Below the pieces are notes generated by a model. That model saw only the letters and a list, made by a program, of their open reading frames with translations, was not told the DNA's origin and did not search any database. This document shows, piece by piece, positions 1-64,000 of a stretch of DNA of 64,000 bases. The translations under genes were made by a program, and so were the position numbers. The DNA is from Balneola sp. (GTDB lineage: Bacteria; Bacteroidota; Rhodothermia; Balneolales; Balneolaceae). The stretch covers positions 62,001-126,000 of the forward strand of contig JAEPPZ010000001.1 of assembly GCA_017640785.1 (NCBI GenBank), written 5' to 3'. The first letter of the stretch is position 1, and each line of letters begins with the position of its first letter.

Positions 1-970
1 TAAGTTGTGGAACTCCAACTCCTGTAACCACTCTGGTGGTACAAATAGACCCTGGACCAACACCAACTTTTACAACATCTGCACCTGCTTGAACTAACGC
101 TTCTGCAGCTGCTCTGGTGGCGATGTTACCACCAATAACATTTAAATGTGGATATTCAGCTTTTATTCTTGAAACGGTTTGAAGTACCCCATCAGAATGT
201 CCGTGTGCTGTGTCTACTGTAATTACATCCACTCCGGCATTCACTAAAGCCTCTACCCTTTCCATTGTATCTGCTGTAACACCAACGGCTGCTCCAACTC
301 TCAGTCTGCCCAAATTATCTTTACAAGCATTCGGAAAATTCATTTTCTTTTCAATATCCTTGAAAGTGATCAATCCAACCAATTTGTTCTTCGAATCTAC
401 GATTGGCAATTTTTCCACTTTAAAGTGTTGAAGGATCTTCTCTGCTTGTTTAAGAGTAGTTCCTTCTTTTGCAGTGTAAAGATCTTCTTTAGTCATGATC
501 TCTCCCAGCTTTTTCGTCATATCAGACTCAAAACGAAGATCACGATTTGTAACGATACCGATTAAAATCCCTTTATCATCTACAATGGGTATCCCACCAA
601 TTTTGTGCATACGCATTAAAGAGCGTGCATCCTTTACCGTAGAGTTTTCATCCAGAGTAACCGGATCGACAATCATTCCACTTTCGCTTCTTTTTACCAA
701 ACGAACTTGTTCAGCTTGCTCTTCAATGGTCATGTTTTTGTGAAGCATCGCAATTCCACCTTCCCGAGCAAGAGCAATTGCTAATCGGTATTCAGAAACT
801 GTATCCATGGCTGCACTAACAATGGGAATGTTCAATTTAAGAGTTGGTGTAAGCTGAACACTTAAATCCACATCTCTTGGTAATATTTTTGAATAATTGG
901 GTACTAATAAGACGTCATCATAAGTAAGCCCTTGTCGGGTGATGCGTTCAAAAGGAGAAGAATCGTTCAT
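1..970 (-). CDS. guaB: IMP dehydrogenase, C-terminal part outside window
   Basis: Oxidises IMP to XMP with NAD+, the first committed step of GMP synthesis in the cytoplasm. The reading frame runs from an ATG at 970 to the window edge without a stop, giving 323 of about 490 residues. Visible are the N-terminal LTYDDVLLVP signature (residues 16-25), two CBS domains (about 100-210, including GGIPIVDDKG and EKLPIVDSKN), the DTAHGHS segment and the catalytic loop GVGPGSICTTR, whose active cysteine is about residue 310 (codon at 41-43). The catalytic flap lies beyond the edge. The gene is divergent from the next one. The family assignment is secure. Confidence 0.97.
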   Translation of the reverse strand, partial: MNDSSPFERITRQGLTYDDVLLVPNYSKILPRDVDLSVQLTPTLKLNIPIVSAAMDTVSEYRLAIALAREGGIAMLHKNMTIEEQAEQVRLVKRSESGMIVDPVTLDENSTVKDARSLMRMHKIGGIPIVDDKGILIGIVTNRDLRFESDMTKKLGEIMTKEDLYTAKEGTTLKQAEKILQHFKVEKLPIVDSKNKLVGLITFKDIEKKMNFPNACKDNLGRLRVGAAVGVTADTMERVEALVNAGVDVITVDTAHGHSDGVLQTVSRIKAEYPHLNVIGGNIATRAAAEALVQAGADVVKVGVGPGSICTTRVVTGVGVPQL

Positions 971-1007
971 TTTATACATGAAACAAAAAATTTGGCTTGC
1001 AGTTTTT

Positions 1008-1015
1008 CAAAGATA
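1008..1015 (-). promoter_or_regulatory. candidate -7 promoter element of guaB
   Basis: The minus strand reads TATCTTTG, matching the Bacteroidota sigma-factor -7 consensus TAnnTTTG, about 38 bases before the guaB ATG. I see no convincing TTTG -33 element at the usual distance, so this is tentative. Confidence 0.3.
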
Positions 1016-1095
1016 AGGATATCTGTATGGAAGTGCTTGTAGTTTAAACTATTTTTTAAGCTTTCGGTAGATTCGATAGAATTTAATACAACTTT

Positions 1096-1857
1096 ATGGG
1101 CAACGATCATATTTATACAAAAAAAGAGATCAGTAAAATACTCAAAAGAGCTTCTGAAATTCAGACGCAAAAAGATCTTTACGGTGATAAAGATGGACTC
1201 TCTGAGCAGGAAATTCTGGAACTTGCCAATGAAGTCGGCATTGATAGAGCATCTCTTTTAGAAGCCATACATATCCATGATAAACCTGATTTCGATCAGG
1301 AATTTAAGTGGAGTAAGGTGACCTCTAAATTACAAGAAGTAACCTATGTTGATAAGGAAATGTCTTCAGAGCAATGGGAAGAAGTTGTTCAGGAAATCAG
1401 AAAAGTGACCGGAGGAATCGGTAAGTCAGCAAAAACCGGAAAGTCGTTTGAATGGGAGCAAAGAAGAGGCGAATTTGGCTACAAACATATCTCATTAACT
1501 CCTAAAGATGGAAAAACTAAAATTCAGTATGTCCATAACTGGACAGCAATGAAGATGCCACTTCTATTTATCCCTGCATTTTTAGGCTCTGTGTTTATGT
1601 TAGTTACTTTAAAAGGAACAGGACTTCCTAAACCCACTGCTGTAATGTTTGCTCCATTGGGTGGATTGGTTGCCTTTACTGGTGGCCTAATGTACATGAA
1701 ATACTATTACTCCAGAGAAAAACGACGGCTTAAGAATATGATCCGAACTATCTCAAAAAAGATAAGCTCTTCCGGGAATGCGAAGATATCTATAGAAGAC
1801 GAAGATGTATATTCTAATGAAAATACCGCCAACAAATCCGGAAACAGGACTCACTGA
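1096..1857 (+). CDS. uncharacterised protein with two membrane segments
   Basis: 253 residues, function not recognised. The first 55 residues form a charged helical region with the pattern KKEISKILKRASEIQ ... GLSEQEILELANEVGID. This resembles short N-terminal modules found on many membrane proteins of Gemmatimonadota and Bacteroidota (recollection, not searched). A soluble middle (about 70-150) is followed by two hydrophobic segments near residues 155-173 and 182-202, then a basic stretch (REKRRLKN) and an acidic/polar tail, so both ends are probably cytoplasmic. It is divergent from guaB and stands alone. An imperfect inverted repeat (CCGCC near 1826, GGCGG near 1868) spans its stop and may act in termination. 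Confidence 0.7.
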   Translation: MGNDHIYTKKEISKILKRASEIQTQKDLYGDKDGLSEQEILELANEVGIDRASLLEAIHIHDKPDFDQEFKWSKVTSKLQEVTYVDKEMSSEQWEEVVQEIRKVTGGIGKSAKTGKSFEWEQRRGEFGYKHISLTPKDGKTKIQYVHNWTAMKMPLLFIPAFLGSVFMLVTLKGTGLPKPTAVMFAPLGGLVAFTGGLMYMKYYYSREKRRLKNMIRTISKKISSSGNAKISIEDEDVYSNENTANKSGNRTH

Positions 1858-1877
1858 ATTGTCGGCGGTTTAAAACT

Positions 1878-2225
1878 TCATGCAAGAGATTTCACTTTCA
1901 ACGCTTTAATGGCGGCTTCCAGAGAGCAAATTCCATCCTGAAAGCTACTTACCCAAAAGTGAACTGTGTTTCTTCTTTGCTGAACAAACTGGTCACAGCT
2001 TGAATAATAGCCTTTTAATTCCTGAACCATGAAGCGAACGTCATCATAGATCTCGATCTTCAATTCATCAGGTAATTCTCCCCAACCCATTAAATCAAAG
2101 GTCTGCTGCATTTCAACAAACTCTTGTTTGCTTTCTTTTTTGATACGATTTAAAAGTGGAGCAACAAAAAGTTTAGTTTCTGATTTTTTAGAAATTGCCG
2201 GAGTTGTAAGTGTATGAAGCGTCAT
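1878..2225 (-). CDS. hypothetical protein, 115 aa
   Basis: No family recognised. It is soluble and mostly helical, with a threonine/serine-rich N-terminus, an acidic middle (FDLMGWGELPDELKIEIYDD) and aromatic residues around HFWVSSF. There is no signal peptide or membrane segment. It converges with the upstream two-helix membrane protein and diverges from exbD across a 166-base gap. Length, good codon structure and the absence of a competing frame make it a likely real gene of unknown function. Confidence 0.55.
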   Translation of the reverse strand: MTLHTLTTPAISKKSETKLFVAPLLNRIKKESKQEFVEMQQTFDLMGWGELPDELKIEIYDDVRFMVQELKGYYSSCDQFVQQRRNTVHFWVSSFQDGICSLEAAIKALKVKSLA

Positions 2226-2379
2226 GATAATTGGGTTTTGTTTTATTGTTTACCCAAACTTAATCATACATAGTGACAGCATAGTGTCACCCTCTTTTTT
2301 AAAATTATTCTAATAGCATTTAAATGCTACTGAATACCATGTTAATAATGAGCTTATATATAGTATAACTTTATAAATT

Positions 2380-2385
2380 AAGGAG
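2380..2385 (+). promoter_or_regulatory. strong Shine-Dalgarno site of exbD
   Basis: AAGGAG lies six bases before the ATG at 2392. This is one of only two consensus ribosome-binding sites I see in the window; most neighbouring genes have none. It fixes the exbD start. Confidence 0.7.
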
Positions 2386-2391
2386 TTTACT

Positions 2392-2931
2392 ATGTTCAAT
2401 AACAAACCAATCCGTGAAAAAGCTTCTATAAATGGCTCTTCTATGGCTGATATTGCTTTTTTACTGCTCATCTTTTTTCTGGTTACTACAACCATCAATG
2501 TAGATACCGGGATTTCTTTAGTACTGCCTCCCCCCATTCAAGACGACAGACCTCAAATACACGAAAGAAATCTCATGAATATTCTTGTCAATGCTGATGG
2601 ATTGATCAGGATGGATGATAAACCTGTATTGATCGAAGAAGTAAAACCAATCCTCAGGGAGTTCATAAATAACAGAGGAAAAGACCCTGAACTATCAGAC
2701 TCTCCTCAAAAAGCCATTGTATCTTTAAAAACTCAGCGAGAAACACCATATAAGGTTTATATCGATATGCTTGATGAAGTGATGGGAACCTATAAACAGC
2801 TTAGGAACGAGGCTTCTATTTCAGAATTTGGAATTGAATTCAAATCGCTTGTAAACAATAGCTCGCAAAAACAACTGATAATAAAGATGTATCCCAAAAA
2901 TATTTCAGTTGCTGAATCGAGTGAGAACTGA
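2392..2931 (+). CDS. exbD: ExbD/TolR-family biopolymer transport protein
   Basis: Proton-channel partner of the ExbB/ExbD (or TolQ/TolR, MotA/MotB-like) inner-membrane motor that energises outer-membrane transport. Of 179 residues, one N-terminal transmembrane helix (about 20-38) carries the family pattern MADIAFLLLIFFLVTTT. Asp20 is the expected proton-carrying residue. The PPP motif and a periplasmic domain to about residue 165 follow. The start is set by AAGGAG six bases upstream. It is unusual that no exbB/tolQ, second exbD or tonB is adjacent; the neighbours are an unknown gene and a toxin-antitoxin pair. It may serve an ExbB encoded elsewhere. Confidence 0.88.
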   Translation: MFNNKPIREKASINGSSMADIAFLLLIFFLVTTTINVDTGISLVLPPPIQDDRPQIHERNLMNILVNADGLIRMDDKPVLIEEVKPILREFINNRGKDPELSDSPQKAIVSLKTQRETPYKVYIDMLDEVMGTYKQLRNEASISEFGIEFKSLVNNSSQKQLIIKMYPKNISVAESSEN

Positions 2932-2947
2932 TTTGAATATCAATGAG

Positions 2948-2976
2948 ATTTATGTACATTATTTATGTACATAAAT
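2948..2976 (+). promoter_or_regulatory. palindromic operator of the toxin-antitoxin operon
   Basis: A perfect 16-base palindrome ATTTATGTACATAAAT occupies 2961-2976. Its left 12 bases also occur as a direct copy at 2948-2959, so the two half-sites are 13 bases apart. It lies just before the antitoxin start, where Phd/VapB-type antitoxins normally bind for autorepression. Confidence 0.6.
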
Positions 2977-2984
2977 AAATTGTG

Positions 2985-3224
2985 ATGAAAAAAGTCCCTG
3001 TAAATCAAGTTAGAGAAGAGTTAGCAAAATATTTGGCAGCAGCTGAAAATGGTGAAGAAATCATAATCACTAAACATAACAAACCAATTGCCAAACTGGT
3101 GAACTATAACGAACCCAGGAAAAATAAACTTCCCAATATGACGGAATTCAGAAAGCAATTTAAAGTAAAGGGAAAACCTATGTCAGAGTTTGTAATTGAC
3201 ATGAGAAAGGAAGACAAGTATTGA
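2985..3224 (+). CDS. Phd/YefM-family antitoxin
   Basis: About 79 residues. The N-terminal half has the Phd/YefM DNA-binding fold pattern: VNQVREELAKYLAAAENGEEIIITKH is the classical beta-alpha-alpha-beta region ending in NKPIAKLV. The C-terminal tail (MTEFRKQFKVKGKPMSEFVIDMRKE) is the likely toxin-binding extension. It should neutralise the adjacent PIN toxin and repress the operon through the palindrome at 2961-2976. GTG at 2982 and ATG at 2985 are consecutive in frame; I chose the ATG. No Shine-Dalgarno site is present. The stop overlaps the toxin start by one base. Confidence 0.85.
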   Translation: MKKVPVNQVREELAKYLAAAENGEEIIITKHNKPIAKLVNYNEPRKNKLPNMTEFRKQFKVKGKPMSEFVIDMRKEDKY

Positions 3225-3637
3225 TGTATATAGACACAAGTTGCCTTTTCGCTTTTTATATTGATGAAACAAATTCTAACCATGTAGATGAGCTGATCAA
3301 TAAAAGTCCTGATGTCTTTATAAGCAAACTCACCATAATAGAAATGCTTTCTTCCTTAAAAAAGAGAGCCAGAATGAATGAACTATCTAATTCCTCAGTA
3401 AAGAAAATATATGCTTTGTTTAAAGATCATATAAGCATTGGTATTTTCAAGGTTTTGGATTTAGATAGCTTAGTATTTTCAAACGCTGAGATTTTGCTTT
3501 CTTCCGCCTCAACCCCTCTTCGAACTTTAGATGCTTTACATCTAGCAGCTGCTTCTGAAAATAATCTTAAAATATTTACTTTCGATAAAACACTTATAAA
3601 AGCAGCAAAGGAACTTCAAATAGGAACTTTAGACTAA
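3224..3637 (+). CDS. vapC: PIN-domain toxin, VapC type
   Basis: Probable Mg2+-dependent ribonuclease toxin of a VapBC-type system. In its 137 residues the PIN acidic residues are visible: Asp in MYIDTSCLFAFY near the N-terminus, Glu in KLTIIEMLSSL (about 40), Asp in TLDALHLAAA (about 102) and Asp in FTFDKTL (about 121). An in-frame TTG at 3221 precedes the ATG at 3224. The ATG is preferred because it overlaps the antitoxin stop (TGATG), the usual coupling. The 3' end overlaps the convergent folD stop by four bases. The pairing with a Phd/YefM-type rather than AbrB-type antitoxin is common. Confidence 0.87.
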   Translation: MYIDTSCLFAFYIDETNSNHVDELINKSPDVFISKLTIIEMLSSLKKRARMNELSNSSVKKIYALFKDHISIGIFKVLDLDSLVFSNAEILLSSASTPLRTLDALHLAAASENNLKIFTFDKTLIKAAKELQIGTLD

Positions 3638-4527
3638 TCAACAGGATAAATACTCTTCTTAGCAGCAAGGAGAGTATTTTTCATCAGCATAGCTACTGTC
3701 ATTGGACCAACCCCACCAGGAACAGGTGTGATCCAGCTGGCTTTTTTCTTTACGGATTCAAAGTCTACATCCCCAACTAACTTGTACCCTTTTTCAGAAG
3801 TTTCATCTGCTACTCTGTTGATGCCCACATCCACAATAACAGCGCCTTCTTTTACCATTTCAGCCTTTACCAAATGTGGTTGTCCTGCAGCTACGATCAA
3901 AATATCAGCATTAATGGTATGCAGAGTAAGATCTTTGGTGTATTTATGACAAATAGTAGTAGTTGCTTTTCCTGACGAATTCTCTCTGGAAAGCATCGTT
4001 GCCATTGGCGAGCCGACTATATTACTTGCACCAATAACAACTGCATGTTTTGCTTTCACTCCAATGCTGTAATGTTTGAATAATTCCATCACACCTGCGG
4101 GAGTACAACTTTTGAAACAAGGCTGATCCAGAGATAATCTCCCCACATTCATAGGATGGAATCCATCAACATCTTTTCGGTGATCTATGGTTTCAATTAC
4201 ATCATGAGAACTTAAATGTGACGGTAAAGGAAGCTGAACTAAAATTCCATCGATAGAGTCGTCAGTATTGTACTCTCGTATTAAAGCCTTTAATTCCTTA
4301 GCCGAGATGGTATCTTGTAATATCTCTGTTTTGGTTTCAATACCTACATCTTCACAGGCTTTTGTTTTAGCACCGGTATACACTCTTGACGCAGGATCAT
4401 CACCAACCAACACTACTTGCAGAAAAGGAGCTCTGTTACCTTTTGCTTTCCAGTCAGAAACATCTTCTCTCACACGATCTCTGACCAGTCCTGCTACTTT
4501 TTTACCATCAATGATTTCTGCACTCAT
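3634..4527 (-). CDS. folD: bifunctional methylenetetrahydrofolate dehydrogenase/cyclohydrolase
   Basis: Interconverts 5,10-methylene-THF, 5,10-methenyl-THF and 10-formyl-THF in cytosolic one-carbon metabolism. 10-formyl-THF feeds purN and purH, also in this window. At 297 residues it has the normal length. Motifs: YTGAKTKAC with the catalytic lysine (K54), ILVQLPLP (about 95-102), DGFHPMNVGRL, CTPAGVMEL, the Rossmann VIGASNIVGSPMATML and the C-terminal TPVPGGVGPMTVAML. It is the last gene of a minus-strand operon, starting one base after the NtrC-type regulator stop (TAG-C-ATG). Its 3' end overlaps the PIN toxin gene convergently by four bases. Confidence 0.97.
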   Translation of the reverse strand: MSAEIIDGKKVAGLVRDRVREDVSDWKAKGNRAPFLQVVLVGDDPASRVYTGAKTKACEDVGIETKTEILQDTISAKELKALIREYNTDDSIDGILVQLPLPSHLSSHDVIETIDHRKDVDGFHPMNVGRLSLDQPCFKSCTPAGVMELFKHYSIGVKAKHAVVIGASNIVGSPMATMLSRENSSGKATTTICHKYTKDLTLHTINADILIVAAGQPHLVKAEMVKEGAVIVDVGINRVADETSEKGYKLVGDVDFESVKKKASWITPVPGGVGPMTVAMLMKNTLLAAKKSIYPVD

Positions 4528-4528
4528 G

Positions 4529-5902
4529 CTATCGCTCTATATTATATTTTTTCATTTTGTTGTAGATATGACTGCGCTGTAAGCCCACCGCATCTGCAGT
4601 TTGAGAAATATTCCAATCGTTCTTTTCGAGTTGTTTAACCAAAAATATTCGCTCTGCTGTCTCTTTAAAATCCTGGAAGTTATCTGTCTCATCTGCAAGT
4701 CCGCCAAGATCTTTTCCATCTATTTTTTTCGACGATAATACACTTTCTACAGACTCCTTATCTATTAAACCGTCAGCTGATAAGATACCTAATCTTTCTA
4801 CAGCGTTATATAGTTCACGAACATTTCCTGTCCAGTTTCTTTTCTTGAGGGCTTTCAATCCTGAATCATCAAATTCTACTGATGAAAAGCTTATATCAGT
4901 TGCCTTTAATTTTTCGAGACAGGATCTGGCAATTAACGGAATATCTCCTGCTCTTTCATTTAAACTAGGCACCTCTATCGGTATTACGCTAATTCTGTGA
5001 AAAAGATCTTCTCTGAAGTTTCCTTCTTTAATTTCTGATTGCAGATCTTTATTGGTAGCTGCCAGAATCCTCACATCAACTTTGATAGATTCATTTCCTC
5101 CAACCCGCGTAATGGTATTTTCCTGAAGAGCACGAAGTACTTTTGCTTGTGCTTCTAAACTCATATCCCCGATCTCATCCAGAAAGAGTGTACCTCCATC
5201 AGCTTGCTCAAACTTACCAATTCTTTGCTCATTTGCGCCGGTAAAAGCACCTTTCTCATGACCAAAAAGCTCACTTTCTAATAATTCAGAGGGAATTGCA
5301 GCACAGTTTACTTCTACAAATACATCTCCACTTCTCGTGCTTTTCTCATGGATCCATTTAGCTACCAACTCTTTACCGGTTCCGTTTTCGCCTGTGATCA
5401 AAACTCTGGATTGAGTTGGAGCTACTTTGTCGATCATTTCCTTGATCTTAGTAATAGCTTTGCTCTCCCCAACGATCTCCTGAATCTTAGGAAGCTTTTT
5501 TCTGATCTGCTTTACTTCTTTAGCCAGATCCTGTTGAGAAAGTGCATTTCTAACTGTGAGAAGTAATCTGTTCAGGTCAGGTGGCTTTTCAAGAAAATCG
5601 AAGGCTCCCATTTTCGTTGCTTCCACGGCAATATCAATGGTGCCATGACCTGAGATCATAATTACCGGAAATTCAAATCCGGCCGTTCTTATTTGTCGGA
5701 GCGTTTCGATGCCGTCGATTCCTTTCATCTTGATATCCAAAAACAACAAATCGAATTCATTTTTGGAGATCATTTCTAAAGTTTCTGTACCACTTTCAGC
5801 CAGAGAAACTTCATAATCTTCGAATTCAAGAATTTCCTTCAGAGTGTTACGAATACCTCGTTCATCGTCTGTAACTAAGATATGTGGTTTAGATTTCGAC
5901 AT
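4529..5902 (-). CDS. NtrC-family sigma-54-dependent response regulator
   Basis: 457 residues with the full three-domain layout. The receiver domain (1-120) has acidic residues D12/D13, phosphoacceptor D56 in LFLDIKM and the lysine in FLEKP. The AAA+ sigma-54 activation domain has Walker A GENGTGKE (171-178), GAFTGA (218-223) for contact with sigma-54, and a GGTLFLDEIGDM Walker B. A Fis-type helix-turn-helix ends the protein (ISQTADAVGLQRSHIYNKMKK). No partner histidine kinase is adjacent. It lies between PBP4 and folD, downstream of an EIIA(Ntr)-like gene, so nitrogen or envelope control is possible, but the target genes cannot be read from sequence. Confidence 0.95.
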   Translation of the reverse strand: MSKSKPHILVTDDERGIRNTLKEILEFEDYEVSLAESGTETLEMISKNEFDLLFLDIKMKGIDGIETLRQIRTAGFEFPVIMISGHGTIDIAVEATKMGAFDFLEKPPDLNRLLLTVRNALSQQDLAKEVKQIRKKLPKIQEIVGESKAITKIKEMIDKVAPTQSRVLITGENGTGKELVAKWIHEKSTRSGDVFVEVNCAAIPSELLESELFGHEKGAFTGANEQRIGKFEQADGGTLFLDEIGDMSLEAQAKVLRALQENTITRVGGNESIKVDVRILAATNKDLQSEIKEGNFREDLFHRISVIPIEVPSLNERAGDIPLIARSCLEKLKATDISFSSVEFDDSGLKALKKRNWTGNVRELYNAVERLGILSADGLIDKESVESVLSSKKIDGKDLGGLADETDNFQDFKETAERIFLVKQLEKNDWNISQTADAVGLQRSHIYNKMKKYNIER

Positions 5903-5914
5903 GGCTGAATCTAA

Positions 5915-7387
5915 TCAATATTTTTCATACAGATATTGCAAAATCTGCTGATGAGAATTATCTACGGGACGTACTTTTCCTGCAAAATGATTAGTGGCTA
6001 AACTAAAAATGATTTGTTTTCCAGATCGGGTAGTCATGTAACCACTTAGTGTCCTCACTCCACTTACATACCCTGTTTTTGCACGGATATTATTATACAA
6101 TTCGGTTCCTTTAAACCGATGAGCAATGGAACCGTCAATTCCTGCAACCGGGAAACTGTTATAAAACACATCCCATTCATTATGGGATTTCATCGAATAC
6201 AGCAACTTGCTGATGTTTCCCGTTGTGGTATAATTCCCCATTGCCAAACCGGAACCATCATTCATTTTCACCAAATTGGTATCCACTCCTTGTTCTGCCA
6301 GAAAATTTCGTACTTCTTTAATACCGTTTTCGAAGGTACCCGGAATTCCTTGTTCTTCCGCTGCCAAGGTTTTCAGCATCATTTCCGTGTAGAAGTTATC
6401 GCTTTCCTTATTCGCCCATTTAATTAATTCGGAAAGTGGTTTAGAAGAGTGGGAAGCAAGTATTGGATAAGAATCCAGAATATCTGAATATAGAATATCC
6501 AATAATGAATTACCTTGATTAGATATTCCATTTTGATGTAAGAAGACTTGAAAAGTATTAGTAAAAAAACTCCCGGCATCAGAAATCGAAAGAGACTCCT
6601 CTTCCTTATAACCTTTCGGCAGCTTACTTCCTAAGTAAATTTCATTTTTGCCTAGAGGTCTTAGGTACCTTTCATCGTACTTTCTATTCTCTTCAGTTAT
6701 AATTTGTTGATTATTAATACTAATAATATCAGTTTCGTCAAGAATCGTATCCGAAAGTTTGACAGGGTAATGATTTGGGAAATACTTAACTATGGGTTTT
6801 TCACCTACCATACCATCAGCCAAAACTTCTATATCAACCGCATTGTTATTATATGATAGAGGAGCAATCTCTACACCATAATAGAAAGTTAGATCGTACC
6901 AATCCCATCCTGTCGGATAAACCTGTCCATCAAAAAAATCTAAATTCTTAGAAATGCTTCCTGAATATTGTTTTATGCCCTTTTCTTTTAATTGATTTAA
7001 GAAACTCTTAAAAACAAAATACCTGTCATCATCGTACAAAAAACCACTTATACTAGGATCGCCTGAACCTCTGATAATCAAATCTCCTTGCCAGGTAGAA
7101 CCTACAAGCTCACCGTCTCCATAAATATTGGTGGTGTATTTGAAATCACTACCTAACCGATCCAAAACCGCGGCCAATGTATATAATTTCTGATTGGATG
7201 CAGGTATTATGAGTTTATCAGAATTGAAGTTTTCCAGTTTATTACCGGATTCATCCAGAACAGTTAATGACCAAAATGCTTCCTGATTGGATAGGGTTTC
7301 CAACAACTGTTCAAAATCCTGTGCTGATAATGAAACAGATACAATAAACGAGAAAACTATGAGCACTAAGGTTCTTAACAATCTCAT
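5915..7387 (-). CDS. dacB: D-alanyl-D-alanine carboxypeptidase/endopeptidase, PBP4 class (peptidase S13)
   Basis: Periplasmic penicillin-binding protein that trims or cleaves peptidoglycan peptide cross-links. The start is placed at the ATG at 7387, one base after the preceding gene's stop (TAA-A-ATG). It begins a clean signal peptide (MRLLRTLVLIVFSFIVSVS, cleavage near SAQ); the open frame extends 32 codons further upstream. With 490 residues it carries the serine motif PASNQKL (S64, K67), an SDN motif in KESDNFYTEMML and the KTG triad in IRAKTGYVSG. The large insert between the first two motifs is typical of class C PBPs. Second gene of the ptsN-like/dacB/ntrC/folD operon. Confidence 0.92.
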   Translation of the reverse strand: MRLLRTLVLIVFSFIVSVSLSAQDFEQLLETLSNQEAFWSLTVLDESGNKLENFNSDKLIIPASNQKLYTLAAVLDRLGSDFKYTTNIYGDGELVGSTWQGDLIIRGSGDPSISGFLYDDDRYFVFKSFLNQLKEKGIKQYSGSISKNLDFFDGQVYPTGWDWYDLTFYYGVEIAPLSYNNNAVDIEVLADGMVGEKPIVKYFPNHYPVKLSDTILDETDIISINNQQIITEENRKYDERYLRPLGKNEIYLGSKLPKGYKEEESLSISDAGSFFTNTFQVFLHQNGISNQGNSLLDILYSDILDSYPILASHSSKPLSELIKWANKESDNFYTEMMLKTLAAEEQGIPGTFENGIKEVRNFLAEQGVDTNLVKMNDGSGLAMGNYTTTGNISKLLYSMKSHNEWDVFYNSFPVAGIDGSIAHRFKGTELYNNIRAKTGYVSGVRTLSGYMTTRSGKQIIFSLATNHFAGKVRPVDNSHQQILQYLYEKY

Positions 7388-7388
7388 T

Positions 7389-7859
7389 TTAACCCGGGAA
7401 ATATTTTTCTTCTTCTTCCTGAAAAGCCTCGAGTATTTGATGAGAGCTTTCGCAACTAAATACCTGCTCCCTGAATGTTCCACTATTCATCAATCTCGAA
7501 ATCCTGCTCAATAATTTAATATGAATGCTGTTCTTTTCATTCGGTCCTACCAATAGAAATACCAGTCGAACCGGAGTGTCGTCTACAGAATTAAATTCCA
7601 ATGGTTCTTTAAGAACGGCAAAAGCACCATGATTTTCATCAACTAGTTCTGTCTTACAATGCGGGATTGCCAAGCCTTTTCCCACACCTGTTGACATCAC
7701 CTGCTCTCTCTCCCACACAGCTTCTTTAATTTCCTGTAAATGCTCAGCGCCTATCTTATCGCTTAAAGAATCTACCAAAACTGAAATCAATTCCTGTTTA
7801 TTACTTACTTCAAGCTCAGAAAGAATAGTTTTGGGTTTCAATAATGAGAATAGGTTCAT
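7389..7859 (-). CDS. ptsN: PTS EIIA-like (EIIA-Ntr/fructose type) regulatory protein
   Basis: Phosphoryl-carrier protein of the fructose/nitrogen EIIA family, usually a regulator rather than a sugar importer when encoded alone. From the ATG at 7859 it has 156 residues, the normal domain length. The start was chosen because MNLFSLLKPKTIL begins the fold, while the open frame extends 22 codons upstream into unrelated sequence. The phosphorylated histidine is H67 in GKGLAIPHCKTE, and LVFLLVGPNEKNSIHIKLL matches the C-terminal core. No EIIB, EIIC, HPr or EI gene is adjacent. First gene of the operon with dacB and the NtrC-type regulator. The gene symbol is a family-level guess. Confidence 0.85.
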   Translation of the reverse strand: MNLFSLLKPKTILSELEVSNKQELISVLVDSLSDKIGAEHLQEIKEAVWEREQVMSTGVGKGLAIPHCKTELVDENHGAFAVLKEPLEFNSVDDTPVRLVFLLVGPNEKNSIHIKLLSRISRLMNSGTFREQVFSCESSHQILEAFQEEEEKYFPG

Positions 7860-7978
7860 CTGTAGCTTGTTAAATATTGGGGTTTCAAGTCTTGGAATAT
7901 AGCCAGTTGAACGGGAATCAATCAAAGATTATTTGTTTGATTTTGGGCAACTCCGATACTAAATCCTTAAACTTGGGT

Positions 7979-8647
7979 ATGGATTGGTTACAAGGCACAA
8001 TTACTATTTTTAAAAAGGATCTAAAGACAGAGTTCAGAACCCGGTTTGCATTCAATATGGTAATCGCCTTTGTAATATCTGCCCTTCTTTTGATCATGTT
8101 CACATTAAAAGCCCAGGAACTTAACCCCACTCCGAAAAGCGGTTTGATTTGGATCATCGTTCTATTTGCTGCTCTTTCTTCATTGGGTAGAAGTTTTATT
8201 TCTGAGACGGATAAAAATACCTACAACCTTTTGCGAATTTATGGATCAGGAACATCTGTATTTTCGGGAAAACTACTTTATAACATCGCTTTTAGTTTTG
8301 TTATCAATGTCTTCACATTCGGTATTTATATTTTTCTGGTTGATCTTACAATTGTCTCCTGGAGTTCTTTTTTCACAATCCTGATTTTTGGCACCATCGG
8401 GTTATCGGGTGTTTCCACAATGATCGCTGCCATCGTTTCTCAAGCTGACAGAAAGGGAGCAATTTTTTCAGTACTGACCATTCCGCTTTTTATACCATTT
8501 ATTCTGTTGCTTACAAGCATCACAAAAAGTGCATTTATAGACGGGTCTTCAGAAGGTTTTACAAACGATTTTTCTGCATTAATTGGATTTATCGGGGTTA
8601 CTATAACAGCCGGAATTTTACTTTTCGAATATATATGGGAGGAATGA
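7979..8647 (+). CDS. ccmB: heme exporter protein B (CcmB)
   Basis: Membrane subunit of the CcmAB(CD) ABC transporter used in system I cytochrome c maturation. From the ATG at 7979 it has 222 residues, the family norm; the open frame starts 34 codons earlier without coding character. Six hydrophobic segments are visible, plus a cytoplasmic N-terminus (FKKDLKTEFRTRFAFNMVIAF) and the conserved ALSSLGRSFISETD region after the second helix. Next is holB rather than ccmA or ccmC, so the rest of the system should lie elsewhere. The window contains at least one c-type di-heme protein (35780-36982) that could use it. Confidence 0.87.
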   Translation: MDWLQGTITIFKKDLKTEFRTRFAFNMVIAFVISALLLIMFTLKAQELNPTPKSGLIWIIVLFAALSSLGRSFISETDKNTYNLLRIYGSGTSVFSGKLLYNIAFSFVINVFTFGIYIFLVDLTIVSWSSFFTILIFGTIGLSGVSTMIAAIVSQADRKGAIFSVLTIPLFIPFILLLTSITKSAFIDGSSEGFTNDFSALIGFIGVTITAGILLFEYIWEE

Positions 8648-9832
8648 TTGAATATTTCATTTGGAAATAACCGCTTGATCGGACAAAAAAGAGCGAAGGA
8701 TCAAATTGAGCGAATGATCGGCTCCGGAAGAATTGGGCATGCTTATTTAATATCAGGCGCAGCAGGTGTTGGTAAAACGGCTTTTGCTCTTGCTTTTGCA
8801 GAAGCTATGAATGGTATCAGCAATATCTCTGATCTGGGCACAGAAACCAGTTCTAAGAAGTCATCATGGTTTTCTCACCCCGATATTCATGTTTTTATTC
8901 CCAAGCCTACATCAGCAAATACTGAAGACCTCAGGGAGCGTTTGGAATTATTGGCGAAGGATCCTTACGAGATCATAAATTTTTCTCAAAGACCTTCCCT
9001 CCATGATGAAAGTTCCTCTAAGAACTTACAGGCATTTTATCCTATCGATTATTTCAGAGATGAGATCAGACCTGTTGCAAAGCTCCGTCCTAACGAAGGG
9101 GATCGTGTTGTAGTAATTATGACACAAGTTGAAACAATGAGAAAGGAAACTGCCAATGCTTTTTTAAAATTATTGGAAGAACCTTCTGATCGACTGATGT
9201 TTATTCTGACCACAGAAAGTTATGAAAGCCTCCTTCCTACTATCACATCCCGTTGTCAACATATTCCTCTTGGTACACTTACACAAGCTGAGGTTGAACA
9301 GGGATTAGTTGACATAGATAACATTGATCCGGATGATGCCAAGTATCTAGCCAGAGTAGCAAACGGCAATTACGCCGCAACGCGATTTTTTGACGTAAAA
9401 AAATTAAAGCAGAATCGAGAAGAAATTGTAGAATTTTTAAGGCATTCATTCAGCCAGGATGCTTCTGCACTTTCAAAACTATCTCAAGATTGGCAAAGCT
9501 CAAATAATATTGAAGGTCTGATCGCTATTACCAATTTATTGGAAATGTATATTCGAGATCTTATCGTCTATAAAGAAACAGAGAATGAAAAACTGGTTAC
9601 TAACGTTGATCAAATAGATTCCATAAAAAAATTCGTGAAAGCTTTAAATGAAGCTAAACTTGAAAATATGCTTTCCCATATTGATGAATGCCGACCAATG
9701 CTCCGACAAAATGTATCCCCGAAATTGATATTTGTTGTACTCTCATTCAGGTTTTCTGCACTAATGAGAGGCCTTGATCCTTATATCTCGGAAAATGAAA
9801 ACTGGAAACATTTACCGGCTTTTGTAGAATAA
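8648..9832 (+). CDS. holB: DNA polymerase III delta-prime subunit
   Basis: Clamp-loader AAA+ subunit of the replisome. 394 residues read from a TTG directly after the ccmB stop. No ATG precedes the conserved LIGQKRAKDQIERMI region, so TTG is the likely start. Walker A is GAAGVGKT (37-44). The sensor/arginine-finger segment TITSRCQHIPL carries the SRC motif of clamp loaders, and ETANAFLKLLEEPS is a delta-prime/gamma family hallmark. The zinc-binding cysteine cluster that follows Walker A in E. coli delta-prime is missing: residues 50-75 hold no cysteine. It overlaps dapF by one base. Confidence 0.9.
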   Translation: MNISFGNNRLIGQKRAKDQIERMIGSGRIGHAYLISGAAGVGKTAFALAFAEAMNGISNISDLGTETSSKKSSWFSHPDIHVFIPKPTSANTEDLRERLELLAKDPYEIINFSQRPSLHDESSSKNLQAFYPIDYFRDEIRPVAKLRPNEGDRVVVIMTQVETMRKETANAFLKLLEEPSDRLMFILTTESYESLLPTITSRCQHIPLGTLTQAEVEQGLVDIDNIDPDDAKYLARVANGNYAATRFFDVKKLKQNREEIVEFLRHSFSQDASALSKLSQDWQSSNNIEGLIAITNLLEMYIRDLIVYKETENEKLVTNVDQIDSIKKFVKALNEAKLENMLSHIDECRPMLRQNVSPKLIFVVLSFRFSALMRGLDPYISENENWKHLPAFVE

Positions 9833-10662
9833 TGAGAGAAATTACGTTTTATAAAATGGAAGGTGCAGGTAATGATTTTGTTGTTATCGACAACAGATAC
9901 CTTCAGTTTTCAATGAAAGAGATCATTGATTTTACTCCTGAATTATGTGATCGACGGTTCGGTGTTGGAGCGGACGGATTAATGGCATTGGAAAATCCTC
10001 AAATCGATGGAGTTGATTATACCATGATCTACAGAAATGCAGATGGAAGCGATGCCGGTATGTGCGGGAACGGGAGTCGATGTCTGGCTTTGTTTGCAGC
10101 ACATCATGGTTTCGGAGTAGATCAAACTTTCAATGTTCACAAAGCTATATACAATGCTGATGTTGACCTGCAGAATAATTCAGTCTCAGTAGGGTTTCCT
10201 GATGTATCGGAGCCGGGAAACATTCAAATTGAGAACTATCAACTTATTCAGGTTTATACAGGAACCGAACATGTTGTCGACTTTGTAGATGATGATCAGC
10301 TTAAAATTGAATCCGAGCTAATTACTGTTGGTTCAATGCTTAGAAATCACGACAGTTTAAATCCACCGGGTTCAAACGTTAATTTTGTTTGTAAAAAGGA
10401 AGAAACGAAAATAGAACTGCAAACTTACGAACGCGGAGTGGAAGGTTTGACATTAGCTTGCGGTACCGGAGCTATTGCATCTGCTATTGCAACACATTAT
10501 TCCAATACTGAAAAAGAGAATGAAAATTTCGATTACATGATCTCAGTAAAGGGAGGAACGCTTAGTGTCTCTTTCAATTATGATACTGAGAACAAAACGT
10601 ATACAAATATAAGACTGGCAGGACCGGCCAACTTCGTTTTTGAAGGGAAAATTAATGTTTAG
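9832..10662 (+). CDS. dapF: diaminopimelate epimerase
   Basis: Converts LL- to meso-diaminopimelate for lysine and peptidoglycan synthesis, independently of cofactor. 276 residues, normal length. The two catalytic cysteines are C78 in GMCGNGSRC and C210 in TLACGTGAIAS; the N-terminal MEGAGNDFVVIDN signature is intact. The ATG overlaps the holB stop (TAATG). The following lipoprotein gene starts inside its last three codons, so holB, dapF and the plug gene are translationally coupled. Confidence 0.97.
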   Translation: MREITFYKMEGAGNDFVVIDNRYLQFSMKEIIDFTPELCDRRFGVGADGLMALENPQIDGVDYTMIYRNADGSDAGMCGNGSRCLALFAAHHGFGVDQTFNVHKAIYNADVDLQNNSVSVGFPDVSEPGNIQIENYQLIQVYTGTEHVVDFVDDDQLKIESELITVGSMLRNHDSLNPPGSNVNFVCKKEETKIELQTYERGVEGLTLACGTGAIASAIATHYSNTEKENENFDYMISVKGGTLSVSFNYDTENKTYTNIRLAGPANFVFEGKINV

Positions 10663-11947
10663 AAATTTCTTTATTTCTTTTTTGGTAGTTCTTTTATCGT
10701 GTTCAGGAACGTCCGAAATTTCTACAAGATATTCGAATCGGGATGAAAACCAGGATCAAGGGTTGCTCTTAGTGCCTAATCAGCTGAGCGCGCCCGCTTC
10801 TTTTAAAAGCATTCAACTTTACAGAAAAGGGAATCAAAATAATCCTCCTATCATAACTCTTAACAATAGAGAAAAGCTTGTTTTAGAATTTGATGAGCTT
10901 ACTTCTCTCTCGGGACAATTCAGAGTTACCTTTGAACATTTCGACCAAAACTGGAACCCAAGTAATATACCGGAAGCTTGGTATTTAGATGGTTTTAATG
11001 AGCTTATTATTACTGGAGGAGAAATAAACTCCCTGTCAAAACCCAACTATTTTCACTATAAAGCTGAATTTCCTAATAATAATGTGAAATTCATATCCAG
11101 TGGTAATTACTTGCTCAATGTTTTTGATTATTCATCAAATACTAAACTTTTCAGTATCCCCTTTTTTGTAACAGAACAGGCAGGAAAAATAACCTCGAGA
11201 GTTGAAACACTTTATAATTCAGGGAATAATTTTTCAGCTTCAGATCAGCTTTTTTCAATTTACGAATATCCTGAAGAAGTGGAGTTTCCGCAATTTGATC
11301 TGGCTTTTAGATTTGTACAAAACCGGTTTTGGGGAAGTGCAAAATCTACGGAAACATTTGACATCACATCTCCGGGTAAAGTTCGATTTTATACACCAAG
11401 AAGCAATTTATTTACATCGGGTTTTGATTTTATCCCTTTAGATCTCACGGATCTAAATATCAATTTAGATAAGATAGAAGATTGGCAGCCTGAGTTTATC
11501 CCTCCCAGAGTTATTTTAAAGAGAGACATATTAAATTTTACGGCCTCTCCTTCTGTAAGCTATTCATCCAACTTTGGTAAACCTGAAAAGAACAGAGATT
11601 CCAGATATGCAGAGGTTCAATTCAGATTCAAATCAGGAACGTTGAACACTGAAAATACAGAATTATATGTAGCAGGAGATTTTAACTCCTGGACATTAGA
11701 CAAAGATTCAGAATTGAATTATAACTCCAATACAGGTTTATGGTCGGCTGATGTATTAATTAAGGAAGGGAATTATCGATATAAATATTTTCAGAAGTAC
11801 GAAAATTCAGCGAATTCCACTGCCATTCCCATCAATGATTCGATTACAAATCGCAGGCAGTCATACCATTCTTTTGTCTACTACCTGGATCCTGAAAAAA
11901 ACTACCAAAGACTTTTAATCATAGGTAGTTTTAACTCCGGTAATTGA
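10655..11947 (+). CDS. DUF5103 lipoprotein, type IX secretion plug-like
   Basis: 430 residues from the ATG at 10655, eight bases inside dapF. A short lipoprotein signal ends at LLSC (cysteine about residue 16). The DUF5103 core follows: SFKSIQLYRKGNQN, a strand-rich domain with FRVTFEHFDQNW and SGNYLLNVFD, and a C-terminal CBM48-like domain (TELYVAGDFNSW ... NYRYKYFQ). In Flavobacterium a protein of this family is described as the periplasmic plug of the SprA translocon of the type IX system (established knowledge; the family match here is from pattern recognition). A T9SS-sorted cargo at 50584-52656 supports the system being present. It converges with the next gene across four bases. Confidence 0.8.
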   Translation: MFRNFFISFLVVLLSCSGTSEISTRYSNRDENQDQGLLLVPNQLSAPASFKSIQLYRKGNQNNPPIITLNNREKLVLEFDELTSLSGQFRVTFEHFDQNWNPSNIPEAWYLDGFNELIITGGEINSLSKPNYFHYKAEFPNNNVKFISSGNYLLNVFDYSSNTKLFSIPFFVTEQAGKITSRVETLYNSGNNFSASDQLFSIYEYPEEVEFPQFDLAFRFVQNRFWGSAKSTETFDITSPGKVRFYTPRSNLFTSGFDFIPLDLTDLNINLDKIEDWQPEFIPPRVILKRDILNFTASPSVSYSSNFGKPEKNRDSRYAEVQFRFKSGTLNTENTELYVAGDFNSWTLDKDSELNYNSNTGLWSADVLIKEGNYRYKYFQKYENSANSTAIPINDSITNRRQSYHSFVYYLDPEKNYQRLLIIGSFNSGN

Positions 11948-11951
11948 TCTA

Positions 11952-14900
11952 TTAGAAATCAATTCCTATAGAGAAATAATGAACGGCATCAGATTTAAAA
12001 CCGGTTCTGTCGTAAGCCCAACCAATATCATATCCAAACGGCAAGCCAAACAGTATTGATCTTAAACCAAATCCTGCGCCAATTAACACATCGCCGTCTA
12101 AGTATTTGAATTCAGAGAATGTACCATCACCATTTGGTATATACCCTGTAGTCTCTTTTGCTACCGTAAAATCCAGTTTTTTATCATTTACTGCGAATTC
12201 AGAATTTAAATCAGGGTTTTTAAGAAGTCCGTAATTTATCGTCTGTCCCCAAGCGGCTCCTGCATCAACAAATGCAAGACCGGTAACATTATATAGAGGC
12301 AGAATAGGAACAGCTCCCGGTACAAGTGCTGCAAACAATGGAAATCTGAATTCTGCATTTACAAGACTAAACTTATTACCATTGATAGAATTGTATTCAA
12401 AGCCTCTCAATGGAAGGGCCGGTACCGTAAAAAAGTTATCGGTTATTCTGTCGTTGGAGAAACCATTATTTGAATATTGTTGATTTAGCCAACCCAGTTT
12501 ACCACCCAAGAAATAGTTTTGTGAATCTTTACCTATAGAGGCTGCTCCGGAATATCTTAAAGCAAATGTGTATTGATATCCCATATCAAAATACTTTCTA
12601 AAGTCTCCCAAAACTGATGCAAATTCGGGTGCTGTCTTTCCAATTACAGGACTACCACTTAAACCAACAGAATATCGGTAACCTCCACTTGGAGTAATAA
12701 AACCGGGTTTCGTTTTATCATCGGTATAAACCAGTTCAGGATATAAAAATTGACTTTGTTGACTTCTGTCGGAGGAAGAGTTTCCGGTTCCGTTAGGACG
12801 ATCAATCACAGAGTTAAAATCCAAATCTACATTTAGCAGGGTTACATTAAAATCAAGCCTGCTGAATTTATCGAATGGATATTGAACTGTGCCACCCAAA
12901 CCATAGGTTCTATAGCGTATTAAATCTCCAAAAAAGCTTTGATACTTTCTTGATGTATGAAAGTAACTTATAAAGTAATTAGTTCTGTTCTTTAGATTTC
13001 CAAACCTGAAACTATAATCACTTTCTCTTAAATCGAAAACAAAATTTGTACCTAGCGACAATTGATAATCACCAAGCAAGTCGCTGATTATAAACTGAGT
13101 AAGAGCATAGGAACCATAAGTTGAAGCTACAAAGGATGGGCTGTATGCAATATCGACATCAAATTTAAGTCTGTACTCTTGCGGAACATATCTACCATCT
13201 TCCGTTAAATTGTCACTTACTGTAAAGGCTTCGATATCCTGAAGGTAGATCGTTGAATCCTGAAGTACATCGTCTGTAAACACATAATTTCTGAAGTCTA
13301 TGCCATCTTCTTCGTTATTAGATAAGATAGAATCTGCTTCAACTTTCTCTTTTTCTTCTATATCCGTGATTGAAACAACCCCTTCTTTAAAAAATTCCTG
13401 AGCAAATTTTGTAGCGGGAACTCTTTGAGCTTCTGATTCTGAAGAGCGTCTTTTAGCCCAATAGTTTTCTGTAATAGGTTTTTTGATCTCTTTATTTAAA
13501 GGTGATTTGATCAAGAAAATATCTAAGTACCCATTGTTAATTGAATTGAAAGCCAATTTACTTCCATCAGCACTTATTGATATCTGAGATATACCCGTCT
13601 GTAAATCAGTAATTGATACTGCAGTTCTTGTTTTTAAGTTCAGCTCTTTAAGATTTTGAATCCCGTTTTCATCTGAAATAAAAAGAAGTTTCCCGTTTTG
13701 AGTAGTTATAGGTTGGAATTCATTCCACAACGGACTATTTGTAATTTGAATAGCCCTGTCAGTGCCTATTTTCACTTCGTAAATATCTGTCTGATACATA
13801 CCATTGTTCTTGAATAAACTGTAACTGGTAAGTGTTTCTCCCAATGCTAAGCTCTCTCCTCTATCAGATACAAAATACACCGATTCTGAATCTGATGACC
13901 AAGCCGGTTCTCGATCTGAGTAAATATCTCTGGTAAGATTTTCCAGTTCTTTTGTATTCAAATTAAAAACGAATATATCCTGAAAAGGACCGATATTTCC
14001 GTCAAATGCTATTTTTGCCCCATCAGGTGACCAAGAAACTGATCCGATTGCATCTATATTCGGGAATTTGATCTTTTCTATTTCCTTGGTGTTATAATCT
14101 ATTATTGCAATATCATCCCTGCCTTTTGTTTTTGTAGATAAAGCAACTTTAGAGCCGTCAGGCGACCAGGTAAGGTTCGGATTAAGGATATTCAGTTCTT
14201 CGAAATCCGGGTTATCTTCACCTCTGATCAGTGTTTTTAGTTTATTACCATTGATCGTACTAATTACCACTACATCAAAATATCCTCTGCTGTTGGTAAT
14301 AAACGCCACCTTATCCCCTTGTGGAGAAATTGCAGCGCTTGTATTGTATGAACCAAACTCTCCTCTTTCAGTGAGAAGCGTAGCCAATGCATCAGCTCTT
14401 TCTCTCTCTGCAACTTCCGGATAGTACCTTTTCTTCAATGCTTCTGTCCAGGCTTTCGAGATTTCATCGACATTCATACCGACTGAAGTAATTAATCCAT
14501 ACTCAACACTTCTGCTCGTCTTAATGCTTTGAAGAATTTCTGCGATCTTCTCTCTACCGTATTCTTCAACGATATAATTCCAAAACGACTGCCCTCCTCT
14601 ATATGCGTAATAGCCATTCAGGTATCTTATCGGAGGTAAATAATTATTAATTACCGCATCTCTGATAAACATATCGGTATTGGTATCCCAACCTAAAGCA
14701 GTGTACTCAGCCAAACCTTCCTCAAACCAAAGTGGAAATACTAACTGAATATTGTTTTGAATTATAGAATTAACCGACCCTCCGTAAAACATATCATTGA
14801 ACACTGCGTGCACTAACTCATGGTGTATTGTACGTCTGAAATCACTGTATTCTCCATCAAAGGGAATAGTCATTCTGTTTTTATACTTGTCAGTTACGCC

Positions 14901-15236
14901 ACCAATTCCCTCTGCACTTGTGGGAAGGTTTACTACATTCGTTTGAGAAAAATCATTATGAGAATCATATATAATAACTGAAATACGATCTGATAGTTCA
15001 TGATCAAAATCATCTTTTAGCTGCTTGTAGGCACTTTCCACACTCATGGATGCAAATTCTGCGAGCTTATAATTTTTTTCACCATAGTAATACACATCGA
15101 AGTGCTTCGACTGTAAATATCTCCACTCAAAATTTTCATATTGAACTCTGTTTTTCCCATAAGAGAAATATTGAGAATAGCTTAAGCTAGAAGCCAGCAG
15201 GCCTATTAGAATGGGTAAGAAAATTCGTGCCTTCAT
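11952..15236 (-). CDS. metalloprotease-like/TolB-propeller/outer-membrane barrel fusion protein
   Basis: 1094 residues beginning with a signal peptide (MKARIFLPILIGLLASSLSY). Residues 40-280 form a peptidase-MA-like domain with zinc motif HELVH (H139, E140, H143) and a downstream glutamate in WFEEGLAEY (172/173). Residues about 295-580 are WD40/PD40 repeats of a TolB-type propeller, with SPDGSKVA and SPDGAKIAFD units. After a charged linker (580-680), residues about 700-1094 look like a BamA/D15-type beta barrel ending in aromatic VHYFSIGIDF. It therefore probably sits in the outer membrane with a periplasmic or surface protease-propeller head. Last gene of the rqcH/aroKB/tamB/rnr run. The substrate is unknown. 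Confidence 0.8.
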   Translation of the reverse strand: MKARIFLPILIGLLASSLSYSQYFSYGKNRVQYENFEWRYLQSKHFDVYYYGEKNYKLAEFASMSVESAYKQLKDDFDHELSDRISVIIYDSHNDFSQTNVVNLPTSAEGIGGVTDKYKNRMTIPFDGEYSDFRRTIHHELVHAVFNDMFYGGSVNSIIQNNIQLVFPLWFEEGLAEYTALGWDTNTDMFIRDAVINNYLPPIRYLNGYYAYRGGQSFWNYIVEEYGREKIAEILQSIKTSRSVEYGLITSVGMNVDEISKAWTEALKKRYYPEVAERERADALATLLTERGEFGSYNTSAAISPQGDKVAFITNSRGYFDVVVISTINGNKLKTLIRGEDNPDFEELNILNPNLTWSPDGSKVALSTKTKGRDDIAIIDYNTKEIEKIKFPNIDAIGSVSWSPDGAKIAFDGNIGPFQDIFVFNLNTKELENLTRDIYSDREPAWSSDSESVYFVSDRGESLALGETLTSYSLFKNNGMYQTDIYEVKIGTDRAIQITNSPLWNEFQPITTQNGKLLFISDENGIQNLKELNLKTRTAVSITDLQTGISQISISADGSKLAFNSINNGYLDIFLIKSPLNKEIKKPITENYWAKRRSSESEAQRVPATKFAQEFFKEGVVSITDIEEKEKVEADSILSNNEEDGIDFRNYVFTDDVLQDSTIYLQDIEAFTVSDNLTEDGRYVPQEYRLKFDVDIAYSPSFVASTYGSYALTQFIISDLLGDYQLSLGTNFVFDLRESDYSFRFGNLKNRTNYFISYFHTSRKYQSFFGDLIRYRTYGLGGTVQYPFDKFSRLDFNVTLLNVDLDFNSVIDRPNGTGNSSSDRSQQSQFLYPELVYTDDKTKPGFITPSGGYRYSVGLSGSPVIGKTAPEFASVLGDFRKYFDMGYQYTFALRYSGAASIGKDSQNYFLGGKLGWLNQQYSNNGFSNDRITDNFFTVPALPLRGFEYNSINGNKFSLVNAEFRFPLFAALVPGAVPILPLYNVTGLAFVDAGAAWGQTINYGLLKNPDLNSEFAVNDKKLDFTVAKETTGYIPNGDGTFSEFKYLDGDVLIGAGFGLRSILFGLPFGYDIGWAYDRTGFKSDAVHYFSIGIDF

Positions 15237-15248
15237 ATCAATATCAGT

Positions 15249-17405
15249 TTATTTTGCTAATGTAAAATCAATTTGTCGCTTTTGTGTATTAGTGCTTTCA
15301 ACTTTTACTTTAATATCATCGCCAAGTTTATATGCTTTACCTGATGACCGCCCTACCAGTGCGTGTGTTTTTGGATTGAAAACATAATAATCACCTTTCA
15401 GATCAGAAACTCTAACCATACCTTCACAAAAAATGTCGTTTAAATTTACAAAAATACCTCTTTCAGTAACCCCGGTAATAGTACCGTTGAACGATTCACC
15501 TATTTTTGTACTTAAAAATTCCACTTGCTTAAGTTTTATAGAATCTCTTTCTGCGTCCACTGCAACTCTTTCGCGACTGCTGCAATGTTCGCCATGCTTT
15601 ATGAGAGCCTCAAAGTTATAACCGGTTGTACCCGAAGAATATTTTTTCAATAATCTATGGACTATCACATCAGGGTAACGACGGATAGGGCTTGTAAAGT
15701 GTGCATAATGTGGAAAGCCTAATCCGAAGTGTCCAATATTAGCCGGAGAATACTCTGCTTTTGCCATTGAGCGCAACATCAATCCATTAACTATAGATTC
15801 TACAGATGTGTTTTTTACTTTTTGCAGAAGCTCGTTAATCTTTTTGGGAGTCATATTATCTGTCACTTCAAACTTAATATCCAAAGGGGCCACCTGCTCA
15901 GCTACACCTGCTAATTTTTCCTGATCAGGTTTATCATGAATACGATAGAAAAATGGAAACAGATTTTTGGATTTCTTCTTTCCCGACTCCTTTCTGAGAT
16001 TTTCGACATGTAATGCAACCGTCTTATTTGCCATCAACATACATTCTTCAATAAGTCGATGAGCAAAAATTCTCTTTTTAATGATCACTTCTATAGGTGT
16101 ACCCTTCTCATCCAGAACAAACTTTGGTTCCGGATTATCAAAATCAATAGCACCTTCTTTGAACCTTTTTTCTAAAAGAGTTTTTGCTAATTTCTCAGCT
16201 ATCTTTAATTCTTTTTTGTACTTATGATCTTTTCCATCCAGTACTTCCTGAGCCTGTTCATAAGTAAATCTTTGCTTTGAATGAATGGCCGTTTCTTCAA
16301 CTGAATAATCAATTAACTTACCATTTTGATCGATTTCCATAAAGCAACTATAGGTTAGTTTGTCCTCATTTGGGCGAAGACTACATACACCATTACTTAG
16401 TTTTTCAGGTAACATCGGAATTACTCTGTCAACAAGATAAACGCTGGTTCCACGGCTATATGCTTCTTTATCAAGAATAGTATCAGGAGTTACATAATGA
16501 CTTACATCTGCAATATGTACACCTAAATAAAAGTTTCCATTCTCAAGTAACTCAATGCTCAACGCGTCATCAAAATCTTTAGCATCCGCAGGATCAATGG
16601 TAAACACAAAATCTTCCCGCATATCTTTACGACGCTTAAATTCTTCTTCGGGAATTTCTACCGGAATTCTTTCTGCAAAGGTTTCTACTTCCTGATCAAA
16701 ATCTGACCTGAGCTCATTTTCCGCTAAAATTGACAGGATATTTGCGTCATTGGTCCCGGATTTACCCAATATGGAAGTCACTTCTGCTTCCGGTAATGCT
16801 TTTGGATGTGTCCAGTTTTTCAGTTTGAACAGGACTTTGTCATCATTATGAGCACCATTAACATTGTCTTTTAAAACAAAAAAGTTTACATGAGCAGACT
16901 TTTGGTCGGGTTCTATTAAATAAGTTCTGTCGCCTGTTCTTTTGAATGTACCAACGTAAAATTCTTTCCCGCGTTTTAGAATCTCAACAACTTTGCCTTT
17001 AGGTTGACCGCTGTTTCTTTTGCCTGTTATTTTAACTGAGACTATGTCATTTGGTAAACATAGACCTGTATCATTTCCGGGAATCATTACATCTTCTTCC
17101 ATCCCTTCTACAATTACATAACCGGTTCCTCGTGGGGTCAGCTGAATGTATCCTTCAACTAAATTAGAATCTTGCTTCTTTATTTTTTTGTGAGATGTTC
17201 TTAGCTGAATTTGTGGTCCATTTTTGCTTAAGATCCCTTTTTTATCAAGCCTGTCTATTGCTTTATCCAGTTTGCGATGCTCTTTTTTACTATTTACTGC
17301 TAATGCATTCGCAATCACATCTCTCTGTAATGAATTATTAGGACTGCTTTTTACAAGATCTATTATTATTTGTTCTAAACTACTTTCTCGTGAGTTTCTA
17401 CTCAT
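15249..17405 (-). CDS. rnr: ribonuclease R
   Basis: Processive 3'-5' exoribonuclease that degrades structured RNA and takes part in rRNA and tmRNA quality control. 718 residues with the expected order: N-terminal winged-helix (1-65), cold-shock OB domains (about 83-235), the RNB catalytic domain with DPADAKDFDDA (271-281) supplying the metal-binding aspartates, SRGTSVYLVDRVIPMLPE-type surroundings, and a C-terminal S1 domain (about 640-712, GESFNGTITGVTERGIFV). A basic K-rich extension beyond S1 is almost absent. It follows tamB by 12 bases in the minus-strand run. Confidence 0.96.
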   Translation of the reverse strand: MSRNSRESSLEQIIIDLVKSSPNNSLQRDVIANALAVNSKKEHRKLDKAIDRLDKKGILSKNGPQIQLRTSHKKIKKQDSNLVEGYIQLTPRGTGYVIVEGMEEDVMIPGNDTGLCLPNDIVSVKITGKRNSGQPKGKVVEILKRGKEFYVGTFKRTGDRTYLIEPDQKSAHVNFFVLKDNVNGAHNDDKVLFKLKNWTHPKALPEAEVTSILGKSGTNDANILSILAENELRSDFDQEVETFAERIPVEIPEEEFKRRKDMREDFVFTIDPADAKDFDDALSIELLENGNFYLGVHIADVSHYVTPDTILDKEAYSRGTSVYLVDRVIPMLPEKLSNGVCSLRPNEDKLTYSCFMEIDQNGKLIDYSVEETAIHSKQRFTYEQAQEVLDGKDHKYKKELKIAEKLAKTLLEKRFKEGAIDFDNPEPKFVLDEKGTPIEVIIKKRIFAHRLIEECMLMANKTVALHVENLRKESGKKKSKNLFPFFYRIHDKPDQEKLAGVAEQVAPLDIKFEVTDNMTPKKINELLQKVKNTSVESIVNGLMLRSMAKAEYSPANIGHFGLGFPHYAHFTSPIRRYPDVIVHRLLKKYSSGTTGYNFEALIKHGEHCSSRERVAVDAERDSIKLKQVEFLSTKIGESFNGTITGVTERGIFVNLNDIFCEGMVRVSDLKGDYYVFNPKTHALVGRSSGKAYKLGDDIKVKVESTNTQKRQIDFTLAK

Positions 17406-17417
17406 TAAATCCTTTTG

Positions 17418-20400
17418 TTAACTGGGATTTTCATTCCCATTATTTTCTTCTTTGTTTTCATTTTTACCAAACAGCTTTCTGAATGGGCTACCCAATCTCC
17501 TGAAAAAATCTTGCCAGGTGTTAAAACTAACTTCGGCTTCTACGCCAACTCCGTTAATATCTTGTCCTTGTTGGGTTTCTTGTCCATTTGAGAGGTTACT
17601 AAACGTGGGGTCTTGCCTGTGAAAAGCAGTAACTGAAAATGTTCGGTTTATTTTATACGTAGCTCCCAAATCTCCAATATTAGATTGCGCCCCAGTAAGT
17701 TGTCCGTCTCTTCGAATAATAATTCTGTCATTATAAAGCCTGAGTGCCAGACCTAAATCAACCTGATTATAGGTATTTAGATTAAAATCTACATCAAAAC
17801 TGCTTATATCACTGCTCAATAAAGAGTTAATTTGATTAGAAAGCAAAGGGCTTATTAATTGGTTTGATATCAATGGGTTTAAAACAGCGCCGCTGCCCGT
17901 AAAGTTCTCTGTTAATGAAGAAGCTCCATTTACAGAAGTTGCAGGGATAAAATCACCCATTAAAAGGAAGCTTGTGGCTTGTAATAATTTTTCGTCTTCA
18001 TTTCTATTTAGGGATGCAATCTGAGTTGATAAAGTAGAACTTTGTCTTGCTTCAAATGTATTTGGCAAACGGAAATAGAAATTGTTTTCGATACTTGATA
18101 GAGACCCACTAATATTAAGTACAAGATCAACAGGTGTACGTTGAATGTTACTTGGATCAGTTAAATCCAGCTCAGATCTTGAAGTGGTTAAGGTTCTGAT
18201 ATTCGGCCTTGCAGAATACACCGCATTAATATTTATACGTGCGTTATCAGGCTCTCCTTCCCAGACAATATTTCCACCCGGTTCAAGATTAAATCGTCTT
18301 GTGAATATATCCCCACTTACCAACTGATAATTTCCATCACTTATATCAAACCGGCCAAAAATACTGAGATCTTCATCTTCTAGTCTAATCCTTAAACGAC
18401 CAGTACCATTTGCGGTTATAATATCTCCCGTAATTTGATCGAAAATTAAACGGACCGTCATTGGATTGTTAGCAATAAACTGAAGATCTAAAGTGAATCT
18501 TTCAGCAAAAGTAAGTTCTGAAAGGTCGATTTGGTCATTGATGGAAAACGTACCCCCATCATTCAGTGATGTTGAATCTACTCCGTATCCATCAAAAGTA
18601 TCTACAAAACGAATAAATTTATTGTCTTCATCAAATTCCGTTTCCTCAAGCAGTGGCAACTCAATTTGAGAAAAATCTGAAATTAACATTGGTTCAGGAG
18701 TAGTTAGAACCGGATTAAGATTGGTACCTGAAATATTAACAACTCCCGTTCCGTATGCTTTCCCAAAGAAAGGTGCGTTGGGATCAAAGTTGTTATTCAG
18801 GAATTGAAATTCATCCGTATCAATTCTGATATCCATACTGTGTACGGGCTGAAAGTCATTAAAATTATACCAACCGTCTAAAACTGCCATACCTCCGGAA
18901 GGATCTATCAAAAATATGTCTTCAAAAACTAAACCATCTTTTCGGGTAAAAGTGATCGGACCCTGACCATAATAATAAGTATCTAAAAACCTTGGCTTCA
19001 TGTAAACCGCATCGTTCGCACCAATATCATAATCAACCTTAAAATCATAGTCATCTAAGTTGCCCCACACTTTACCCGATCCTGTTGCTACTCCGGCCAT
19101 TTCTGTAAATACTTTTGGTATCAGGAAAGGAACAATCCAAAGATCTACGGTATTGAAGTCCAAGTCAAAACTATACAGTGAATCGACTTTAGGAAATTCA
19201 CCATTTACAGGAGCTAATACATAGCCCGAAAATTCCAGATTTTGACCTTCTCTGTCATTTCTTTGAAAATATTCAGGATATATGGTTGAGTCGGTAGTTA
19301 CACTTATGTTTGTATCGAATCTGTTTAAGTCTTTATTGAAAACACTGGAAATCGCGAAATCTCCAACCGTTTGGTCGTTTAGGGAGAACGCGTTCAGGTT
19401 TATATTACCTTCAACTGTAGGAATTTTAGTTAAGGTTCTGGTTGTAAAAACACCATTCAAATTTCCACCAAAATCTACTTTTCCATTTATCAGATCTGAT
19501 ATTCTATCTAATTTTACGCCTCTGAAAAAATAATTTACTGAGTCCGTTACTTCATTACTGAAAGCACCTTCCACATTAAATAACTCTTCTCTGTTCTGAA
19601 AAGTAAAGTTCTCAAAAACCAGTTTTTCACTATTGGTGTAAGTTAAACTCGGTTCTCCTCTATTTTCCCATGCATAAACCTCAGATCCAAGCCTAAACTC
19701 ATTTATACTTGTAACTATTGCTGAATCTGAAAAGGCTGATGTACTCGTAAGTAAAAGCGCTGCATCATTTCCTATAACTTCAATATTATTATTGATAATG
19801 ACAGTATCTTCAGTCATATCAAAATTGAAATTAAATCCTTGAGTGTCAAAATAAGGAGTATTAAACCGAGCTATATCCACACTAACCAAAAAGTTTGAAA
19901 AGTCCTTAAGAGGCTGGTTATATCTGAAACTACCCGTTAATTGTGTTCTTATGGAATCTGCTTCAAATTCTCCCAATTGAAATTTTGAATCAAATATATC
20001 CGCATTAAATAACAGCCGTGTTGTATCAGCAGTCACATTCGAGGTCAGCCGAGTTGATGCAACCATATCAGGAAATTCCGGATAATACTGTTGAATCAAA
20101 TTAACATCTTTCAATTGTGCAGTTATGTTAAAATCCTGATTACTTAATCGTTTACCTGATTTCAATTTTGAATCTGAGAACGTCTCTGTAAAAAACTCTT
20201 CTTCTAATCGCTCCTTAAAAAAACCAGCCCAATGTTTTGCTAAAGGAAGCAGATTAGTGGTCATAAAATCACCTTCCAAACTAACGTCTAATGCAGTTGT
20301 TGTTACACGAATTGAACGGTTTGAAGAAGTAAGGTTGGTTACATCTGCATAAAGCAATTGTGGTTTGAGCGTATCACCGTTCGAGGTTGAAAAAGGAATA

Positions 20401-22109
20401 TTAACACTAAGCACGCCCGTTGCATCATTTAATGAAGTTCCTTTGAAATCTGCTTGGTATTCGATATCCATCTGGACATCAGCAAAATTTTCAGATTGAA
20501 TAAAATACTGTAAGCTCAGATTACTTCCTTTTCCTTCCAGTTTGAATGATCTTGATTCATTTGAAAAATCAAGCTCTCCTTTTCCTTCCAGAACACCTTC
20601 ACGAGCTGTTACTAAAAAGTCAGGAGTTATTACTTTATTCTTACCAGTAGCACTCAACTCCACCAAAGAAAATGTAGAATCATTAACAACCAGATCGTTT
20701 GAAGAAAAACTAAAAAGATCGAAACTGGTAAAGTCTTTATAATCAGATGTTTTGAATTCCCCTTTAGAAGTTATATTGGTATTCTTAATAAAATCCCCAA
20801 CCAGGTTTCCGATATTCAATGAATCTGTTTCAAACTGAACATTTAAGATCTTTTCATCTGCAAATCCCATACTTCCGGTAAGTGAGATTGAACCTCTTTT
20901 GCCTTTGCTGGTAAAACTACCTGCTGTATTCTCCAAGTCCCCATTCAAGCCCGCTGTTAAAGTGGTGTTTGATATTGCTTCGAGCTGGTATTTATTTATT
21001 TCAGGGTAAAAATCCTGAACATTAGAAGTGTCCAGAACCACATCTGTGAACTGTAGATCGTAGCGGAATGGGTTTTCTTTGTCAAAATTAAATAGCTTAC
21101 CAGAGGCATTAATTGACGAATTCCCGTATTCAATTCTTGTAGTATTTACATCAACCTCCTCTATTCCTCCTGAAAAATCAGCTTTCACAAATAGGGGAAA
21201 TTTGAAGGTTGGCCATTCCGGCAGAAGCTTATTTATTCGACTTTCAGATAGTGAAAACTCCTCAATATCCAGATCGTACTCTGCCTCTCTGAGTTGTTGA
21301 AGAAAGTCCAATTCAAAAATATTTATTCCATCAATACGACCTGTAAAGTTCAGATATGAATCCTGATTTATAAAGTTGAATGAATTGAATTCCAGGTATC
21401 TGTTATCGCTATAAATTTGACCAAATACCTGACTTCTTCCCAAAGCAATTTCATCTGAAGTGAATGAAAGCCTTTCTATATCAAGAAACCGTTCGTCTTG
21501 CTTATATTCAAAAAACATTGACAAATCTAGATCATCTATAACCAGACTATCAGAGTTTGAAGTAAACTCGGTTGGCTTATATGCGTTGCGGATCAAAACC
21601 TGTCCACTTGTTATAGTTACATTTGGTGCCAGAATTTCAAAAAACGGGGCTTTTATTTCAGAGCTGTCAGCAACAGGTATATTAGTGTTCTTTTTTTTAA
21701 GGGCATATAACAAAGAGATGTCCGACTCTGGATCTATTAACACAGTTGGAGAAGTAATATTAAGACCGGTTACAATAAATCTCTGTTGAAACAGAGCCGG
21801 AACATTTAAATTAGCTGAAACGCTATCACTTTTAAATACAGATACAATACTGGAAGAATCCGGATATAAGTTTACATCTTTAAGTTCTATTCGAAATGGA
21901 ATTAACCCATCCAACTCTCCTATAGTGAAAACCCCATTATATTTCTCACTAAAGTTAGTTTCTATTCGGGTTGCTAAATAGGACTTTGCAGGTTCCAGCT
22001 GAATTAATCCAAACAATATACCAACCGCAACCAGCAATGTTAAAACGGTTGCTACTGTAATAGCCCAAAAGGCGTTCCAAACTCTATGTAGCCATCTAAC
22101 TACGGGCAC
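17418..22109 (-). CDS. tamB: TamB-like translocation/assembly module protein
   Basis: Very large (1563 residues) inner-membrane-anchored, periplasm-spanning AsmA/TamB-family protein. These act in outer-membrane protein insertion and/or phospholipid transport to the outer membrane. One N-terminal membrane helix (about 12-36, ITVATVLTLLVAVGILFGL) precedes more than 1400 residues of repetitive beta-strand sequence typical of the lipid-lined groove. The conserved DUF490 C-terminal domain is present (FDISDGNYQLVSGDIF, FNLEPGGNIVWEGEP, ATSFLLMGDF). The GTG start at 22109 abuts the aroB stop directly. No BamA-like TamA gene is adjacent. The next-but-one gene downstream encodes another predicted outer-membrane barrel. 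Confidence 0.9.
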   Translation of the reverse strand: MPVVRWLHRVWNAFWAITVATVLTLLVAVGILFGLIQLEPAKSYLATRIETNFSEKYNGVFTIGELDGLIPFRIELKDVNLYPDSSSIVSVFKSDSVSANLNVPALFQQRFIVTGLNITSPTVLIDPESDISLLYALKKKNTNIPVADSSEIKAPFFEILAPNVTITSGQVLIRNAYKPTEFTSNSDSLVIDDLDLSMFFEYKQDERFLDIERLSFTSDEIALGRSQVFGQIYSDNRYLEFNSFNFINQDSYLNFTGRIDGINIFELDFLQQLREAEYDLDIEEFSLSESRINKLLPEWPTFKFPLFVKADFSGGIEEVDVNTTRIEYGNSSINASGKLFNFDKENPFRYDLQFTDVVLDTSNVQDFYPEINKYQLEAISNTTLTAGLNGDLENTAGSFTSKGKRGSISLTGSMGFADEKILNVQFETDSLNIGNLVGDFIKNTNITSKGEFKTSDYKDFTSFDLFSFSSNDLVVNDSTFSLVELSATGKNKVITPDFLVTAREGVLEGKGELDFSNESRSFKLEGKGSNLSLQYFIQSENFADVQMDIEYQADFKGTSLNDATGVLSVNIPFSTSNGDTLKPQLLYADVTNLTSSNRSIRVTTTALDVSLEGDFMTTNLLPLAKHWAGFFKERLEEEFFTETFSDSKLKSGKRLSNQDFNITAQLKDVNLIQQYYPEFPDMVASTRLTSNVTADTTRLLFNADIFDSKFQLGEFEADSIRTQLTGSFRYNQPLKDFSNFLVSVDIARFNTPYFDTQGFNFNFDMTEDTVIINNNIEVIGNDAALLLTSTSAFSDSAIVTSINEFRLGSEVYAWENRGEPSLTYTNSEKLVFENFTFQNREELFNVEGAFSNEVTDSVNYFFRGVKLDRISDLINGKVDFGGNLNGVFTTRTLTKIPTVEGNINLNAFSLNDQTVGDFAISSVFNKDLNRFDTNISVTTDSTIYPEYFQRNDREGQNLEFSGYVLAPVNGEFPKVDSLYSFDLDFNTVDLWIVPFLIPKVFTEMAGVATGSGKVWGNLDDYDFKVDYDIGANDAVYMKPRFLDTYYYGQGPITFTRKDGLVFEDIFLIDPSGGMAVLDGWYNFNDFQPVHSMDIRIDTDEFQFLNNNFDPNAPFFGKAYGTGVVNISGTNLNPVLTTPEPMLISDFSQIELPLLEETEFDEDNKFIRFVDTFDGYGVDSTSLNDGGTFSINDQIDLSELTFAERFTLDLQFIANNPMTVRLIFDQITGDIITANGTGRLRIRLEDEDLSIFGRFDISDGNYQLVSGDIFTRRFNLEPGGNIVWEGEPDNARININAVYSARPNIRTLTTSRSELDLTDPSNIQRTPVDLVLNISGSLSSIENNFYFRLPNTFEARQSSTLSTQIASLNRNEDEKLLQATSFLLMGDFIPATSVNGASSLTENFTGSGAVLNPLISNQLISPLLSNQINSLLSSDISSFDVDFNLNTYNQVDLGLALRLYNDRIIIRRDGQLTGAQSNIGDLGATYKINRTFSVTAFHRQDPTFSNLSNGQETQQGQDINGVGVEAEVSFNTWQDFFRRLGSPFRKLFGKNENKEENNGNENPS

Positions 22110-23201
22110 TTATTTAAATTCCTCGATTATAAATTTCCATGATTCTTGAATTATTGACACATCTTTAATAATTCTGGGTTTTGCAATTCCCGGTTTTTCC
22201 AACATTATTACTTTGATTGAGCCATCCTTTACTTTCTTGTCATGAAGCATCAGTTCTGTTAGTTCTGCTACCGATTCTTCAGGGTCAAATTTCGAAGTGT
22301 ATAACGCTCTGAAGCCAGATAAATTGGCTATATCAATATTAAATCCTAATAAATTAGATAACTTTACTGCTCCCCACATTCCCATGAATACTGCTTCTCC
22401 ATGAGAAGAGTTCTCGTATCCACGAACTCTTTCGATCACATGTGCAAAAGTGTGTCCAAAGTTAAGGATTTCTCTTAGTCCCGATTCTTTAAAATCTTTT
22501 GCCACAATATCAGCTTTAATTTTAGCGCAAAGTGCTACCAAATGTTCCCAATCTTTTGAATACACAAACGGTTCTGAAATCGGGAGTTTTTCTAAATCTT
22601 CAATAATACTTGGAGTACTGATCATCCCATACTTAATAACTTCGCCCAAACCATTGGCTATCTCTTTTTGTGCAAGAGTCTCCAAAAACTGTAAATCAGT
22701 AAAAACAACTTCAGGACTGTAAAATGCGCCGATCAGATTTTTACCAACCGAATGGTTTATTCCTGTTTTTCCGCCAATTGAACTATCAACCATTGCTAAT
22801 AGTGAAGTAGGGATATGAATAAGTGGCATGCCTCTTAGTGTAGAAGCAGCTGCAAAGCCTCCCAAATCCCCTGTAACACCTCCACCAATAACAATAACCG
22901 GAGTAGACCGCTCTACTTTCGACTTCAAAATGGAATCCACTATCTTAGTGTATTGGCTTAAGCTTTTACTTTGTTCACCTTCAGGCACTGAGCATAAAAC
23001 TATTTCGTCAAATAGTGACTTTAAACTATTTATATAGCTATCCTGATACAGATCAAGAACATTCTCATCTATAATAAATACGGCTTTTTTAAGGCTGAAA
23101 TTACCCGACAAAAAACTAATGATCTGATCTTCAAGCTTATAACCAACCACTATTTGATGATCTTTCGAGTAATTTGTATTCAATTGAATACGCTTAGACA
23201 T
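22110..23201 (-). CDS. aroB: 3-dehydroquinate synthase
   Basis: Second step of the shikimate pathway, converting DAHP to 3-dehydroquinate with NAD+ and a divalent metal. 363 residues. Family motifs: VIGGGVTGDLGGFAAASTLRG (about 103-123), IPTSLLAMVDSSIGGKTGIN and the metal-binding histidines in LNFGHTFAHVIE and SSHGEAV. The start overlaps the 3' end of aroK by eight bases, and the stop is directly followed by the tamB GTG. Grouping with shikimate kinase is the classical arrangement; that with tamB is specific to this lineage as far as I can tell. Confidence 0.97.
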   Translation of the reverse strand: MSKRIQLNTNYSKDHQIVVGYKLEDQIISFLSGNFSLKKAVFIIDENVLDLYQDSYINSLKSLFDEIVLCSVPEGEQSKSLSQYTKIVDSILKSKVERSTPVIVIGGGVTGDLGGFAAASTLRGMPLIHIPTSLLAMVDSSIGGKTGINHSVGKNLIGAFYSPEVVFTDLQFLETLAQKEIANGLGEVIKYGMISTPSIIEDLEKLPISEPFVYSKDWEHLVALCAKIKADIVAKDFKESGLREILNFGHTFAHVIERVRGYENSSHGEAVFMGMWGAVKLSNLLGFNIDIANLSGFRALYTSKFDPEESVAELTELMLHDKKVKDGSIKVIMLEKPGIAKPRIIKDVSIIQESWKFIIEEFK

Positions 23202-23757
23202 GTTGTTTAATTTTTTCGATTAGTCTGTTCACTACAAAAGATTTATCATCTTTTCCGGTAGTAGTGAGTTTAACCTGAGCCTGATTGTAGAATTCAATTC
23301 TATTTGAATATAAGGTTTCCAGCTCATTTTTAAGCGTTTCTCTTGATTTAATTTCTCCTTCACTATTTCGAACTATCGGGCGTTTAGGATTTTGAATTAC
23401 ACGCTCTAAGATTACATCCATAGGAGTATCCAGAAAGACAATTAGTCCATGCAATTTTAAATGATCTACAATACGTTGGTTTTGTAAAGCTCCGCCCCCT
23501 AATGCTACCACTCCTTTAAAAGATTTGGTTAGCTCTAAAAGATATTCCCACTCCTTTTCTCTGAAATATTCTTCTCCATGTTCTTTAAATATTTCTGTAA
23601 TTGTTTTTCCTTCTTTTTTTACCAAGTACTTATCCAGATCATGAAATGGCAGTTCCAGATTCTTTGCTAATCGTGAACCGATAGCACTTTTACCCGCTCC
23701 CATAAATCCGGTCAAATAAAAACTTCCCTGAAACTTTTTTAACCTGTAATCATTCAT
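23194..23757 (-). CDS. aroK: shikimate kinase
   Basis: Phosphorylates shikimate to shikimate 3-phosphate using ATP. 187 residues with Walker A GFMGAGKS (17-24), the shikimate-binding FHDLDKYL, the FREKEWEYL region and the GGGALQ motif (VVALGGGALQNQ). The RPI segment in NPKRPIV marks the lid/arginine region. It lies two bases after the rqcH-like gene and overlaps aroB by eight bases. With aroB it supplies two consecutive-pathway enzymes within one transcript. Confidence 0.95.
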   Translation of the reverse strand: MNDYRLKKFQGSFYLTGFMGAGKSAIGSRLAKNLELPFHDLDKYLVKKEGKTITEIFKEHGEEYFREKEWEYLLELTKSFKGVVALGGGALQNQRIVDHLKLHGLIVFLDTPMDVILERVIQNPKRPIVRNSEGEIKSRETLKNELETLYSNRIEFYNQAQVKLTTTGKDDKSFVVNRLIEKIKQHV

Positions 23758-23759
23758 CT

Positions 23760-25334
23760 CTAAGGTCTTTTAGGACTAACAAATTCAACTTCTTCCTTAT
23801 CCACAAGCACCGCCCCGGCCGGTGCTCCTTTTGGCTTTCGAACGTATTTTTTCTTGGTAACAATAACTGGAACAACTTCTGCACCTTTCGCTTTTGAATT
23901 ATATGCTGCAAAAGAAGCTACTTCTAAAATTACACTTTTTGGAGGCATTCCTTTATCATTTCCCATTCTTATTAATGCATGTGACCCAGCTACTTTTCGG
24001 GCGTGCAACCAAATATCTTCTTTGTGAGCCATTTGTACGAGTTTATCATTGCTCTTGGCATTTTTACCGATCCAAACAGGATAGTTACTCACTTCAAGTG
24101 TATGGAATGGTAAATCGGATTCCTGTTTTTCATCTTCAGAAATATTTAATTCCTTCAGAGCTTTGATATTATCTTTCTTCCAGTCATTAAAATTCCTCAA
24201 GCTATTAAACTCTTCTATTTCTTTTTTAAGATCTTCAATCAGTTCTTTCCTTTGTTCTAATATTGGAATTCTTTCCAGAGCTTCTTCGTAAGACCGGATC
24301 GAATTTTTAGATTTTGAATAGTATTTTTCAGCATTCTCAATAATTGAGAGTTTTTTATCTAAAGGAATTTCTATTTGTTTCCCTTCATCATACAGATCAT
24401 TAACTATTATTTTTGAATCATCTTCCGGTTTCAAATGACCATTCGCCATCAAAAGATGACCAAACTTCTCATATCTATCTGCTCTTTCCAGGCCTTTATC
24501 AGCCTTGTCAAGATTACGTAAACCTGACAGGGTTCTCTTAAGCTGTCTTTTTAATTTCTTAAGCAGCTCTCCCTTTTGTTGCCTTAATCTCTGATCATGA
24601 GAATAGTTTTTATACCTGTAAGCAATCAGATCATTTATAGAATCGAAGAACCTTTCTGTTTTTAAAGGAAGTATCTCTTCACTGAAAATGGATGTATTTC
24701 CGTTTTCAAGTAACCTCCAGGATGGATTAGTATCAACTTCAAAAGTAAGTTTTCTTGTAATTGAAATAATTTCATCACTGTTCATTTCATCTACATTGTA
24801 TTCTTTAATAAGCTCAGAAAGATTTCCTCTGGGAATTAATGGATTCAGAGAAGTAAGTATTAGTTTGGGAGACTTATCCATATTTACATTTTCGAACAGA
24901 TCTATCTCTTTTTCATCGGGAGCTTCTATTTCCTCAATATCATTGCCTTTGAAAGACTCAATTACCTCCCCTGCTTTTGCTAACATCACATTTCCGTTGT
25001 TTCCGAAAATTTTAAAAATGAGTTCAAAATTCTCCTGAATACAGATTGTGAATATTCGATCTGTCTCTGCAAGCTCCACATTTTCTATCTTCAGATCATA
25101 GATATCCTCGAAAAACGCTATGGTATTTTTTTTCTTTGGATTTGAATAATAATCCAGAAACAAAGCCATATTTCCGGGACTGGTACTGAACACCAGTTTA
25201 TGATGGTTTTCATCTTCTCCTTCTATAAAAAACTCTATTAAATTTTTATATCTGGTGTTGGCTAAAACAATTTTTTTACCAACAATTTTGGATTTAATGA
25301 ATTCCTTTAAATATTTTAGTTCGTAATAATTCAA
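23760..25334 (-). CDS. rqcH: NFACT family protein, RqcH-like ribosome rescue factor
   Basis: Bacterial homologue of Rqc2/NEMF. Family members bind obstructed 50S-peptidyl-tRNA complexes and recruit Ala-tRNA to add C-terminal alanine tails that mark the nascent chain for degradation. 524 residues, slightly short for the family. The NFACT-N domain (1-180) contains the Asp-Arg pair D92-R93 (ETDRIFTI), the kind of DR motif implicated in tRNA recognition in B. subtilis RqcH. A helical coiled-coil hairpin follows (about 240-390), then the C-terminal NFACT-R domain (DIWLHARKVAGSHALIR, KKYVRKPKGAPAGAV). First gene of the minus-strand run; divergent from 25379. Confidence 0.88.
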   Translation of the reverse strand: MNYYELKYLKEFIKSKIVGKKIVLANTRYKNLIEFFIEGEDENHHKLVFSTSPGNMALFLDYYSNPKKKNTIAFFEDIYDLKIENVELAETDRIFTICIQENFELIFKIFGNNGNVMLAKAGEVIESFKGNDIEEIEAPDEKEIDLFENVNMDKSPKLILTSLNPLIPRGNLSELIKEYNVDEMNSDEIISITRKLTFEVDTNPSWRLLENGNTSIFSEEILPLKTERFFDSINDLIAYRYKNYSHDQRLRQQKGELLKKLKRQLKRTLSGLRNLDKADKGLERADRYEKFGHLLMANGHLKPEDDSKIIVNDLYDEGKQIEIPLDKKLSIIENAEKYYSKSKNSIRSYEEALERIPILEQRKELIEDLKKEIEEFNSLRNFNDWKKDNIKALKELNISEDEKQESDLPFHTLEVSNYPVWIGKNAKSNDKLVQMAHKEDIWLHARKVAGSHALIRMGNDKGMPPKSVILEVASFAAYNSKAKGAEVVPVIVTKKKYVRKPKGAPAGAVLVDKEEVEFVSPKRP

Positions 25335-25378
25335 AGAGAGCTTGAGGTTTTAAATACTGATTTCAAATAAAGAGGTTT

Positions 25379-26032
25379 ATGCAATATCCTATTTTTAATT
25401 CGATAATAAACACTGTTGATACCAACTTAGAAAAAAGAGGAATATCAACCGACATGTTTAAGACTTGGGAAAATAGTAAAATAAATGCCACCGGATTAGA
25501 ATTGGAAATAAATCTTTCAAATATTTCTCCATTCATTCGTGCGCTTTCAATTAATTTTGATTGGGACAGTTTCAGAGAAACAGCGCTTGCAAAAAAACTG
25601 GATGGCATGGAATCTCACCCATTCCTGGAAATGGATAAGCTAAAAAATACTAATCTTACACCAACTATTGATGTTGAAATGGCATGGCTTTTTGATGAAC
25701 ATACTTGTCAGCCTATCGAGACTGATAAAAATGGGAATTATCGGGTTGAGAATGCCAGCAGGTGGATGGAATCGGTGAGTAAGGATGTAAATACTTTATT
25801 AGCAAAAGACGACATAATCACACGTTGGCATGTTGAAATTGAAGGTGATCAGGATGGAAAGTACTTATCTGCCATAAACCTGATCTCCTATTTTCAATAT
25901 CAAATTGATACCCCAAAAAACTTACAAGAGGTCAACCAGCTTGTAAGCCGACGTTTACATGAATTGCTGTTCAAAGCAAATAAGGTTATTAATATTTCTG
26001 ATGAAATCTTATCCAAAGCTGTTGCTGCTTAA
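25379..26032 (+). CDS. conserved hypothetical protein, 217 aa
   Basis: I do not recognise a family. It is soluble and mixed alpha/beta, without signal peptide or membrane segment. Notable stretches are the DWDSFRETALAKKLDGMESHPFLE helix region, the RWHVEIEGDQDGKYLSAINLISYFQYQ strand region and a helical C-terminus. The ATG at 25379 is 44 bases from the divergent rqcH-like gene. It overlaps the next gene by one base (TAATG), so the two are probably co-expressed and may work together. Confidence 0.65.
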   Translation: MQYPIFNSIINTVDTNLEKRGISTDMFKTWENSKINATGLELEINLSNISPFIRALSINFDWDSFRETALAKKLDGMESHPFLEMDKLKNTNLTPTIDVEMAWLFDEHTCQPIETDKNGNYRVENASRWMESVSKDVNTLLAKDDIITRWHVEIEGDQDGKYLSAINLISYFQYQIDTPKNLQEVNQLVSRRLHELLFKANKVINISDEILSKAVAA

Positions 26033-26451
26033 TGAATGAGCCGAAATTGGTTGTAGTTCATAGTTTCTATAATCCGAATGATGCGTATGCAGCAAAATCA
26101 ATACTGGCAGATTCCGACATTCCCGCTTTTCTTCTTGATAGTAATACAAGCACTTCAAATTTTGGATCAGCAATTGCTATAGGTGGTAACAGACTGGCAG
26201 TAGCAGATAGGGACATCAAAGAAGCTGAACTTATCATTCAGGATTTCTTAAAACTTATTAATGACCCAAGTGTAGAAATCGAAAAGATACGTTGCCCCAG
26301 ATGTCAATCAGAGTTAGTAACAAATAAGCCTGTTACTCTTGTTAAGGCTCTGCTCGCATTCTTTATAACTACATTGTTTTTATTCAGCTCTAATCCATAC
26401 TACTATTGCAAACGTTGCAAGTACAAGTGGAATGAAAACAAACGAACATAA
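26032..26451 (+). CDS. DUF2007-type protein with split zinc ribbon and membrane segment
   Basis: 139 residues. The first 75 residues match the DUF2007 (putative signal-transducing) pattern: VVVHSFYNPNDAYAAKSILADSDIPAFLLD, then GGNRLAVADRDIKEA. After that comes CPRC (about 89-92), a hydrophobic helix (about 104-121, TLVKALLAFFITTLFLFSS) and CKRC near the C-terminus, so the two cysteine pairs of a zinc ribbon flank a membrane hairpin. Translation is coupled to 25379-26032. Function unknown. Confidence 0.75.
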   Translation: MNEPKLVVVHSFYNPNDAYAAKSILADSDIPAFLLDSNTSTSNFGSAIAIGGNRLAVADRDIKEAELIIQDFLKLINDPSVEIEKIRCPRCQSELVTNKPVTLVKALLAFFITTLFLFSSNPYYYCKRCKYKWNENKRT

Positions 26452-26481
26452 AAAAGGCCCTGATTGATTTAATCAGAGCCT
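26450..26481 (-). terminator. intrinsic terminator for the minus-strand mini-gene
   Basis: Stem AGGCCCTGATT / AATCAGAGCCT (26455-26465 and 26471-26481, one mismatch) with a five-base loop. On the minus strand it is followed by six T's. It sits just after the stop of the 30-residue ribosomal-type gene and overlaps the stop of the convergent gene. Confidence 0.75.
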
Positions 26482-26486
26482 GAAAA

Positions 26487-26579
26487 TTATTTCTTCTTCT
26501 TGTGTCTGTTTTTTCTCAGACGCTTCTTGCGCTTGTGCTTTGCAATTTTTGAACGCTTTCTTTTTTTACCGCTTGGCAT
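26487..26579 (-). CDS. AURKAIP1/COX24-domain mini-protein, ribosome-associated type
   Basis: A 30-residue, extremely basic protein: MPSGKKRKRSKIAKHKRKKR, then LRKNRHKKKK. The sequence matches the short bacterial proteins annotated as AURKAIP1/COX24 domain (relatives of mitochondrial ribosomal protein mS38), which are widespread in Bacteroidota and thought to be small-subunit ribosomal proteins. It has its own terminator at 26450-26481 and lies 82 bases downstream of the HU gene on the same strand, so it could be read from the HU promoter. At 93 bases including the stop it is easily missed by gene finders. Confidence 0.85.
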   Translation of the reverse strand: MPSGKKRKRSKIAKHKRKKRLRKNRHKKKK

Positions 26580-26661
26580 AAATGGTCACCAAAAATTTCT
26601 GATTGTTATTTCTACGAATTGATTAGCTTTAAAAATAAGAACTTTTCAAAGTATTTCTAAA

Positions 26662-26955
26662 TCATTTTTTTTCAGACATACTTTCGTTTACAGCTTCTTT
26701 GAAGTCTTTCGACATTTTCAACATGGGTGCATACTGCTCCGGTACAATAACTTCTTCATTTGTTTTCGGATTCCTTGCTACTCTTTGAGCGCGTTTAACT
26801 ACTTTAAAGCTCCCAAAGCCACGCAATTCAATATGCTCGCCTCGTTTCATTGCGTCTATAACAGTTTCCATGAAACCATTAACCACAGCCTCTGTTTCTA
26901 CTTTTGTTAGCCCTACTGATGATGATATAATATCTACGATATCCGCTTTTGTCAT
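26662..26955 (-). CDS. hup: HU/IHF-family DNA-binding protein
   Basis: Nucleoid-associated histone-like protein of 97 residues. The N-terminal MTKADIVDIISSSVGLTK helices, the FMETVIDAMKRGEHIELRGFGSFKVVKR core and the DNA-binding arm RVARNPKTNEEVIVPEQYAPMLK are all intact. The proline-bearing arm (RNPKT) that intercalates DNA is present. Sequence alone does not settle HU versus IHF; HU is the default. AAGGA lies about a dozen bases before the ATG. Confidence 0.94.
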   Translation of the reverse strand: MTKADIVDIISSSVGLTKVETEAVVNGFMETVIDAMKRGEHIELRGFGSFKVVKRAQRVARNPKTNEEVIVPEQYAPMLKMSKDFKEAVNESMSEKK

Positions 26956-27155
26956 AATTCTTATCCTTGATAAAATTTATTTTTCATATTAAGCCAATCG
27001 TTTAAAAAAACAAAGCTTACTCCAAATCGTTCATTTAAAATAAGTATAATTTTTGGAGCAATTTGTTAAAGAAAAAATGATATCAGTAATTATTCCTAAA
27101 TCTTTTTTACTTTCATGGGTCATAAAAAGCTAATAATTAAAAATTAAATGATTGC

Positions 27156-28781
27156 ATGGAATTATTTGAAAGTATTGTAAACAGTTTAAACGACCTTGTT
27201 TGGAGCACACCTTCCAACTTTCCTTTTATGGTTGTTGTTCTTCTTAGTTTCGGGATTTTTATCACTTTACGCCTCGGTTTTGTTCAGGTTCGTAAGTTCG
27301 GTCATGGTGTACTTTCCGTAATGGGTAAGTATGACCATCCTGATGCCGTTGGTGACGTAAATCACTTTCAAGCATTAACCACTGCACTCTCAGCAACCGT
27401 CGGTATTGGTAACATTGCCGGAGTTGCTATCGCCATTCACTACGGTGGACCTGGTGCTCTTTTCTGGATGTGGGTTACCGCATTCTTCGGTATGGCTATT
27501 AAATACACAGAATGTACGTTAGCTGTTAAATACAGAGTCGTAAATGATGATGGATCCGTTTCCGGTGGACCAATGTACTACATCGAAAAAGGACTTGGAG
27601 AAAACTGGAAATGGCTTGCTGTCTTTTTTGCTGCAATGGCTGTAATCTGTTCGTTCCTGACAGGAAATGCAGTTCAGGCAAACACAGTTGCTGATACAAT
27701 GAGAAGTACTTTCTTAGTACCGGGTTGGGTTACAGGTTTAGTTACTGCATCACTTGTAGGTATTGTAATTATTGGTGGAATTAAAAGAATAGGTAAAGTT
27801 ACCGCAAGCCTGATGCCGGTTATGGCAATCATTTATGTGTTAGGAGCTTTGGTTATTCTTCTGATGAACGCCAGTGAAGTAATTCCTGCTTTTAAAACTA
27901 TTTTATCGTATGCATTCACTCCGGAAGCAGGAATATTCGGAGTTGGATCAGGTGTATTCTTAACGACTTTAGTTTGGGGTATTAAACGTGGTTTATTCTC
28001 GAATGAAGCCGGTCAGGGTTCTGCCCCTATTGCTCACGGTGCTGCTAAAACAAAAGAGCCTGTTCGTGAAGGAGTTGTTGCTTTATTAGAGCCTTTTATT
28101 GATACGCTTGTAGTTTGTACAATGACAGGGCTTGTGATTGTTAGTACAGGTGTTTGGGAACAAAAACATGATGTTCCGTTCTTAGCTTCCAGTCTTGAAA
28201 ATACTTATGAAATTGAACAAGGAAATTCCTTGATCATCGTGGATGGTGTCCCTACCAATGGTAACGTTATCAGAAACGACCATCCAACAGGAGAGTTTTA
28301 CACAGATGAAAGCAGAACTCAATTATTCAACGGTTCTATTTCTTTAGACGGTGATACATATGTAGCCAAAAGCATTGACGGTAATGAAGTCGCAGAACTT
28401 CACTCATCTATTATAGAAAACGGAGCTCCGCTAACGGCTTTAGCTTTTGAAAAAGGTCTTCCGTTTGCCGGAGGAAAGTATATCGTAACTATTTGTGTGA
28501 TCTTATTCGGTATCTCCACAGCAATTAGTTGGAGTTATTACGGAGACAGATCTATTCAATATCTTGCCGGAGACAAATCCATTATCTACTATAAAGTTGT
28601 ATATCTGATCATGCACTTTGTCGGTGCTGTACTGGCTCTGGAAACCGTCTGGGCAATTGGTGATATCGCGCTTGGTTTAATGACATTCCCGAATATCATA
28701 GCATTATTTGCGCTTTCAGGAACAGTAGCTGTAGCCAGCAAAACTTATTTCGCTAAAATGAAAGACCAAACAGGTAAATAG
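27156..28781 (+). CDS. AgcS-family sodium:alanine/glycine symporter
   Basis: Inner-membrane Na+-coupled amino-acid importer. 541 residues, longer than the usual 440-490. Family marks: GFVQVRKFGHGV, ALTTALSATVGIGNIAGVAIAIHYGGPGA, GGPMYYIEKGLG, KRGLFSNEAGQGSAPIAH and SWSYYGDRSIQYL. About ten membrane helices are visible. The excess length is a polar insert of some 85 residues (about 345-430: EQKHDVPFLASS ... HSSIIENGAPLT) between two late helices. It is rich in Asp, Gly and Thr and is probably an external domain. Upp follows after four bases. Confidence 0.93.
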   Translation: MELFESIVNSLNDLVWSTPSNFPFMVVVLLSFGIFITLRLGFVQVRKFGHGVLSVMGKYDHPDAVGDVNHFQALTTALSATVGIGNIAGVAIAIHYGGPGALFWMWVTAFFGMAIKYTECTLAVKYRVVNDDGSVSGGPMYYIEKGLGENWKWLAVFFAAMAVICSFLTGNAVQANTVADTMRSTFLVPGWVTGLVTASLVGIVIIGGIKRIGKVTASLMPVMAIIYVLGALVILLMNASEVIPAFKTILSYAFTPEAGIFGVGSGVFLTTLVWGIKRGLFSNEAGQGSAPIAHGAAKTKEPVREGVVALLEPFIDTLVVCTMTGLVIVSTGVWEQKHDVPFLASSLENTYEIEQGNSLIIVDGVPTNGNVIRNDHPTGEFYTDESRTQLFNGSISLDGDTYVAKSIDGNEVAELHSSIIENGAPLTALAFEKGLPFAGGKYIVTICVILFGISTAISWSYYGDRSIQYLAGDKSIIYYKVVYLIMHFVGAVLALETVWAIGDIALGLMTFPNIIALFALSGTVAVASKTYFAKMKDQTGK

Positions 28782-28785
28782 TTTT

Positions 28786-29412
28786 ATGAATAATGTATTG
28801 GAAGTCGACCATCCCGTAATTGATATTTATTTAACTGCATTACGGGATAAGACTACCAAAACGGCACCATTCAGAAGAGCAATGGCTAATATCGGAAATA
28901 TATTAGCCTATCACGCTTTGAGTGAATTACCGTTAACTGAATTTGAAGTTGAAACACCCATTCAGAAAACCAGTGGTTTCACCCCTTCTACAGATGTTGT
29001 AGTAATTCCAATTTTAAGAGCCGGATTAAGTCTTGTAGATGGAATAATCAATTTTATACCTGAAGCAAAAGTGGGACATATCGGTGTATACCGAGATGAA
29101 GAAACACATGAGCCGGTTAATTACTATCACAACCTTCCAAATGGAATTGAAGATGCATTCACTCTGGTTGTGGATCCGATGCTTGCCACAGGCGGCAGTG
29201 GTAGCCATGCAGTTAAGTTTCTGAAAGAATCAGGAGCTAAAAATATCCGTTTTGTTGCACTCATAGCAGCTCCGGAAGGGATCGAGCGTCTGCAAACTGA
29301 TCACCCTGATGTTCCCATTATTACTGCTTCAATAGATGAAAAGCTTAATGACCAGGCCTATATCATCCCCGGCTTGGGAGATGCCGGAGATCGCTACTTT
29401 GGGACAACTTAA
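28786..29412 (+). CDS. upp: uracil phosphoribosyltransferase
   Basis: Pyrimidine salvage: uracil plus PRPP gives UMP. 208 residues, standard length. The PRPP-binding loop is DPMLATGGSGSHAV, and the C-terminal uracil-binding region YIIPGLGDAGDRYFGT is complete. PILRAGLSLVDGI is also family-typical. It lies between the amino-acid symporter and the LPS-transport pair. The lptC gene begins inside its 3' end, so the genes are probably one transcript although their functions are unrelated. Confidence 0.97.
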   Translation: MNNVLEVDHPVIDIYLTALRDKTTKTAPFRRAMANIGNILAYHALSELPLTEFEVETPIQKTSGFTPSTDVVVIPILRAGLSLVDGIINFIPEAKVGHIGVYRDEETHEPVNYYHNLPNGIEDAFTLVVDPMLATGGSGSHAVKFLKESGAKNIRFVALIAAPEGIERLQTDHPDVPIITASIDEKLNDQAYIIPGLGDAGDRYFGTT

Positions 29413-29950
29413 GTACATATTTGCTTCAATAGTTCTTTTTCTGATAGTGTCTCAATGCACAGAATTATCTAAGTATGATAATGAACGCATTCAGGAAGCT
29501 TTAGGAGATTCTTTGATCACCAGTTCCACTACAAAACAAGTGGATATGGACATTATCGAAAACGGAGCTTTAAAACTGAATCTGAAAAGTAGTCGTGCGC
29601 TTACTATCACTGAAGACAGAAATAAAACCACTTATCTAAGCGGGCCGGTGTTAATAGATATCTTCAAAAGCGACACTTTGGATACAGAGGTTTCTGCTGA
29701 CAGTGCCATTTACTTACCTAAAGACGCGCAATTCGAACTGTTCGGAAATGTGATCGTTCATTCTCAAAACGGACGATTCCTATATTCCGATTATTTAAAG
29801 TGGCTGAGAGAAGATGACGAAGTTACAACACCGGGAAGAGTTCTCATCATTACAAAAACAGACAGCATTGCGGCAACAGGATTTGTTGGGAATACAGATC
29901 TTACAAATTACACTCTTACTGAAGTAACCGGAAAAACTCAGTTCAATTGA
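29381..29950 (+). CDS. lptC: LptC-like LPS export lipoprotein
   Basis: Periplasmic component that passes lipopolysaccharide from LptB2FG to LptA. About 189 residues. Two starts are possible: ATG at 29381 or TTG at 29399. Both lie inside upp and lead into the signal helix YIFASIVLFLIVSQC, whose cysteine is a plausible lipidation site. The beta-jellyroll strands are visible (TYLSGPVLIDIF, AQFELFGNVIVHSQNGRFLYSDYL, ATGFVGNTDLTNYTLTEVTG). The last is the characteristic LptC C-terminal pattern. It overlaps the OstA gene by four bases. Confidence 0.8.
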   Translation: MPEIATLGQLKYIFASIVLFLIVSQCTELSKYDNERIQEALGDSLITSSTTKQVDMDIIENGALKLNLKSSRALTITEDRNKTTYLSGPVLIDIFKSDTLDTEVSADSAIYLPKDAQFELFGNVIVHSQNGRFLYSDYLKWLREDDEVTTPGRVLIITKTDSIAATGFVGNTDLTNYTLTEVTGKTQFN

Positions 29951-31362
29951 GCAAAGCGATCAAATATCTGCCTATTCTGATATTGCTATTTAGCATCAAT
30001 AAAACTGCTGTTCATGCCCAGACAACCGTTCAGATAGAAAGTGTTAAAACACTGAAAAGCATTACGGTAGATGGCGAACCTGTCCGGAAATTGTACGAAG
30101 CCAGATTAAGAACGGGTGGATTTACAATTGTGTGCGACAGTGCCTGGCAATTCCTGGAAAAAGATGAGTTCAGAGCCTTTGGAAACATTCAGATCACCAC
30201 TCCAACTGAAATTATCTGGACTGATTCTTTGGTCTATTACAATGTGCTCGACTTCAGCCAACTCAGAGGTAGGGTAATTATTAAGCAGGACAGCACATTG
30301 CTTTTTGGAAACAAGGTGAATTACAATTTTGTGACAAAAGTGGGCCGTTTTTTAGATGAGATCAGATTAGAAGACAACGAAAATGGCATTTTGAAAGCTA
30401 AATCCGGGATCTATTTTCAAAATCAGGACAGCGCCGAATTCAGGGGAAATGTTCAACTTGAAGATTCAGCTCAATATGTTGAAGGCGATAGTTTGTTCAT
30501 TAATCGTAAATCTAAATTCCTTCGGTTATTTGATAATCTTCTGGTTATTGACAGTACCAATAATGCCATGCTAACCGGAGATTATTTAGAAGCCGATTCC
30601 ACCGGGAGACGATATTTGAGAGGCAACGGATATCTTCGACGAACAGTAGAGGATTCAGTAAGTTCAGATACCACGCACATTTTTGCTGAAGAAATTGAGC
30701 TCAATGAAAAAGATTCCACCACAACTATAGATGCTTTTACGGATGTAAATGTATGGACAGAAAAATTCTCTTCTCTTTCAGATACTTTGCTTTACAATTC
30801 TGATACAGAACTCTTCCGGTTAAGAGGAGATCCCAAAGCCTGGAATAAAAATATTCAGCTCTCCGGTCCTTATATCTTTTTTCAACTCGATAGTAGCGAA
30901 GTTCAAAGCCTAACCTCCTATCCTGAACCATTTGCCGTTCAGGAAGACACGGTAACAGGAAGATTAAATCAGATCAAAGGTGATACACTGATTGCGGATT
31001 TCAAAAATGGAAACATTTCCAAAATCCGGATACATCCAAACAGTGAAGTCTTATATCATATCACTAACGAAAATAATGAACCGGACGGAGCATTTGAAAG
31101 TACTTCTCCCAAAACAGTTCTGATCTTCGAAAACGGTGAGATGGTTGAAGCTAAAATGGGGAAAAATCAGGGATTATTTTTACCCGAATATACTGAATTG
31201 GATAGCCGACGATTAGAAGGTTTTATCTGGACACCGGAACTTCGTCCCGAAAAACCAACTATCGATCCACAGCCTACCCTTCCTCCTATTCCGGCAGAAC
31301 GACCTTTTGAATTACCGAAGAGGTTTGTGGAGTTTATGGAAAGTTTAAAATCAGATGATTAA
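29947..31362 (+). CDS. OstA/LptA-like periplasmic protein, long form
   Basis: 471 residues read from a TTG that overlaps the lptC stop (ATTGA). Signal peptide MSKAIKYLPILILLFSINKTAVHAQ. Repeated OstA-type beta units follow, such as CDSAWQFLEKDEFRAFGNIQI, SGIYFQNQDSAEFRGNVQL and GDYLEADSTGRRYLRGNGYL (each is the write-then-coat pattern of LptA/LptD jellyroll strands). A proline-rich C-terminal tail ends it. It is much longer than E. coli LptA (about 185) and is the OstA_2-type protein common in Bacteroidota. Coupling with lptC supports a role in LPS transport. Confidence 0.82.
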   Translation: MSKAIKYLPILILLFSINKTAVHAQTTVQIESVKTLKSITVDGEPVRKLYEARLRTGGFTIVCDSAWQFLEKDEFRAFGNIQITTPTEIIWTDSLVYYNVLDFSQLRGRVIIKQDSTLLFGNKVNYNFVTKVGRFLDEIRLEDNENGILKAKSGIYFQNQDSAEFRGNVQLEDSAQYVEGDSLFINRKSKFLRLFDNLLVIDSTNNAMLTGDYLEADSTGRRYLRGNGYLRRTVEDSVSSDTTHIFAEEIELNEKDSTTTIDAFTDVNVWTEKFSSLSDTLLYNSDTELFRLRGDPKAWNKNIQLSGPYIFFQLDSSEVQSLTSYPEPFAVQEDTVTGRLNQIKGDTLIADFKNGNISKIRIHPNSEVLYHITNENNEPDGAFESTSPKTVLIFENGEMVEAKMGKNQGLFLPEYTELDSRRLEGFIWTPELRPEKPTIDPQPTLPPIPAERPFELPKRFVEFMESLKSDD

Positions 31363-31796
31363 TGTCTTTTTTGATATTTCCTGAAGTACTGGTTAAAGTG
31401 TCACGCTTAGATGTATTCTTTTAAAAATGTACTAGCCCTCCGGACGTAAACGTCCTCCTAGTTTAAATTATCATTTTAGATATTTAAACTAGAAGAGCCT
31501 TCAGGCTCGGCGAAAAGGCTATTGTTAGACTATACGAATCCTATTATAGTTTAAACGTCTCGCTTGGACCAGTAACCTTGCTGGAATTACACAGGCGAAA
31601 CGCTTGCATTGGTTGTTACAAAATTCAAAAAAATTGGTCACCCTATTCTTTAAGCCAAGGAAAACTTGTCTCAAAAATTACACGACTCTAAAAGACTTAC
31701 CTATCCCGCTTAATTAAAAATTGTAATCGCTCCACCTGATTTTCTGCATTATTGCTTTTCCAATAGTATTTTGCTCAAAACTAACTCTATCAAATT
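31363..31796. other. 434-base gene-free stretch with palindromic repeats
   Basis: No open frame with coding character. It contains the nested palindrome cluster annotated at 31442-31508 and a second, weaker group around 31540-31610 (GTTTAAACGTC, GCGAAACGC). The last 150 bases before the S10 peptidase gene are AT-rich and presumably hold its promoter, which I cannot pinpoint. Confidence 0.6.
31442..31508. repeat. three-palindrome REP-like element
   Basis: Three hairpins in a row: GGACGTAAACGTCC (31442-31455), CTAGTTTAAAT / ATTTAAACTAG (31458-31468 and 31482-31492, perfect 11-base arms) and GAGCCTTCAGGCTC (31495-31508). The outer two short hairpins flank the larger one symmetrically. The composition resembles a repetitive extragenic palindrome; the family is unknown. 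Confidence 0.65.
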
Positions 31797-33296
31797 ATGA
31801 AACGACTCTTCTCAACAGCTCTATTCTTAGTACTTCTGCTAACATCGGTAACTGCTCAAAAATTTTCGCTTCCGGAACACGCTGACCAAACAGTGGAAAC
31901 CACTCACGAGGTTACGATCAATGGACAGAAAATCCCATACTCAGCAACTACAGGATTTCAGCCGGTTTTTAATGATGATATGGAGCCGATCGCCACGCTG
32001 AATTATACTTATTACAAGAGAACAGATATCAAAGACGATAGCCGCCGACCACTAATGATCTCATTCAACGGCGGACCGGGTTCTGCTTCCGTTTGGATGC
32101 ATTTGGCTTATACCGGACCCAAAGTATTGCGTATTGACGATGAAGGATTTCCAATTCAGCCATACGGAGTTAAAGACAATCCTCATTCTATTTTAGATGT
32201 TGCTGATATTGTTTTTGTGAATCCTGTAAACACAGGCTATTCCAGAATTTTGGATGAAGAAGCAGACAGAAAACAATTCTTCGGAGTAAATCAGGATATC
32301 GCTTATTTGGCAGAATGGATCAATCTGTTTATGACCAGAGTAAATCGCTGGAGATCGCCAAAATATTTGATAGGAGAAAGTTATGGAACCACCAGAGTTT
32401 CAGGTTTGGCTTTAGCCCTGCAAAGCAGACAATGGATGTATATAAACGGAGTGATCTTAGTGTCTCCTACGGAGTTAGGAGTACATACTTCAGAACGCAG
32501 ACGAGACGGACCATTGGGTGCTTCCCTCCGACTTCCTTACTTCACCGCGGCGGCTTGGTATCACAACAAATTACCAAGTGATCTGCAGTCCAAAGACCTG
32601 TTGGAAATTTTACCGCTTGCTGAAGAATATGCTGTTAATGAATTAATGCCTGTTCTCGCCAAAGGTGGCTTTGTGAGCGATGAAGAACGTGAACAAGCTG
32701 CAGAAATGATGGCTCGTTATTCAGGAATTTCTAAAAAAGTGATCCTTCAACATAATCTGGATGTACCTCCCTCCTTTTTCTGGAAAGAATTACTTCGTGA
32801 TGAAGGACATACCGTAGGTAGATTGGATTCCCGCTACAAAGGATTAGATAAAACCGATGCAGGAAGCAGCCCTGACTTCAATTCTGAACTTACATCCTGG
32901 TTGCATTCCTTTACTCCCGCTGTCAATTACTACTTTGCGAATCAGCTGAATTTCAAAACTGACCTGAAATACAATATGTTTGGTCCTGTTGGTCCTTGGG
33001 ATAGAACCGGAAACAACACCGGCGAGAATTTACGACAGGCAATGGCACAGAATCCATATTTACACACCATGGTTCAGAGTGGTTATTACGATGGAGCCAC
33101 CAAATATTTTGATGCCAAATACACGATGTGGCAGATCGACCCAAGTGGCAAAATGAAAGATCGTTTTTCCTTTAAAGGCTACCGCAGTGGACACATGATG
33201 TACTTACGCGCCGAAGATCTGAAAAATGCCAATGATGATATTCGTAAATTTATAGAAAATTCCTTACCAGCTGCGGGTACTCCAGCTAAATATTGA
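31797..33296 (+). CDS. secreted serine carboxypeptidase-like protein (peptidase S10)
   Basis: 499 residues with a signal peptide (MKRLFSTALFLVLLLTSVTAQ). Motifs of the alpha/beta-hydrolase S10 family: SFNGGPGSAS (89-98, oxyanion region), NPVNTGYS, the nucleophile elbow GESYGTTR with Ser195, and near the C-terminus IDPSGK and GYRSGHMMYL with the probable catalytic histidine. It should cleave C-terminal residues from peptides in the periplasm or outside the cell. It stands alone, with a gene-free repeat region upstream and a terminator at 33315-33348 downstream. Confidence 0.9.
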   Translation: MKRLFSTALFLVLLLTSVTAQKFSLPEHADQTVETTHEVTINGQKIPYSATTGFQPVFNDDMEPIATLNYTYYKRTDIKDDSRRPLMISFNGGPGSASVWMHLAYTGPKVLRIDDEGFPIQPYGVKDNPHSILDVADIVFVNPVNTGYSRILDEEADRKQFFGVNQDIAYLAEWINLFMTRVNRWRSPKYLIGESYGTTRVSGLALALQSRQWMYINGVILVSPTELGVHTSERRRDGPLGASLRLPYFTAAAWYHNKLPSDLQSKDLLEILPLAEEYAVNELMPVLAKGGFVSDEEREQAAEMMARYSGISKKVILQHNLDVPPSFFWKELLRDEGHTVGRLDSRYKGLDKTDAGSSPDFNSELTSWLHSFTPAVNYYFANQLNFKTDLKYNMFGPVGPWDRTGNNTGENLRQAMAQNPYLHTMVQSGYYDGATKYFDAKYTMWQIDPSGKMKDRFSFKGYRSGHMMYLRAEDLKNANDDIRKFIENSLPAAGTPAKY

Positions 33297-33314
33297 TGAA
33301 TAACACTTCAAAAC

Positions 33315-33348
33315 CGGTCTGACAGATTGCCTGTCTGACCGAGTTTTT
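33315..33348 (+). terminator. intrinsic terminator after the S10 peptidase
   Basis: Stem CGGTCTGACAG / CTGTCTGACCG (33315-33325 and 33331-33341) with one central T-T mismatch, a five-base loop, then AG and five T's. It lies 18 bases after the stop. Confidence 0.7.
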
Positions 33349-33390
33349 GAATTGGTAGAAGTCAATTTTTTCTAAATTCTGAATAATAAA

Positions 33391-34098
33391 ATGAAAATCA
33401 CAACTTGGAACTGTAATGGTGCACTTCGTAAAAAGTTCGGAGCTTTAGAAAAGTTACAGACAGATATTTATGTTATTCAAGAGTGTGAAAATCCTGTTTT
33501 AACGAAAAATTTAAAGTACCAAGAATGGTCAAATAACCACCTTTGGATAGGCGATAATAAAAACAAAGGTATTGGGATTTTTGCAAGAGCAGAAATCGAC
33601 CTTGTGCAACTAGATTGGTCTAATACTTACAAAGACCACACTGTTAAGTACTTTCTGCCTTGTCGTGTTAATGATCAATTCAACTTAATAAACGTTTGGG
33701 CTCACAGAAATAACTCACCCAACTTCGGTTACATAGGACAACTATGGAAATACCTTCAAACTAACAGAGATAAATTTAACAATCTAATTCTTACAGGCGA
33801 TCTCAATAGTAATACTATCTGGGATCAATGGGATAGATGGTGGAATCATTCTGATATTGTTCGAGAGCTTAGTGAACTTGGCATTCAAAGTTTATATCAC
33901 CAGTTCTTTGACGAAGAGCAAGGTCAAGAGTCTCAACCAACTTTCTACTTGCAAAGAAAATTAGAGAAACCATATCATATAGATTATGCTTTTGCAAGTG
34001 AGCCCATAGCTGAACGATTAGTCAAAATAGAAATTGGAAGTGTTTCTGAATGGCTTGAAATAAGTGATCATCTACCTTTAACTTTCGAATTATCTTAA
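33391..34098 (+). CDS. endonuclease/exonuclease/phosphatase family protein
   Basis: 235 residues, no signal peptide. Catalytic-core marks of the DNase I-like fold: N-terminal KITTWNCNGALRKKF with the metal-binding Asn, QECENP (Glu), TGDLNSNTIWDQ (Asp/Asn pair) and the terminal SDHLPLTF (Asp-His). It could be a nuclease or phosphodiesterase; the substrate is not readable. It is close to exodeoxyribonuclease III-like proteins of accessory regions. It is flanked by a terminator upstream and palindromes downstream, so it is an independent unit. Confidence 0.82.
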   Translation: MKITTWNCNGALRKKFGALEKLQTDIYVIQECENPVLTKNLKYQEWSNNHLWIGDNKNKGIGIFARAEIDLVQLDWSNTYKDHTVKYFLPCRVNDQFNLINVWAHRNNSPNFGYIGQLWKYLQTNRDKFNNLILTGDLNSNTIWDQWDRWWNHSDIVRELSELGIQSLYHQFFDEEQGQESQPTFYLQRKLEKPYHIDYAFASEPIAERLVKIEIGSVSEWLEISDHLPLTFELS

Positions 34099-34230
34099 AC
34101 GATTGAATACTTAGGAACTCTCTTAATAATACCCGAGTTGTAGTTTAAAGACATTTCTTGTTTATTTATTCTGTTCTTCTGATTCATTGAATAGATGAAC
34201 TGCTTTTTTATAAGACCTATTTAAACAAAC

Positions 34231-34253
34231 TTCCCTGAGTTTTAAACTCGGAA
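34231..34253. repeat. near-perfect palindrome upstream of the DUF2200 gene
   Basis: TTCC, then CT, GAGTTTTAAACTC, G and GAA form a near-perfect inverted repeat, 18 bases before the DUF2200 ATG. It could be an operator for that gene or another short extragenic palindrome. Confidence 0.4.
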
Positions 34254-34271
34254 TAAAAACCGGATCAACCT

Positions 34272-34649
34272 ATGCCAGCAAAGACTGACACCAGCCATCA
34301 CGATGAACGCATAGCCAAGATGACCTTCGCTTCGGTGTATCCGCACTATGTAACTAAAGTAGAAAAGAAGGGAAAGACTAAAGAAGAGCTTCATCAGGTT
34401 ATTGAGTGGCTTACAGGTTATGATGAACAGAAAATTCAGGAGCTGATTGACTCTAAAGTAAACTTCGAGGATTTCTTTAAAGGCGCTACATTAAATCCCA
34501 ACGCACATCTTATCACCGGAGTGATTTGTGGCTACAGAGTTGAAGAGATCGCCAATAAAACCACACGTGAATGTCGCTATCTGGACAAACTTATTGATGA
34601 ACTTGCCAGAGGAAAAAAGATGGAGAATATTTTAAGGAGTGAGAATTAG
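34272..34649 (+). CDS. DUF2200 family protein
   Basis: 125 residues matching the DUF2200 pattern: [25 protein letters not shown], EVIxWLTGYD-type and [26 protein letters not shown]. The family is described only as a domain of unknown function found in single copy across diverse bacteria. It is soluble. Repeat-rich DNA lies on both sides; there is no operon partner. The start ATG begins [14 protein letters not shown]. Confidence 0.85.
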
Positions 34650-34794
34650 GAATAAGGGAATTAGGAATGATTCAATGAAGAATTAAGAATTTTTCAATTG
34701 GGGTGGTAAATTATTTTATAAGAGCGTTGTCCGTGTAGATGTCAGATAGTTCGTTTTCAGTTTAGTAGTGATAGTTCTGGAAAAATTTGCCCTT

Positions 34795-34943
34795 AGTATT
34801 TAAGACGGACAAGTGAACCTGATCCGGATGCGTCTGTAAAGCAGGAATAATCCTTTCTGGTGAGTAGTATAGTAACTTTCTCAGAATGAGCGAAGACCTT
34901 TAGGATTATTCAGCGTAGGATCAGTGAGCCCGTCTTAAATACT
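34795..34943. repeat. 149-base fold-back element, possible structured RNA or MITE
   Basis: Outer arms AGTATTTAAGACGG (34795-34808) and CCGTCTTAAATACT (34930-34943) are perfect complements. Pairing continues inward in the same nested order: CTGATCC with GGATCAG, GAATAATCCT with AGGATTATTC, and TTCTG with CAGAA around the apex. This gives one long interrupted hairpin. There is no open frame inside. Confidence 0.65.
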
Positions 34944-34953
34944 TCGGCTTGAT

Positions 34954-34989
34954 CTTTTGTCCCGTTCGAACGGGATATCAAGACAAAAG
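34954..34989. repeat. nested hairpin with perfect 14-base palindrome
   Basis: CTTTTGTC (34954-34961) pairs with GACAAAAG (34982-34989). The perfect palindrome CCCGTTCGAACGGG (34961-34974) lies inside. It directly follows the 149-base fold-back and may be its companion. Confidence 0.55.
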
Positions 34990-35108
34990 TAGGTAGCAAT
35001 TCCAGTTCAAACGTTAGTTGGAGGAATTGGTGAATTGGGAATATAAAATCGCAACAAATTCTCTGAGGCTCAGTACTACTTCGCGTCTATCAATTAACTT
35101 ATCTTTCT

Positions 35109-35639
35109 GTGGAATTAGAACTCATCAAAAAAAACAAAGTATTCATTACACTATTCTCTGCATTATTGGTATTTGTTCATTTGTTATTTGAACATTTCCA
35201 CGGAGGGATCGTTACTCATTATATCTTACAAGATGACAGCCTGCCCGGAATCTCAAACTGGTGGGGTCTACTTACTTTTCCTTTGGCTACCTGGGTTGTT
35301 CTGCTTAGAATTGAAAAAAGAAATAATGCTTCAGAAAAGGAACACAACAAGAATGTTTTATATCGCTTAGTAAGCGCAATAATATTCGGAATTGTAGTGT
35401 CATATCTGTTTTCAATTGAGTCGACCGGTCTTGATTATTTGATGCTGACCTTATTCGCTTTATCTCTTTTTATCCCTCTTTATTTCGGCGAATACCTTCT
35501 TGGTTTTACCATCGGAACCATGTACGTGTTTGGCGCAAATATCCCGATCATAGGAGGTATAGTGCTTCTTTCTCTTCTTTTTCTGCTCTATAACATTCCA
35601 AGGTTCGTTTTTAGGTTTGTGAGATCTAAGCTTAATTGA
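35109..35639 (+). CDS. hypothetical polytopic membrane protein
   Basis: 176 residues from a GTG start. Five or six hydrophobic helices: about 12-30 (FITLFSALLVFVHLLFEHFH), 48-67, 86-103, 110-128, 132-150 and 152-165. A histidine-rich stretch HLLFEHFHGG at the end of helix 1 could bind a metal or heme, but this is speculation. No family is recognised. It ends with a basic tail (FRFVRSKLN). Confidence 0.6.
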   Translation: MELELIKKNKVFITLFSALLVFVHLLFEHFHGGIVTHYILQDDSLPGISNWWGLLTFPLATWVVLLRIEKRNNASEKEHNKNVLYRLVSAIIFGIVVSYLFSIESTGLDYLMLTLFALSLFIPLYFGEYLLGFTIGTMYVFGANIPIIGGIVLLSLLFLLYNIPRFVFRFVRSKLN

Positions 35640-35729
35640 ATCGTTTATAGAGTCATCCGGTTTATACAAATTGGCAGTCATCCTGTAACGGATGCTAGAT
35701 ATCTTAATTTATCCTTTCCTTATTTAATT

Positions 35730-35745
35730 TTTAGTCATGACTAAA
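35730..35745. promoter_or_regulatory. 16-base perfect palindrome, operator candidate for the di-heme/Rieske/porin operon
   Basis: TTTAGTCATGACTAAA is its own reverse complement and lies 34 bases before the ATG of the di-heme gene. The TTTAG-N6-CTAAA outline resembles sites of DtxR/MntR-type metal-responsive regulators (from memory, not searched). No regulator gene is adjacent. Confidence 0.5.
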
Positions 35746-35779
35746 TATTTTTATATTCACATAAAAATAATCCAATATC

Positions 35780-36982
35780 ATGACTACCCGAAAAATACAA
35801 TCCGCTTGTGCAGTATTGCTTTTGGTTGCCGCTATCTACTCTTGCGATAGTTTGATTCCCGAAGCTCCTGCGGAAAGCGACTTACTTGATGGCCCAACCG
35901 AAGGGCTTTCCACTTCAGAACAATCCAGATTTCTTAAAGGTGATATCGCTTTTAATGATGAAGTGTTTACACCCGAATCAGGTCTTGGTCCCGTTTTTGT
36001 AGCCAATTCTTGTGGAAGTTGTCATGCCGGAGACGGAAAAGGACATCCTTTTACCACATTAACCCGGTTTGGGCAAACACAACCAAACATAGCACCTGAT
36101 GTCAGTATCGGAGGGCCTCAACTCCAAAATAGAGCCATTCCCGGTTTCGAGCCTGAGACTATTCCAAACGGCGTTCCTTCTATGGATTTTACACCGCCGG
36201 CTGTTACTGGTCTAGGTTTTCTTGAAGCGTTAACCGATCCACAAATTCTGGATAATGCCGATCCAAATGATTCAGATGGTGACGGTATTTCCGGAGTTCC
36301 GAATTACATCAATCCTCCATCCTATTTTATTCCAAAACCATTTCATCAACCCGTTGGTGGACAATACATTGGTCGTTTTGGTAAAAAAGCTGCCGCTATT
36401 GATCTACTTCATCAAACAGTAGGTGCATATAATCAGGACATGGGCGTAACTTCTACCTTCAATCCAATTGATCCGCATACAGGATTATCAACGGATCCTG
36501 AAGTTAGTGATCAAATCATCCGCGATGTAGTATTCTATCTTCAAACACTCAAAGCTCCAATCCAAAGAGACGCGGACGATCCCGAAGTCATCAGAGGTAA
36601 AGAAGTTTTTATGAGCATCAATTGCTCTTCCTGTCATGTTCCTTCATTCACTACTCCTCAATCTGATATTGACGCTCTTTCCAATAAAACGATTTTTCCA
36701 TACTCTGATCTGCTACTTCACGATATGGGTCCCGGACTGGATGATGGTGCAACCGAAGGTTCAGCAGAAACTTTTGAATGGAGAACTCCACCACTTTGGG
36801 GATTGGGTTTAGCGCCGGAATCACAAGGTGGAGAATTCTTTCTGATGCATGATGGACGAGCTAAAAGTATTCAGGAAGCTATTGAACTTCATGGTGGAGA
36901 AGCTCAGCAAAGCAGAGATGAGTTTGTTGCGCTAAGTGATGCTGACAAACAAGCACTTCTCAAATTCCTGAGGTCGCTGTAA
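35780..36982 (+). CDS. di-heme oxidoreductase (DUF1111) lipoprotein
   Basis: 400 residues. Lipoprotein signal MTTRKIQSACAVLLLVAAIYSC with lipidated cysteine at 22. Two c-type heme sites: CGSCH (78-82) and CSSCH (282-286). The sequence FNDEVFTPESGLGPVFVANSCGSCHAG and the C-terminal PPLWGLGLAPESQGGEFFLMHDGRAKSIQEAI-type region fit the DUF1111 di-heme family, sometimes called thiol oxidoreductase or di-heme peroxidase-like. An Asp-rich DPNDSDGDGISG loop may bind calcium. It needs cytochrome c maturation (see ccmB). First gene of a three-gene operon with a Rieske lipoprotein and a porin. The redox partner and substrate are unknown. Confidence 0.88.
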   Translation: MTTRKIQSACAVLLLVAAIYSCDSLIPEAPAESDLLDGPTEGLSTSEQSRFLKGDIAFNDEVFTPESGLGPVFVANSCGSCHAGDGKGHPFTTLTRFGQTQPNIAPDVSIGGPQLQNRAIPGFEPETIPNGVPSMDFTPPAVTGLGFLEALTDPQILDNADPNDSDGDGISGVPNYINPPSYFIPKPFHQPVGGQYIGRFGKKAAAIDLLHQTVGAYNQDMGVTSTFNPIDPHTGLSTDPEVSDQIIRDVVFYLQTLKAPIQRDADDPEVIRGKEVFMSINCSSCHVPSFTTPQSDIDALSNKTIFPYSDLLLHDMGPGLDDGATEGSAETFEWRTPPLWGLGLAPESQGGEFFLMHDGRAKSIQEAIELHGGEAQQSRDEFVALSDADKQALLKFLRSL

Positions 36983-37416
36983 TGAACAGAGAAGAATTTA
37001 TAAAAGTATGCGGATTAAGTTGCGCAGGATTGATCTCCACTTCACTGTTTCTGCAGGGATGTGCAGGCACAAAATATCTGAATGCAGATATCAATGGTAA
37101 TTTTATGGAGATCCCATTGAGCGCCTTCTCAACAGAAGATGGCACCGCATCCAGAGACTATCTCGTCGTTGAAAACAGTAAGCTCAGTTATCCCATTGCT
37201 GTTTACCGTCATGATGCAGAAACCTACACTGCCCTTTTGATGAGATGTACACATCAGGGTACGGAACTCAGAGTTTTTGGAGATCGTCTGGAATGTCCGG
37301 CTCACGGTAGTGAATTCACAAATAACGGTTCAGTTCAAAGTGGTCCCGCAGATGAGGAACTCAGAACTTTTCCTGTCCTTATTGAATCAGAAATTTTAAA
37401 GATCGATCTACGATGA
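36982..37416 (+). CDS. Rieske [2Fe-2S] lipoprotein
   Basis: 144 residues. The N-terminus MNREEFIKVCGLSCAGLISTSLFLQGC looks like a lipoprotein signal with Cys27 lipidated. The Rieske cluster ligands are complete: CTH (C89, H91) and CPAH (C105, H108). The spacing is that of arsenite-oxidase-small-subunit or QcrA-type soluble Rieske domains. It overlaps the di-heme gene by one base (TAATG) and the porin by four, so the three proteins are made together. Probable electron-transfer partner of the di-heme protein (inference). Confidence 0.9.
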   Translation: MNREEFIKVCGLSCAGLISTSLFLQGCAGTKYLNADINGNFMEIPLSAFSTEDGTASRDYLVVENSKLSYPIAVYRHDAETYTALLMRCTHQGTELRVFGDRLECPAHGSEFTNNGSVQSGPADEELRTFPVLIESEILKIDLR

Positions 37417-38636
37417 AAAAGTTAATTATCACATTATTTATTGGACTACTGGCACAGCAATTAATCGCTCAAGTTGATCAGTCTCTCTTGAAAGATGATC
37501 GATCAGATTCGCTGGAAAATGGAATGAACATGGATGCATTGAGCAATCGTGTTTATGCTACGTCAAGCTCTCCGGTTTCGATCGGTGGTTATCTGGAAGC
37601 AGATTACAAATACATCGGCGAAGACGGACTTACAGACGGACATACATTCCGGATTCCCAGAGTAACGCTATTTATAACCTCTTCTATCAGTTCCAGAATT
37701 AAATTTATGAGTGAGTTTGAGTTTGAAGAAGGTGGTGAAGAGATCGCCATTGAATTTGCTGCCATGGATGTAAACTTTCATCCTCTGCTGAACTTAAGAG
37801 GCGGAGTTGTTGTGAATCCGATTGGAGCATTTAATCAAAATCATGACGGACCAAAATGGGAATTTGTAGATCGACCTATTGCAATGACACAAATGCTACC
37901 TGCAACATGGAGCAACGTAGGTTTTGGGCTTTATGGAAAAATGTACCAACAGGATTGGGCTTTTGGTTATGAAGCCTATCTAACCAACGGCTTTGATAAT
38001 TCTATAACCACTAATACTGAAAACAGAACTTTTTTACCGGCATCAAAAAATAATAAGGAGCGTTTTGAAGAATCCAGTAATGGAGAACCTTTGTTTACCG
38101 GAAAGATTGCAGTACGCAATCAAAATATCGGTGAGTTGGGATTGTCATATATGGGCGGGATTTATAACACTCATGAAGATGACGGATTGATACTTGATGA
38201 GCCAAGAAGACTGGATGTTTTTGCTGTAGATTTTAACACAGAATTACCGTTTTCAGATACTTACATAATTGGCGAGTGGGCATGGGTTTTTGTGGATGTT
38301 CCAAATACATTCACTCAGCAATACGGAGAAAAACAAAGCGGTGGCTTTCTGGATATTGTTCAGCCTGTAATTGATAAATCCATGTTTGGTTTTGATGATG
38401 CCGTTTTCAATGTAGCTCTTAGACTGGAATCAGTTGACTGGAATGTTGGCACTTTTAACGAAACCGGCGGAAATATCGGAGATGAGATTTGGGCTGTAGT
38501 TCCGGGAATCAGCTTCCGTCCAACTTATCAAACCGTATTCAGACTAAACTATCGCTATCAGGAGCAAACAGATATTCTTGGAAATCCTCCTGCAAAAACC
38601 AGCGGTATTGAAATAGGTTTTGCGACTTATTTTTAG
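37413..38636 (+). CDS. porin-like outer-membrane beta-barrel protein
   Basis: 407 residues with signal peptide MKKLIITLFIGLLAQQLIAQ. The rest is amphipathic beta-strand sequence starting with VSIGGYLEADYKY and ending with the aromatic strand SGIEIGFATYF, typical of outer-membrane barrels (phosphate-selective-porin-like). Acidic loops are frequent. It overlaps the Rieske gene stop by four bases (ATGA). In this operon it may provide substrate access for, or a surface platform to, the di-heme/Rieske pair; this is inference. Confidence 0.82.
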   Translation: MKKLIITLFIGLLAQQLIAQVDQSLLKDDRSDSLENGMNMDALSNRVYATSSSPVSIGGYLEADYKYIGEDGLTDGHTFRIPRVTLFITSSISSRIKFMSEFEFEEGGEEIAIEFAAMDVNFHPLLNLRGGVVVNPIGAFNQNHDGPKWEFVDRPIAMTQMLPATWSNVGFGLYGKMYQQDWAFGYEAYLTNGFDNSITTNTENRTFLPASKNNKERFEESSNGEPLFTGKIAVRNQNIGELGLSYMGGIYNTHEDDGLILDEPRRLDVFAVDFNTELPFSDTYIIGEWAWVFVDVPNTFTQQYGEKQSGGFLDIVQPVIDKSMFGFDDAVFNVALRLESVDWNVGTFNETGGNIGDEIWAVVPGISFRPTYQTVFRLNYRYQEQTDILGNPPAKTSGIEIGFATYF

Positions 38637-38745
38637 AATTCGCTTTCTTCTTGGTATATAAAATTGGTCATCTCACGGTCTGTCTGCCGACAAAGGCAGG
38701 CGAATGACTTTGGAGCTGATACAATTAGAGATAAACCTTAAAAAC

Positions 38746-38772
38746 CCATCAGACGGGTTATCCGTCAGATGG
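38746..38772. repeat. short hairpin with central mismatch
   Basis: CCATCAGACGG pairs with CCGTCAGATGG except for the central A-A. The same design (11-base arms, one central mismatch, five-base loop) is seen in the stem at 33315-33341. It may belong to one extragenic palindrome family. Confidence 0.5.
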
Positions 38773-38926
38773 ACTGGACATTCCGATGTTTTTTTTAGAC
38801 TTAAACGTCGCTATTGTATACATATATTTTAATCAGCTTTAAACCAGCAGATCCTTCAGGTTCTGCGGGATTCCAAGTAGGTCATTCTGCATATACTATT
38901 TAATCCGATTTGATTTAAAAAATAAA

Positions 38927-39016
38927 GTCATCCTGAGGACACTTCCGAAGGATCTGCACATCTATTTTCTATACCAACTTAAACTTTGCAGACTCTTCGC
39001 TATCTCTCTGAGTGAC
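38927..39016. repeat. GTCATCCTGAG-type fold-back element
   Basis: The left end GTCATCCTGAGGACACTTCC, with CGAAGGATCTGCA after it, is mirrored by TGCAGACTCTTCG ... CTCTGAGTGAC at the right end. This is the layout of a 90-base imperfect inverted repeat. Repeats with the GTCATCCTGAG start are frequent between genes in Bacteroidota (from memory). Confidence 0.6.
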
Positions 39017-39054
39017 TTTTTTCTTTTTCTTGTCTATCATGACTACCATTAATC

Positions 39055-39501
39055 ATGCAAATTGTAAAATTATCAGAACAAAACGTAGAAGCCCTCGCTC
39101 ATCTCTTTGTTGAGTTGTGGCCGGAGTGTACTTTTGAAACTGAGTATGAATACTGCAAACAGATTCTGGAGAAAGAGAATCAGACAGCCTTTTTAGTAAA
39201 TAAAAAAAGTGAATACATCGCTTTTGTATACCTCTCACTTCGAAATGATTTTGTAGAAGGTGCAACCTCTTACCCCATTGCTTATCTGGAAGGCATTTAC
39301 GTAAAAGAATCCTACCGAAAAACCGGAATTGCATCAAAGCTGATTCAACAAGCAGAACAATGGGCTAAAGAAAACGGAAGTTCTCAACTCGCCTCAGATG
39401 TTGAAATAGATAACGAGCAAAGTATTCGCTTCCATAACAAGTCAGGCTTTCAGGAAGAAAACAGAATTGTTTGTTTCATCAAAGATCTCAAATCCCATTA
39501 A
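39055..39501 (+). CDS. GNAT acetyltransferase, aminoglycoside 6'-N-acetyltransferase-like
   Basis: 148 residues. The core follows the AAC(6')-I subgroup of GNAT enzymes: FVYLSLRNDFVEGATSYPIA, YLEGIYVKESYRKTGIASKL (acetyl-CoA-binding R-x-x-G-I-A), AEQWAKENGSSQLASDVE and NEQSIRFHNKSGFQEENRIV, then CFIKDL. Acetyl-CoA would donate the acetyl group to an amine; whether the substrate is an aminoglycoside is not shown by sequence. It stands alone downstream of a repeat-rich gap, and its stop overlaps the convergent EF-G-like gene by four bases. Confidence 0.82.
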   Translation: MQIVKLSEQNVEALAHLFVELWPECTFETEYEYCKQILEKENQTAFLVNKKSEYIAFVYLSLRNDFVEGATSYPIAYLEGIYVKESYRKTGIASKLIQQAEQWAKENGSSQLASDVEIDNEQSIRFHNKSGFQEENRIVCFIKDLKSH

Positions 39502-41624
39502 ACCTCCTCAAGCTCTGCATTTTCTTTCATCACACGTTCTTGTACATCAAACGGAACCTGAGCATAGTGAGAAAAATGCCTTTGATAAGTAGCGCTGCCT
39601 TGAGTCATTGATTTTAAGCTCGTGGAATAATGATCCAATTCTTCAAGTGGTACATGTGCTTTTATTTTTTGCAACGCTCCTTCAGCATCCATTCCCTGAA
39701 CTTGTCCGCGGCGAGTTCCCAGATCACTTAGCACTTCCCCCATATAATTCTGAGGCACGATCACTTCAATTTCATAGATCGGCTCCAAAAGTTTTGGATT
39801 GGCTTTCAAAAATCCATCCCGGAAAGCCATTCTTGCAGCTGTTTTAAATGCAGCTTCGTTAGAATCCACAGAGTGCATAGAACCGTCAAATACAGAAACT
39901 CTGATATCTCGGGCACAGCATCCGCTCATAGGACCGTTTTGCATTTTTTCCATCACTCCTTTCAGGATTGCAGGCATAAACCGATTATCGATCACACCGC
40001 CAACTATACAATTATTGAACACCAGTTTACCTCCCCACGGAAGATCATGTACATCAGTATTCCTTACTTTCATATCGGGCGGATCAGCCATTCCTTCTTG
40101 ATAAGGTTCGATCAGCAATTCAACTTCGGCATATTGTCCTGCACCACCGGATTGCTTTTTATGCTTGTATTTCGACCTTACCTGTGTTGTTATGGATTCC
40201 CTGTAAGGAATTTTTGGGGTTATAAACTCAACATCCAACTTGAAACGATTTCTGAGTTGGTGCTCAATCACTCCCAGATGTTCTTCACCCTGTGCATGAA
40301 TAATGATCTGACGTAATTCCTGGCTATGTTCAATTTTTATGGAAGGATCTTCCCTATGAATTTGATGAAGTGCGTTTCCAAGTTTGTCTTCATCTCCTTC
40401 ATTGGTCAGCTTTACCGCCGTTCGAATCGTTGTAGGTGGAAACTCAATTTCTTCCAGAACTACATTATTTCCTTTTTCTGAAAGAGTGTGGTTTACATCC
40501 CCATCCTTCAACTTTACAACTGCACCAATATCTCCGGTTCTAATCTCATTTATACTGATGCGTTTGTGTCCTTCTGTGAGATAAAGACTTCCAAGTCTTA
40601 GTGAATTAGAAGTTGAGTTATTCATCAGATCCATTCCCGCAATGGAAGAACCACTGTATTGTTTAAAATAGATCAGATCCCCAACATGTGATTCCGAATA
40701 TGTCTTGAATAAAAACAGAACGGGTTTTCCGTCGGGATCCAGTTCAAAGTCATCTCCATTTTGTGTTTTGGGAGCATTTCCTTCCAAAGGATTCGGAGCG
40801 ATGTCATCCAGAAAACCCATTACCCGACCGGTACCCATATTCTTTGCTGCGCAAACGCAAAACAACGGATGAATCTGTCCTTTTACCAATGAAAGATGTA
40901 ATCCTTCCTCCATTTGTTCTTCATCCAGTTCCCCATGTTCGAAGTAAATTTCCATTAAGGACTCGTCATTTTCTGCGATGATCTCAATCAATTCCTGATG
41001 CAGTTTCTCTGCCTTATCTTTTAATGAATCAGGGATAGGTAATTTATCCGGTTTTCCTCCTCCTTCCGGAAATTCGTACATCGTCATTCTGAGCACATCC
41101 ACAATTGCGTGAAAGTCACTTCCTTCACTGTACGGAAATTGTACAACCGTTACTTCCCTCCCAAAATGTTCTTTTGCTTCCTGAACGGTTTGCCAAAAAT
41201 CAGAACGTTCATTATCCAGTTTATTGACTACAAAAATCGATGAGACTTCATATTTACGAGCATATTTCCATAATGAATCCGTTCCTACCTCCACTCCGTT
41301 TTCAGCATTTAATGTAAAAATGGCTGTATCGGCTACTCTCAACGGACCAACTACTTCACCAACGTAATCTGAAGTTCCCGGTGTGTCGATCAGATTGATC
41401 TTGTGCCCTCTCCAATCCAGATTCATAAACGATGAATAAATGGATTTTTCTTTCTCTTTCTCCAATTCGTGATAATCGGAGACTGTATTTCCTTCTTCTA
41501 TAGTTCCTCTTCTGTTAATAGCTCCGGCTTCAAACAACATAGTTTCAGCCAATGTTGTTTTACCGGAGCCGGAATGGCCCAACAACACAACATTTCGAAT
41601 TCTGGCAGGATCGTATACTTTCAT
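39498..41624 (-). CDS. elongation factor G-like GTPase (EF-G paralogue)
   Basis: 708 residues with EF-G domain order. The G domain has GHSGSGKTT (16-24), DTPG in INLIDTPGTSDYVG and NKLD; then come domains II-V, ending with the domain IV-V region CCARDIRVSVFDGSMHSVDS and APIYEIEVIVPQNYMGEVLSDLGTRRG-like sequence. The canonical switch-I RGITI is replaced by KEKSIYSS, as in EF-G-II/FusA2-type paralogues rather than the main translocase. A strong AAGGAG sits six bases before the ATG (41631-41636). It is monocistronic. Role (translocation, recycling or stress) cannot be decided from sequence. Confidence 0.9.
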   Translation of the reverse strand: MKVYDPARIRNVVLLGHSGSGKTTLAETMLFEAGAINRRGTIEEGNTVSDYHELEKEKEKSIYSSFMNLDWRGHKINLIDTPGTSDYVGEVVGPLRVADTAIFTLNAENGVEVGTDSLWKYARKYEVSSIFVVNKLDNERSDFWQTVQEAKEHFGREVTVVQFPYSEGSDFHAIVDVLRMTMYEFPEGGGKPDKLPIPDSLKDKAEKLHQELIEIIAENDESLMEIYFEHGELDEEQMEEGLHLSLVKGQIHPLFCVCAAKNMGTGRVMGFLDDIAPNPLEGNAPKTQNGDDFELDPDGKPVLFLFKTYSESHVGDLIYFKQYSGSSIAGMDLMNNSTSNSLRLGSLYLTEGHKRISINEIRTGDIGAVVKLKDGDVNHTLSEKGNNVVLEEIEFPPTTIRTAVKLTNEGDEDKLGNALHQIHREDPSIKIEHSQELRQIIIHAQGEEHLGVIEHQLRNRFKLDVEFITPKIPYRESITTQVRSKYKHKKQSGGAGQYAEVELLIEPYQEGMADPPDMKVRNTDVHDLPWGGKLVFNNCIVGGVIDNRFMPAILKGVMEKMQNGPMSGCCARDIRVSVFDGSMHSVDSNEAAFKTAARMAFRDGFLKANPKLLEPIYEIEVIVPQNYMGEVLSDLGTRRGQVQGMDAEGALQKIKAHVPLEELDHYSTSLKSMTQGSATYQRHFSHYAQVPFDVQERVMKENAELEEV

Positions 41625-41630
41625 GGTGAA

Positions 41631-41636
41631 CTCCTT
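41631..41636 (-). promoter_or_regulatory. strong Shine-Dalgarno site of the EF-G-like gene
   Basis: The minus strand reads AAGGAG six bases before the ATG at 41624. It is the second of the two clear consensus sites in the window. Confidence 0.7.
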
Positions 41637-41696
41637 GGATTGCTAAGATTTTTGTTTTCTCTTGATGAAAACTTTAAGCGCTTCCTTTTTTTACGC

Positions 41697-41704
41697 TATA
41701 TTTG
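41697..41704 (+). promoter_or_regulatory. candidate -7 promoter element of ansA
   Basis: TATATTTG fits TAnnTTTG and lies 71 bases before the ansA ATG. A -33 element is not obvious. Confidence 0.3.
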
Positions 41705-41775
41705 ACAATAATTTTAAGAACGTTCGCACTAGTACGGCGAATAGCTAATTTAAACGGCTACGGGAAATAAGCAAG

Positions 41776-42777
41776 ATGAAAAAAATTCTTCTCATACAAA
41801 CAGGTGGAACCATTGCAATGAGCGCGAAAGGCGAAGGTGTGGAACTGGATCCAGAAGCCTGGTCGGATTTGCTTATCAAACAGATCCCTGAATTAGAAGA
41901 ACTTGCTGAAATTACTACGTATCCACTTTTTTTTGAGGACAGCTCTGATCTGAATGCAGAGCATTGGGTAAATCTTGCTCAATGCATAGATGTTAATTAC
42001 GAAAAATATGACGGCTTCGTGATCCTACATGGAACGGATACAATGGCTTATACGGCATCCGCACTGTCATATTCGCTACAAAATTTAGCCAAACCCGTGA
42101 TCTTTACCGGAAGTCAGGTTCCAATGAGTAGCGTGCGAAGTGATGCCCGACGAAATCTTATCAATTCCATCGAAATGGCGACTACTGAATTGCAGGAAGT
42201 CGGTATTTGCTTCAATGATCATGTGTACAGAGGAAATCGTGCGACTAAACTGAGTATAGGTGATTTTGATGCATTTGGTTCTCCGAACTTAGATCCCATT
42301 GCTGAAATTGGTTTAGACATTGAACTGCATGTTCCGCCTAAAAAACTGATTCCTGCTTTCGAGAATAACGCTGCTTTTTCAAATGAGATATTTGTTCTCA
42401 CCGTCCACCCTTCACTCAGTATGAATATTCTCGATTGTTTAGATCTCACCAAATTGAAAGCGATCATTGTCCGAACTTTTGGTAGCGGTAATTTTCCAAT
42501 GAAAGGAGAATACAATATGATTCCATTTTTTGAAAAGTGCAGAGACCACGGGGTAATTGTAGCCATTGTTTCTCAGGCTGATTATGATGCTGTGAATTTG
42601 ACTAAATATCCTGCCGGCCGAGCAGCGTTGAATGTTGGCGCTGTTTCCGGTGGCGATATGACTATGGAGGCTGCTCTTACAAAATTAATGTTTCTTATGG
42701 CACGATCAGATTCAAAAGAATACATTGAATCGCAATTTCAAATACCGATGGCCGGTGAGCTTACGGTTGATAAATAG
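41776..42777 (+). CDS. ansA: type I L-asparaginase
   Basis: Hydrolyses asparagine to aspartate and ammonia in the cytoplasm. 333 residues, no signal peptide (MKKILLIQTGGTIAMSAKGE). The two active-site threonine motifs are intact: TGGTIAM (9-15) and LHGTDTMAYTASAL (about 84-97). FTGSQVPMSSVRSDARRNL and FGSGNFPM are also family-typical. It is monocistronic; the palindromic element 42790-42870 just after the stop, followed by a T-run, probably ends transcription. Confidence 0.95.
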   Translation: MKKILLIQTGGTIAMSAKGEGVELDPEAWSDLLIKQIPELEELAEITTYPLFFEDSSDLNAEHWVNLAQCIDVNYEKYDGFVILHGTDTMAYTASALSYSLQNLAKPVIFTGSQVPMSSVRSDARRNLINSIEMATTELQEVGICFNDHVYRGNRATKLSIGDFDAFGSPNLDPIAEIGLDIELHVPPKKLIPAFENNAAFSNEIFVLTVHPSLSMNILDCLDLTKLKAIIVRTFGSGNFPMKGEYNMIPFFEKCRDHGVIVAIVSQADYDAVNLTKYPAGRAALNVGAVSGGDMTMEAALTKLMFLMARSDSKEYIESQFQIPMAGELTVDK

Positions 42778-42789
42778 ATTTATTTACCT

Positions 42790-42870
42790 TGTCATTTCGA
42801 CCAACGGGAGAAATCTTAAAATTTTACTCAAAGCGAATACCTAGATTTCTCACATTCGTTCGAAATGACA
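42790..42870. repeat. GTCATTTCGA-type extragenic palindrome, likely also terminator
   Basis: TGTCATTTCGA (42790-42800) pairs with TCGAAATGACA (42860-42870), and inside it GAGAAATCT (42808-42816) pairs perfectly with AGATTTCTC (42843-42851). The right end runs into GTTTTTTCC. Elements with this GTCATTTCGACC...GAGAAATCT sequence are scattered between genes in many Bacteroidota genomes (from memory). Confidence 0.8.
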
Positions 42871-42881
42871 GTTTTTTCCAT

Positions 42882-42889
42882 TACTTTTG
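42882..42889 (+). promoter_or_regulatory. candidate -7 promoter element of the tryptophan dioxygenase gene
   Basis: TACTTTTG fits TAnnTTTG and ends 20 bases before the ATG at 42910. It directly abuts the right end of the palindromic element, so the repeat forms the upstream promoter region. Confidence 0.35.
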
Positions 42890-42909
42890 TCTCATAATAA
42901 AATATAAAG

Positions 42910-43689
42910 ATGAGCCTTACATACACGAATTACCTAAAAATAAACGAACTGTTGGAACTTCAACAGCTCAAATCAGATCCTAAAGAACATGATGAAACGC
43001 TGTTCATTATTATCCATCAAACCTATGAATTGTGGTTCAAGCAGATCATTCATGAATTTGGAAAACTGAACAAAGAACTTTCAGCAGGTAATACATGGAT
43101 TTCCATCAAAACAATGAGACGAATCCTAACCATCATGAAAACTCTTGTTTCTCAGGTTGATATTCTGGAAACCATGACACCACTGGAATTCAACAGCTTC
43201 AGAAAGTTTTTAGGAGAGTCCAGCGGATTTCAGTCTCTGCAATTTCGTGAAATTGAGATCTTATGCGGATTGAGATTTCCATTGATGAAAGAAGCTCATA
43301 AAGATGATCCTAAACACATCGAAATCCTGGAACAGAAAATGAAAGAGCCTACAATTTGGGAAAGTTTTTGTGCTTATCTGAAGAAAAAAGGGTATTCGGT
43401 TTCATCACCCAGAGAAAATGAACGAGGGCTTGTTTTTAATACTTCTGAAGAGAACCAAAAAGAGCTGATCAAAATGATGAATGAACATCAGGAAGCAGCT
43501 TTGGTAAGCGAGTTGTTGGTAGATTTTGATGAAGGTTTGCAGGAATGGAGATACAGGCACGTTAAAATGGTACAGCGAACCATAGGCACTAAAAAAGGTA
43601 CGGGCGGATCAGAAGGAGTTGCTTACCTTCAACGAACATTAAACCAGACTATCTTTCCGGACCTTTGGGAAATCAGATCTTCTTTTTAG
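42910..43689 (+). CDS. kynA: tryptophan 2,3-dioxygenase
   Basis: Heme enzyme that opens the indole ring of tryptophan to N-formylkynurenine. 259 residues. The family core is clear: YTNYLKINELLELQQLKSDP, DETLFIIIHQTYELWFKQIIHE, RRILTIMKTLVSQVDILETM, FRKFLGESSGFQSLQFREIE and WRYRHVKMVQRTIGTKKGTGGSEG (last quoted in parts) with the heme-ligand histidine in RYRHV. It is followed by a kynureninase-like gene, so the pair forms the start of kynurenine degradation. A kynurenine formamidase gene is not in the window. Confidence 0.95.
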   Translation: MSLTYTNYLKINELLELQQLKSDPKEHDETLFIIIHQTYELWFKQIIHEFGKLNKELSAGNTWISIKTMRRILTIMKTLVSQVDILETMTPLEFNSFRKFLGESSGFQSLQFREIEILCGLRFPLMKEAHKDDPKHIEILEQKMKEPTIWESFCAYLKKKGYSVSSPRENERGLVFNTSEENQKELIKMMNEHQEAALVSELLVDFDEGLQEWRYRHVKMVQRTIGTKKGTGGSEGVAYLQRTLNQTIFPDLWEIRSSF

Positions 43690-43699
43690 AATTTTAAAT

Positions 43700-43808
43700 G
43701 CCACAAAATCACCAAGACACTAAATTATAACACATACTTTTTGGTTAACTATTAAAATTATAAATGCTACAATCCCTCAATCTTTTTGTGGTTTTGTGTT
43801 TTAGTGGC
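43700..43808. repeat. GCCAC...GTGGC extragenic inverted repeat
   Basis: The left end GCCACAAAATCACCAAGACAC and the right end TTTTTGTGGTTTTGTGTTTT, closing with AGTGGC, are imperfect complements over about 25 bases. The AT-rich centre has no frame. It separates the tryptophan dioxygenase and kynureninase-like genes and is another Bacteroidota-type intergenic repeat (from memory). Confidence 0.55.
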
Positions 43809-43820
43809 TAACATCTTCTT

Positions 43821-45008
43821 ATGAAAAACATCGACGAATTAGCACAACAACTCACCCCTCATTACTCACATTTCAGAGTTTCTGAACGACTTCTCTTTAC
43901 CGGACATTCTCATCAGGCCTGGCCGGATGTAGCGCTGGAAGGACAGAAAGAGTATTTCATGGACACCGCAGAGCTGGTGGACAAAAAGTGGGAAAAAGCT
44001 GCTGAAAAGACTGAGATTCTAAGAAATTACCTGCGCGGATTCTATGACGACCCCGATGGATTCTACTGCCGGGAAGAAAGTACACACGTTCTTTTTGTAA
44101 GCTGGATGAGTGGACTTGATCTGAAGAATAAACCCAAGATCATTTCAACTGATGGAGAATTTCACTCACTGTTTCGTCAACTTCATCGGCTGGAAGAAGA
44201 AGGTTTGGAAGTAACTTATGTAGAAACCGATCCCGATGAAAGTTTTGCAGAACGTATTATATCAGAAATTGACGATAGAACTTCTGCAATAATGCTGTCA
44301 CGAGTTTATTTCGAATCCAGTCTGATCAATCACCATCTCACAGAGATTGCACAAGCAGCAAGAAAGCACGGCGTTCCTGTTTTAATTGATGACTATCACG
44401 GAACTAATGTCGCACCTCTATCAATCAGAGAGGCTGATCTGGAAGATTGTTTTATTCTGATCGGCGGTTACAAATATCTGCAATGGGGCGAAGCCAATTG
44501 TTTCCTGAGATTCCCAAAAGATTGCGATATGCGTCCGGCAATAACGGGTTGGTTCGCTTCCTTCAGTACATTGGAAAAGCCCCGTGACGACTCCCCTACT
44601 CACTATGATCATTCCGATCAACGTTTTGCAAGTGGAACTTATGATCCTTCCTCTCAATACCGTGCTGCTAAAGTGGTCGAGTTTTTTGGAGAACAAGGAC
44701 TCACTAAAGAAATCCTGAGAGACCAATATGTGCAAAAAGTAGAACTACTTAAAAAGCATTTTCTCGACAAAGACTTTGATCCATCTGTAATTCGACTTTC
44801 TCATGAGAAAGCGATTGCTGAACATAATGGAGGCTTCCTATCTCTTACTTCACCAAAAGCCAGAGAAATAAGAGCGGAATTATTAGCTCGTGATATTTTC
44901 ACCGATGCCAGAGATCAGATCCTTCGATTTGGCCCTGCTCCTTATACTACTACAACTCAGATTAACGAAGTGATGCTTGCTCTAAAAGAAGTAATAAATG
45001 CCCTTTAA
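43821..45008 (+). CDS. PLP-dependent kynureninase-like enzyme
   Basis: 395 residues, class V aminotransferase fold. The PLP lysine is K218 in IGGYKYLQWGEANC; the cofactor-binding aspartate and histidine are in PVLIDDYHGTNVAPL (190-193). The N-terminal FTGHSHQAWPD and the SGTYDPSSQYRA region resemble kynureninases. Placement directly after tryptophan dioxygenase supports cleavage of kynurenine to anthranilate and alanine, but the sequence is divergent enough that another C-S or C-C lyase activity is possible. The next gene starts inside its last four codons. Confidence 0.78.
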   Translation: MKNIDELAQQLTPHYSHFRVSERLLFTGHSHQAWPDVALEGQKEYFMDTAELVDKKWEKAAEKTEILRNYLRGFYDDPDGFYCREESTHVLFVSWMSGLDLKNKPKIISTDGEFHSLFRQLHRLEEEGLEVTYVETDPDESFAERIISEIDDRTSAIMLSRVYFESSLINHHLTEIAQAARKHGVPVLIDDYHGTNVAPLSIREADLEDCFILIGGYKYLQWGEANCFLRFPKDCDMRPAITGWFASFSTLEKPRDDSPTHYDHSDQRFASGTYDPSSQYRAAKVVEFFGEQGLTKEILRDQYVQKVELLKKHFLDKDFDPSVIRLSHEKAIAEHNGGFLSLTSPKAREIRAELLARDIFTDARDQILRFGPAPYTTTTQINEVMLALKEVINAL

Positions 45009-46119
45009 CTACAAAGTAATTTCGACTTTTTTTGTAGTCATTAGTACCTCATTTACTGTATTTGCTCAAACTGAGTACTCGATCTCCGGCACTGTAAAAA
45101 GTCAGGTTGACCTTGATCCAATTGCAGGAGCTCAAATCTTCCTGAATGGTTCAACTATCGGAACGCTTTCTGATGGAGATGGCCATTTTACTTTATCAGG
45201 TATACCCGAGGGAGCTCATGATCTGATTGTTCAAAGCCTTGGTTTCGAAAGTGTTACTTCTTTAATTCGAACGGATCATTTGGAGGATGGATACTCTTTT
45301 ATAATGAAAGAGAAAGTGTACAATCTGGATGAAATTACTGTTAAACCAAACAGTCAGGACTGGAAATACAACTTTGAGCAATTTCGAAAGATGTTTATAG
45401 GTGTAGGTCCCTTTTCGAAGAACACTAAAATCAAAAATAAAGAAGTCGTGAATTTTGATTTTGATCTGGATAACAGGACTCTGAACGCCTTTGCTTATGA
45501 AACGATTGAAGTAGAAAACAAAGACCTAGGCTACCGGATCTTTTTTTTCTTAGAAAGTTTTGAGATCGACTATAAATCAGGAAGATTCTTTTTCTACGGT
45601 CAGACTTTTTTTGAAGAGATGAGTTCGCGCAGGAAAAAAACCCGGAATAAATGGAAAGAAAATCGAGAGAAAGCTTATTTAGGATCTTTTGCACATTTCA
45701 CTAAATCTTTAATTGACCAAAAAATTGTTGAAAATGGCTTTGTTGTAAAAGCAGAAAAAAGAGATGATGATGCACGGTATTTATATACGGATACCGTCCC
45801 ACAATCACAGTTTTTCCACCAAGTTGACAGCTCCTATTATGAATATAACTTCGTTAATTTTTTGAATGTTACCTATGAAAATGAATACGAAGACATTACT
45901 TATTTGTATTCGATAGCAAAACCCTTTGACAGCAATCCGCGACTTTTGTCGGATTACCAAAACTCTTCAATAACGCTGATCTCTGATTCAGTTCTGGTAG
46001 ATAGATCCGGATTTATTCTCGACCCCACTTCAATTCTTTTTGATGGATACTGGGCATTTGAAAAGCTTTCTGATATGCTTCCACTTACTTATGAAATACC
46101 CGCAGATTTAGCAGAATAA
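44998..46119 (+). CDS. CarboxypepD_reg-like domain protein, secreted
   Basis: 373 residues. The signal peptide region KVISTFFVVISTSFTVFAQ is followed by a carboxypeptidase-regulatory-like beta-sandwich (26-105: YSISGTVKSQVDLDPIAGAQ ... GHFTLSGIPEGAHDLIVQSLGF), common at the N-terminus of Bacteroidota outer-membrane proteins. The remaining 260 residues are strand-rich with many aromatic residues and no barrel end signature, and I do not recognise them. The ATG lies 11 bases inside the kynureninase-like gene. Confidence 0.72.
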   Translation: MPFNYKVISTFFVVISTSFTVFAQTEYSISGTVKSQVDLDPIAGAQIFLNGSTIGTLSDGDGHFTLSGIPEGAHDLIVQSLGFESVTSLIRTDHLEDGYSFIMKEKVYNLDEITVKPNSQDWKYNFEQFRKMFIGVGPFSKNTKIKNKEVVNFDFDLDNRTLNAFAYETIEVENKDLGYRIFFFLESFEIDYKSGRFFFYGQTFFEEMSSRRKKTRNKWKENREKAYLGSFAHFTKSLIDQKIVENGFVVKAEKRDDDARYLYTDTVPQSQFFHQVDSSYYEYNFVNFLNVTYENEYEDITYLYSIAKPFDSNPRLLSDYQNSSITLISDSVLVDRSGFILDPTSILFDGYWAFEKLSDMLPLTYEIPADLAE

Positions 46120-46158
46120 GTGCGGAGGTTTATTTTCAGGGAAAAATCTCGAAAGACT

Positions 46159-46181
46159 AGCACCAAATTTCAGACAAATAA
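46159..46181 (+). repeat. left 23-bp direct repeat flanking the Phd/ParE module
   Basis: Identical to 46875-46897. The core is CACCAAATTTCAGACAAAT. The same motif in a diverged form occurs at the left end of the four-helix-bundle element near 48238-48260. Confidence 0.8.
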
Positions 46182-46212
46182 TACATTCCAGTATTTAAGT
46201 TGACCTTTCCGG

Positions 46213-46506
46213 TTAAAATTTAGAATCAGAAAAGTCTTGCCGGAAATGTCTTATGGTTAAAATTTCGATAGATTCATTATTGATTTCATAAATAACACCA
46301 TAATTTTTATGAACAACTATTTCCCGGATTTTCTCATTATTGATTTCTTCTAAGATTTTACCGGCTTGTGGATTGGCTTTCAACCTTTCAACTTTTTCCT
46401 CGAACTGATCAATGAGATTTAGGGCAGCATCCGGATTGTCATTAGAAATATAATCAATAATCTCTCTGATTCTGTTTCCGGCAGTAGGAGACCAAATAAT
46501 TTTCAT
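46213..46506 (-). CDS. RelE/ParE-family toxin
   Basis: 97 residues with the ParE/RelE fold pattern: MKIIWSPTAGNRIREIIDYISNDNP, AALNLIDQFEEKVERLKANPQAGKILEE, IREIVVHKNYGVIYEI and ILTIRHFRQDF (in parts). It would inhibit gyrase (ParE) or cleave mRNA (RelE); the sequence fits ParE-like proteins slightly better. The ATG overlaps the antitoxin stop by four bases (ATGA). The module lies between two perfect 23-bp direct repeats. Confidence 0.88.
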   Translation of the reverse strand: MKIIWSPTAGNRIREIIDYISNDNPDAALNLIDQFEEKVERLKANPQAGKILEEINNEKIREIVVHKNYGVIYEINNESIEILTIRHFRQDFSDSKF

Positions 46507-46784
46507 GACGAGAAATCAGATCGTAACTTGCTAAAAAATTCCTCCTGTTCAACCCCTTCTCTATTGTTTAATTCTTTGCGAGCAGTTGATAGCTCCTCCA
46601 GTAACTGAATCTTATCCAGCATTTTTTGGTAGTCTTCTACATCAATTAACACAGCAGAACTCTTTCCATGCTGAGTAAGAATAAGCGGTCGCCGTTCAGA
46701 CTTAACCCTCTCTATAAAAGATGCAGCATTGGCTCTGAAATCTGATAGTGATCGAATATCTTGGTCTAATTGAATATGAGACAT
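46503..46784 (-). CDS. Phd/YefM-family antitoxin
   Basis: 93 residues from the ATG at 46784: MSHIQLDQDIRSLSDFRANA, then the Phd/YefM core (ASFIERVKSERRPLILTQHG, KSSAVLIDVEDYQKML) and an acidic toxin-binding tail. The open frame extends 28 codons upstream, but that part is low-complexity and includes the operator region, so the internal ATG is preferred. It is translated ahead of and coupled to the toxin. A palindrome at 46829-46844 is a candidate autoregulatory site. Confidence 0.86.
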   Translation of the reverse strand: MSHIQLDQDIRSLSDFRANAASFIERVKSERRPLILTQHGKSSAVLIDVEDYQKMLDKIQLLEELSTARKELNNREGVEQEEFFSKLRSDFSS

Positions 46785-46828
46785 TGAAAGTGCGTTTAAG
46801 TTTTGCCTTGTATAATGTACTGAATTAA

Positions 46829-46844
46829 ATACAAAATATTGTAT
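46829..46844. promoter_or_regulatory. candidate operator of the Phd/ParE operon
   Basis: ATACAAAATATTGTAT is a palindrome (ATACAA / TTGTAT arms, four-base centre), 45 bases upstream of the antitoxin ATG on the minus strand. A related TTGTATAATGTAC lies at 46808-46820. Confidence 0.45.
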
Positions 46845-46874
46845 CAAATTATGAAATTGAAATTTCAAATAAGA

Positions 46875-46897
46875 AGCACCAAATTTCAGACAAATAA
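46875..46897 (+). repeat. right 23-bp direct repeat flanking the Phd/ParE module
   Basis: Perfect copy of 46159-46181, 716 bases away. The following bases (caaattac) further resemble the left end of the element at 48220-48634. Confidence 0.8.
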
Positions 46898-46922
46898 CAA
46901 ATTACAGGGCTTAATTAACCCT

Positions 46923-46970
46923 CCATCCCAAGCTCCTGCTTGGGATGGTAACTTGGAGCTCCTGCTCCAA
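46923..46970 (+). repeat. left REP hairpin pair of the transposase unit
   Basis: Hairpin 1: 11-base perfect arms 46923-46933 and 46938-46948 around TCCT. Spacer TAAC. Hairpin 2: 7-base perfect arms 46953-46959 and 46964-46970 around TCCT. Confidence 0.85.
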
Positions 46971-47025
46971 ATATGTCTTCTAAACTAATTTGTAAGGAAT
47001 TAGAACTGAACTTGTCTTACCAACT

Positions 47026-47562
47026 ATGGCAAGGAGCAATTTTAAATTTTACGAATCTGAATATCCCTATTTTCTGACTTGTTCAGTTGTGGATGGAATA
47101 GATCTGTTTTCAGATCCTCGGATTTGCGAAATAATCCTTAAAGCATTCATGCACCTCCAATCCAAATTAAACGTCAAAATATATGGATTTGTAATAATGC
47201 ATAATCACCTTCACTTAGTTGCAGAAAGCATCAACCTCTCAGAAGACATACGAAAATTTAAATCCTTTACAGCTCGTGAAATTGTTCGGTATCTGGAATC
47301 AGCTAATCGAATTGTTTTTCTAAAGAGGCTAAAACGAGGAAAGAGAAACCATAAAATAGAAAGTACCTATCAGATTTGGGAAGAAGGTTCGTATCCGAAA
47401 CAAGTAAACTCGTTCAAGAAAATGGAAAGCTTTATCGATTATATTCATTTTAATCCAGTTAAAGCAGGTTTTGTTAATCTTCCGGAGCATTGGAGGTATT
47501 CATCTGCTTTAAATTATTTGGGAAAGGATGGGCTTATTCCGATTACTTTGTTTTCAGGTTGA
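47026..47562 (+). CDS. rayT: REP-associated tyrosine transposase (Y1_Tnp family)
   Basis: 178 residues. Single-strand-specific HUH endonuclease family. The HUH motif is in VIMHNHLHLVAES (H61-L-H63), preceded by the strand YPYFLTCSVVDGI. The RAYT signature FIDYIHFNPVKAGFV (136-150) holds a candidate catalytic tyrosine (Y139). WRYSSALNYL closes the family pattern. The frame is intact, so the enzyme may be active. It lies between mirrored REP hairpins (46923-46970 and 47570-47613). Known RAYTs bind and cleave such hairpins. The minus-strand gene 47543-48229 ends inside its last codons. Confidence 0.92.
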   Translation: MARSNFKFYESEYPYFLTCSVVDGIDLFSDPRICEIILKAFMHLQSKLNVKIYGFVIMHNHLHLVAESINLSEDIRKFKSFTAREIVRYLESANRIVFLKRLKRGKRNHKIESTYQIWEEGSYPKQVNSFKKMESFIDYIHFNPVKAGFVNLPEHWRYSSALNYLGKDGLIPITLFSG

Positions 47563-48229
47563 AGCTATTCGGAGCAGGAGCTCCGTCTTGTTCTCCCAAG
47601 CAGGAGCTTGGGAAACAGGTTAAGCTATCAAGTAAACAATGTTCGTTTACTTCAAGCTCCTCTGCCATAAGATTACATGAAAGTGGTGAACACTCTGCGC
47701 ATTGTTCTGCAGAATAGGACGTGACATCGAATCCTTCTAGTACAGACTTTTGAGGTATTTTAACGTTAGTTTCAAATGATGCTTCTGGTTCGAATTTTTC
47801 CCAGATATTTTCTTCATCACTCCATTGAAACTCGTAAACCTTGTAGAAGAAAAGCTTCATCCTCTCAAGATTTATGTTATTTTCTTTAGCAATATCTTCA
47901 ATAAAGGTAGGCGAATTGAAAAACCAGTAACCATTATGTTTCCAATAGTTAACCCAATCATCAAAGTCTTCAGATATGCAACCGCTAACAGAATATACAT
48001 CTGATACCAGATTATTTTTGAGCCAATCAGGTTTAACTTCTATGATTTTATACATATAGCCTACTGGAATCATTTGATGGTCTGAGATATTATTAATAAA
48101 CATTTTATCCAATCTAAAATAAACAAAATCAGTTAAGAAGCACTCTGTAAATAGATCTGATTTAAATTTTTTTTGTAAGGAATTCTTTTCAAACCGTCTT
48201 ACTAAGAACCAAGGTTTGGTAAATCTCAA
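47543..48229 (-). CDS. orphan protein with transposon-derived C-terminus, possibly truncated at both ends
   Basis: 228 residues, family not recognised. The body is soluble, aromatic-rich (DFDDWVNYWKHNGYWFFNSP) with a Cys-containing segment AEQCAECSPLSCNLMAEELE, then NEHCLLDSL. After LLDSL the reading continues through the right REP hairpins as TCFPSSCLGEQDGAPAPN and stops inside the transposase gene, so about the last 25 residues are transposon DNA. At the other end the only long start is a TTG at 48229, which lies on the inverted repeat of the neighbouring element; ATG at 48103 is an alternative. Both insertions appear to have rewritten its ends. It may still be expressed. Confidence 0.5.
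   Translation of the reverse strand: MRFTKPWFLVRRFEKNSLQKKFKSDLFTECFLTDFVYFRLDKMFINNISDHQMIPVGYMYKIIEVKPDWLKNNLVSDVYSVSGCISEDFDDWVNYWKHNGYWFFNSPTFIEDIAKENNINLERMKLFFYKVYEFQWSDEENIWEKFEPEASFETNVKIPQKSVLEGFDVTSYSAEQCAECSPLSCNLMAEELEVNEHCLLDSLTCFPSSCLGEQDGAPAPNSFNLKTK
47570..47613 (-). repeat. right REP hairpin pair of the transposase unit
   Basis: CGGAGC/GCTCCG (47570-47575, 47580-47585) and TCCCAAGC/GCTTGGGA (47594-47601, 47606-47613), both with AGGA loops. It is the inverse of the left pair. On the minus strand this DNA is read as the tail of the orphan gene 47543-48229. Confidence 0.85.
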
Positions 48230-48634
48230 TTTTCAAACTACAAATTCCAGACAAATGAAAAATTACAATCTTGAAGAACGTACTTTGGTCTTTGCAAAAG
48301 CAACAAGAGTGTTTGTTAAAAAACTTCCGCATTGTACTTCTAACTTCGAAGATGGTAAACAGTTGATCAGGTCTTCGGATTCTATCGGAGCGAATTATAT
48401 AGAAGCCAATGAAGCTTTGAGTAAGAAAGACTTCAAAATGAGAATGAAGATCTCCAGAAAAGAAGCTAAAGAAACATGCTACTGGCTAAAACTAATAGAT
48501 ACCGGTACTGATCAACATCTTGAAAAAGAACGATCAGATTTGCTGGATGAAGCAACGCAATTATTGAAAATAATGTCTTCAATAATTCTGAAAGCTGCTT
48601 AATTTGGAATTTGTAGTTTGAAAATTGTGATTTA
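48220..48634 (+). mobile_element. four-helix-bundle (IVS-type) element with 30-bp inverted repeats
   Basis: Arms 48220-48249 and 48605-48634 are inverted repeats identical at 29 of 30 positions; the inner 23 bases (48227-48249 and 48605-48627) are perfect. They bracket exactly one gene, the S23-type four-helix-bundle protein. The layout is that of a 23S rRNA intervening sequence, a stem with an ORF in its loop, but it lies outside any rRNA gene. Confidence 0.8.
48255..48602 (+). CDS. four-helix-bundle protein (23S rRNA-intervening-sequence family)
   Basis: 115 residues from the ATG at 48255; the frame extends 13 codons upstream into the inverted repeat, which is not plausible coding sequence. 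The pattern matches the IVP/S23 family: NLEERTLVFAKATRVFVKKLP, FEDGKQLIRSSDSIGANYIEA, NEALSKKDFKMRMKISRKEAKE, TCYWLKLI (in parts). Members form pentameric helical bundles and occur in rRNA intervening sequences and diversity-generating retroelements (as Avd relatives). No reverse transcriptase or template repeat is nearby, so the IVS type is favoured. Biochemical role unknown. Confidence 0.85.
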   Translation: MKNYNLEERTLVFAKATRVFVKKLPHCTSNFEDGKQLIRSSDSIGANYIEANEALSKKDFKMRMKISRKEAKETCYWLKLIDTGTDQHLEKERSDLLDEATQLLKIMSSIILKAA

Positions 48635-48669
48635 AAAAATTTAGAAATAAATTTTTTTCTTACATATAT

Positions 48670-48683
48670 CGAACATATATTCT
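48670..48683 (+). promoter_or_regulatory. candidate SOS (LexA) box upstream of recA
   Basis: CGAACATATATTCT matches the Gram-positive-type LexA site CGAACRNRYGTTYC at all but two positions and lies about 80 bases before the recA ATG. Only indirect support. Confidence 0.35.
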
Positions 48684-48723
48684 TTCGCAGAAGATGATGA
48701 CACGATATGACACCCTGCCTTGT

Positions 48724-48731
48724 TAACTTTG
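48724..48731 (+). promoter_or_regulatory. candidate -7 promoter element of recA
   Basis: TAACTTTG fits the Bacteroidota TAnnTTTG consensus and is 30 bases upstream of the ATG, giving a short leader. Confidence 0.4.
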
Positions 48732-48761
48732 CAGTAAATAAATTCAAAAATAAATGTAATC

Positions 48762-49823
48762 ATGGCTGACTCAAAAGAAAGATCTAAAGCATTAGATATT
48801 GCCGTCGGGCAAATTGAAAAACAACACGGGAAAGGAACCATCATGAAGTTGGGCGGAGACGCCGTTCAGGATGTGGACGTTATTTCGACCGGTTCCATTA
48901 TGGTAGATTATGCATTGGGCGTACAAGGTGTACCAAGAGGTAGAGTAACGGAAATTTACGGCCCGGAAGCGAGTGGTAAAACTACTTTGGCACTACAGGT
49001 AATTGCACAGGCACAAAAAAATGGCGGGTATGCTGCTTTTATTGATGCTGAACACGCTTTCGATCCCAGATATGCTAAAGCATTGGGTATAAAAGTCGAC
49101 GAACTTCTTGTATCACAACCTGACAGTGGTGAACAAGCACTCGAAATTACAGAAACACTGATTCGCTCCGGTGCGCTGGATGTAATCGTTGTTGACTCCG
49201 TAGCTGCACTAGTTCCACGAGCGGAACTGGAAGGCGAAATGGGTGACTCTCATATGGGGCTTCAGGCTCGCTTGATGTCCCAGGCTCTCAGAAAGATCAC
49301 GGGTATTGTGAGTAAAACACATACTTCCTGCATTTTCATTAATCAGGTTCGTGAAAAGATCGGAGTTATGTTTGGTAATCCTGAAACCACCACAGGTGGC
49401 CGCGCACTTAAATTCTACTCTTCCGTTCGCTTGGATATCCGCAGAATTGGAGCTATCAAGAAAGGTGATGAAGTAATCGGTAACCGGACTAAAGTAAAAG
49501 TTGCCAAGAACAAAGTGGCTCCACCCTTCAAAGTGGTTGAATTCAATATCATGTATGGAAAAGGGACTTCATTGATCGCTGAGATTCTGGATCTGGCTGT
49601 TGAATTCGATGTAATTGAAAAACGTGGTAGCTGGTTCCGCTACGATGGCGAACCTATCGGACAAGGTGCTGACGCCGCAATGCAGTTTCTAGAAGAAGAC
49701 CCCAAGCTTTGTGAAAGCATTGAGAAACTGGTACGTGCTAAACTTCGTGGTGAAGAACTGGATGAACCAATTCCTGATGCATCCAAAGAGAAGGAAAAAG
49801 AGCCTGAAAAAGCTGAAGCCTGA
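48762..49823 (+). CDS. recA: recombinase RecA
   Basis: Central strand-exchange ATPase of homologous recombination and trigger of the SOS response. 353 residues. Walker [11 protein letters not shown] (67-76), [21 protein letters not shown] (in parts, Walker B and following), [25 protein letters not shown] (L2 region), and an acidic C-terminal tail rich in Glu and Lys. It is followed by an intrinsic terminator (49841-49878) and then recX, the usual order. Confidence 0.99.
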
Positions 49824-49840
49824 TCTGACTGACAACATTC

Positions 49841-49878
49841 AAAAGCTCTGTTCTTAAACAACAGAGCTTTTTGTTTTT
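49841..49878 (+). terminator. intrinsic terminator between recA and recX
   Basis: Perfect 12-base stem AAAAGCTCTGTT / AACAGAGCTTTT (49841-49852, 49860-49871), seven-base loop, then a T-rich tail TTGTTTTT. It implies that recX is expressed at lower level by read-through or from its own promoter. Confidence 0.85.
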
Positions 49879-49884
49879 AATGAT

Positions 49885-50568
49885 ATGAGTTATTCCAATA
49901 AGAAATATTCGAAGAAAGAACCTGAACTTCCGGTTACTATTCACCGGATTGAAGTTCAGAAAAAAAACTCTTTTCGCTATTCTCTGTATTCGGAAGACGG
50001 ATTTATATCCGGGGTGTCTGATGCTACTCTCACTAAACAGAACCTCCGTAAGGGAACAGTAATTGATGAACAACTATATGCTGAGATCCAAAAGGAAGAA
50101 GAAAGTTGGTCAATCAGAGAATATTTAATTCGTTTGTTGGGCAGACGTGATCATGCCAGCCATGAATTGCGGTTAAAAGGAATCAAAAAAGGCTACGACT
50201 CCGAAATTCTGGATCAGATCATTGCTGAACTCGAGGAAAAAAGTTATATCAATAACTATGCTTTTGCTAAAAAGTATGTACATGATAAATTCAGATTCAA
50301 TAATTGGGGTCCAAACAAAATAAAAGCTGAATTATTAAAAAAGAAGATCGATAAAAGCACTATTGCTCAGGTTTTGGAAGAGGAATTCGATCAACAATCA
50401 AAGATTGAAGTCATAAGCGAGTTGATCGAAAAAAAGAAACCCGCACTTTTACGAACAGATCCCGACAAAAGAAGAAAAAAAATATTCGATTATTTATTTA
50501 GAAAGGGATATAAATCTCAAATTATACTCAATCAAATAGACCAGTTACTGGAACGCATTGAAAAATAA
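49885..50568 (+). CDS. recX: regulatory protein RecX
   Basis: Binds RecA filaments and modulates (usually inhibits) their activity. 227 residues. The RecX repeats are visible in the C-terminal half: IREYLIRLLGRRDHASHELRLK, ILDQIIAELEEKSYINNYAFAK, KYVHDKFRFNNWGPNKIKAELL, and KIFDYLFRKGYKSQIILNQI (in parts). An N-terminal 90-residue domain (PVTIHRIEVQKKNSFRYSLY) is longer than in E. coli RecX but common in this phylum. It lies six bases beyond the recA terminator and converges with the T9SS cargo gene. Confidence 0.93.
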   Translation: MSYSNKKYSKKEPELPVTIHRIEVQKKNSFRYSLYSEDGFISGVSDATLTKQNLRKGTVIDEQLYAEIQKEEESWSIREYLIRLLGRRDHASHELRLKGIKKGYDSEILDQIIAELEEKSYINNYAFAKKYVHDKFRFNNWGPNKIKAELLKKKIDKSTIAQVLEEEFDQQSKIEVISELIEKKKPALLRTDPDKRRKKIFDYLFRKGYKSQIILNQIDQLLERIEK

Positions 50569-50583
50569 TACCACTTCATGTTT

Positions 50584-52656
50584 TCATTTTAACAGGAGTA
50601 ATTTTTTAGTCAAAACTAAATCTGAACCGGATAACTGATAATAGTATACACCACTAGCAAAATTAGCAGCGTTCCAAACTACTGAATGAGTTCCTGCCGG
50701 TTTTCTAGAATTCACCAATACCGCCACTTGTTGTCCAATTGAATTAAAAATAGTGAGTTTAATTTCTTTCGGGTCAGAAAGAGTATATGAAATTGTAGTA
50801 GTTGGATTAAAAGGATTGGGATAGTTTTGATTAAGAATAGCTTCTTTAGGTAAAGAAGTTTCATCTTCAATTCCTACACTTGTTATAACATACACCGGAT
50901 CGTATGTTTGAGTATAGTATCTACTACTTTTGATGACAGAACCGATTGGAGTATTCCCTGTGCTATCATTATTTACTGATTTATCTACAGTTACTATATA
51001 GTAAAAATACTTTGTTCCCGGTTCCGGTGCTTCTGAAAAGAATTTATCAGGATTGATATTTCTATTATCAACATTATCATTGATCTGTCTTTCATCCGGG
51101 TCTGCTTTATACAACAGTGTATACTCGTTATCATATTCTCCCTGGGTACGATAAATTTCAAATCCGTTTATCTCGCTTTCATCCAGATTGTATTCCCATT
51201 TCAAATCAACACCAACAGAAGCCATATCTACATTAAAATTTGACACAGGCTGAGGTCCTTTATAAATACTATAATCTGAACTAAAATTACTGATTGCTCT
51301 ATCAAATGTTTGAAAAAGAGAATCTCTTCCCTGAAACACTACTTTGTTCTTAGCTTCTGCGCTAATTTCTCCATTTTTGAATTTCTTACCGGTTTCAAAT
51401 GCTTCTTTTTTAGATATACCTGATGAAGCTTCCGCAATTACTATTTTAATACTATCACCCGGAGCTAGATTATAAGGACCATACCCATTTGTATATGAAA
51501 AACCACCTAAATTATTCCCTAATGCAGGATCACCAGTAGGATTGGTAAAGCCTTCATACCCGGTTGGCTCAACTCTGTATGCATGCCTTGGGTTTGTTCT
51601 CCCTTGTAACATTAAATCATACTCTGCCGTCATTCTAACTTCATTATAAGCACTATTATTTCCGAGTAATATATCATCCGAATGAATCTCATTCATTGTG
51701 AACGGCTGATTCGGATCATCTTCAGAATTATTAGCAGATACGTCAGCATGCAAAGTTACCGTACCTCCAAAATGGTACGCTGCTAATCTTCCCGTAGTAT
51801 CATCTTCCGATATGTATCCTCCATTAGTATTGGGCTCTATAATAGGCGCTCCCAGATTATCATATTCAAAGAAATGAGCGTATTTTCCATGCCATGTATA
51901 ATGCGCTCTGAATTTATTTTCTTCTGAAGGAAACTGACCGTCGCCTCTTCTATCGATCATGGTATTTTGCCCCCACCCCGTAGCATTACCTATTGTATAC
52001 CTTGATTCCTTTACATGCGCCAAATCACTGATAAAAAATGGTATAAACCCTTCTATTTCTTGATCAGGCAACTCAATAAAATCATCACCATCGATATTAC
52101 CGGTATTAGTAAATACATACTCAATAATATGATAGTTATCATGATACTCTTGACTGAATTGCTTTATGGTTCTTTTTACCGTTACACCAATCAGAGTATT
52201 AGTAACAGTAACAATCTCCCTGTCCGCTTTTAAATTCGAATCTATTTCATCGATTTCAACAGTATTCTTTTGTGAAATTCTTCCATCAACACTCACGTAA
52301 GGTCTTTCAAACCGACTTCTGGTTTTAATACTGACAGGAAAAAACTCTCCCGCTCCATCAACTCTGGGTCCCACATGGACTACTCTTTTTTCATAAAGAA
52401 CACCAGAACTGTCTGTATAATTTTCTACCCCTAGCCATAACCCTTTAAAAACTTGTGCATCCTGATTTTCATAAATTGCCGGCCACTGCCAACCTCCTTG
52501 ATGTTCGCTTTTAAATCCCTGTTCAACTTCTGAACCGATATTCGAATAAAAGTTGTGAAATGATCCAACATCCAGCCATTTATATGTAACTTGAGCGTTT
52601 GAATTAAAAGGAACTTGAACAAAAAATAAGAATGTTAAAAAACTCAGGAATTTCAT
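50584..52656 (-). CDS. secreted protein with type IX secretion C-terminal sorting domain
   Basis: 690 residues. Signal peptide MKFLSFLTFLFFVQVPFNSNAQ. The large middle (about 30-470) is beta-rich and not assigned to a family. Residues about 475-590 resemble a fibronectin type III-like domain (VDLKWEYNLDESEINGFEIYR ... GTKYFYYIVTV). The last 90 residues are a type A sorting domain: LNQNYPNPFNPTTTISYTL, LTIFNSIGQQVAVLVN, GTHSVVWNA, ASGVYYYQL, KKLLLLK. It should be exported by Sec and then carried across the outer membrane by the T9SS and anchored or released. Function unknown. Confidence 0.9.
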   Translation of the reverse strand: MKFLSFLTFLFFVQVPFNSNAQVTYKWLDVGSFHNFYSNIGSEVEQGFKSEHQGGWQWPAIYENQDAQVFKGLWLGVENYTDSSGVLYEKRVVHVGPRVDGAGEFFPVSIKTRSRFERPYVSVDGRISQKNTVEIDEIDSNLKADREIVTVTNTLIGVTVKRTIKQFSQEYHDNYHIIEYVFTNTGNIDGDDFIELPDQEIEGFIPFFISDLAHVKESRYTIGNATGWGQNTMIDRRGDGQFPSEENKFRAHYTWHGKYAHFFEYDNLGAPIIEPNTNGGYISEDDTTGRLAAYHFGGTVTLHADVSANNSEDDPNQPFTMNEIHSDDILLGNNSAYNEVRMTAEYDLMLQGRTNPRHAYRVEPTGYEGFTNPTGDPALGNNLGGFSYTNGYGPYNLAPGDSIKIVIAEASSGISKKEAFETGKKFKNGEISAEAKNKVVFQGRDSLFQTFDRAISNFSSDYSIYKGPQPVSNFNVDMASVGVDLKWEYNLDESEINGFEIYRTQGEYDNEYTLLYKADPDERQINDNVDNRNINPDKFFSEAPEPGTKYFYYIVTVDKSVNNDSTGNTPIGSVIKSSRYYTQTYDPVYVITSVGIEDETSLPKEAILNQNYPNPFNPTTTISYTLSDPKEIKLTIFNSIGQQVAVLVNSRKPAGTHSVVWNAANFASGVYYYQLSGSDLVLTKKLLLLK

Positions 52657-52709
52657 TTTATATTTAGGTAGTTTTTTAAATAAGAATTCAAAGCAAAGTA
52701 ATAAAATTT

Positions 52710-53798
52710 TTGAAAAACATTACCTTAGAGCGAATAGTAAAATTTGCCATTGGCATTGCAGCCATTGCCGTTCTTGGTTGGGTTTTAGTAAAACTGGGGA
52801 ATCTGGTTCTTTATTTGGTTCTGGCTTTGATTCTGAGTTATGTTTTAGATCCGATCGTAAACTGGTTACAGCGTAATAAAGTCCACAGAACGGTTGCCAT
52901 TACACTCACACTTTCAGCAGTAATTCTGGTCTTTGTATATGCTTCAACTACGGTTATTCCGAAAGTGGCAGACCAAATGGTTCAGCTGGCTCGTCAACTG
53001 GATATCAGGAATATTGAAAGTATTGCCAATCAGGTAGAAACTAAATTAAGTGATGATTACGATTTTATTCCCGAGGGCTTTTTAAGTAACAATCTCACTC
53101 AGGTTCTAAATTCTTTATTTGATTTCGATCAATTTTCATCAGTTTTCAGTAATGTCGTCGGAGTGTTTACGGATATATTTTCAGCTATTTTAGTTGTTCC
53201 CTTTGCTGCATTCTTTTTTCTGAAAGATGGCTCCAAGATTCGAAGAGATCTTTTGTTGCTGATCCCAAACAAGTATTTCGAAACTTCATTAACACTGATC
53301 GATAAGATTGAAAAGAGATTAGGTCTTTATTTCAGAAGTGTTTTATTGCAGAGTTTGCTGGTTGCAGCCAGTTCCTGGGCTACACTTTCTGTTGCAGGAT
53401 TAGATAATTCCCTTTCCGTTGGCATTGCCGTGGGTTTAGCCAATACTATCCCCTATTTTGGTCCAATTATCGGTTATATACTTTCTATAATTATTTCAAT
53501 AATAGAAACCGGAGACTTTTCTTTGGTGCTGGTTTGCATGATCGCTATTCTGATCGTGCAAATGCTCGATAATATTGTATTCCAACCTCTTCTCTTTTCC
53601 CGCTCTGCTGATATGCACCCCGTAGCAATTTTATTTATCATTTTGATTGGTGCTGAAGTGGCTGGAATTTTGGGGATGTTGGTGGCAATACCATTTGCTA
53701 CTGTTATCAGAATCACCATTATTCAGATAAGCTGGAGTTTCAATAATTATCAGGTTTTCAATCAGGACCCTGATCTGACCAAAAATCCTTCCGGTTAG
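52710..53798 (+). CDS. AI-2E family transporter (PerM/TqsA-like permease)
   Basis: 362 residues from a TTG start; no ATG precedes the first helix. About eight membrane helices, including NLVLYLVLALILSYVLDPIV near the N-terminus and the family-typical AFFFLKDGSKIRRDLLLLIP and GLANTIPYFGPIIGYI motifs. A periplasmic coiled segment (about 85-130) separates the halves. Members export small molecules or ions; the autoinducer-2 link holds for only some. It stands alone, divergent from the T9SS cargo gene. Confidence 0.9.
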   Translation: MKNITLERIVKFAIGIAAIAVLGWVLVKLGNLVLYLVLALILSYVLDPIVNWLQRNKVHRTVAITLTLSAVILVFVYASTTVIPKVADQMVQLARQLDIRNIESIANQVETKLSDDYDFIPEGFLSNNLTQVLNSLFDFDQFSSVFSNVVGVFTDIFSAILVVPFAAFFFLKDGSKIRRDLLLLIPNKYFETSLTLIDKIEKRLGLYFRSVLLQSLLVAASSWATLSVAGLDNSLSVGIAVGLANTIPYFGPIIGYILSIIISIIETGDFSLVLVCMIAILIVQMLDNIVFQPLLFSRSADMHPVAILFIILIGAEVAGILGMLVAIPFATVIRITIIQISWSFNNYQVFNQDPDLTKNPSG

Positions 53799-53874
53799 CT
53801 ATTTCTATACTGATAAGCAGTGAAACTTTGTGTATCTTCAGGCAAGTATTTCTGCAACTTCAAATAAATTACTG

Positions 53875-54465
53875 TTGAAGAACATTGTTGTATTTGCATC
53901 CGGTTCTGGATCAAATTTTCAGTCACTTATTAATGCGGTTTCAGATGGTAAACTGACTGCAAACATTGTTGGATTAATTACCAATAATAAATCTGCTTTT
54001 GCACTCGAGAGAGCTCAAAAACACGGAATTCCTACCTTCATAATTTCTCCGGACCAATTCAATAGCGAATCTGATTATTCAAAAACAGTTCTTTCAAAAC
54101 TTGAAGAGTGGGATGCAGACCTGTTAATTTTGGCAGGCTATTTAAAGAAGATTCCTTTAGAAATCATTCAATCTTTTGACAACAGAATTTTGAATATCCA
54201 TCCTTCCCTGCTTCCAAAGTACGGAGGCAAAGGATTTTACGGATCCAAAGTTCATGAAGCCGTGATTCAGAATAAGGATTCTCAGTCGGGTTGCACTGTA
54301 CATGTAGTAACTGCTGAATATGATGAAGGCCCCGTTATTGGCCAATCAACAGTTCAGGTCACTGATTCCGACACGGCGATATCTCTTGCAGAAAAAGTGC
54401 TTGAAAGAGAGCATATATTACTTCCTGAGACCATTCAAAAATATCTAACAACACTAAAAAACTAA
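53875..54465 (+). CDS. purN: phosphoribosylglycinamide formyltransferase
   Basis: Third step of de novo purine synthesis: formylates GAR using 10-formyl-THF (supplied by FolD, see 3634-4527). I place the start at TTG 53875, because MKNIVVFASGSGSNFQSLI is where family members begin; a GTG at 53830 would add 15 residues of unlikely sequence. Motifs: FASGSGSN (substrate loop), ILNIHPSLLPKYGGKGFYG with the catalytic Asn-His and SGCTVHVVTAEYDEGPVI with the catalytic Asp. 196 residues. PurH follows after four bases. Confidence 0.94.
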   Translation: MKNIVVFASGSGSNFQSLINAVSDGKLTANIVGLITNNKSAFALERAQKHGIPTFIISPDQFNSESDYSKTVLSKLEEWDADLLILAGYLKKIPLEIIQSFDNRILNIHPSLLPKYGGKGFYGSKVHEAVIQNKDSQSGCTVHVVTAEYDEGPVIGQSTVQVTDSDTAISLAEKVLEREHILLPETIQKYLTTLKN

Positions 54466-54469
54466 TAAA

Positions 54470-56041
54470 GTGGCATTAAAACCTCTTTCATCTCTACCAA
54501 CTACACCGCTTAAAATTAACCGGGCATTGCTTTCCGTATCCGATAAAACCAATATCGTTGAACTCGCAACTGCGCTCCATAATAGCGGAGTTACTTTAAT
54601 TTCTACCGGAGGAACTGCAAAAACTATTTCGGAAGCAGGAATACCGGTGAAAGATGTGTCCGAAATAACAGATTTTAATGAATGCCTTGATGGAAGAGTT
54701 AAGACTCTTCATCCTTTGGTTCATGGAGGAATTTTAGCAAGAACAAGCCACGCAAGTGATGTTGAAGAAATTGAGAAACTCGGAATATCTCCTATCGAAT
54801 TGGTTGTAGTAAATCTCTATCCATTTAAAGAGAAAGTGAAAGAAGATATTACTCCCGCCACAGCTACTGAATTTATTGATATCGGTGGACCAACCATGAT
54901 AAGAGCAGCAGCTAAAAATTTTGCTCATGTTGGAATTCTAAGCTCTCCTGATCAATACAAAGATTTTATTTACGAACTTAATGAAGGAAACGGAATCTCA
55001 TTTGAAATGAGAAAGTCTTTAGCGAAAGACGCCTTCAATCATACAGCTGATTATGATTCTGCTATTGCGAACTATTTCAATGATCTGGTGGATGAAGAGC
55101 CTGTAAAACAATTTAATGTTTCTGTACCACTTTCACAGGAATTGAGATACGGAGAGAACCCTCATCAAAAAGCAGCTGTATATGGAGAACAGGATTCAAT
55201 AATTGACTGTTTTTACGGAAAGCAACTCAGCTATAACAATTTTATAGATGTGGACTCAGCTTTGAATATTATTGCCTCATTTAGCAATGACAAATCCACG
55301 TGTGCTATTCTCAAACATACCATCCCTTGTGGTGTTGGAATTGGAGACAATCTAACTGAGGCTTATAAAAAAGCTTTCAGTACAGATACTGTATCTCCAT
55401 TTGGAGGAATTATTGTAGTAAACAAAGAACTTGATTTAGAAACTGCCCAAGAAATTGACAAAATTTTCACAGAGATCATTATTGCTCCCGCTTTTTCTGA
55501 TGAAGCTTTGGAATTGCTGACTCAGAAAAAAAACAGACGATTAATCCGGATCAAAAAACAAGTAAGTGAAGTACAAGCCAAATCTTTCAGGTCAATTTTT
55601 GGCGGACTGTTAACCCAAGATGCAGATCTTGAACCTGTTGATCAAAATGATTTCAAAGTTGTAACAGAAAGGAAACCAACGGACGAAGAAATGAATGACC
55701 TGCTTTTTGCCTGGAAAGTTGTTCGAAATGTGAAGTCTAATGCCATTGTTTATGCAAAAGAAGGAAGGACATTAGGTATTGGTTCCGGACAAACAAGTCG
55801 CGTGGATTCTTCTGAAATAGCCGTTGATAAAGCAAAAAAAGAAGGTTTGGATCTTTCCGGCTCAGCCATTGCTTCCGATGCTTTCTTCCCTTTTTCTGAT
55901 GGCATTGAAGCAGCAGCAAAGGCCGGTGCTACATCAGTAATACAACCCGGTGGAAGTATTCGAGATGAAGAAGTTATTGCAAAAGCCAACGAATTTGGTA
56001 TGACGATGATTTTTACCGGAAAAAGGCATTTTAAACATTAA
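54470..56041 (+). CDS. purH: bifunctional AICAR formyltransferase/IMP cyclohydrolase
   Basis: Last two steps to IMP, which then feeds guaB. 523 residues, GTG start. N-terminal IMP cyclohydrolase/MGS-like domain (14-150: [49 protein letters not shown]). C-terminal AICAR transformylase: [30 protein letters not shown] (Lys-His pair), [10 protein letters not shown] and [18 protein letters not shown]. It is in an operon with purN. Confidence 0.97.
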
Positions 56042-56125
56042 AAATTATATTTCGCATATACACTTTCATTCTCGTATTTTCAAAAAATAACTACCCAGCA
56101 CTTTTAAACATCTACTATTTTGGCA

Positions 56126-57190
56126 ATGTCTGATAATTACGGAATCCCGTCCCCTGCTTCCTCAAAAAATAAACAGAAAAAGGGGCTTCTAGATTTTCTA
56201 TATACCGATATCGCAATTGATCTTGGTACTGCTAATACCCTGATTTACGCTCGCGGTGAAGGTATCGTTTTGGATGAGCCAAGTATTGTTGCTCTGAATC
56301 AAAATAATATTCCTGTTACTACCGGTCATGAAGCTCGGTTGATGCATGAGAAAACTCACAGAAATATCAGAACCGTTCGACCTTTACGAGATGGTGTAAT
56401 TGCTGATTTTGAAGTTGCTGAACATATGATCAGAGGTATGATCAAAAAAGTGAAGATGAAATGGTATTCATCAACTCGCCAGATGGTTATTTGTGTTCCT
56501 AGTGGTATTACAGAGGTAGAGCGAAGAGCTGTACGGGATAGTGCTGAACACGCCGGGGCTAAAGAAGTTTACTTGGTAGATGAGCCAATGGCAGCTGCAA
56601 TTGGAATCGGACTAGATGTTCATGAGCCTGTAGGTAGTATGATCGTAGATATCGGTGGTGGAACTACTGAAATTGCAGTTATCGCTCTCTCAGGTATTGT
56701 TTACGCACAATCAGTAAGACTTGGTGGTGACGAGCTGAATGATGACATCATTAATTATTTCAGAAGAAACCACAACCTTTTGATCGGTGAAAGAACTGCT
56801 GAAAAGATAAAATGCGAAATAGGATCTGCGGCTCCTCTTGATGAAGAACTTGAAATGATAACTAAAGGACGTGATCTTGTAAATGGCGTTCCAAGAACCA
56901 GACATATTACTTCCAAGGATGCCAGAGAAGCTATCGCTGAATCTGTTAATACCATAGTTGAGTCTATAACTAAATCGCTGGAGCAGACCCCACCAGAACT
57001 TTCCGCTGATATTCTAGATCGTGGAATTATGTTAACCGGTGGTGGTGCTTTGCTTAAAAACCTCGATAAACTCATCATGGAAACTACTGATCTACCTGTT
57101 CATATTGCAGAAGATCCGTTAACAGCAGTAGTAAGAGGTACGGGAGCAATTTTAGAAAATCTTGATTACTATCGTCCTGTTATTTCTTAA
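56126..57190 (+). CDS. mreB: rod-shape-determining actin homologue MreB
   Basis: Forms membrane-associated antiparallel filaments that guide lateral wall synthesis. 354 residues from the ATG at 56126 (a TTG two codons earlier is also possible). Motifs: IAIDLGTANTLIY (phosphate 1), GSMIVDIGGGTTEIAVIALSG (in parts, phosphate 2), ADILDRGIMLTGGGALLKNLD (adenosine). A short N-terminal extension rich in Ser and Lys precedes the fold. First gene of the mreB-mreC-mreD-PBP2-rodA operon. Confidence 0.98.
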   Translation: MSDNYGIPSPASSKNKQKKGLLDFLYTDIAIDLGTANTLIYARGEGIVLDEPSIVALNQNNIPVTTGHEARLMHEKTHRNIRTVRPLRDGVIADFEVAEHMIRGMIKKVKMKWYSSTRQMVICVPSGITEVERRAVRDSAEHAGAKEVYLVDEPMAAAIGIGLDVHEPVGSMIVDIGGGTTEIAVIALSGIVYAQSVRLGGDELNDDIINYFRRNHNLLIGERTAEKIKCEIGSAAPLDEELEMITKGRDLVNGVPRTRHITSKDAREAIAESVNTIVESITKSLEQTPPELSADILDRGIMLTGGGALLKNLDKLIMETTDLPVHIAEDPLTAVVRGTGAILENLDYYRPVIS

Positions 57191-57202
57191 TTGAATTAAT
57201 GA

Positions 57203-58045
57203 ATGCAATTTAAAACACTTAAAGTTGGTGAAGCTAAAGATTACATAATCACTGCCATCCTTATTTTACTTTCAGTAACCATTGCAGTTAGTAGAAATCA
57301 AGGCGGGATACATAGCTTACGTCAACTTTCAGCAATTACTGTAAGTGTTTTACAATCTCCTCTTGCCAATATTAGGGTTTATCGACAAGCGCTTACTACG
57401 AACACCTATTTACAGCGCCAAAATATACTTCTTCAGGATGAATTAAGTAAGCTCAGAGCTATTGAACAAGAAAATATAGAACTTCGCAAGCTACTCTCAT
57501 TTCAGGACTCAACTGAGTTTAACCTTACACCAACCCTTATAATCGGTAAAGAACTGAACGGAATTAATAAAAGTCTGACTATAAACTCAGGCAGTTCGGA
57601 TAATATTAAAGTTGGAATGCCATTAGTTACCTCTGATGGATTGTTAGGAAAAGTAATCCTTACTACTACCGATTATGCTCAGGTTCTTCCATATAACAAT
57701 AGTCTGTTCAGAGTTAGTGGACTTATTCAGGAAAATAATGCGCCCGGTATCGTTTCCTGGAATGGTGAAAGCCTGACAGAAATGGTAATTGATTTTATAC
57801 CGCAGACAATACCTGTTGAAGTAGGATATACTGTTGTCACTTCCGGTTTCAGTAATGAACTGCCTGCGGGAATTCCAATTGGTTCAGTAATAAGAACAGA
57901 AATCGAAGAAGGAAAAGAAACTCAACGAATTTTTTTAAAGCCTTTTGCTTCATTAGCTCAGGCTTCTCAAGGTTTCATAATTAACTTTACTCCTGATTCA
58001 TCCCTTACAAATTTGAATGATCAATATGAGGATATTTTTGAGTGA
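57203..58045 (+). CDS. mreC: rod-shape-determining protein MreC
   Basis: Bitopic periplasmic scaffold of the elongasome that activates PBP2. 280 residues: one N-terminal membrane helix (about 13-30, DYIITAILILLSVTIAVSR), a coiled coil (about 60-95, NILLQDELSKLRAIEQENIEL) and the beta-rich MreC domain with NSGSSDNIKVGMPLVTSDGLLGKV (in parts) and VVTSGFSNELPAGIPIGSV. It overlaps mreD by four bases. Confidence 0.95.
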   Translation: MQFKTLKVGEAKDYIITAILILLSVTIAVSRNQGGIHSLRQLSAITVSVLQSPLANIRVYRQALTTNTYLQRQNILLQDELSKLRAIEQENIELRKLLSFQDSTEFNLTPTLIIGKELNGINKSLTINSGSSDNIKVGMPLVTSDGLLGKVILTTTDYAQVLPYNNSLFRVSGLIQENNAPGIVSWNGESLTEMVIDFIPQTIPVEVGYTVVTSGFSNELPAGIPIGSVIRTEIEEGKETQRIFLKPFASLAQASQGFIINFTPDSSLTNLNDQYEDIFE

Positions 58046-58518
58046 GAAATAAGCTTGTTAAACATATTGGAATTGGTATTGTATTTGTCTTATCTCAACT
58101 ACTTATTTTTCAGTACCTGACCATTTACGGTACAATAGCTGATCCGATATTAGTTTTTGTGCTTTGGACTGCATTAAGATATAAACGACATGAAGTACTA
58201 TTCTTTGCTGCGGGATTAGGTCTTTTTCAGGATGCATTATTCGATTCATGGGGATTAAATATGTTTGCTAAAACAATTACAATGTTCCTACTATACAAAA
58301 TTGTTTCTCGAAACTCTGAAGTCCGTTTAATAATATGGCAAGCTTTTGTTTTAATTCTGGGCGCTGCTTTTCTGCACAACCTCTTTTACTTAGGATTCTC
58401 ATCGTTTTTAAATGTTTATGAATTTTCCTTCTCTCCTATAATTTTGTTGATCGGAAGCAGTTTATATACTGCTCTGATCGGTAGTATTTTACACATTCTT
58501 AAAGGAGATGCTAACTAA
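58042..58518 (+). CDS. mreD: rod-shape-determining protein MreD
   Basis: Small integral membrane component of the elongasome. 158 residues from a GTG overlapping the mreC stop (GTGA). Five hydrophobic helices; the conserved loop GLFQDALFDSWGLNMFAKT is visible (about 63-81). Assignment rests on this motif, topology and position between mreC and PBP2. One-base overlap with the next gene (TAATG). Confidence 0.9.
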   Translation: MRNKLVKHIGIGIVFVLSQLLIFQYLTIYGTIADPILVFVLWTALRYKRHEVLFFAAGLGLFQDALFDSWGLNMFAKTITMFLLYKIVSRNSEVRLIIWQAFVLILGAAFLHNLFYLGFSSFLNVYEFSFSPIILLIGSSLYTALIGSILHILKGDAN

Positions 58519-60359
58519 TGAACAATTCATCTAACAGAATTCGAACTTCTATATTTGCTTTACAGGCAATAATGGTTTTGATCTGTTTAGTTGTTCTGGG
58601 AAGAATCTTTTATCTACAGATAATTCAATATGAAGTTTATGATGAGCTGGGTGATAAAAACTCTATCCGGCAGGAATATGTAGATGCTGCCCGCGGTCTT
58701 ATTTATGACCGAAATGGCACGCTTTTAGTAGACAATCAGCCTATTTATTCGGTAACGATTACTCCTCTTAACTTTGACACAGAAAATATCCCGTTGTTAG
58801 CAGATCTTCTGGGAGAATCAGACAGCCTTGTTACTGAGCTTGTAAATGATGCCAAAAGATATTCCCGCTTCAGAACATCCAAACTTATCACAGATGTTGA
58901 TTTCAAAGTCTTTTCCCTTATTCAGGAAAATCTCTGGCAACTCCCCGGAATCGGACATCAAATTGACAGTAAAAGAAACTATCCTGCTCCAATAACCGCT
59001 TCTCATATTTTTGGTTATCTCCGTGAAGCAGATGAAAACGATTATAAGCAAACTCAGTCGATTCGGTTGGGTGACAAGATTGGTAAAAGCGGACTTGAAT
59101 TATACTATCAGGATAATTTAAAAGGAGATCTGGGAATAAATTATTTAAAAGTAAATGCTCTTGGGCAATCTTTAGGAAAATATACAGAGCAAAAAATTGC
59201 TAAACCTCCGGTTCAGGGCGACAACCTGATTACAACCATTGATGCAGATCTCCAGGCCTTTGCTGAGAAACTTATGAAAGGCAAAAGCGGGGGCATCGTT
59301 GCAATGAATCCCCATACAGGAGAAATACTAGCCCTTGTCAGTTCTCCCGAGTACGAAGTAAAAAAACTTGCCGGAAGAATCGATAAAGAATACTGGCAAT
59401 TTATCAACTCAGATTCAACTCGCCCTTTATTCAACAGAGCAATATCAAGTCGTCAACCTCCGGGTTCAACTTTTAAACCGCTGATGGGAATTATAGGTTT
59501 ACATCTCGGTATTGTAACACCAGAAACTGAGATCTATAACAGTGGTTACTACATCAGAGGTAGGCCTTATAAAGATCTAGCTGATCCCGGACTTTATGAT
59601 ATGGAATCCGCTATAGCTCATTCCAGTAATACTTATTTTTTAAGTGTGATGGATAAAATTGCTACTTCCGGTAAACTCAATACATGGAGTAAATTAGCTA
59701 AAGATTTTGGTCTTGGTGTTCCAAATGATATTGATCTTCCAAGTGCAAATCGTGGGATTTTACCCGATAGTACATACTTAGACAATCGTTTTGGAAAAAA
59801 TAAATGGGGCCTCGGAGATGTACTGAATTTCGGTATTGGACAAGGCCTAGTATCTGCTTCTCCTCTTCAAATTGCTCAAATGACCAGCTCCATTGTTAAT
59901 GGGGGATATAAAATTGAGCCACATTTACTCAGGGCTGTAGTTCGTGCAGATGGAAGTATTGAACAAAATAACTCAACTAAAGAAAAAATTGATTGGGTAA
60001 AAGATGAATATCTCAATACGGTCAAGAAAGGCATGCGAAGAAACGTATTAGAAGGAAGTGGTAAATTTTACGCAGCCGTTCCTGAAATTGAAGTTTCAGG
60101 GAAAACAGGAACCGCTCAAAATCCTTTTGGGTTTTCACATGGTTGGTACACTTCTTTTGCACCATCACAAAGCCCTGAAATTGTAGTAACGGTATTTCTC
60201 GAAAATGCAGGTTGGGCATCTATATCAGCTGTTCCTATAGCTTCTTTGATATTAGAAAAGTATTTGAAAGGTGAAGTAGAAAGACAGTGGTTGGTTAATT
60301 ATGTTTTAAATTTTGTTCCAAAAGAGGACAACTCAGAAGCATCTGTATCCAATGAATAA
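58518..60359 (+). CDS. mrdA: penicillin-binding protein 2 (elongasome transpeptidase)
   Basis: Class B transpeptidase that cross-links lateral-wall peptidoglycan with RodA. 613 residues: N-terminal membrane helix (about 13-34), the PBP dimerisation domain with ARGLIYDRNGTLLVDNQP (58-75), and the transpeptidase domain with STFK (S317, K320), SSN in AHSSNTYFLS and KTGTAQNP. It overlaps rodA by eight bases. Fourth gene of the mre operon. Confidence 0.96.
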   Translation: MNNSSNRIRTSIFALQAIMVLICLVVLGRIFYLQIIQYEVYDELGDKNSIRQEYVDAARGLIYDRNGTLLVDNQPIYSVTITPLNFDTENIPLLADLLGESDSLVTELVNDAKRYSRFRTSKLITDVDFKVFSLIQENLWQLPGIGHQIDSKRNYPAPITASHIFGYLREADENDYKQTQSIRLGDKIGKSGLELYYQDNLKGDLGINYLKVNALGQSLGKYTEQKIAKPPVQGDNLITTIDADLQAFAEKLMKGKSGGIVAMNPHTGEILALVSSPEYEVKKLAGRIDKEYWQFINSDSTRPLFNRAISSRQPPGSTFKPLMGIIGLHLGIVTPETEIYNSGYYIRGRPYKDLADPGLYDMESAIAHSSNTYFLSVMDKIATSGKLNTWSKLAKDFGLGVPNDIDLPSANRGILPDSTYLDNRFGKNKWGLGDVLNFGIGQGLVSASPLQIAQMTSSIVNGGYKIEPHLLRAVVRADGSIEQNNSTKEKIDWVKDEYLNTVKKGMRRNVLEGSGKFYAAVPEIEVSGKTGTAQNPFGFSHGWYTSFAPSQSPEIVVTVFLENAGWASISAVPIASLILEKYLKGEVERQWLVNYVLNFVPKEDNSEASVSNE

Positions 60360-61602
60360 CCTGAGAAACTTAAATTGGTCAATATTTGGAGCCTGGATAG
60401 TATTGGCTATTATAGGATTGGTAGCTATTTATAGTGCAACTCAGGGGCCTGTTTCTGAATTCTTACCAGACTACATACAGAATAACTTTGCTAAACAGCT
60501 TTTGTGGGTCGCGCTTGCAATAGTCTTTGTATTATGTTTTCAGTTCTTTACTCCACGCTCCTACATGCAGTTATCTTATCTATTCTATGCTATTGGTATA
60601 GTTTTAATGATATGTACTTTTTTGTTTGGTACAGAAATCAACGGAGCAAAAAGCTGGTTGCGAATCGGTTTTTTCAATTTGCAATCAAGTGAGATTATGA
60701 AAATTGCCACAATACTGGCAACAGCTCAGTATTTGACCAGTCGCAGAGATATTACTGCTGAAAACATTCGTTATGCTCTTACTGCTGTAGCAATGATCTT
60801 GGTACCAACTATTTTTGTTATTCTTCAAAATGACTTTGGAACTGCAATTGTGTTTCTTGCACTAATACCGGTCATGCTTTTCTGGTCAGGTTTGCCATAC
60901 GGAGTTTCTATTTATATCGTCTCTCCGGCTTTTATACTTTACTTAACCGTTTTTGATTGGAAACTAGGAGCTATTGCAACCATCCTCATTTCTTTTTTGA
61001 TCTTTATGGTTCAAAAAAGAGTCTGGCTTACTGTAACGTCTTTGATCACAGGCATTATAACTGTAGTAGGGGTAAATGTGGCTTTAACTGATATTCTGCA
61101 ACCTCATCAAATAGCGAGAATTACCGCATTTACAAACCCTGCGTTTGATCCTACTGGAGCCGGATGGAATGTAATTCAAGCTAAAACTGCAATTGGATCT
61201 GGAGGTTTGCTGGGAAAAGGATTTATGGAAGGGACACAAACTCAATTAAAATTTTTGCCTGAGCAATGGACAGACTTCATTTCATGTGTAATTGGGGAAG
61301 AGTTTGGTTTTATGGGGCTGGGACTGTTAGTGGTAACTTTCCTTTTCTTGTTTTTAAGGTTATTGAAACAAGCTGGTAATCATAAACATCCTTTTGCTCA
61401 ACTGGTCACAGTCAGTGTTACTGCTGTATTTTTTATTCACTTTGTAGTTAACATCGGAAGTGCAACAGCCCTCCTTCCTGTAATTGGTATTCCGCTACCT
61501 TTTGTAAGTTATGGAGGTTCTGCTTTCCTGACCAATTCTTTGATGTTGGCTATTTGTTTGAATATGGATCTCTACAAACGTGATTTTAGTATCTATCGCT
61601 AA
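60352..61602 (+). CDS. rodA: rod-shape-determining SEDS glycosyltransferase RodA
   Basis: SEDS-family peptidoglycan polymerase working with PBP2. About 416 residues from the ATG at 60352; the open frame begins 13 codons earlier in PBP2 coding sequence. Ten membrane helices; family motifs GAKSWLRIGFFNLQSSEIMKIA (in parts), QNDFGTAIVFLALIPVML, and the signature IGIPLPFVSYGGSAFLTN. The catalytic Asp region WTDFISCVIGEEFGFMGL is intact. It converges with rnhB, overlapping by four bases. Confidence 0.95.
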   Translation: MNNLRNLNWSIFGAWIVLAIIGLVAIYSATQGPVSEFLPDYIQNNFAKQLLWVALAIVFVLCFQFFTPRSYMQLSYLFYAIGIVLMICTFLFGTEINGAKSWLRIGFFNLQSSEIMKIATILATAQYLTSRRDITAENIRYALTAVAMILVPTIFVILQNDFGTAIVFLALIPVMLFWSGLPYGVSIYIVSPAFILYLTVFDWKLGAIATILISFLIFMVQKRVWLTVTSLITGIITVVGVNVALTDILQPHQIARITAFTNPAFDPTGAGWNVIQAKTAIGSGGLLGKGFMEGTQTQLKFLPEQWTDFISCVIGEEFGFMGLGLLVVTFLFLFLRLLKQAGNHKHPFAQLVTVSVTAVFFIHFVVNIGSATALLPVIGIPLPFVSYGGSAFLTNSLMLAICLNMDLYKRDFSIYR

Positions 61603-62219
61603 GCTTTTTGATACTTTTTATCGGTTCCAAGGTTAAAACCTAACCTATGATGAGGTGTATAACCGAATTGCTTTAATGCTTTTTTATGATGTGGCGTTGG
61701 GTAACCGACATTAGATTTCCAGTTAAATTCAGGGAATTTTTCATCCAGTCTTTTCATATATCTGTCTCTGTAATTTTTTGCCAGAATTGAGGCTGCTCCA
61801 ATTGAGATTGATTTATCATCTCCTTTAATAATACAAGTATGAGGAATAAGAGAATTTGTATATTTATTTCCATCTACAAGCAAATAATCAGGATTTGCTC
61901 CTTTGTCTTCCGCACATTTTTTCATTGTATTTATAGAAGCCCACAAAATATTGAGATCAAATATTTCTTTAATTGAACCTTCCTGTATAGTATAAAAAAG
62001 TGCCTTCTCTTTGATCTCTTCTTCTAATAACAATCTATTTTTCTCGTTAATAGCTTTACTATCTTTTATTCCATCGATCTTAATCCCTTCTTCGAATATG
62101 ACACCCGCAGCTACTACCGGACCGCATAAACATCCCCTGCCTACTTCATCCAGCCCCATAATTCTTTTAAAGCCTTCACTCCATAGTTCTTCCTCAATCT
62201 TTGTGCGGTTAGAGTTCAT
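61599..62219 (-). CDS. rnhB: ribonuclease HII
   Basis: Removes ribonucleotides and RNA primers from RNA-DNA hybrids. 206 residues. Catalytic acidic residues: IMGLDEVGRGCLCGPVVAAG (D24, E25), YLLVDGNKY (Asp near 116) and the Asp in SILAKNYRDRYM. GAASILAK and NVGYPTPHHKKAL are family-typical. It is a single gene convergent with rodA and divergent from the VWA gene. Confidence 0.96.
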   Translation of the reverse strand: MNSNRTKIEEELWSEGFKRIMGLDEVGRGCLCGPVVAAGVIFEEGIKIDGIKDSKAINEKNRLLLEEEIKEKALFYTIQEGSIKEIFDLNILWASINTMKKCAEDKGANPDYLLVDGNKYTNSLIPHTCIIKGDDKSISIGAASILAKNYRDRYMKRLDEKFPEFNWKSNVGYPTPHHKKALKQFGYTPHHRLGFNLGTDKKYQKA

Positions 62220-62291
62220 AACAAATATTTAGTAGTTTAATAATGATGGAACTGTTTAAAGATAAGATGTATTTAAATAGTAAAATAAGAT

Positions 62292-63401
62292 ATGAATTTT
62301 AAATACACACAATGGGATGAGCGTTTTGGCAAAGGTGGAAATAAATCTCCCTTTGAAACACTTTGGAATCTATTTCAAGAACTTCTGACGATTTCAAGTG
62401 GTGATGTGGCTCAAGCTCTAAGATGGCTCACCGAACTAGACAAAGAGTACCGAATTACTGACCAGTTTGATGAGGATTATTCATTGGGTGATTTTATGGA
62501 TGATCTAAAAGATCGGGATTACATTGAGCAGGATGATGAAAATCAGATTGTGATTACCAGAAAAACCGAAAGAAGCCTCCGTCAAAAATCTCTTGAAGAA
62601 ATATTCAAAAATCTGAAAAAAGGTGGAATGGGTTCTCATAAAACTCAACACACTGGAAAAGGGTTAGAACGCCAACCGGAAACAAGAAAATGGAATCCCG
62701 GAAGCGATATCGGTCAAATTGATTCTGTAGGTACTATGCTGAATATGTTAAATCATAGTTCTATCGATAATGTTAATCTTCAGGAAGATGATATTTCAGT
62801 ATACGACACAGATCATTACACCTCAGTGTCAACAGTGCTTCTGATCGACATCAGCCACTCGATGATACTTTATGGTGAAGACAGGATTACACCTGCTAAG
62901 AAGGTGGCTATGGCCTTATCAGAACTCATACTAACAAGCTATGCAAAGGACTCACTAGATATCATAGTTTTTGGAAATGAAGCATGGGAAATTAATATAG
63001 AAGACTTGCCCTATTTAAAAGTAGGTCCATACCACACAAATACTTTACAAGGGTTAGAAAGAGCCCGGCATCTTTTGCAGAGAAAGAAATTTTCGAATAA
63101 ACAGATCTTTATGATCACTGATGGAAAGCCTTCTTGTATTATTGAAAATGGGAAACTCTACAAAAATAGCTTTGGATTAGACCGTAAAATAGTAAATAAA
63201 GTTTTGGATGAAGCTGTAAAATGCAGAAGAGAACAGATTCCAATAACCACCTTTATGATAGCCAGTGATCCATATCTTCAAAGCTTTGTAAGAGAGATGA
63301 CTGAAGCGAATAAAGGAAAAGCATATTTTGCATCTTTGGACGAATTGGGTGGATATATTTTTGAAGATTATATTGAGAATAGAAAAAAGAATGTAAAATA
63401 A
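62292..63401 (+). CDS. von Willebrand factor A domain protein
   Basis: 369 residues, no signal peptide, so probably cytoplasmic. The N-terminal 160 residues are helical and charged (FETLWNLFQELLTISSGDVAQ, LTELDKEYRITDQFDEDYSL) with a basic KxxGMGSHKTQHTGKG linker. The VWA domain (about 180-345) has a full MIDAS: DISHS (D186, S188, S190), the Thr in HTNTLQG and the Asp in MITDGKP. Such proteins often pair with a MoxR-type AAA+ ATPase; none is adjacent here. Monocistronic, ended by the hairpin at 63403-63432. Confidence 0.85.
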   Translation: MNFKYTQWDERFGKGGNKSPFETLWNLFQELLTISSGDVAQALRWLTELDKEYRITDQFDEDYSLGDFMDDLKDRDYIEQDDENQIVITRKTERSLRQKSLEEIFKNLKKGGMGSHKTQHTGKGLERQPETRKWNPGSDIGQIDSVGTMLNMLNHSSIDNVNLQEDDISVYDTDHYTSVSTVLLIDISHSMILYGEDRITPAKKVAMALSELILTSYAKDSLDIIVFGNEAWEINIEDLPYLKVGPYHTNTLQGLERARHLLQRKKFSNKQIFMITDGKPSCIIENGKLYKNSFGLDRKIVNKVLDEAVKCRREQIPITTFMIASDPYLQSFVREMTEANKGKAYFASLDELGGYIFEDYIENRKKNVK

Positions 63402-63402
63402 A

Positions 63403-63432
63403 AAAGCCACTGCTTTTATAAGCAGTGGCTTT
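63403..63432. terminator. bidirectional intrinsic terminator
   Basis: Perfect 13-base stem AAAGCCACTGCTT / AAGCAGTGGCTTT (63403-63415, 63420-63432) with a TTAT loop. On the minus strand it runs into TTTTTT, ending the OmpH transcript; on the plus strand it ends the VWA transcript with only three T's. Confidence 0.85.
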
Positions 63433-63458
63433 AATGTGTTTATGAAATAAAATTCAGA

Positions 63459-63995
63459 TCAAATACCCAACTGAACCATTACGGCATCTGTAATATCATA
63501 CTGAGCAGCATATGTCTGAGAAGCATAAAGAATGATCCTTTCTCCGTTGCTGGTTGTTATATTAAGAACATAGGAAAGACCTTGTGTCTCAGCGACAGCA
63601 TTAATTGCAGAACCAATTTGGCTTTGTAAAGGTCCAAGTAGTTCATTTTGCTTGTCCTGAATATCTTGCTGAGCTTTTCTAGTTGCTTCATTCAGTGCTT
63701 CACTCATTTTCTGCAACTCTTCTTCTTCTTTTTCTTTAGCGGTTGCAGATATTACATCTTTCTTTTGTTCGTAAACATTAACTGCATTTTGGAACTCAAC
63801 TTCTTTCTGCTGGATCTCTAACGATTTTCTATCTGCAAAGTTCTTTAGTCTTTGCTGAACAGCTTTCATTTCCGGCATTCTGTTCAGAATAGCTTGCGGA
63901 TTTACGAAACCAATTTTTAATTCTTGAGCTTGAGTATTTCCTGTTAATAATAACGTGAAAAGTAATCCTAACCCTATTGAAAACTTCTTTAACAT
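63459..63995 (-). CDS. OmpH/Skp-family periplasmic chaperone
   Basis: Trimeric periplasmic chaperone type that escorts outer-membrane proteins to the Bam complex. 178 residues: signal peptide MLKKFSIGLGLLFTLLLTGNTQAQ; IGFVNPQAILNRMPEMKAVQ starts the mature body domain; a long helical hairpin rich in Glu, Lys and Gln (about 45-125) forms the tentacles; YVLNITTSNGERIILYASQ closes the body. The ATG lies five bases from the window edge, so upstream partners (bamA or a second ompH in many relatives) are not visible. Confidence 0.92.
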   Translation of the reverse strand: MLKKFSIGLGLLFTLLLTGNTQAQELKIGFVNPQAILNRMPEMKAVQQRLKNFADRKSLEIQQKEVEFQNAVNVYEQKKDVISATAKEKEEEELQKMSEALNEATRKAQQDIQDKQNELLGPLQSQIGSAINAVAETQGLSYVLNITTSNGERIILYASQTYAAQYDITDAVMVQLGI

Positions 63996-64000
63996 GATTC

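Follow-up and report, generated by a model that had tools for sequence, protein, structure and literature searches.

DUF1111 proteins have been described as di-haem peroxidases, and PA4370-4373 of Pseudomonas aeruginosa represents a DUF1111-imelysin locus (PMC3143127). In Bacteroides thetaiotaomicron, a locus with genes for a porin, a 'thiol oxidoreductase' and an M75 protein (BT2473-2482) is raised 63- to 324-fold upon iron depletion (PMC10434189). A Rieske protein and a cytochrome c with neighbouring locus tags in Bizionia are lowered in an iron-homeostasis regulator mutant grown in marine broth, and that study (PMC9478572) assigned their transcripts to complex III and the carrier that serves it. 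Finally, the MntR protein of Porphyromonas gingivalis, a DtxR-family member with FeoA domains, binds manganese, iron and the promoter of a manganese-transporting FeoB (PMC4805248).

The locus described here lies in a 64,000-nucleotide stretch of Balneola sp. DNA, hereafter the window, and is composed of the following features.

35730-35745, no strand: 16-bp perfect palindrome TTTAGTCATGACTAAA, probable DtxR/MntR-family operator, 34 bp upstream of the first start codon
35746-35769, no strand: second inverted repeat with 9-bp arms TATTTTTAT and ATAAAAATA and a 6-base spacer, from sequence comparison
35780-36982, + strand: DHOR/DUF1111 di-haem c-type lipoprotein, 400 aa (PF06537, E 6e-70; two CXXCH motifs)
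36982-37416, + strand: Rieske [2Fe-2S] lipoprotein, 144 aa (PF00355, E 1.5e-12)
37413-38636, + strand: porin of the outer membrane with a predicted 16-strand barrel, 407 aa (AlphaFold model)

The three reading frames form an overlapping series, sharing one base at the junction of the DHOR and Rieske genes (TAATG) and four at that of the Rieske and porin genes (ATGA). An earlier note, made from the window sequence alone, had proposed three overlapping genes of this kind behind a perfect 16-bp palindrome. The coordinates, Pfam matches and barrel model bear out the genes, and the palindrome is exact.

A porin search of 394 Bacteroidota genomes gives matches in 55 at E <= 1e-10, 30 of them at E <= 1e-40. 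Where a strong porin or Rieske match had been obtained, profiles of the three proteins recover the order DHOR-Rieske-porin at 29 of the 32 loci read, from Balneola to distant Bacteroidota, and the full trio is present in 27 of the 30 genomes with a strong porin match (E <= 1e-40). The exceptions are L132, where the porin is shortened and follows transposase-like ORFs, and L135 and L140, where the porin is situated at a contig start. Five plasmid records also carry the porin, and each of the three that were opened (Haliscomenobacter, Fibrella and Hymenobacter) has DHOR and Rieske genes upstream of it. The three genes are one conserved unit, and the dedicated module that the earlier note had suggested, to be checked by co-occurrence, is supported by this record. 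The Rieske and porin genes are absent from three of the seven other Balneola genomes (G003, G005 and G006), and therefore the module is accessory. Neither DHOR nor Rieske was found at three weak porin loci, one (L143) drawn from the 25 genomes with only weaker porin matches and the others (L144 and L145) secondary weak matches in strong genomes. On the plasmids, the Rieske region of Fibrella and the DHOR of Hymenobacter are each annotated as two ORFs.

In the DHOR protein, both CXXCH motifs and the lipoprotein Cys22 are invariant among the nine sequences aligned. A single-sequence search of solved structures returned none at E <= 0.01, and a DHOR profile matched only short stretches of cytochrome c. 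A structure model of the protein was set aside (pLDDT 38). Pfam calls the family a putative peroxidase, and this name, the description of DUF1111 proteins as di-haem peroxidases (PMC3143127) and the two c-type haem motifs, a feature of CCP/MauG-like di-haem peroxidases, would suit a peroxide defence in which DHOR is a periplasmic di-haem peroxidase fed with electrons by the Rieske protein and made at metal shortage, with the porin as a general channel. However, the CCP_MauG model matches DHOR weakly (E 0.24), and such a defence leaves unexplained both the retention of the porin at 29 of 32 loci and the link to FeoB described below. We consider it highly improbable.

The cluster ligands (CxH...CxxHGS) and lipobox Cys27 of the Rieske protein are invariant in 11 aligned sequences, and the protein is 95-99% identical in the closest Balneola/Balneolaceae assemblies, including Balneola sp. 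EhC07. Some members have a Tat-like N terminus, with L136 closest to what we take to be the canonical motif. The cluster motif and the best profile matches, which are b6f and bc1 chains or domains, liken the protein to the Rieske subunit of those complexes. Unlike that subunit, it is a lipoprotein, and its operon has no cytochrome b or c1/f gene and instead adjoins it to a di-haem protein and a porin. Pfam scans of the three operon genes and four flanking genes revealed no cytochrome b and no bc1 or oxygenase partner, in agreement with the earlier note, and none of the three operon genes codes for an imelysin (M75). Likewise, a catalytic oxygenase domain or subunit is absent from the Rieske-only protein and from the operon by Pfam. 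Genome-wide, the Rieske family is matched only twice, the second time in an open frame of 588 aa, so that the search revealed no Rieske gene set apart for a bc1/b6f complex.

Queried alone, the window porin has no Pfam match; nine of 18 porin members match PF07642 (BBP2/OmpL-like) at E up to 0.1, the best at 6e-5. The AlphaFold model, built from 18 sequences (mean pLDDT 79, pTM 0.78), has 16 strands, and its best structural matches are OprP (Z 26.0, 12% identity) and OprO (Z 25.9, 10% identity) over 317 residues. The third protein is predicted by this model to be a porin-like 16-strand outer-membrane barrel. Since the porin alignment shows Arg and Lys to be conserved as well, its conserved glutamates are not taken as a sign of cation selectivity.

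The presence of a c-type haem protein and an outer-membrane barrel in one operon, together with the idea of metal redox at the outer membrane, recalls the porin-cytochrome conduits MtrAB, MtoAB and PioAB. These hold a multihaem cytochrome of about ten haems inside the barrel, whereas DHOR has only two CXXCH motifs and the barrel of the trio is porin-like with 16 strands. MnoP of Bradyrhizobium is a metal-regulated outer-membrane manganese porin that has no redox partners; the porin of the trio would act alike if it admits a divalent metal under metal control. The features tested set the trio apart from bc complexes, oxygenases, imelysin loci and multihaem conduits.

Four other Balneola genomes have the window palindrome TTTAGTCATGACTAAA unchanged at their trio loci. 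The second inverted repeat is likewise present in the window and at four other Balneola loci, and was not found at the more distant trio loci compared. In relatives, the middle of the palindrome varies and the frame TTAG-N6-CTAA is kept (TTTAGTCAAGGCTAAT, TTTAGCCATGACTAAT, TTTAGATTAATCTAAA and GTTAGATCAGTCTAAC). This frame, which was picked after seeing the window palindrome and some of the counted sites, occurs exactly and within 100 bp of the trio start at 14 of 21 distinct loci versus 0.058 expected, and at least seven of its eight positions are matched at 17 of the 21 versus 1.7 expected (500 dinucleotide shuffles per locus). The set of 21 excludes near-copies of the window (L026, L027, L028 and L030) and of L029 (L031); four loci with DHOR inside a Feo operon are counted apart, and L043, a near-copy of L042, was never included. 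Exact boxes outside the 14 lie 68 bp (L041) and 46 bp (L130) before other in-frame starts, and another overlaps a possible start in L139. The plasmid trio loci, read later, provide a small independent test in which two of three have an exact box; at the plasmid locus L186, no box precedes the trio.

By count, the palindrome is rejected as a frequent regulon site. The genome contains one exact copy of TTTAGTCATGACTAAA and three places with up to two mismatches, versus six for a reversed control pattern. Looser patterns show little or no excess over control, with 33 places versus 40 for TTTAGWYNNRWCTAAA at up to one mismatch in the genome and 45 versus 31 for TTTAGNYNNRNCTAAA across eight Balneola genomes. 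The palindrome is nevertheless taken to be beyond chance because it is conserved across trio loci, and the case rests on its position and conservation.

Exact TTTAGWYNNRWCTAAA sites occur at four places in the genome. One is the site 34 bp upstream of the trio, and two others lie 33 bp upstream of a gene for a ZIP transporter and 64 bp upstream of one for a CusA-like RND protein, both identified by Pfam. (The fourth site lies inside an ORF, at window position 50605.) The exact box precedes ZIP orthologues in 19 of 23 genomes, which belong to a single order and so are not independent; two of the 25 genomes with a ZIP match, having only a distant paralogue, were left out. Two Balneola genomes without a trio carry the box upstream of TonB-receptor genes, at distances of 53 and 17 bp (13 loci examined), and such genes are preceded by the box in four genomes in all. 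Among 10 distant genomes that carry the trio, TTTAGAYNNRTCTAAA is found at 15 places versus four for the reversed control. Three of these precede DtxR-family genes and two precede TonB-receptor genes, both kinds identified by Pfam, and three are at the trio, as expected because the genomes were chosen for it; five others are inside ORFs and two have no start within 300 bp.

At those three DtxR genes, each in a different genome, the box lies 16, 17 and 116 bp upstream; in L141 and L142, it lies 14 and 20 bp before a DtxR gene that heads a run of Feo and trio genes. It is absent upstream of DtxR in L136 and L139, matches at only seven of eight positions in L137 and L140, is missing from the 14 kb around the DtxR gene of the window genome and is not found upstream of FeoA in L122. 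Members of the palindrome's box family are thus also found upstream of genes for DtxR-family proteins, for ZIP importers and for TonB receptors. The earlier note had raised metal regulation as a possibility and had proposed a search for palindrome copies near metal genes. Several box-family copies do adjoin such genes, and these, together with the conservation of the box, argue for regulation by metal.

The genes near the trio point in the same direction. A DtxR-family gene is present at 11 of 26 loci and FeoB at five, with labels assigned by blastp (E <= 1e-6) to seeds from the same loci and checked in part by Pfam. In this set, the Balneola copies count as one locus and L029 and L031 as two, and L140, whose contig has DtxR and, of the trio, only the porin, is excluded. 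A DtxR gene would fall within 10 kb by chance at <1% of loci, by simple arithmetic from one such gene in 3.4 Mb. Four loci (L136, L137, L141 and L142) have the one-strand order DtxR, FeoA-domain protein, FeoB N-part, FeoB C-part, DHOR, Rieske and porin, which is backed by Pfam for L136 and for parts of L137 and L141. The second protein of these runs has DtxR dimerisation and FeoA domains and no match to a DNA-binding domain. In L122, FeoA, FeoB and a divergent DtxR gene accompany the trio, which is adjoined by ZnuA-type ABC genes. The window genome has a single DtxR-family gene above the Pfam cut-off, on another contig. It is taken to lack FeoB because its best FeoB_N match scores only 66 bits, versus 171 and 206 for the FeoB proteins of L122 and L136. 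As regulator, a DtxR/MntR-family repressor is most likely, with the palindrome as its probable operator. This assignment and the link of the trio to FeoB and ZIP import go beyond the earlier note.

Genes of CzcA or MerT type, labelled by the same blastp matches, are found near 10 of the 26 trios, and thus a role in heavy-metal resistance is possible, wherein the trio would detoxify a toxic metal by redox chemistry or export it. A CusA/CzcA gene and a heavy-metal P-type ATPase adjoin the trio on the Haliscomenobacter plasmid, and the box before the CusA-like RND gene of the window genome would also suit this role. However, no heavy-metal gene is present among the scanned flanking genes in the window, and ZIP and FeoB are importers. 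DtxR-family repressors, moreover, normally shut genes off when metal is high. Resistance is an improbable explanation in our judgement.

The window genome's regulator and 12 aligned regulators from the trio side have Glu, Glu and His at the MntR ligand positions and not the Cys of DtxR. We take these positions to be Glu99, Glu102 and His103 of Bacillus subtilis MntR. This signature makes manganese sensing possible, and the trio could be a manganese module with the porin as a manganese channel, the redox pair handling Mn(III/IV) and a true MntR as the repressor. In favor of manganese are this signature and the ABC genes next to the trio in L122, and the box precedes an Nramp gene in G136. The P. 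gingivalis MntR, with its manganese-transporting FeoB promoter, offers a precedent (PMC4805248). However, G136 is the only one of 18 Nramp loci read with an exact box, the other 17 including the Balneola Nramp genes; the box precedes TonB-receptor genes in four genomes; and the published parallels are iron-responsive. A module for manganese deserves serious consideration, but we judge it unlikely. Iron is the more likely metal because of FeoB, the boxed TonB-receptor genes and these iron-responsive parallels.

The reading that we favor, with modest confidence, is that the trio serves metal acquisition, that a DtxR/MntR-family protein represses it when metal is plentiful, and that its redox pair alters the redox state of the metal at the outer membrane ahead of import. 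Comparison of sequences among genomes supports regulation by metal and a role in acquisition well; we infer the direction of the redox step, the identity of the metal and the route of the substrate. Upon iron (or manganese) shortage, the repressor would leave the box and the trio would be induced. The porin might then pass an ion or small chelate across the outer membrane, and the Rieske and DHOR lipoproteins on the periplasmic side could connect the metal to the respiratory chain by electron transfer, most likely in the direction that reduces Fe(III) or oxidised manganese to the divalent ion. This ion would be taken by an inner-membrane importer, FeoB elsewhere and probably ZIP in the window genome. 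The earlier note's inference of a redox module from periplasm to outer membrane, its substrate entering through the porin, is partly supported. Several points count against the acquisition operon: iron-rich proteins are costly under iron shortage, the MntR-type ligands fit manganese equally, the box is missing from the places listed above, looser box patterns show little or no excess, and heavy-metal efflux genes lie close to 10 of 26 trios. A more general version, in which TonB-independent reductive uptake of iron or manganese through a selective porin, a Rieske and DHOR relay and FeoB or ZIP operates throughout the Bacteroidota under DtxR-family repression, is doubtful, though well within reach.

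By analogy, the trio appears to work most like the DUF1111 iron loci, PA4370-4373 and BT2473-2482. We presume that BT2478, the 'thiol oxidoreductase', is a DUF1111 protein. These loci share with the trio a DUF1111-type protein and, in Bacteroides, a porin, and they are raised by iron shortage or controlled by Fur. In contrast, the trio has a Rieske lipoprotein in place of the imelysin, and its box and gene neighbourhood suggest control by a DtxR-family protein rather than Fur. The author of the earlier note knew of no described system of this composition, and we found none in the open-access PMC literature, bioRxiv preprints being outside its scope. No paper in that literature was found to join DUF1111 with a Rieske protein, and the accessible portion of PMC5609570 yielded no mention of a Rieske protein or porin.

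The Rieske and cytochrome c pair of Bizionia may be this same module, which could change the reading of the published data (PMC9478572). If the TonB-independent reductive route exists, the trio would represent a new role for Rieske proteins beyond bc complexes, arsenite oxidase and oxygenases. To our knowledge, the TonB-free crossing of the Bacteroidota outer membrane by divalent metals and weak chelates is poorly known, and the operon, its probable operator and its regulator family provide a testable model for such entry. The evidence suggests that the trio is an undescribed route by which Bacteroidota take up iron or manganese.

The stretch immediately 5' of the trio operon, which encodes the di-haem (DUF1111) lipoprotein, the Rieske lipoprotein and the predicted porin, differs among Balneola genomes (window 35640-35730 and the near-copy loci L026, L027 and L030). 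Extra genes span about 5.7 kb at this position in two Balneola genomes and 1.6 kb in one more; among the Balneola loci compared, none are present in the window or in genome G001.

Genome G001 (loci L028 and L029) carries a second, diverged copy of the trio that sits within a heavy-metal island. A nearly identical set of flanking genes is found in G010 (locus L031) and a partial set in G025 (locus L033), both of which belong to other genera than G001. Because this set recurs across genera, the island and its trio copy are probably mobile. The trio porin of L033 is split into two pieces by an internal stop, which reflects either a decayed gene or an assembly error.

Elsewhere in the source genome of the window, the same TTAG-N6-CTAA box that precedes the trio lies 33 bp upstream of a ZIP transporter gene (L048:5041-5865, contig C2). 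This gene probably belongs to the same regulon as the trio, and its product is a candidate importer. The 16-mer TTTAGATCTGTCTAAA is located 64 bp upstream of a CusA-like RND gene (locus L049, G000 C10:573237), and is present identically in G002, G004 and G007. The sole Rieske match in this genome besides that of the trio (G000:C1:168073-168276) falls within one long ORF, a 588-aa open frame, and no bc complex was recognised adjoining it.

Three distant loci (L136, L137 and L141) carry DtxR, a split FeoB and then the trio on one strand. The product of the gene between DtxR and FeoB (L136:3193-4212, with the equivalent slot filled in L137 and L141) combines a DtxR dimerisation domain with two stretches matching FeoA domains. 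It shows no match to a DNA-binding domain, and its N terminus resembles a membrane anchor. This protein might be an iron-sensing partner of the Feo system.
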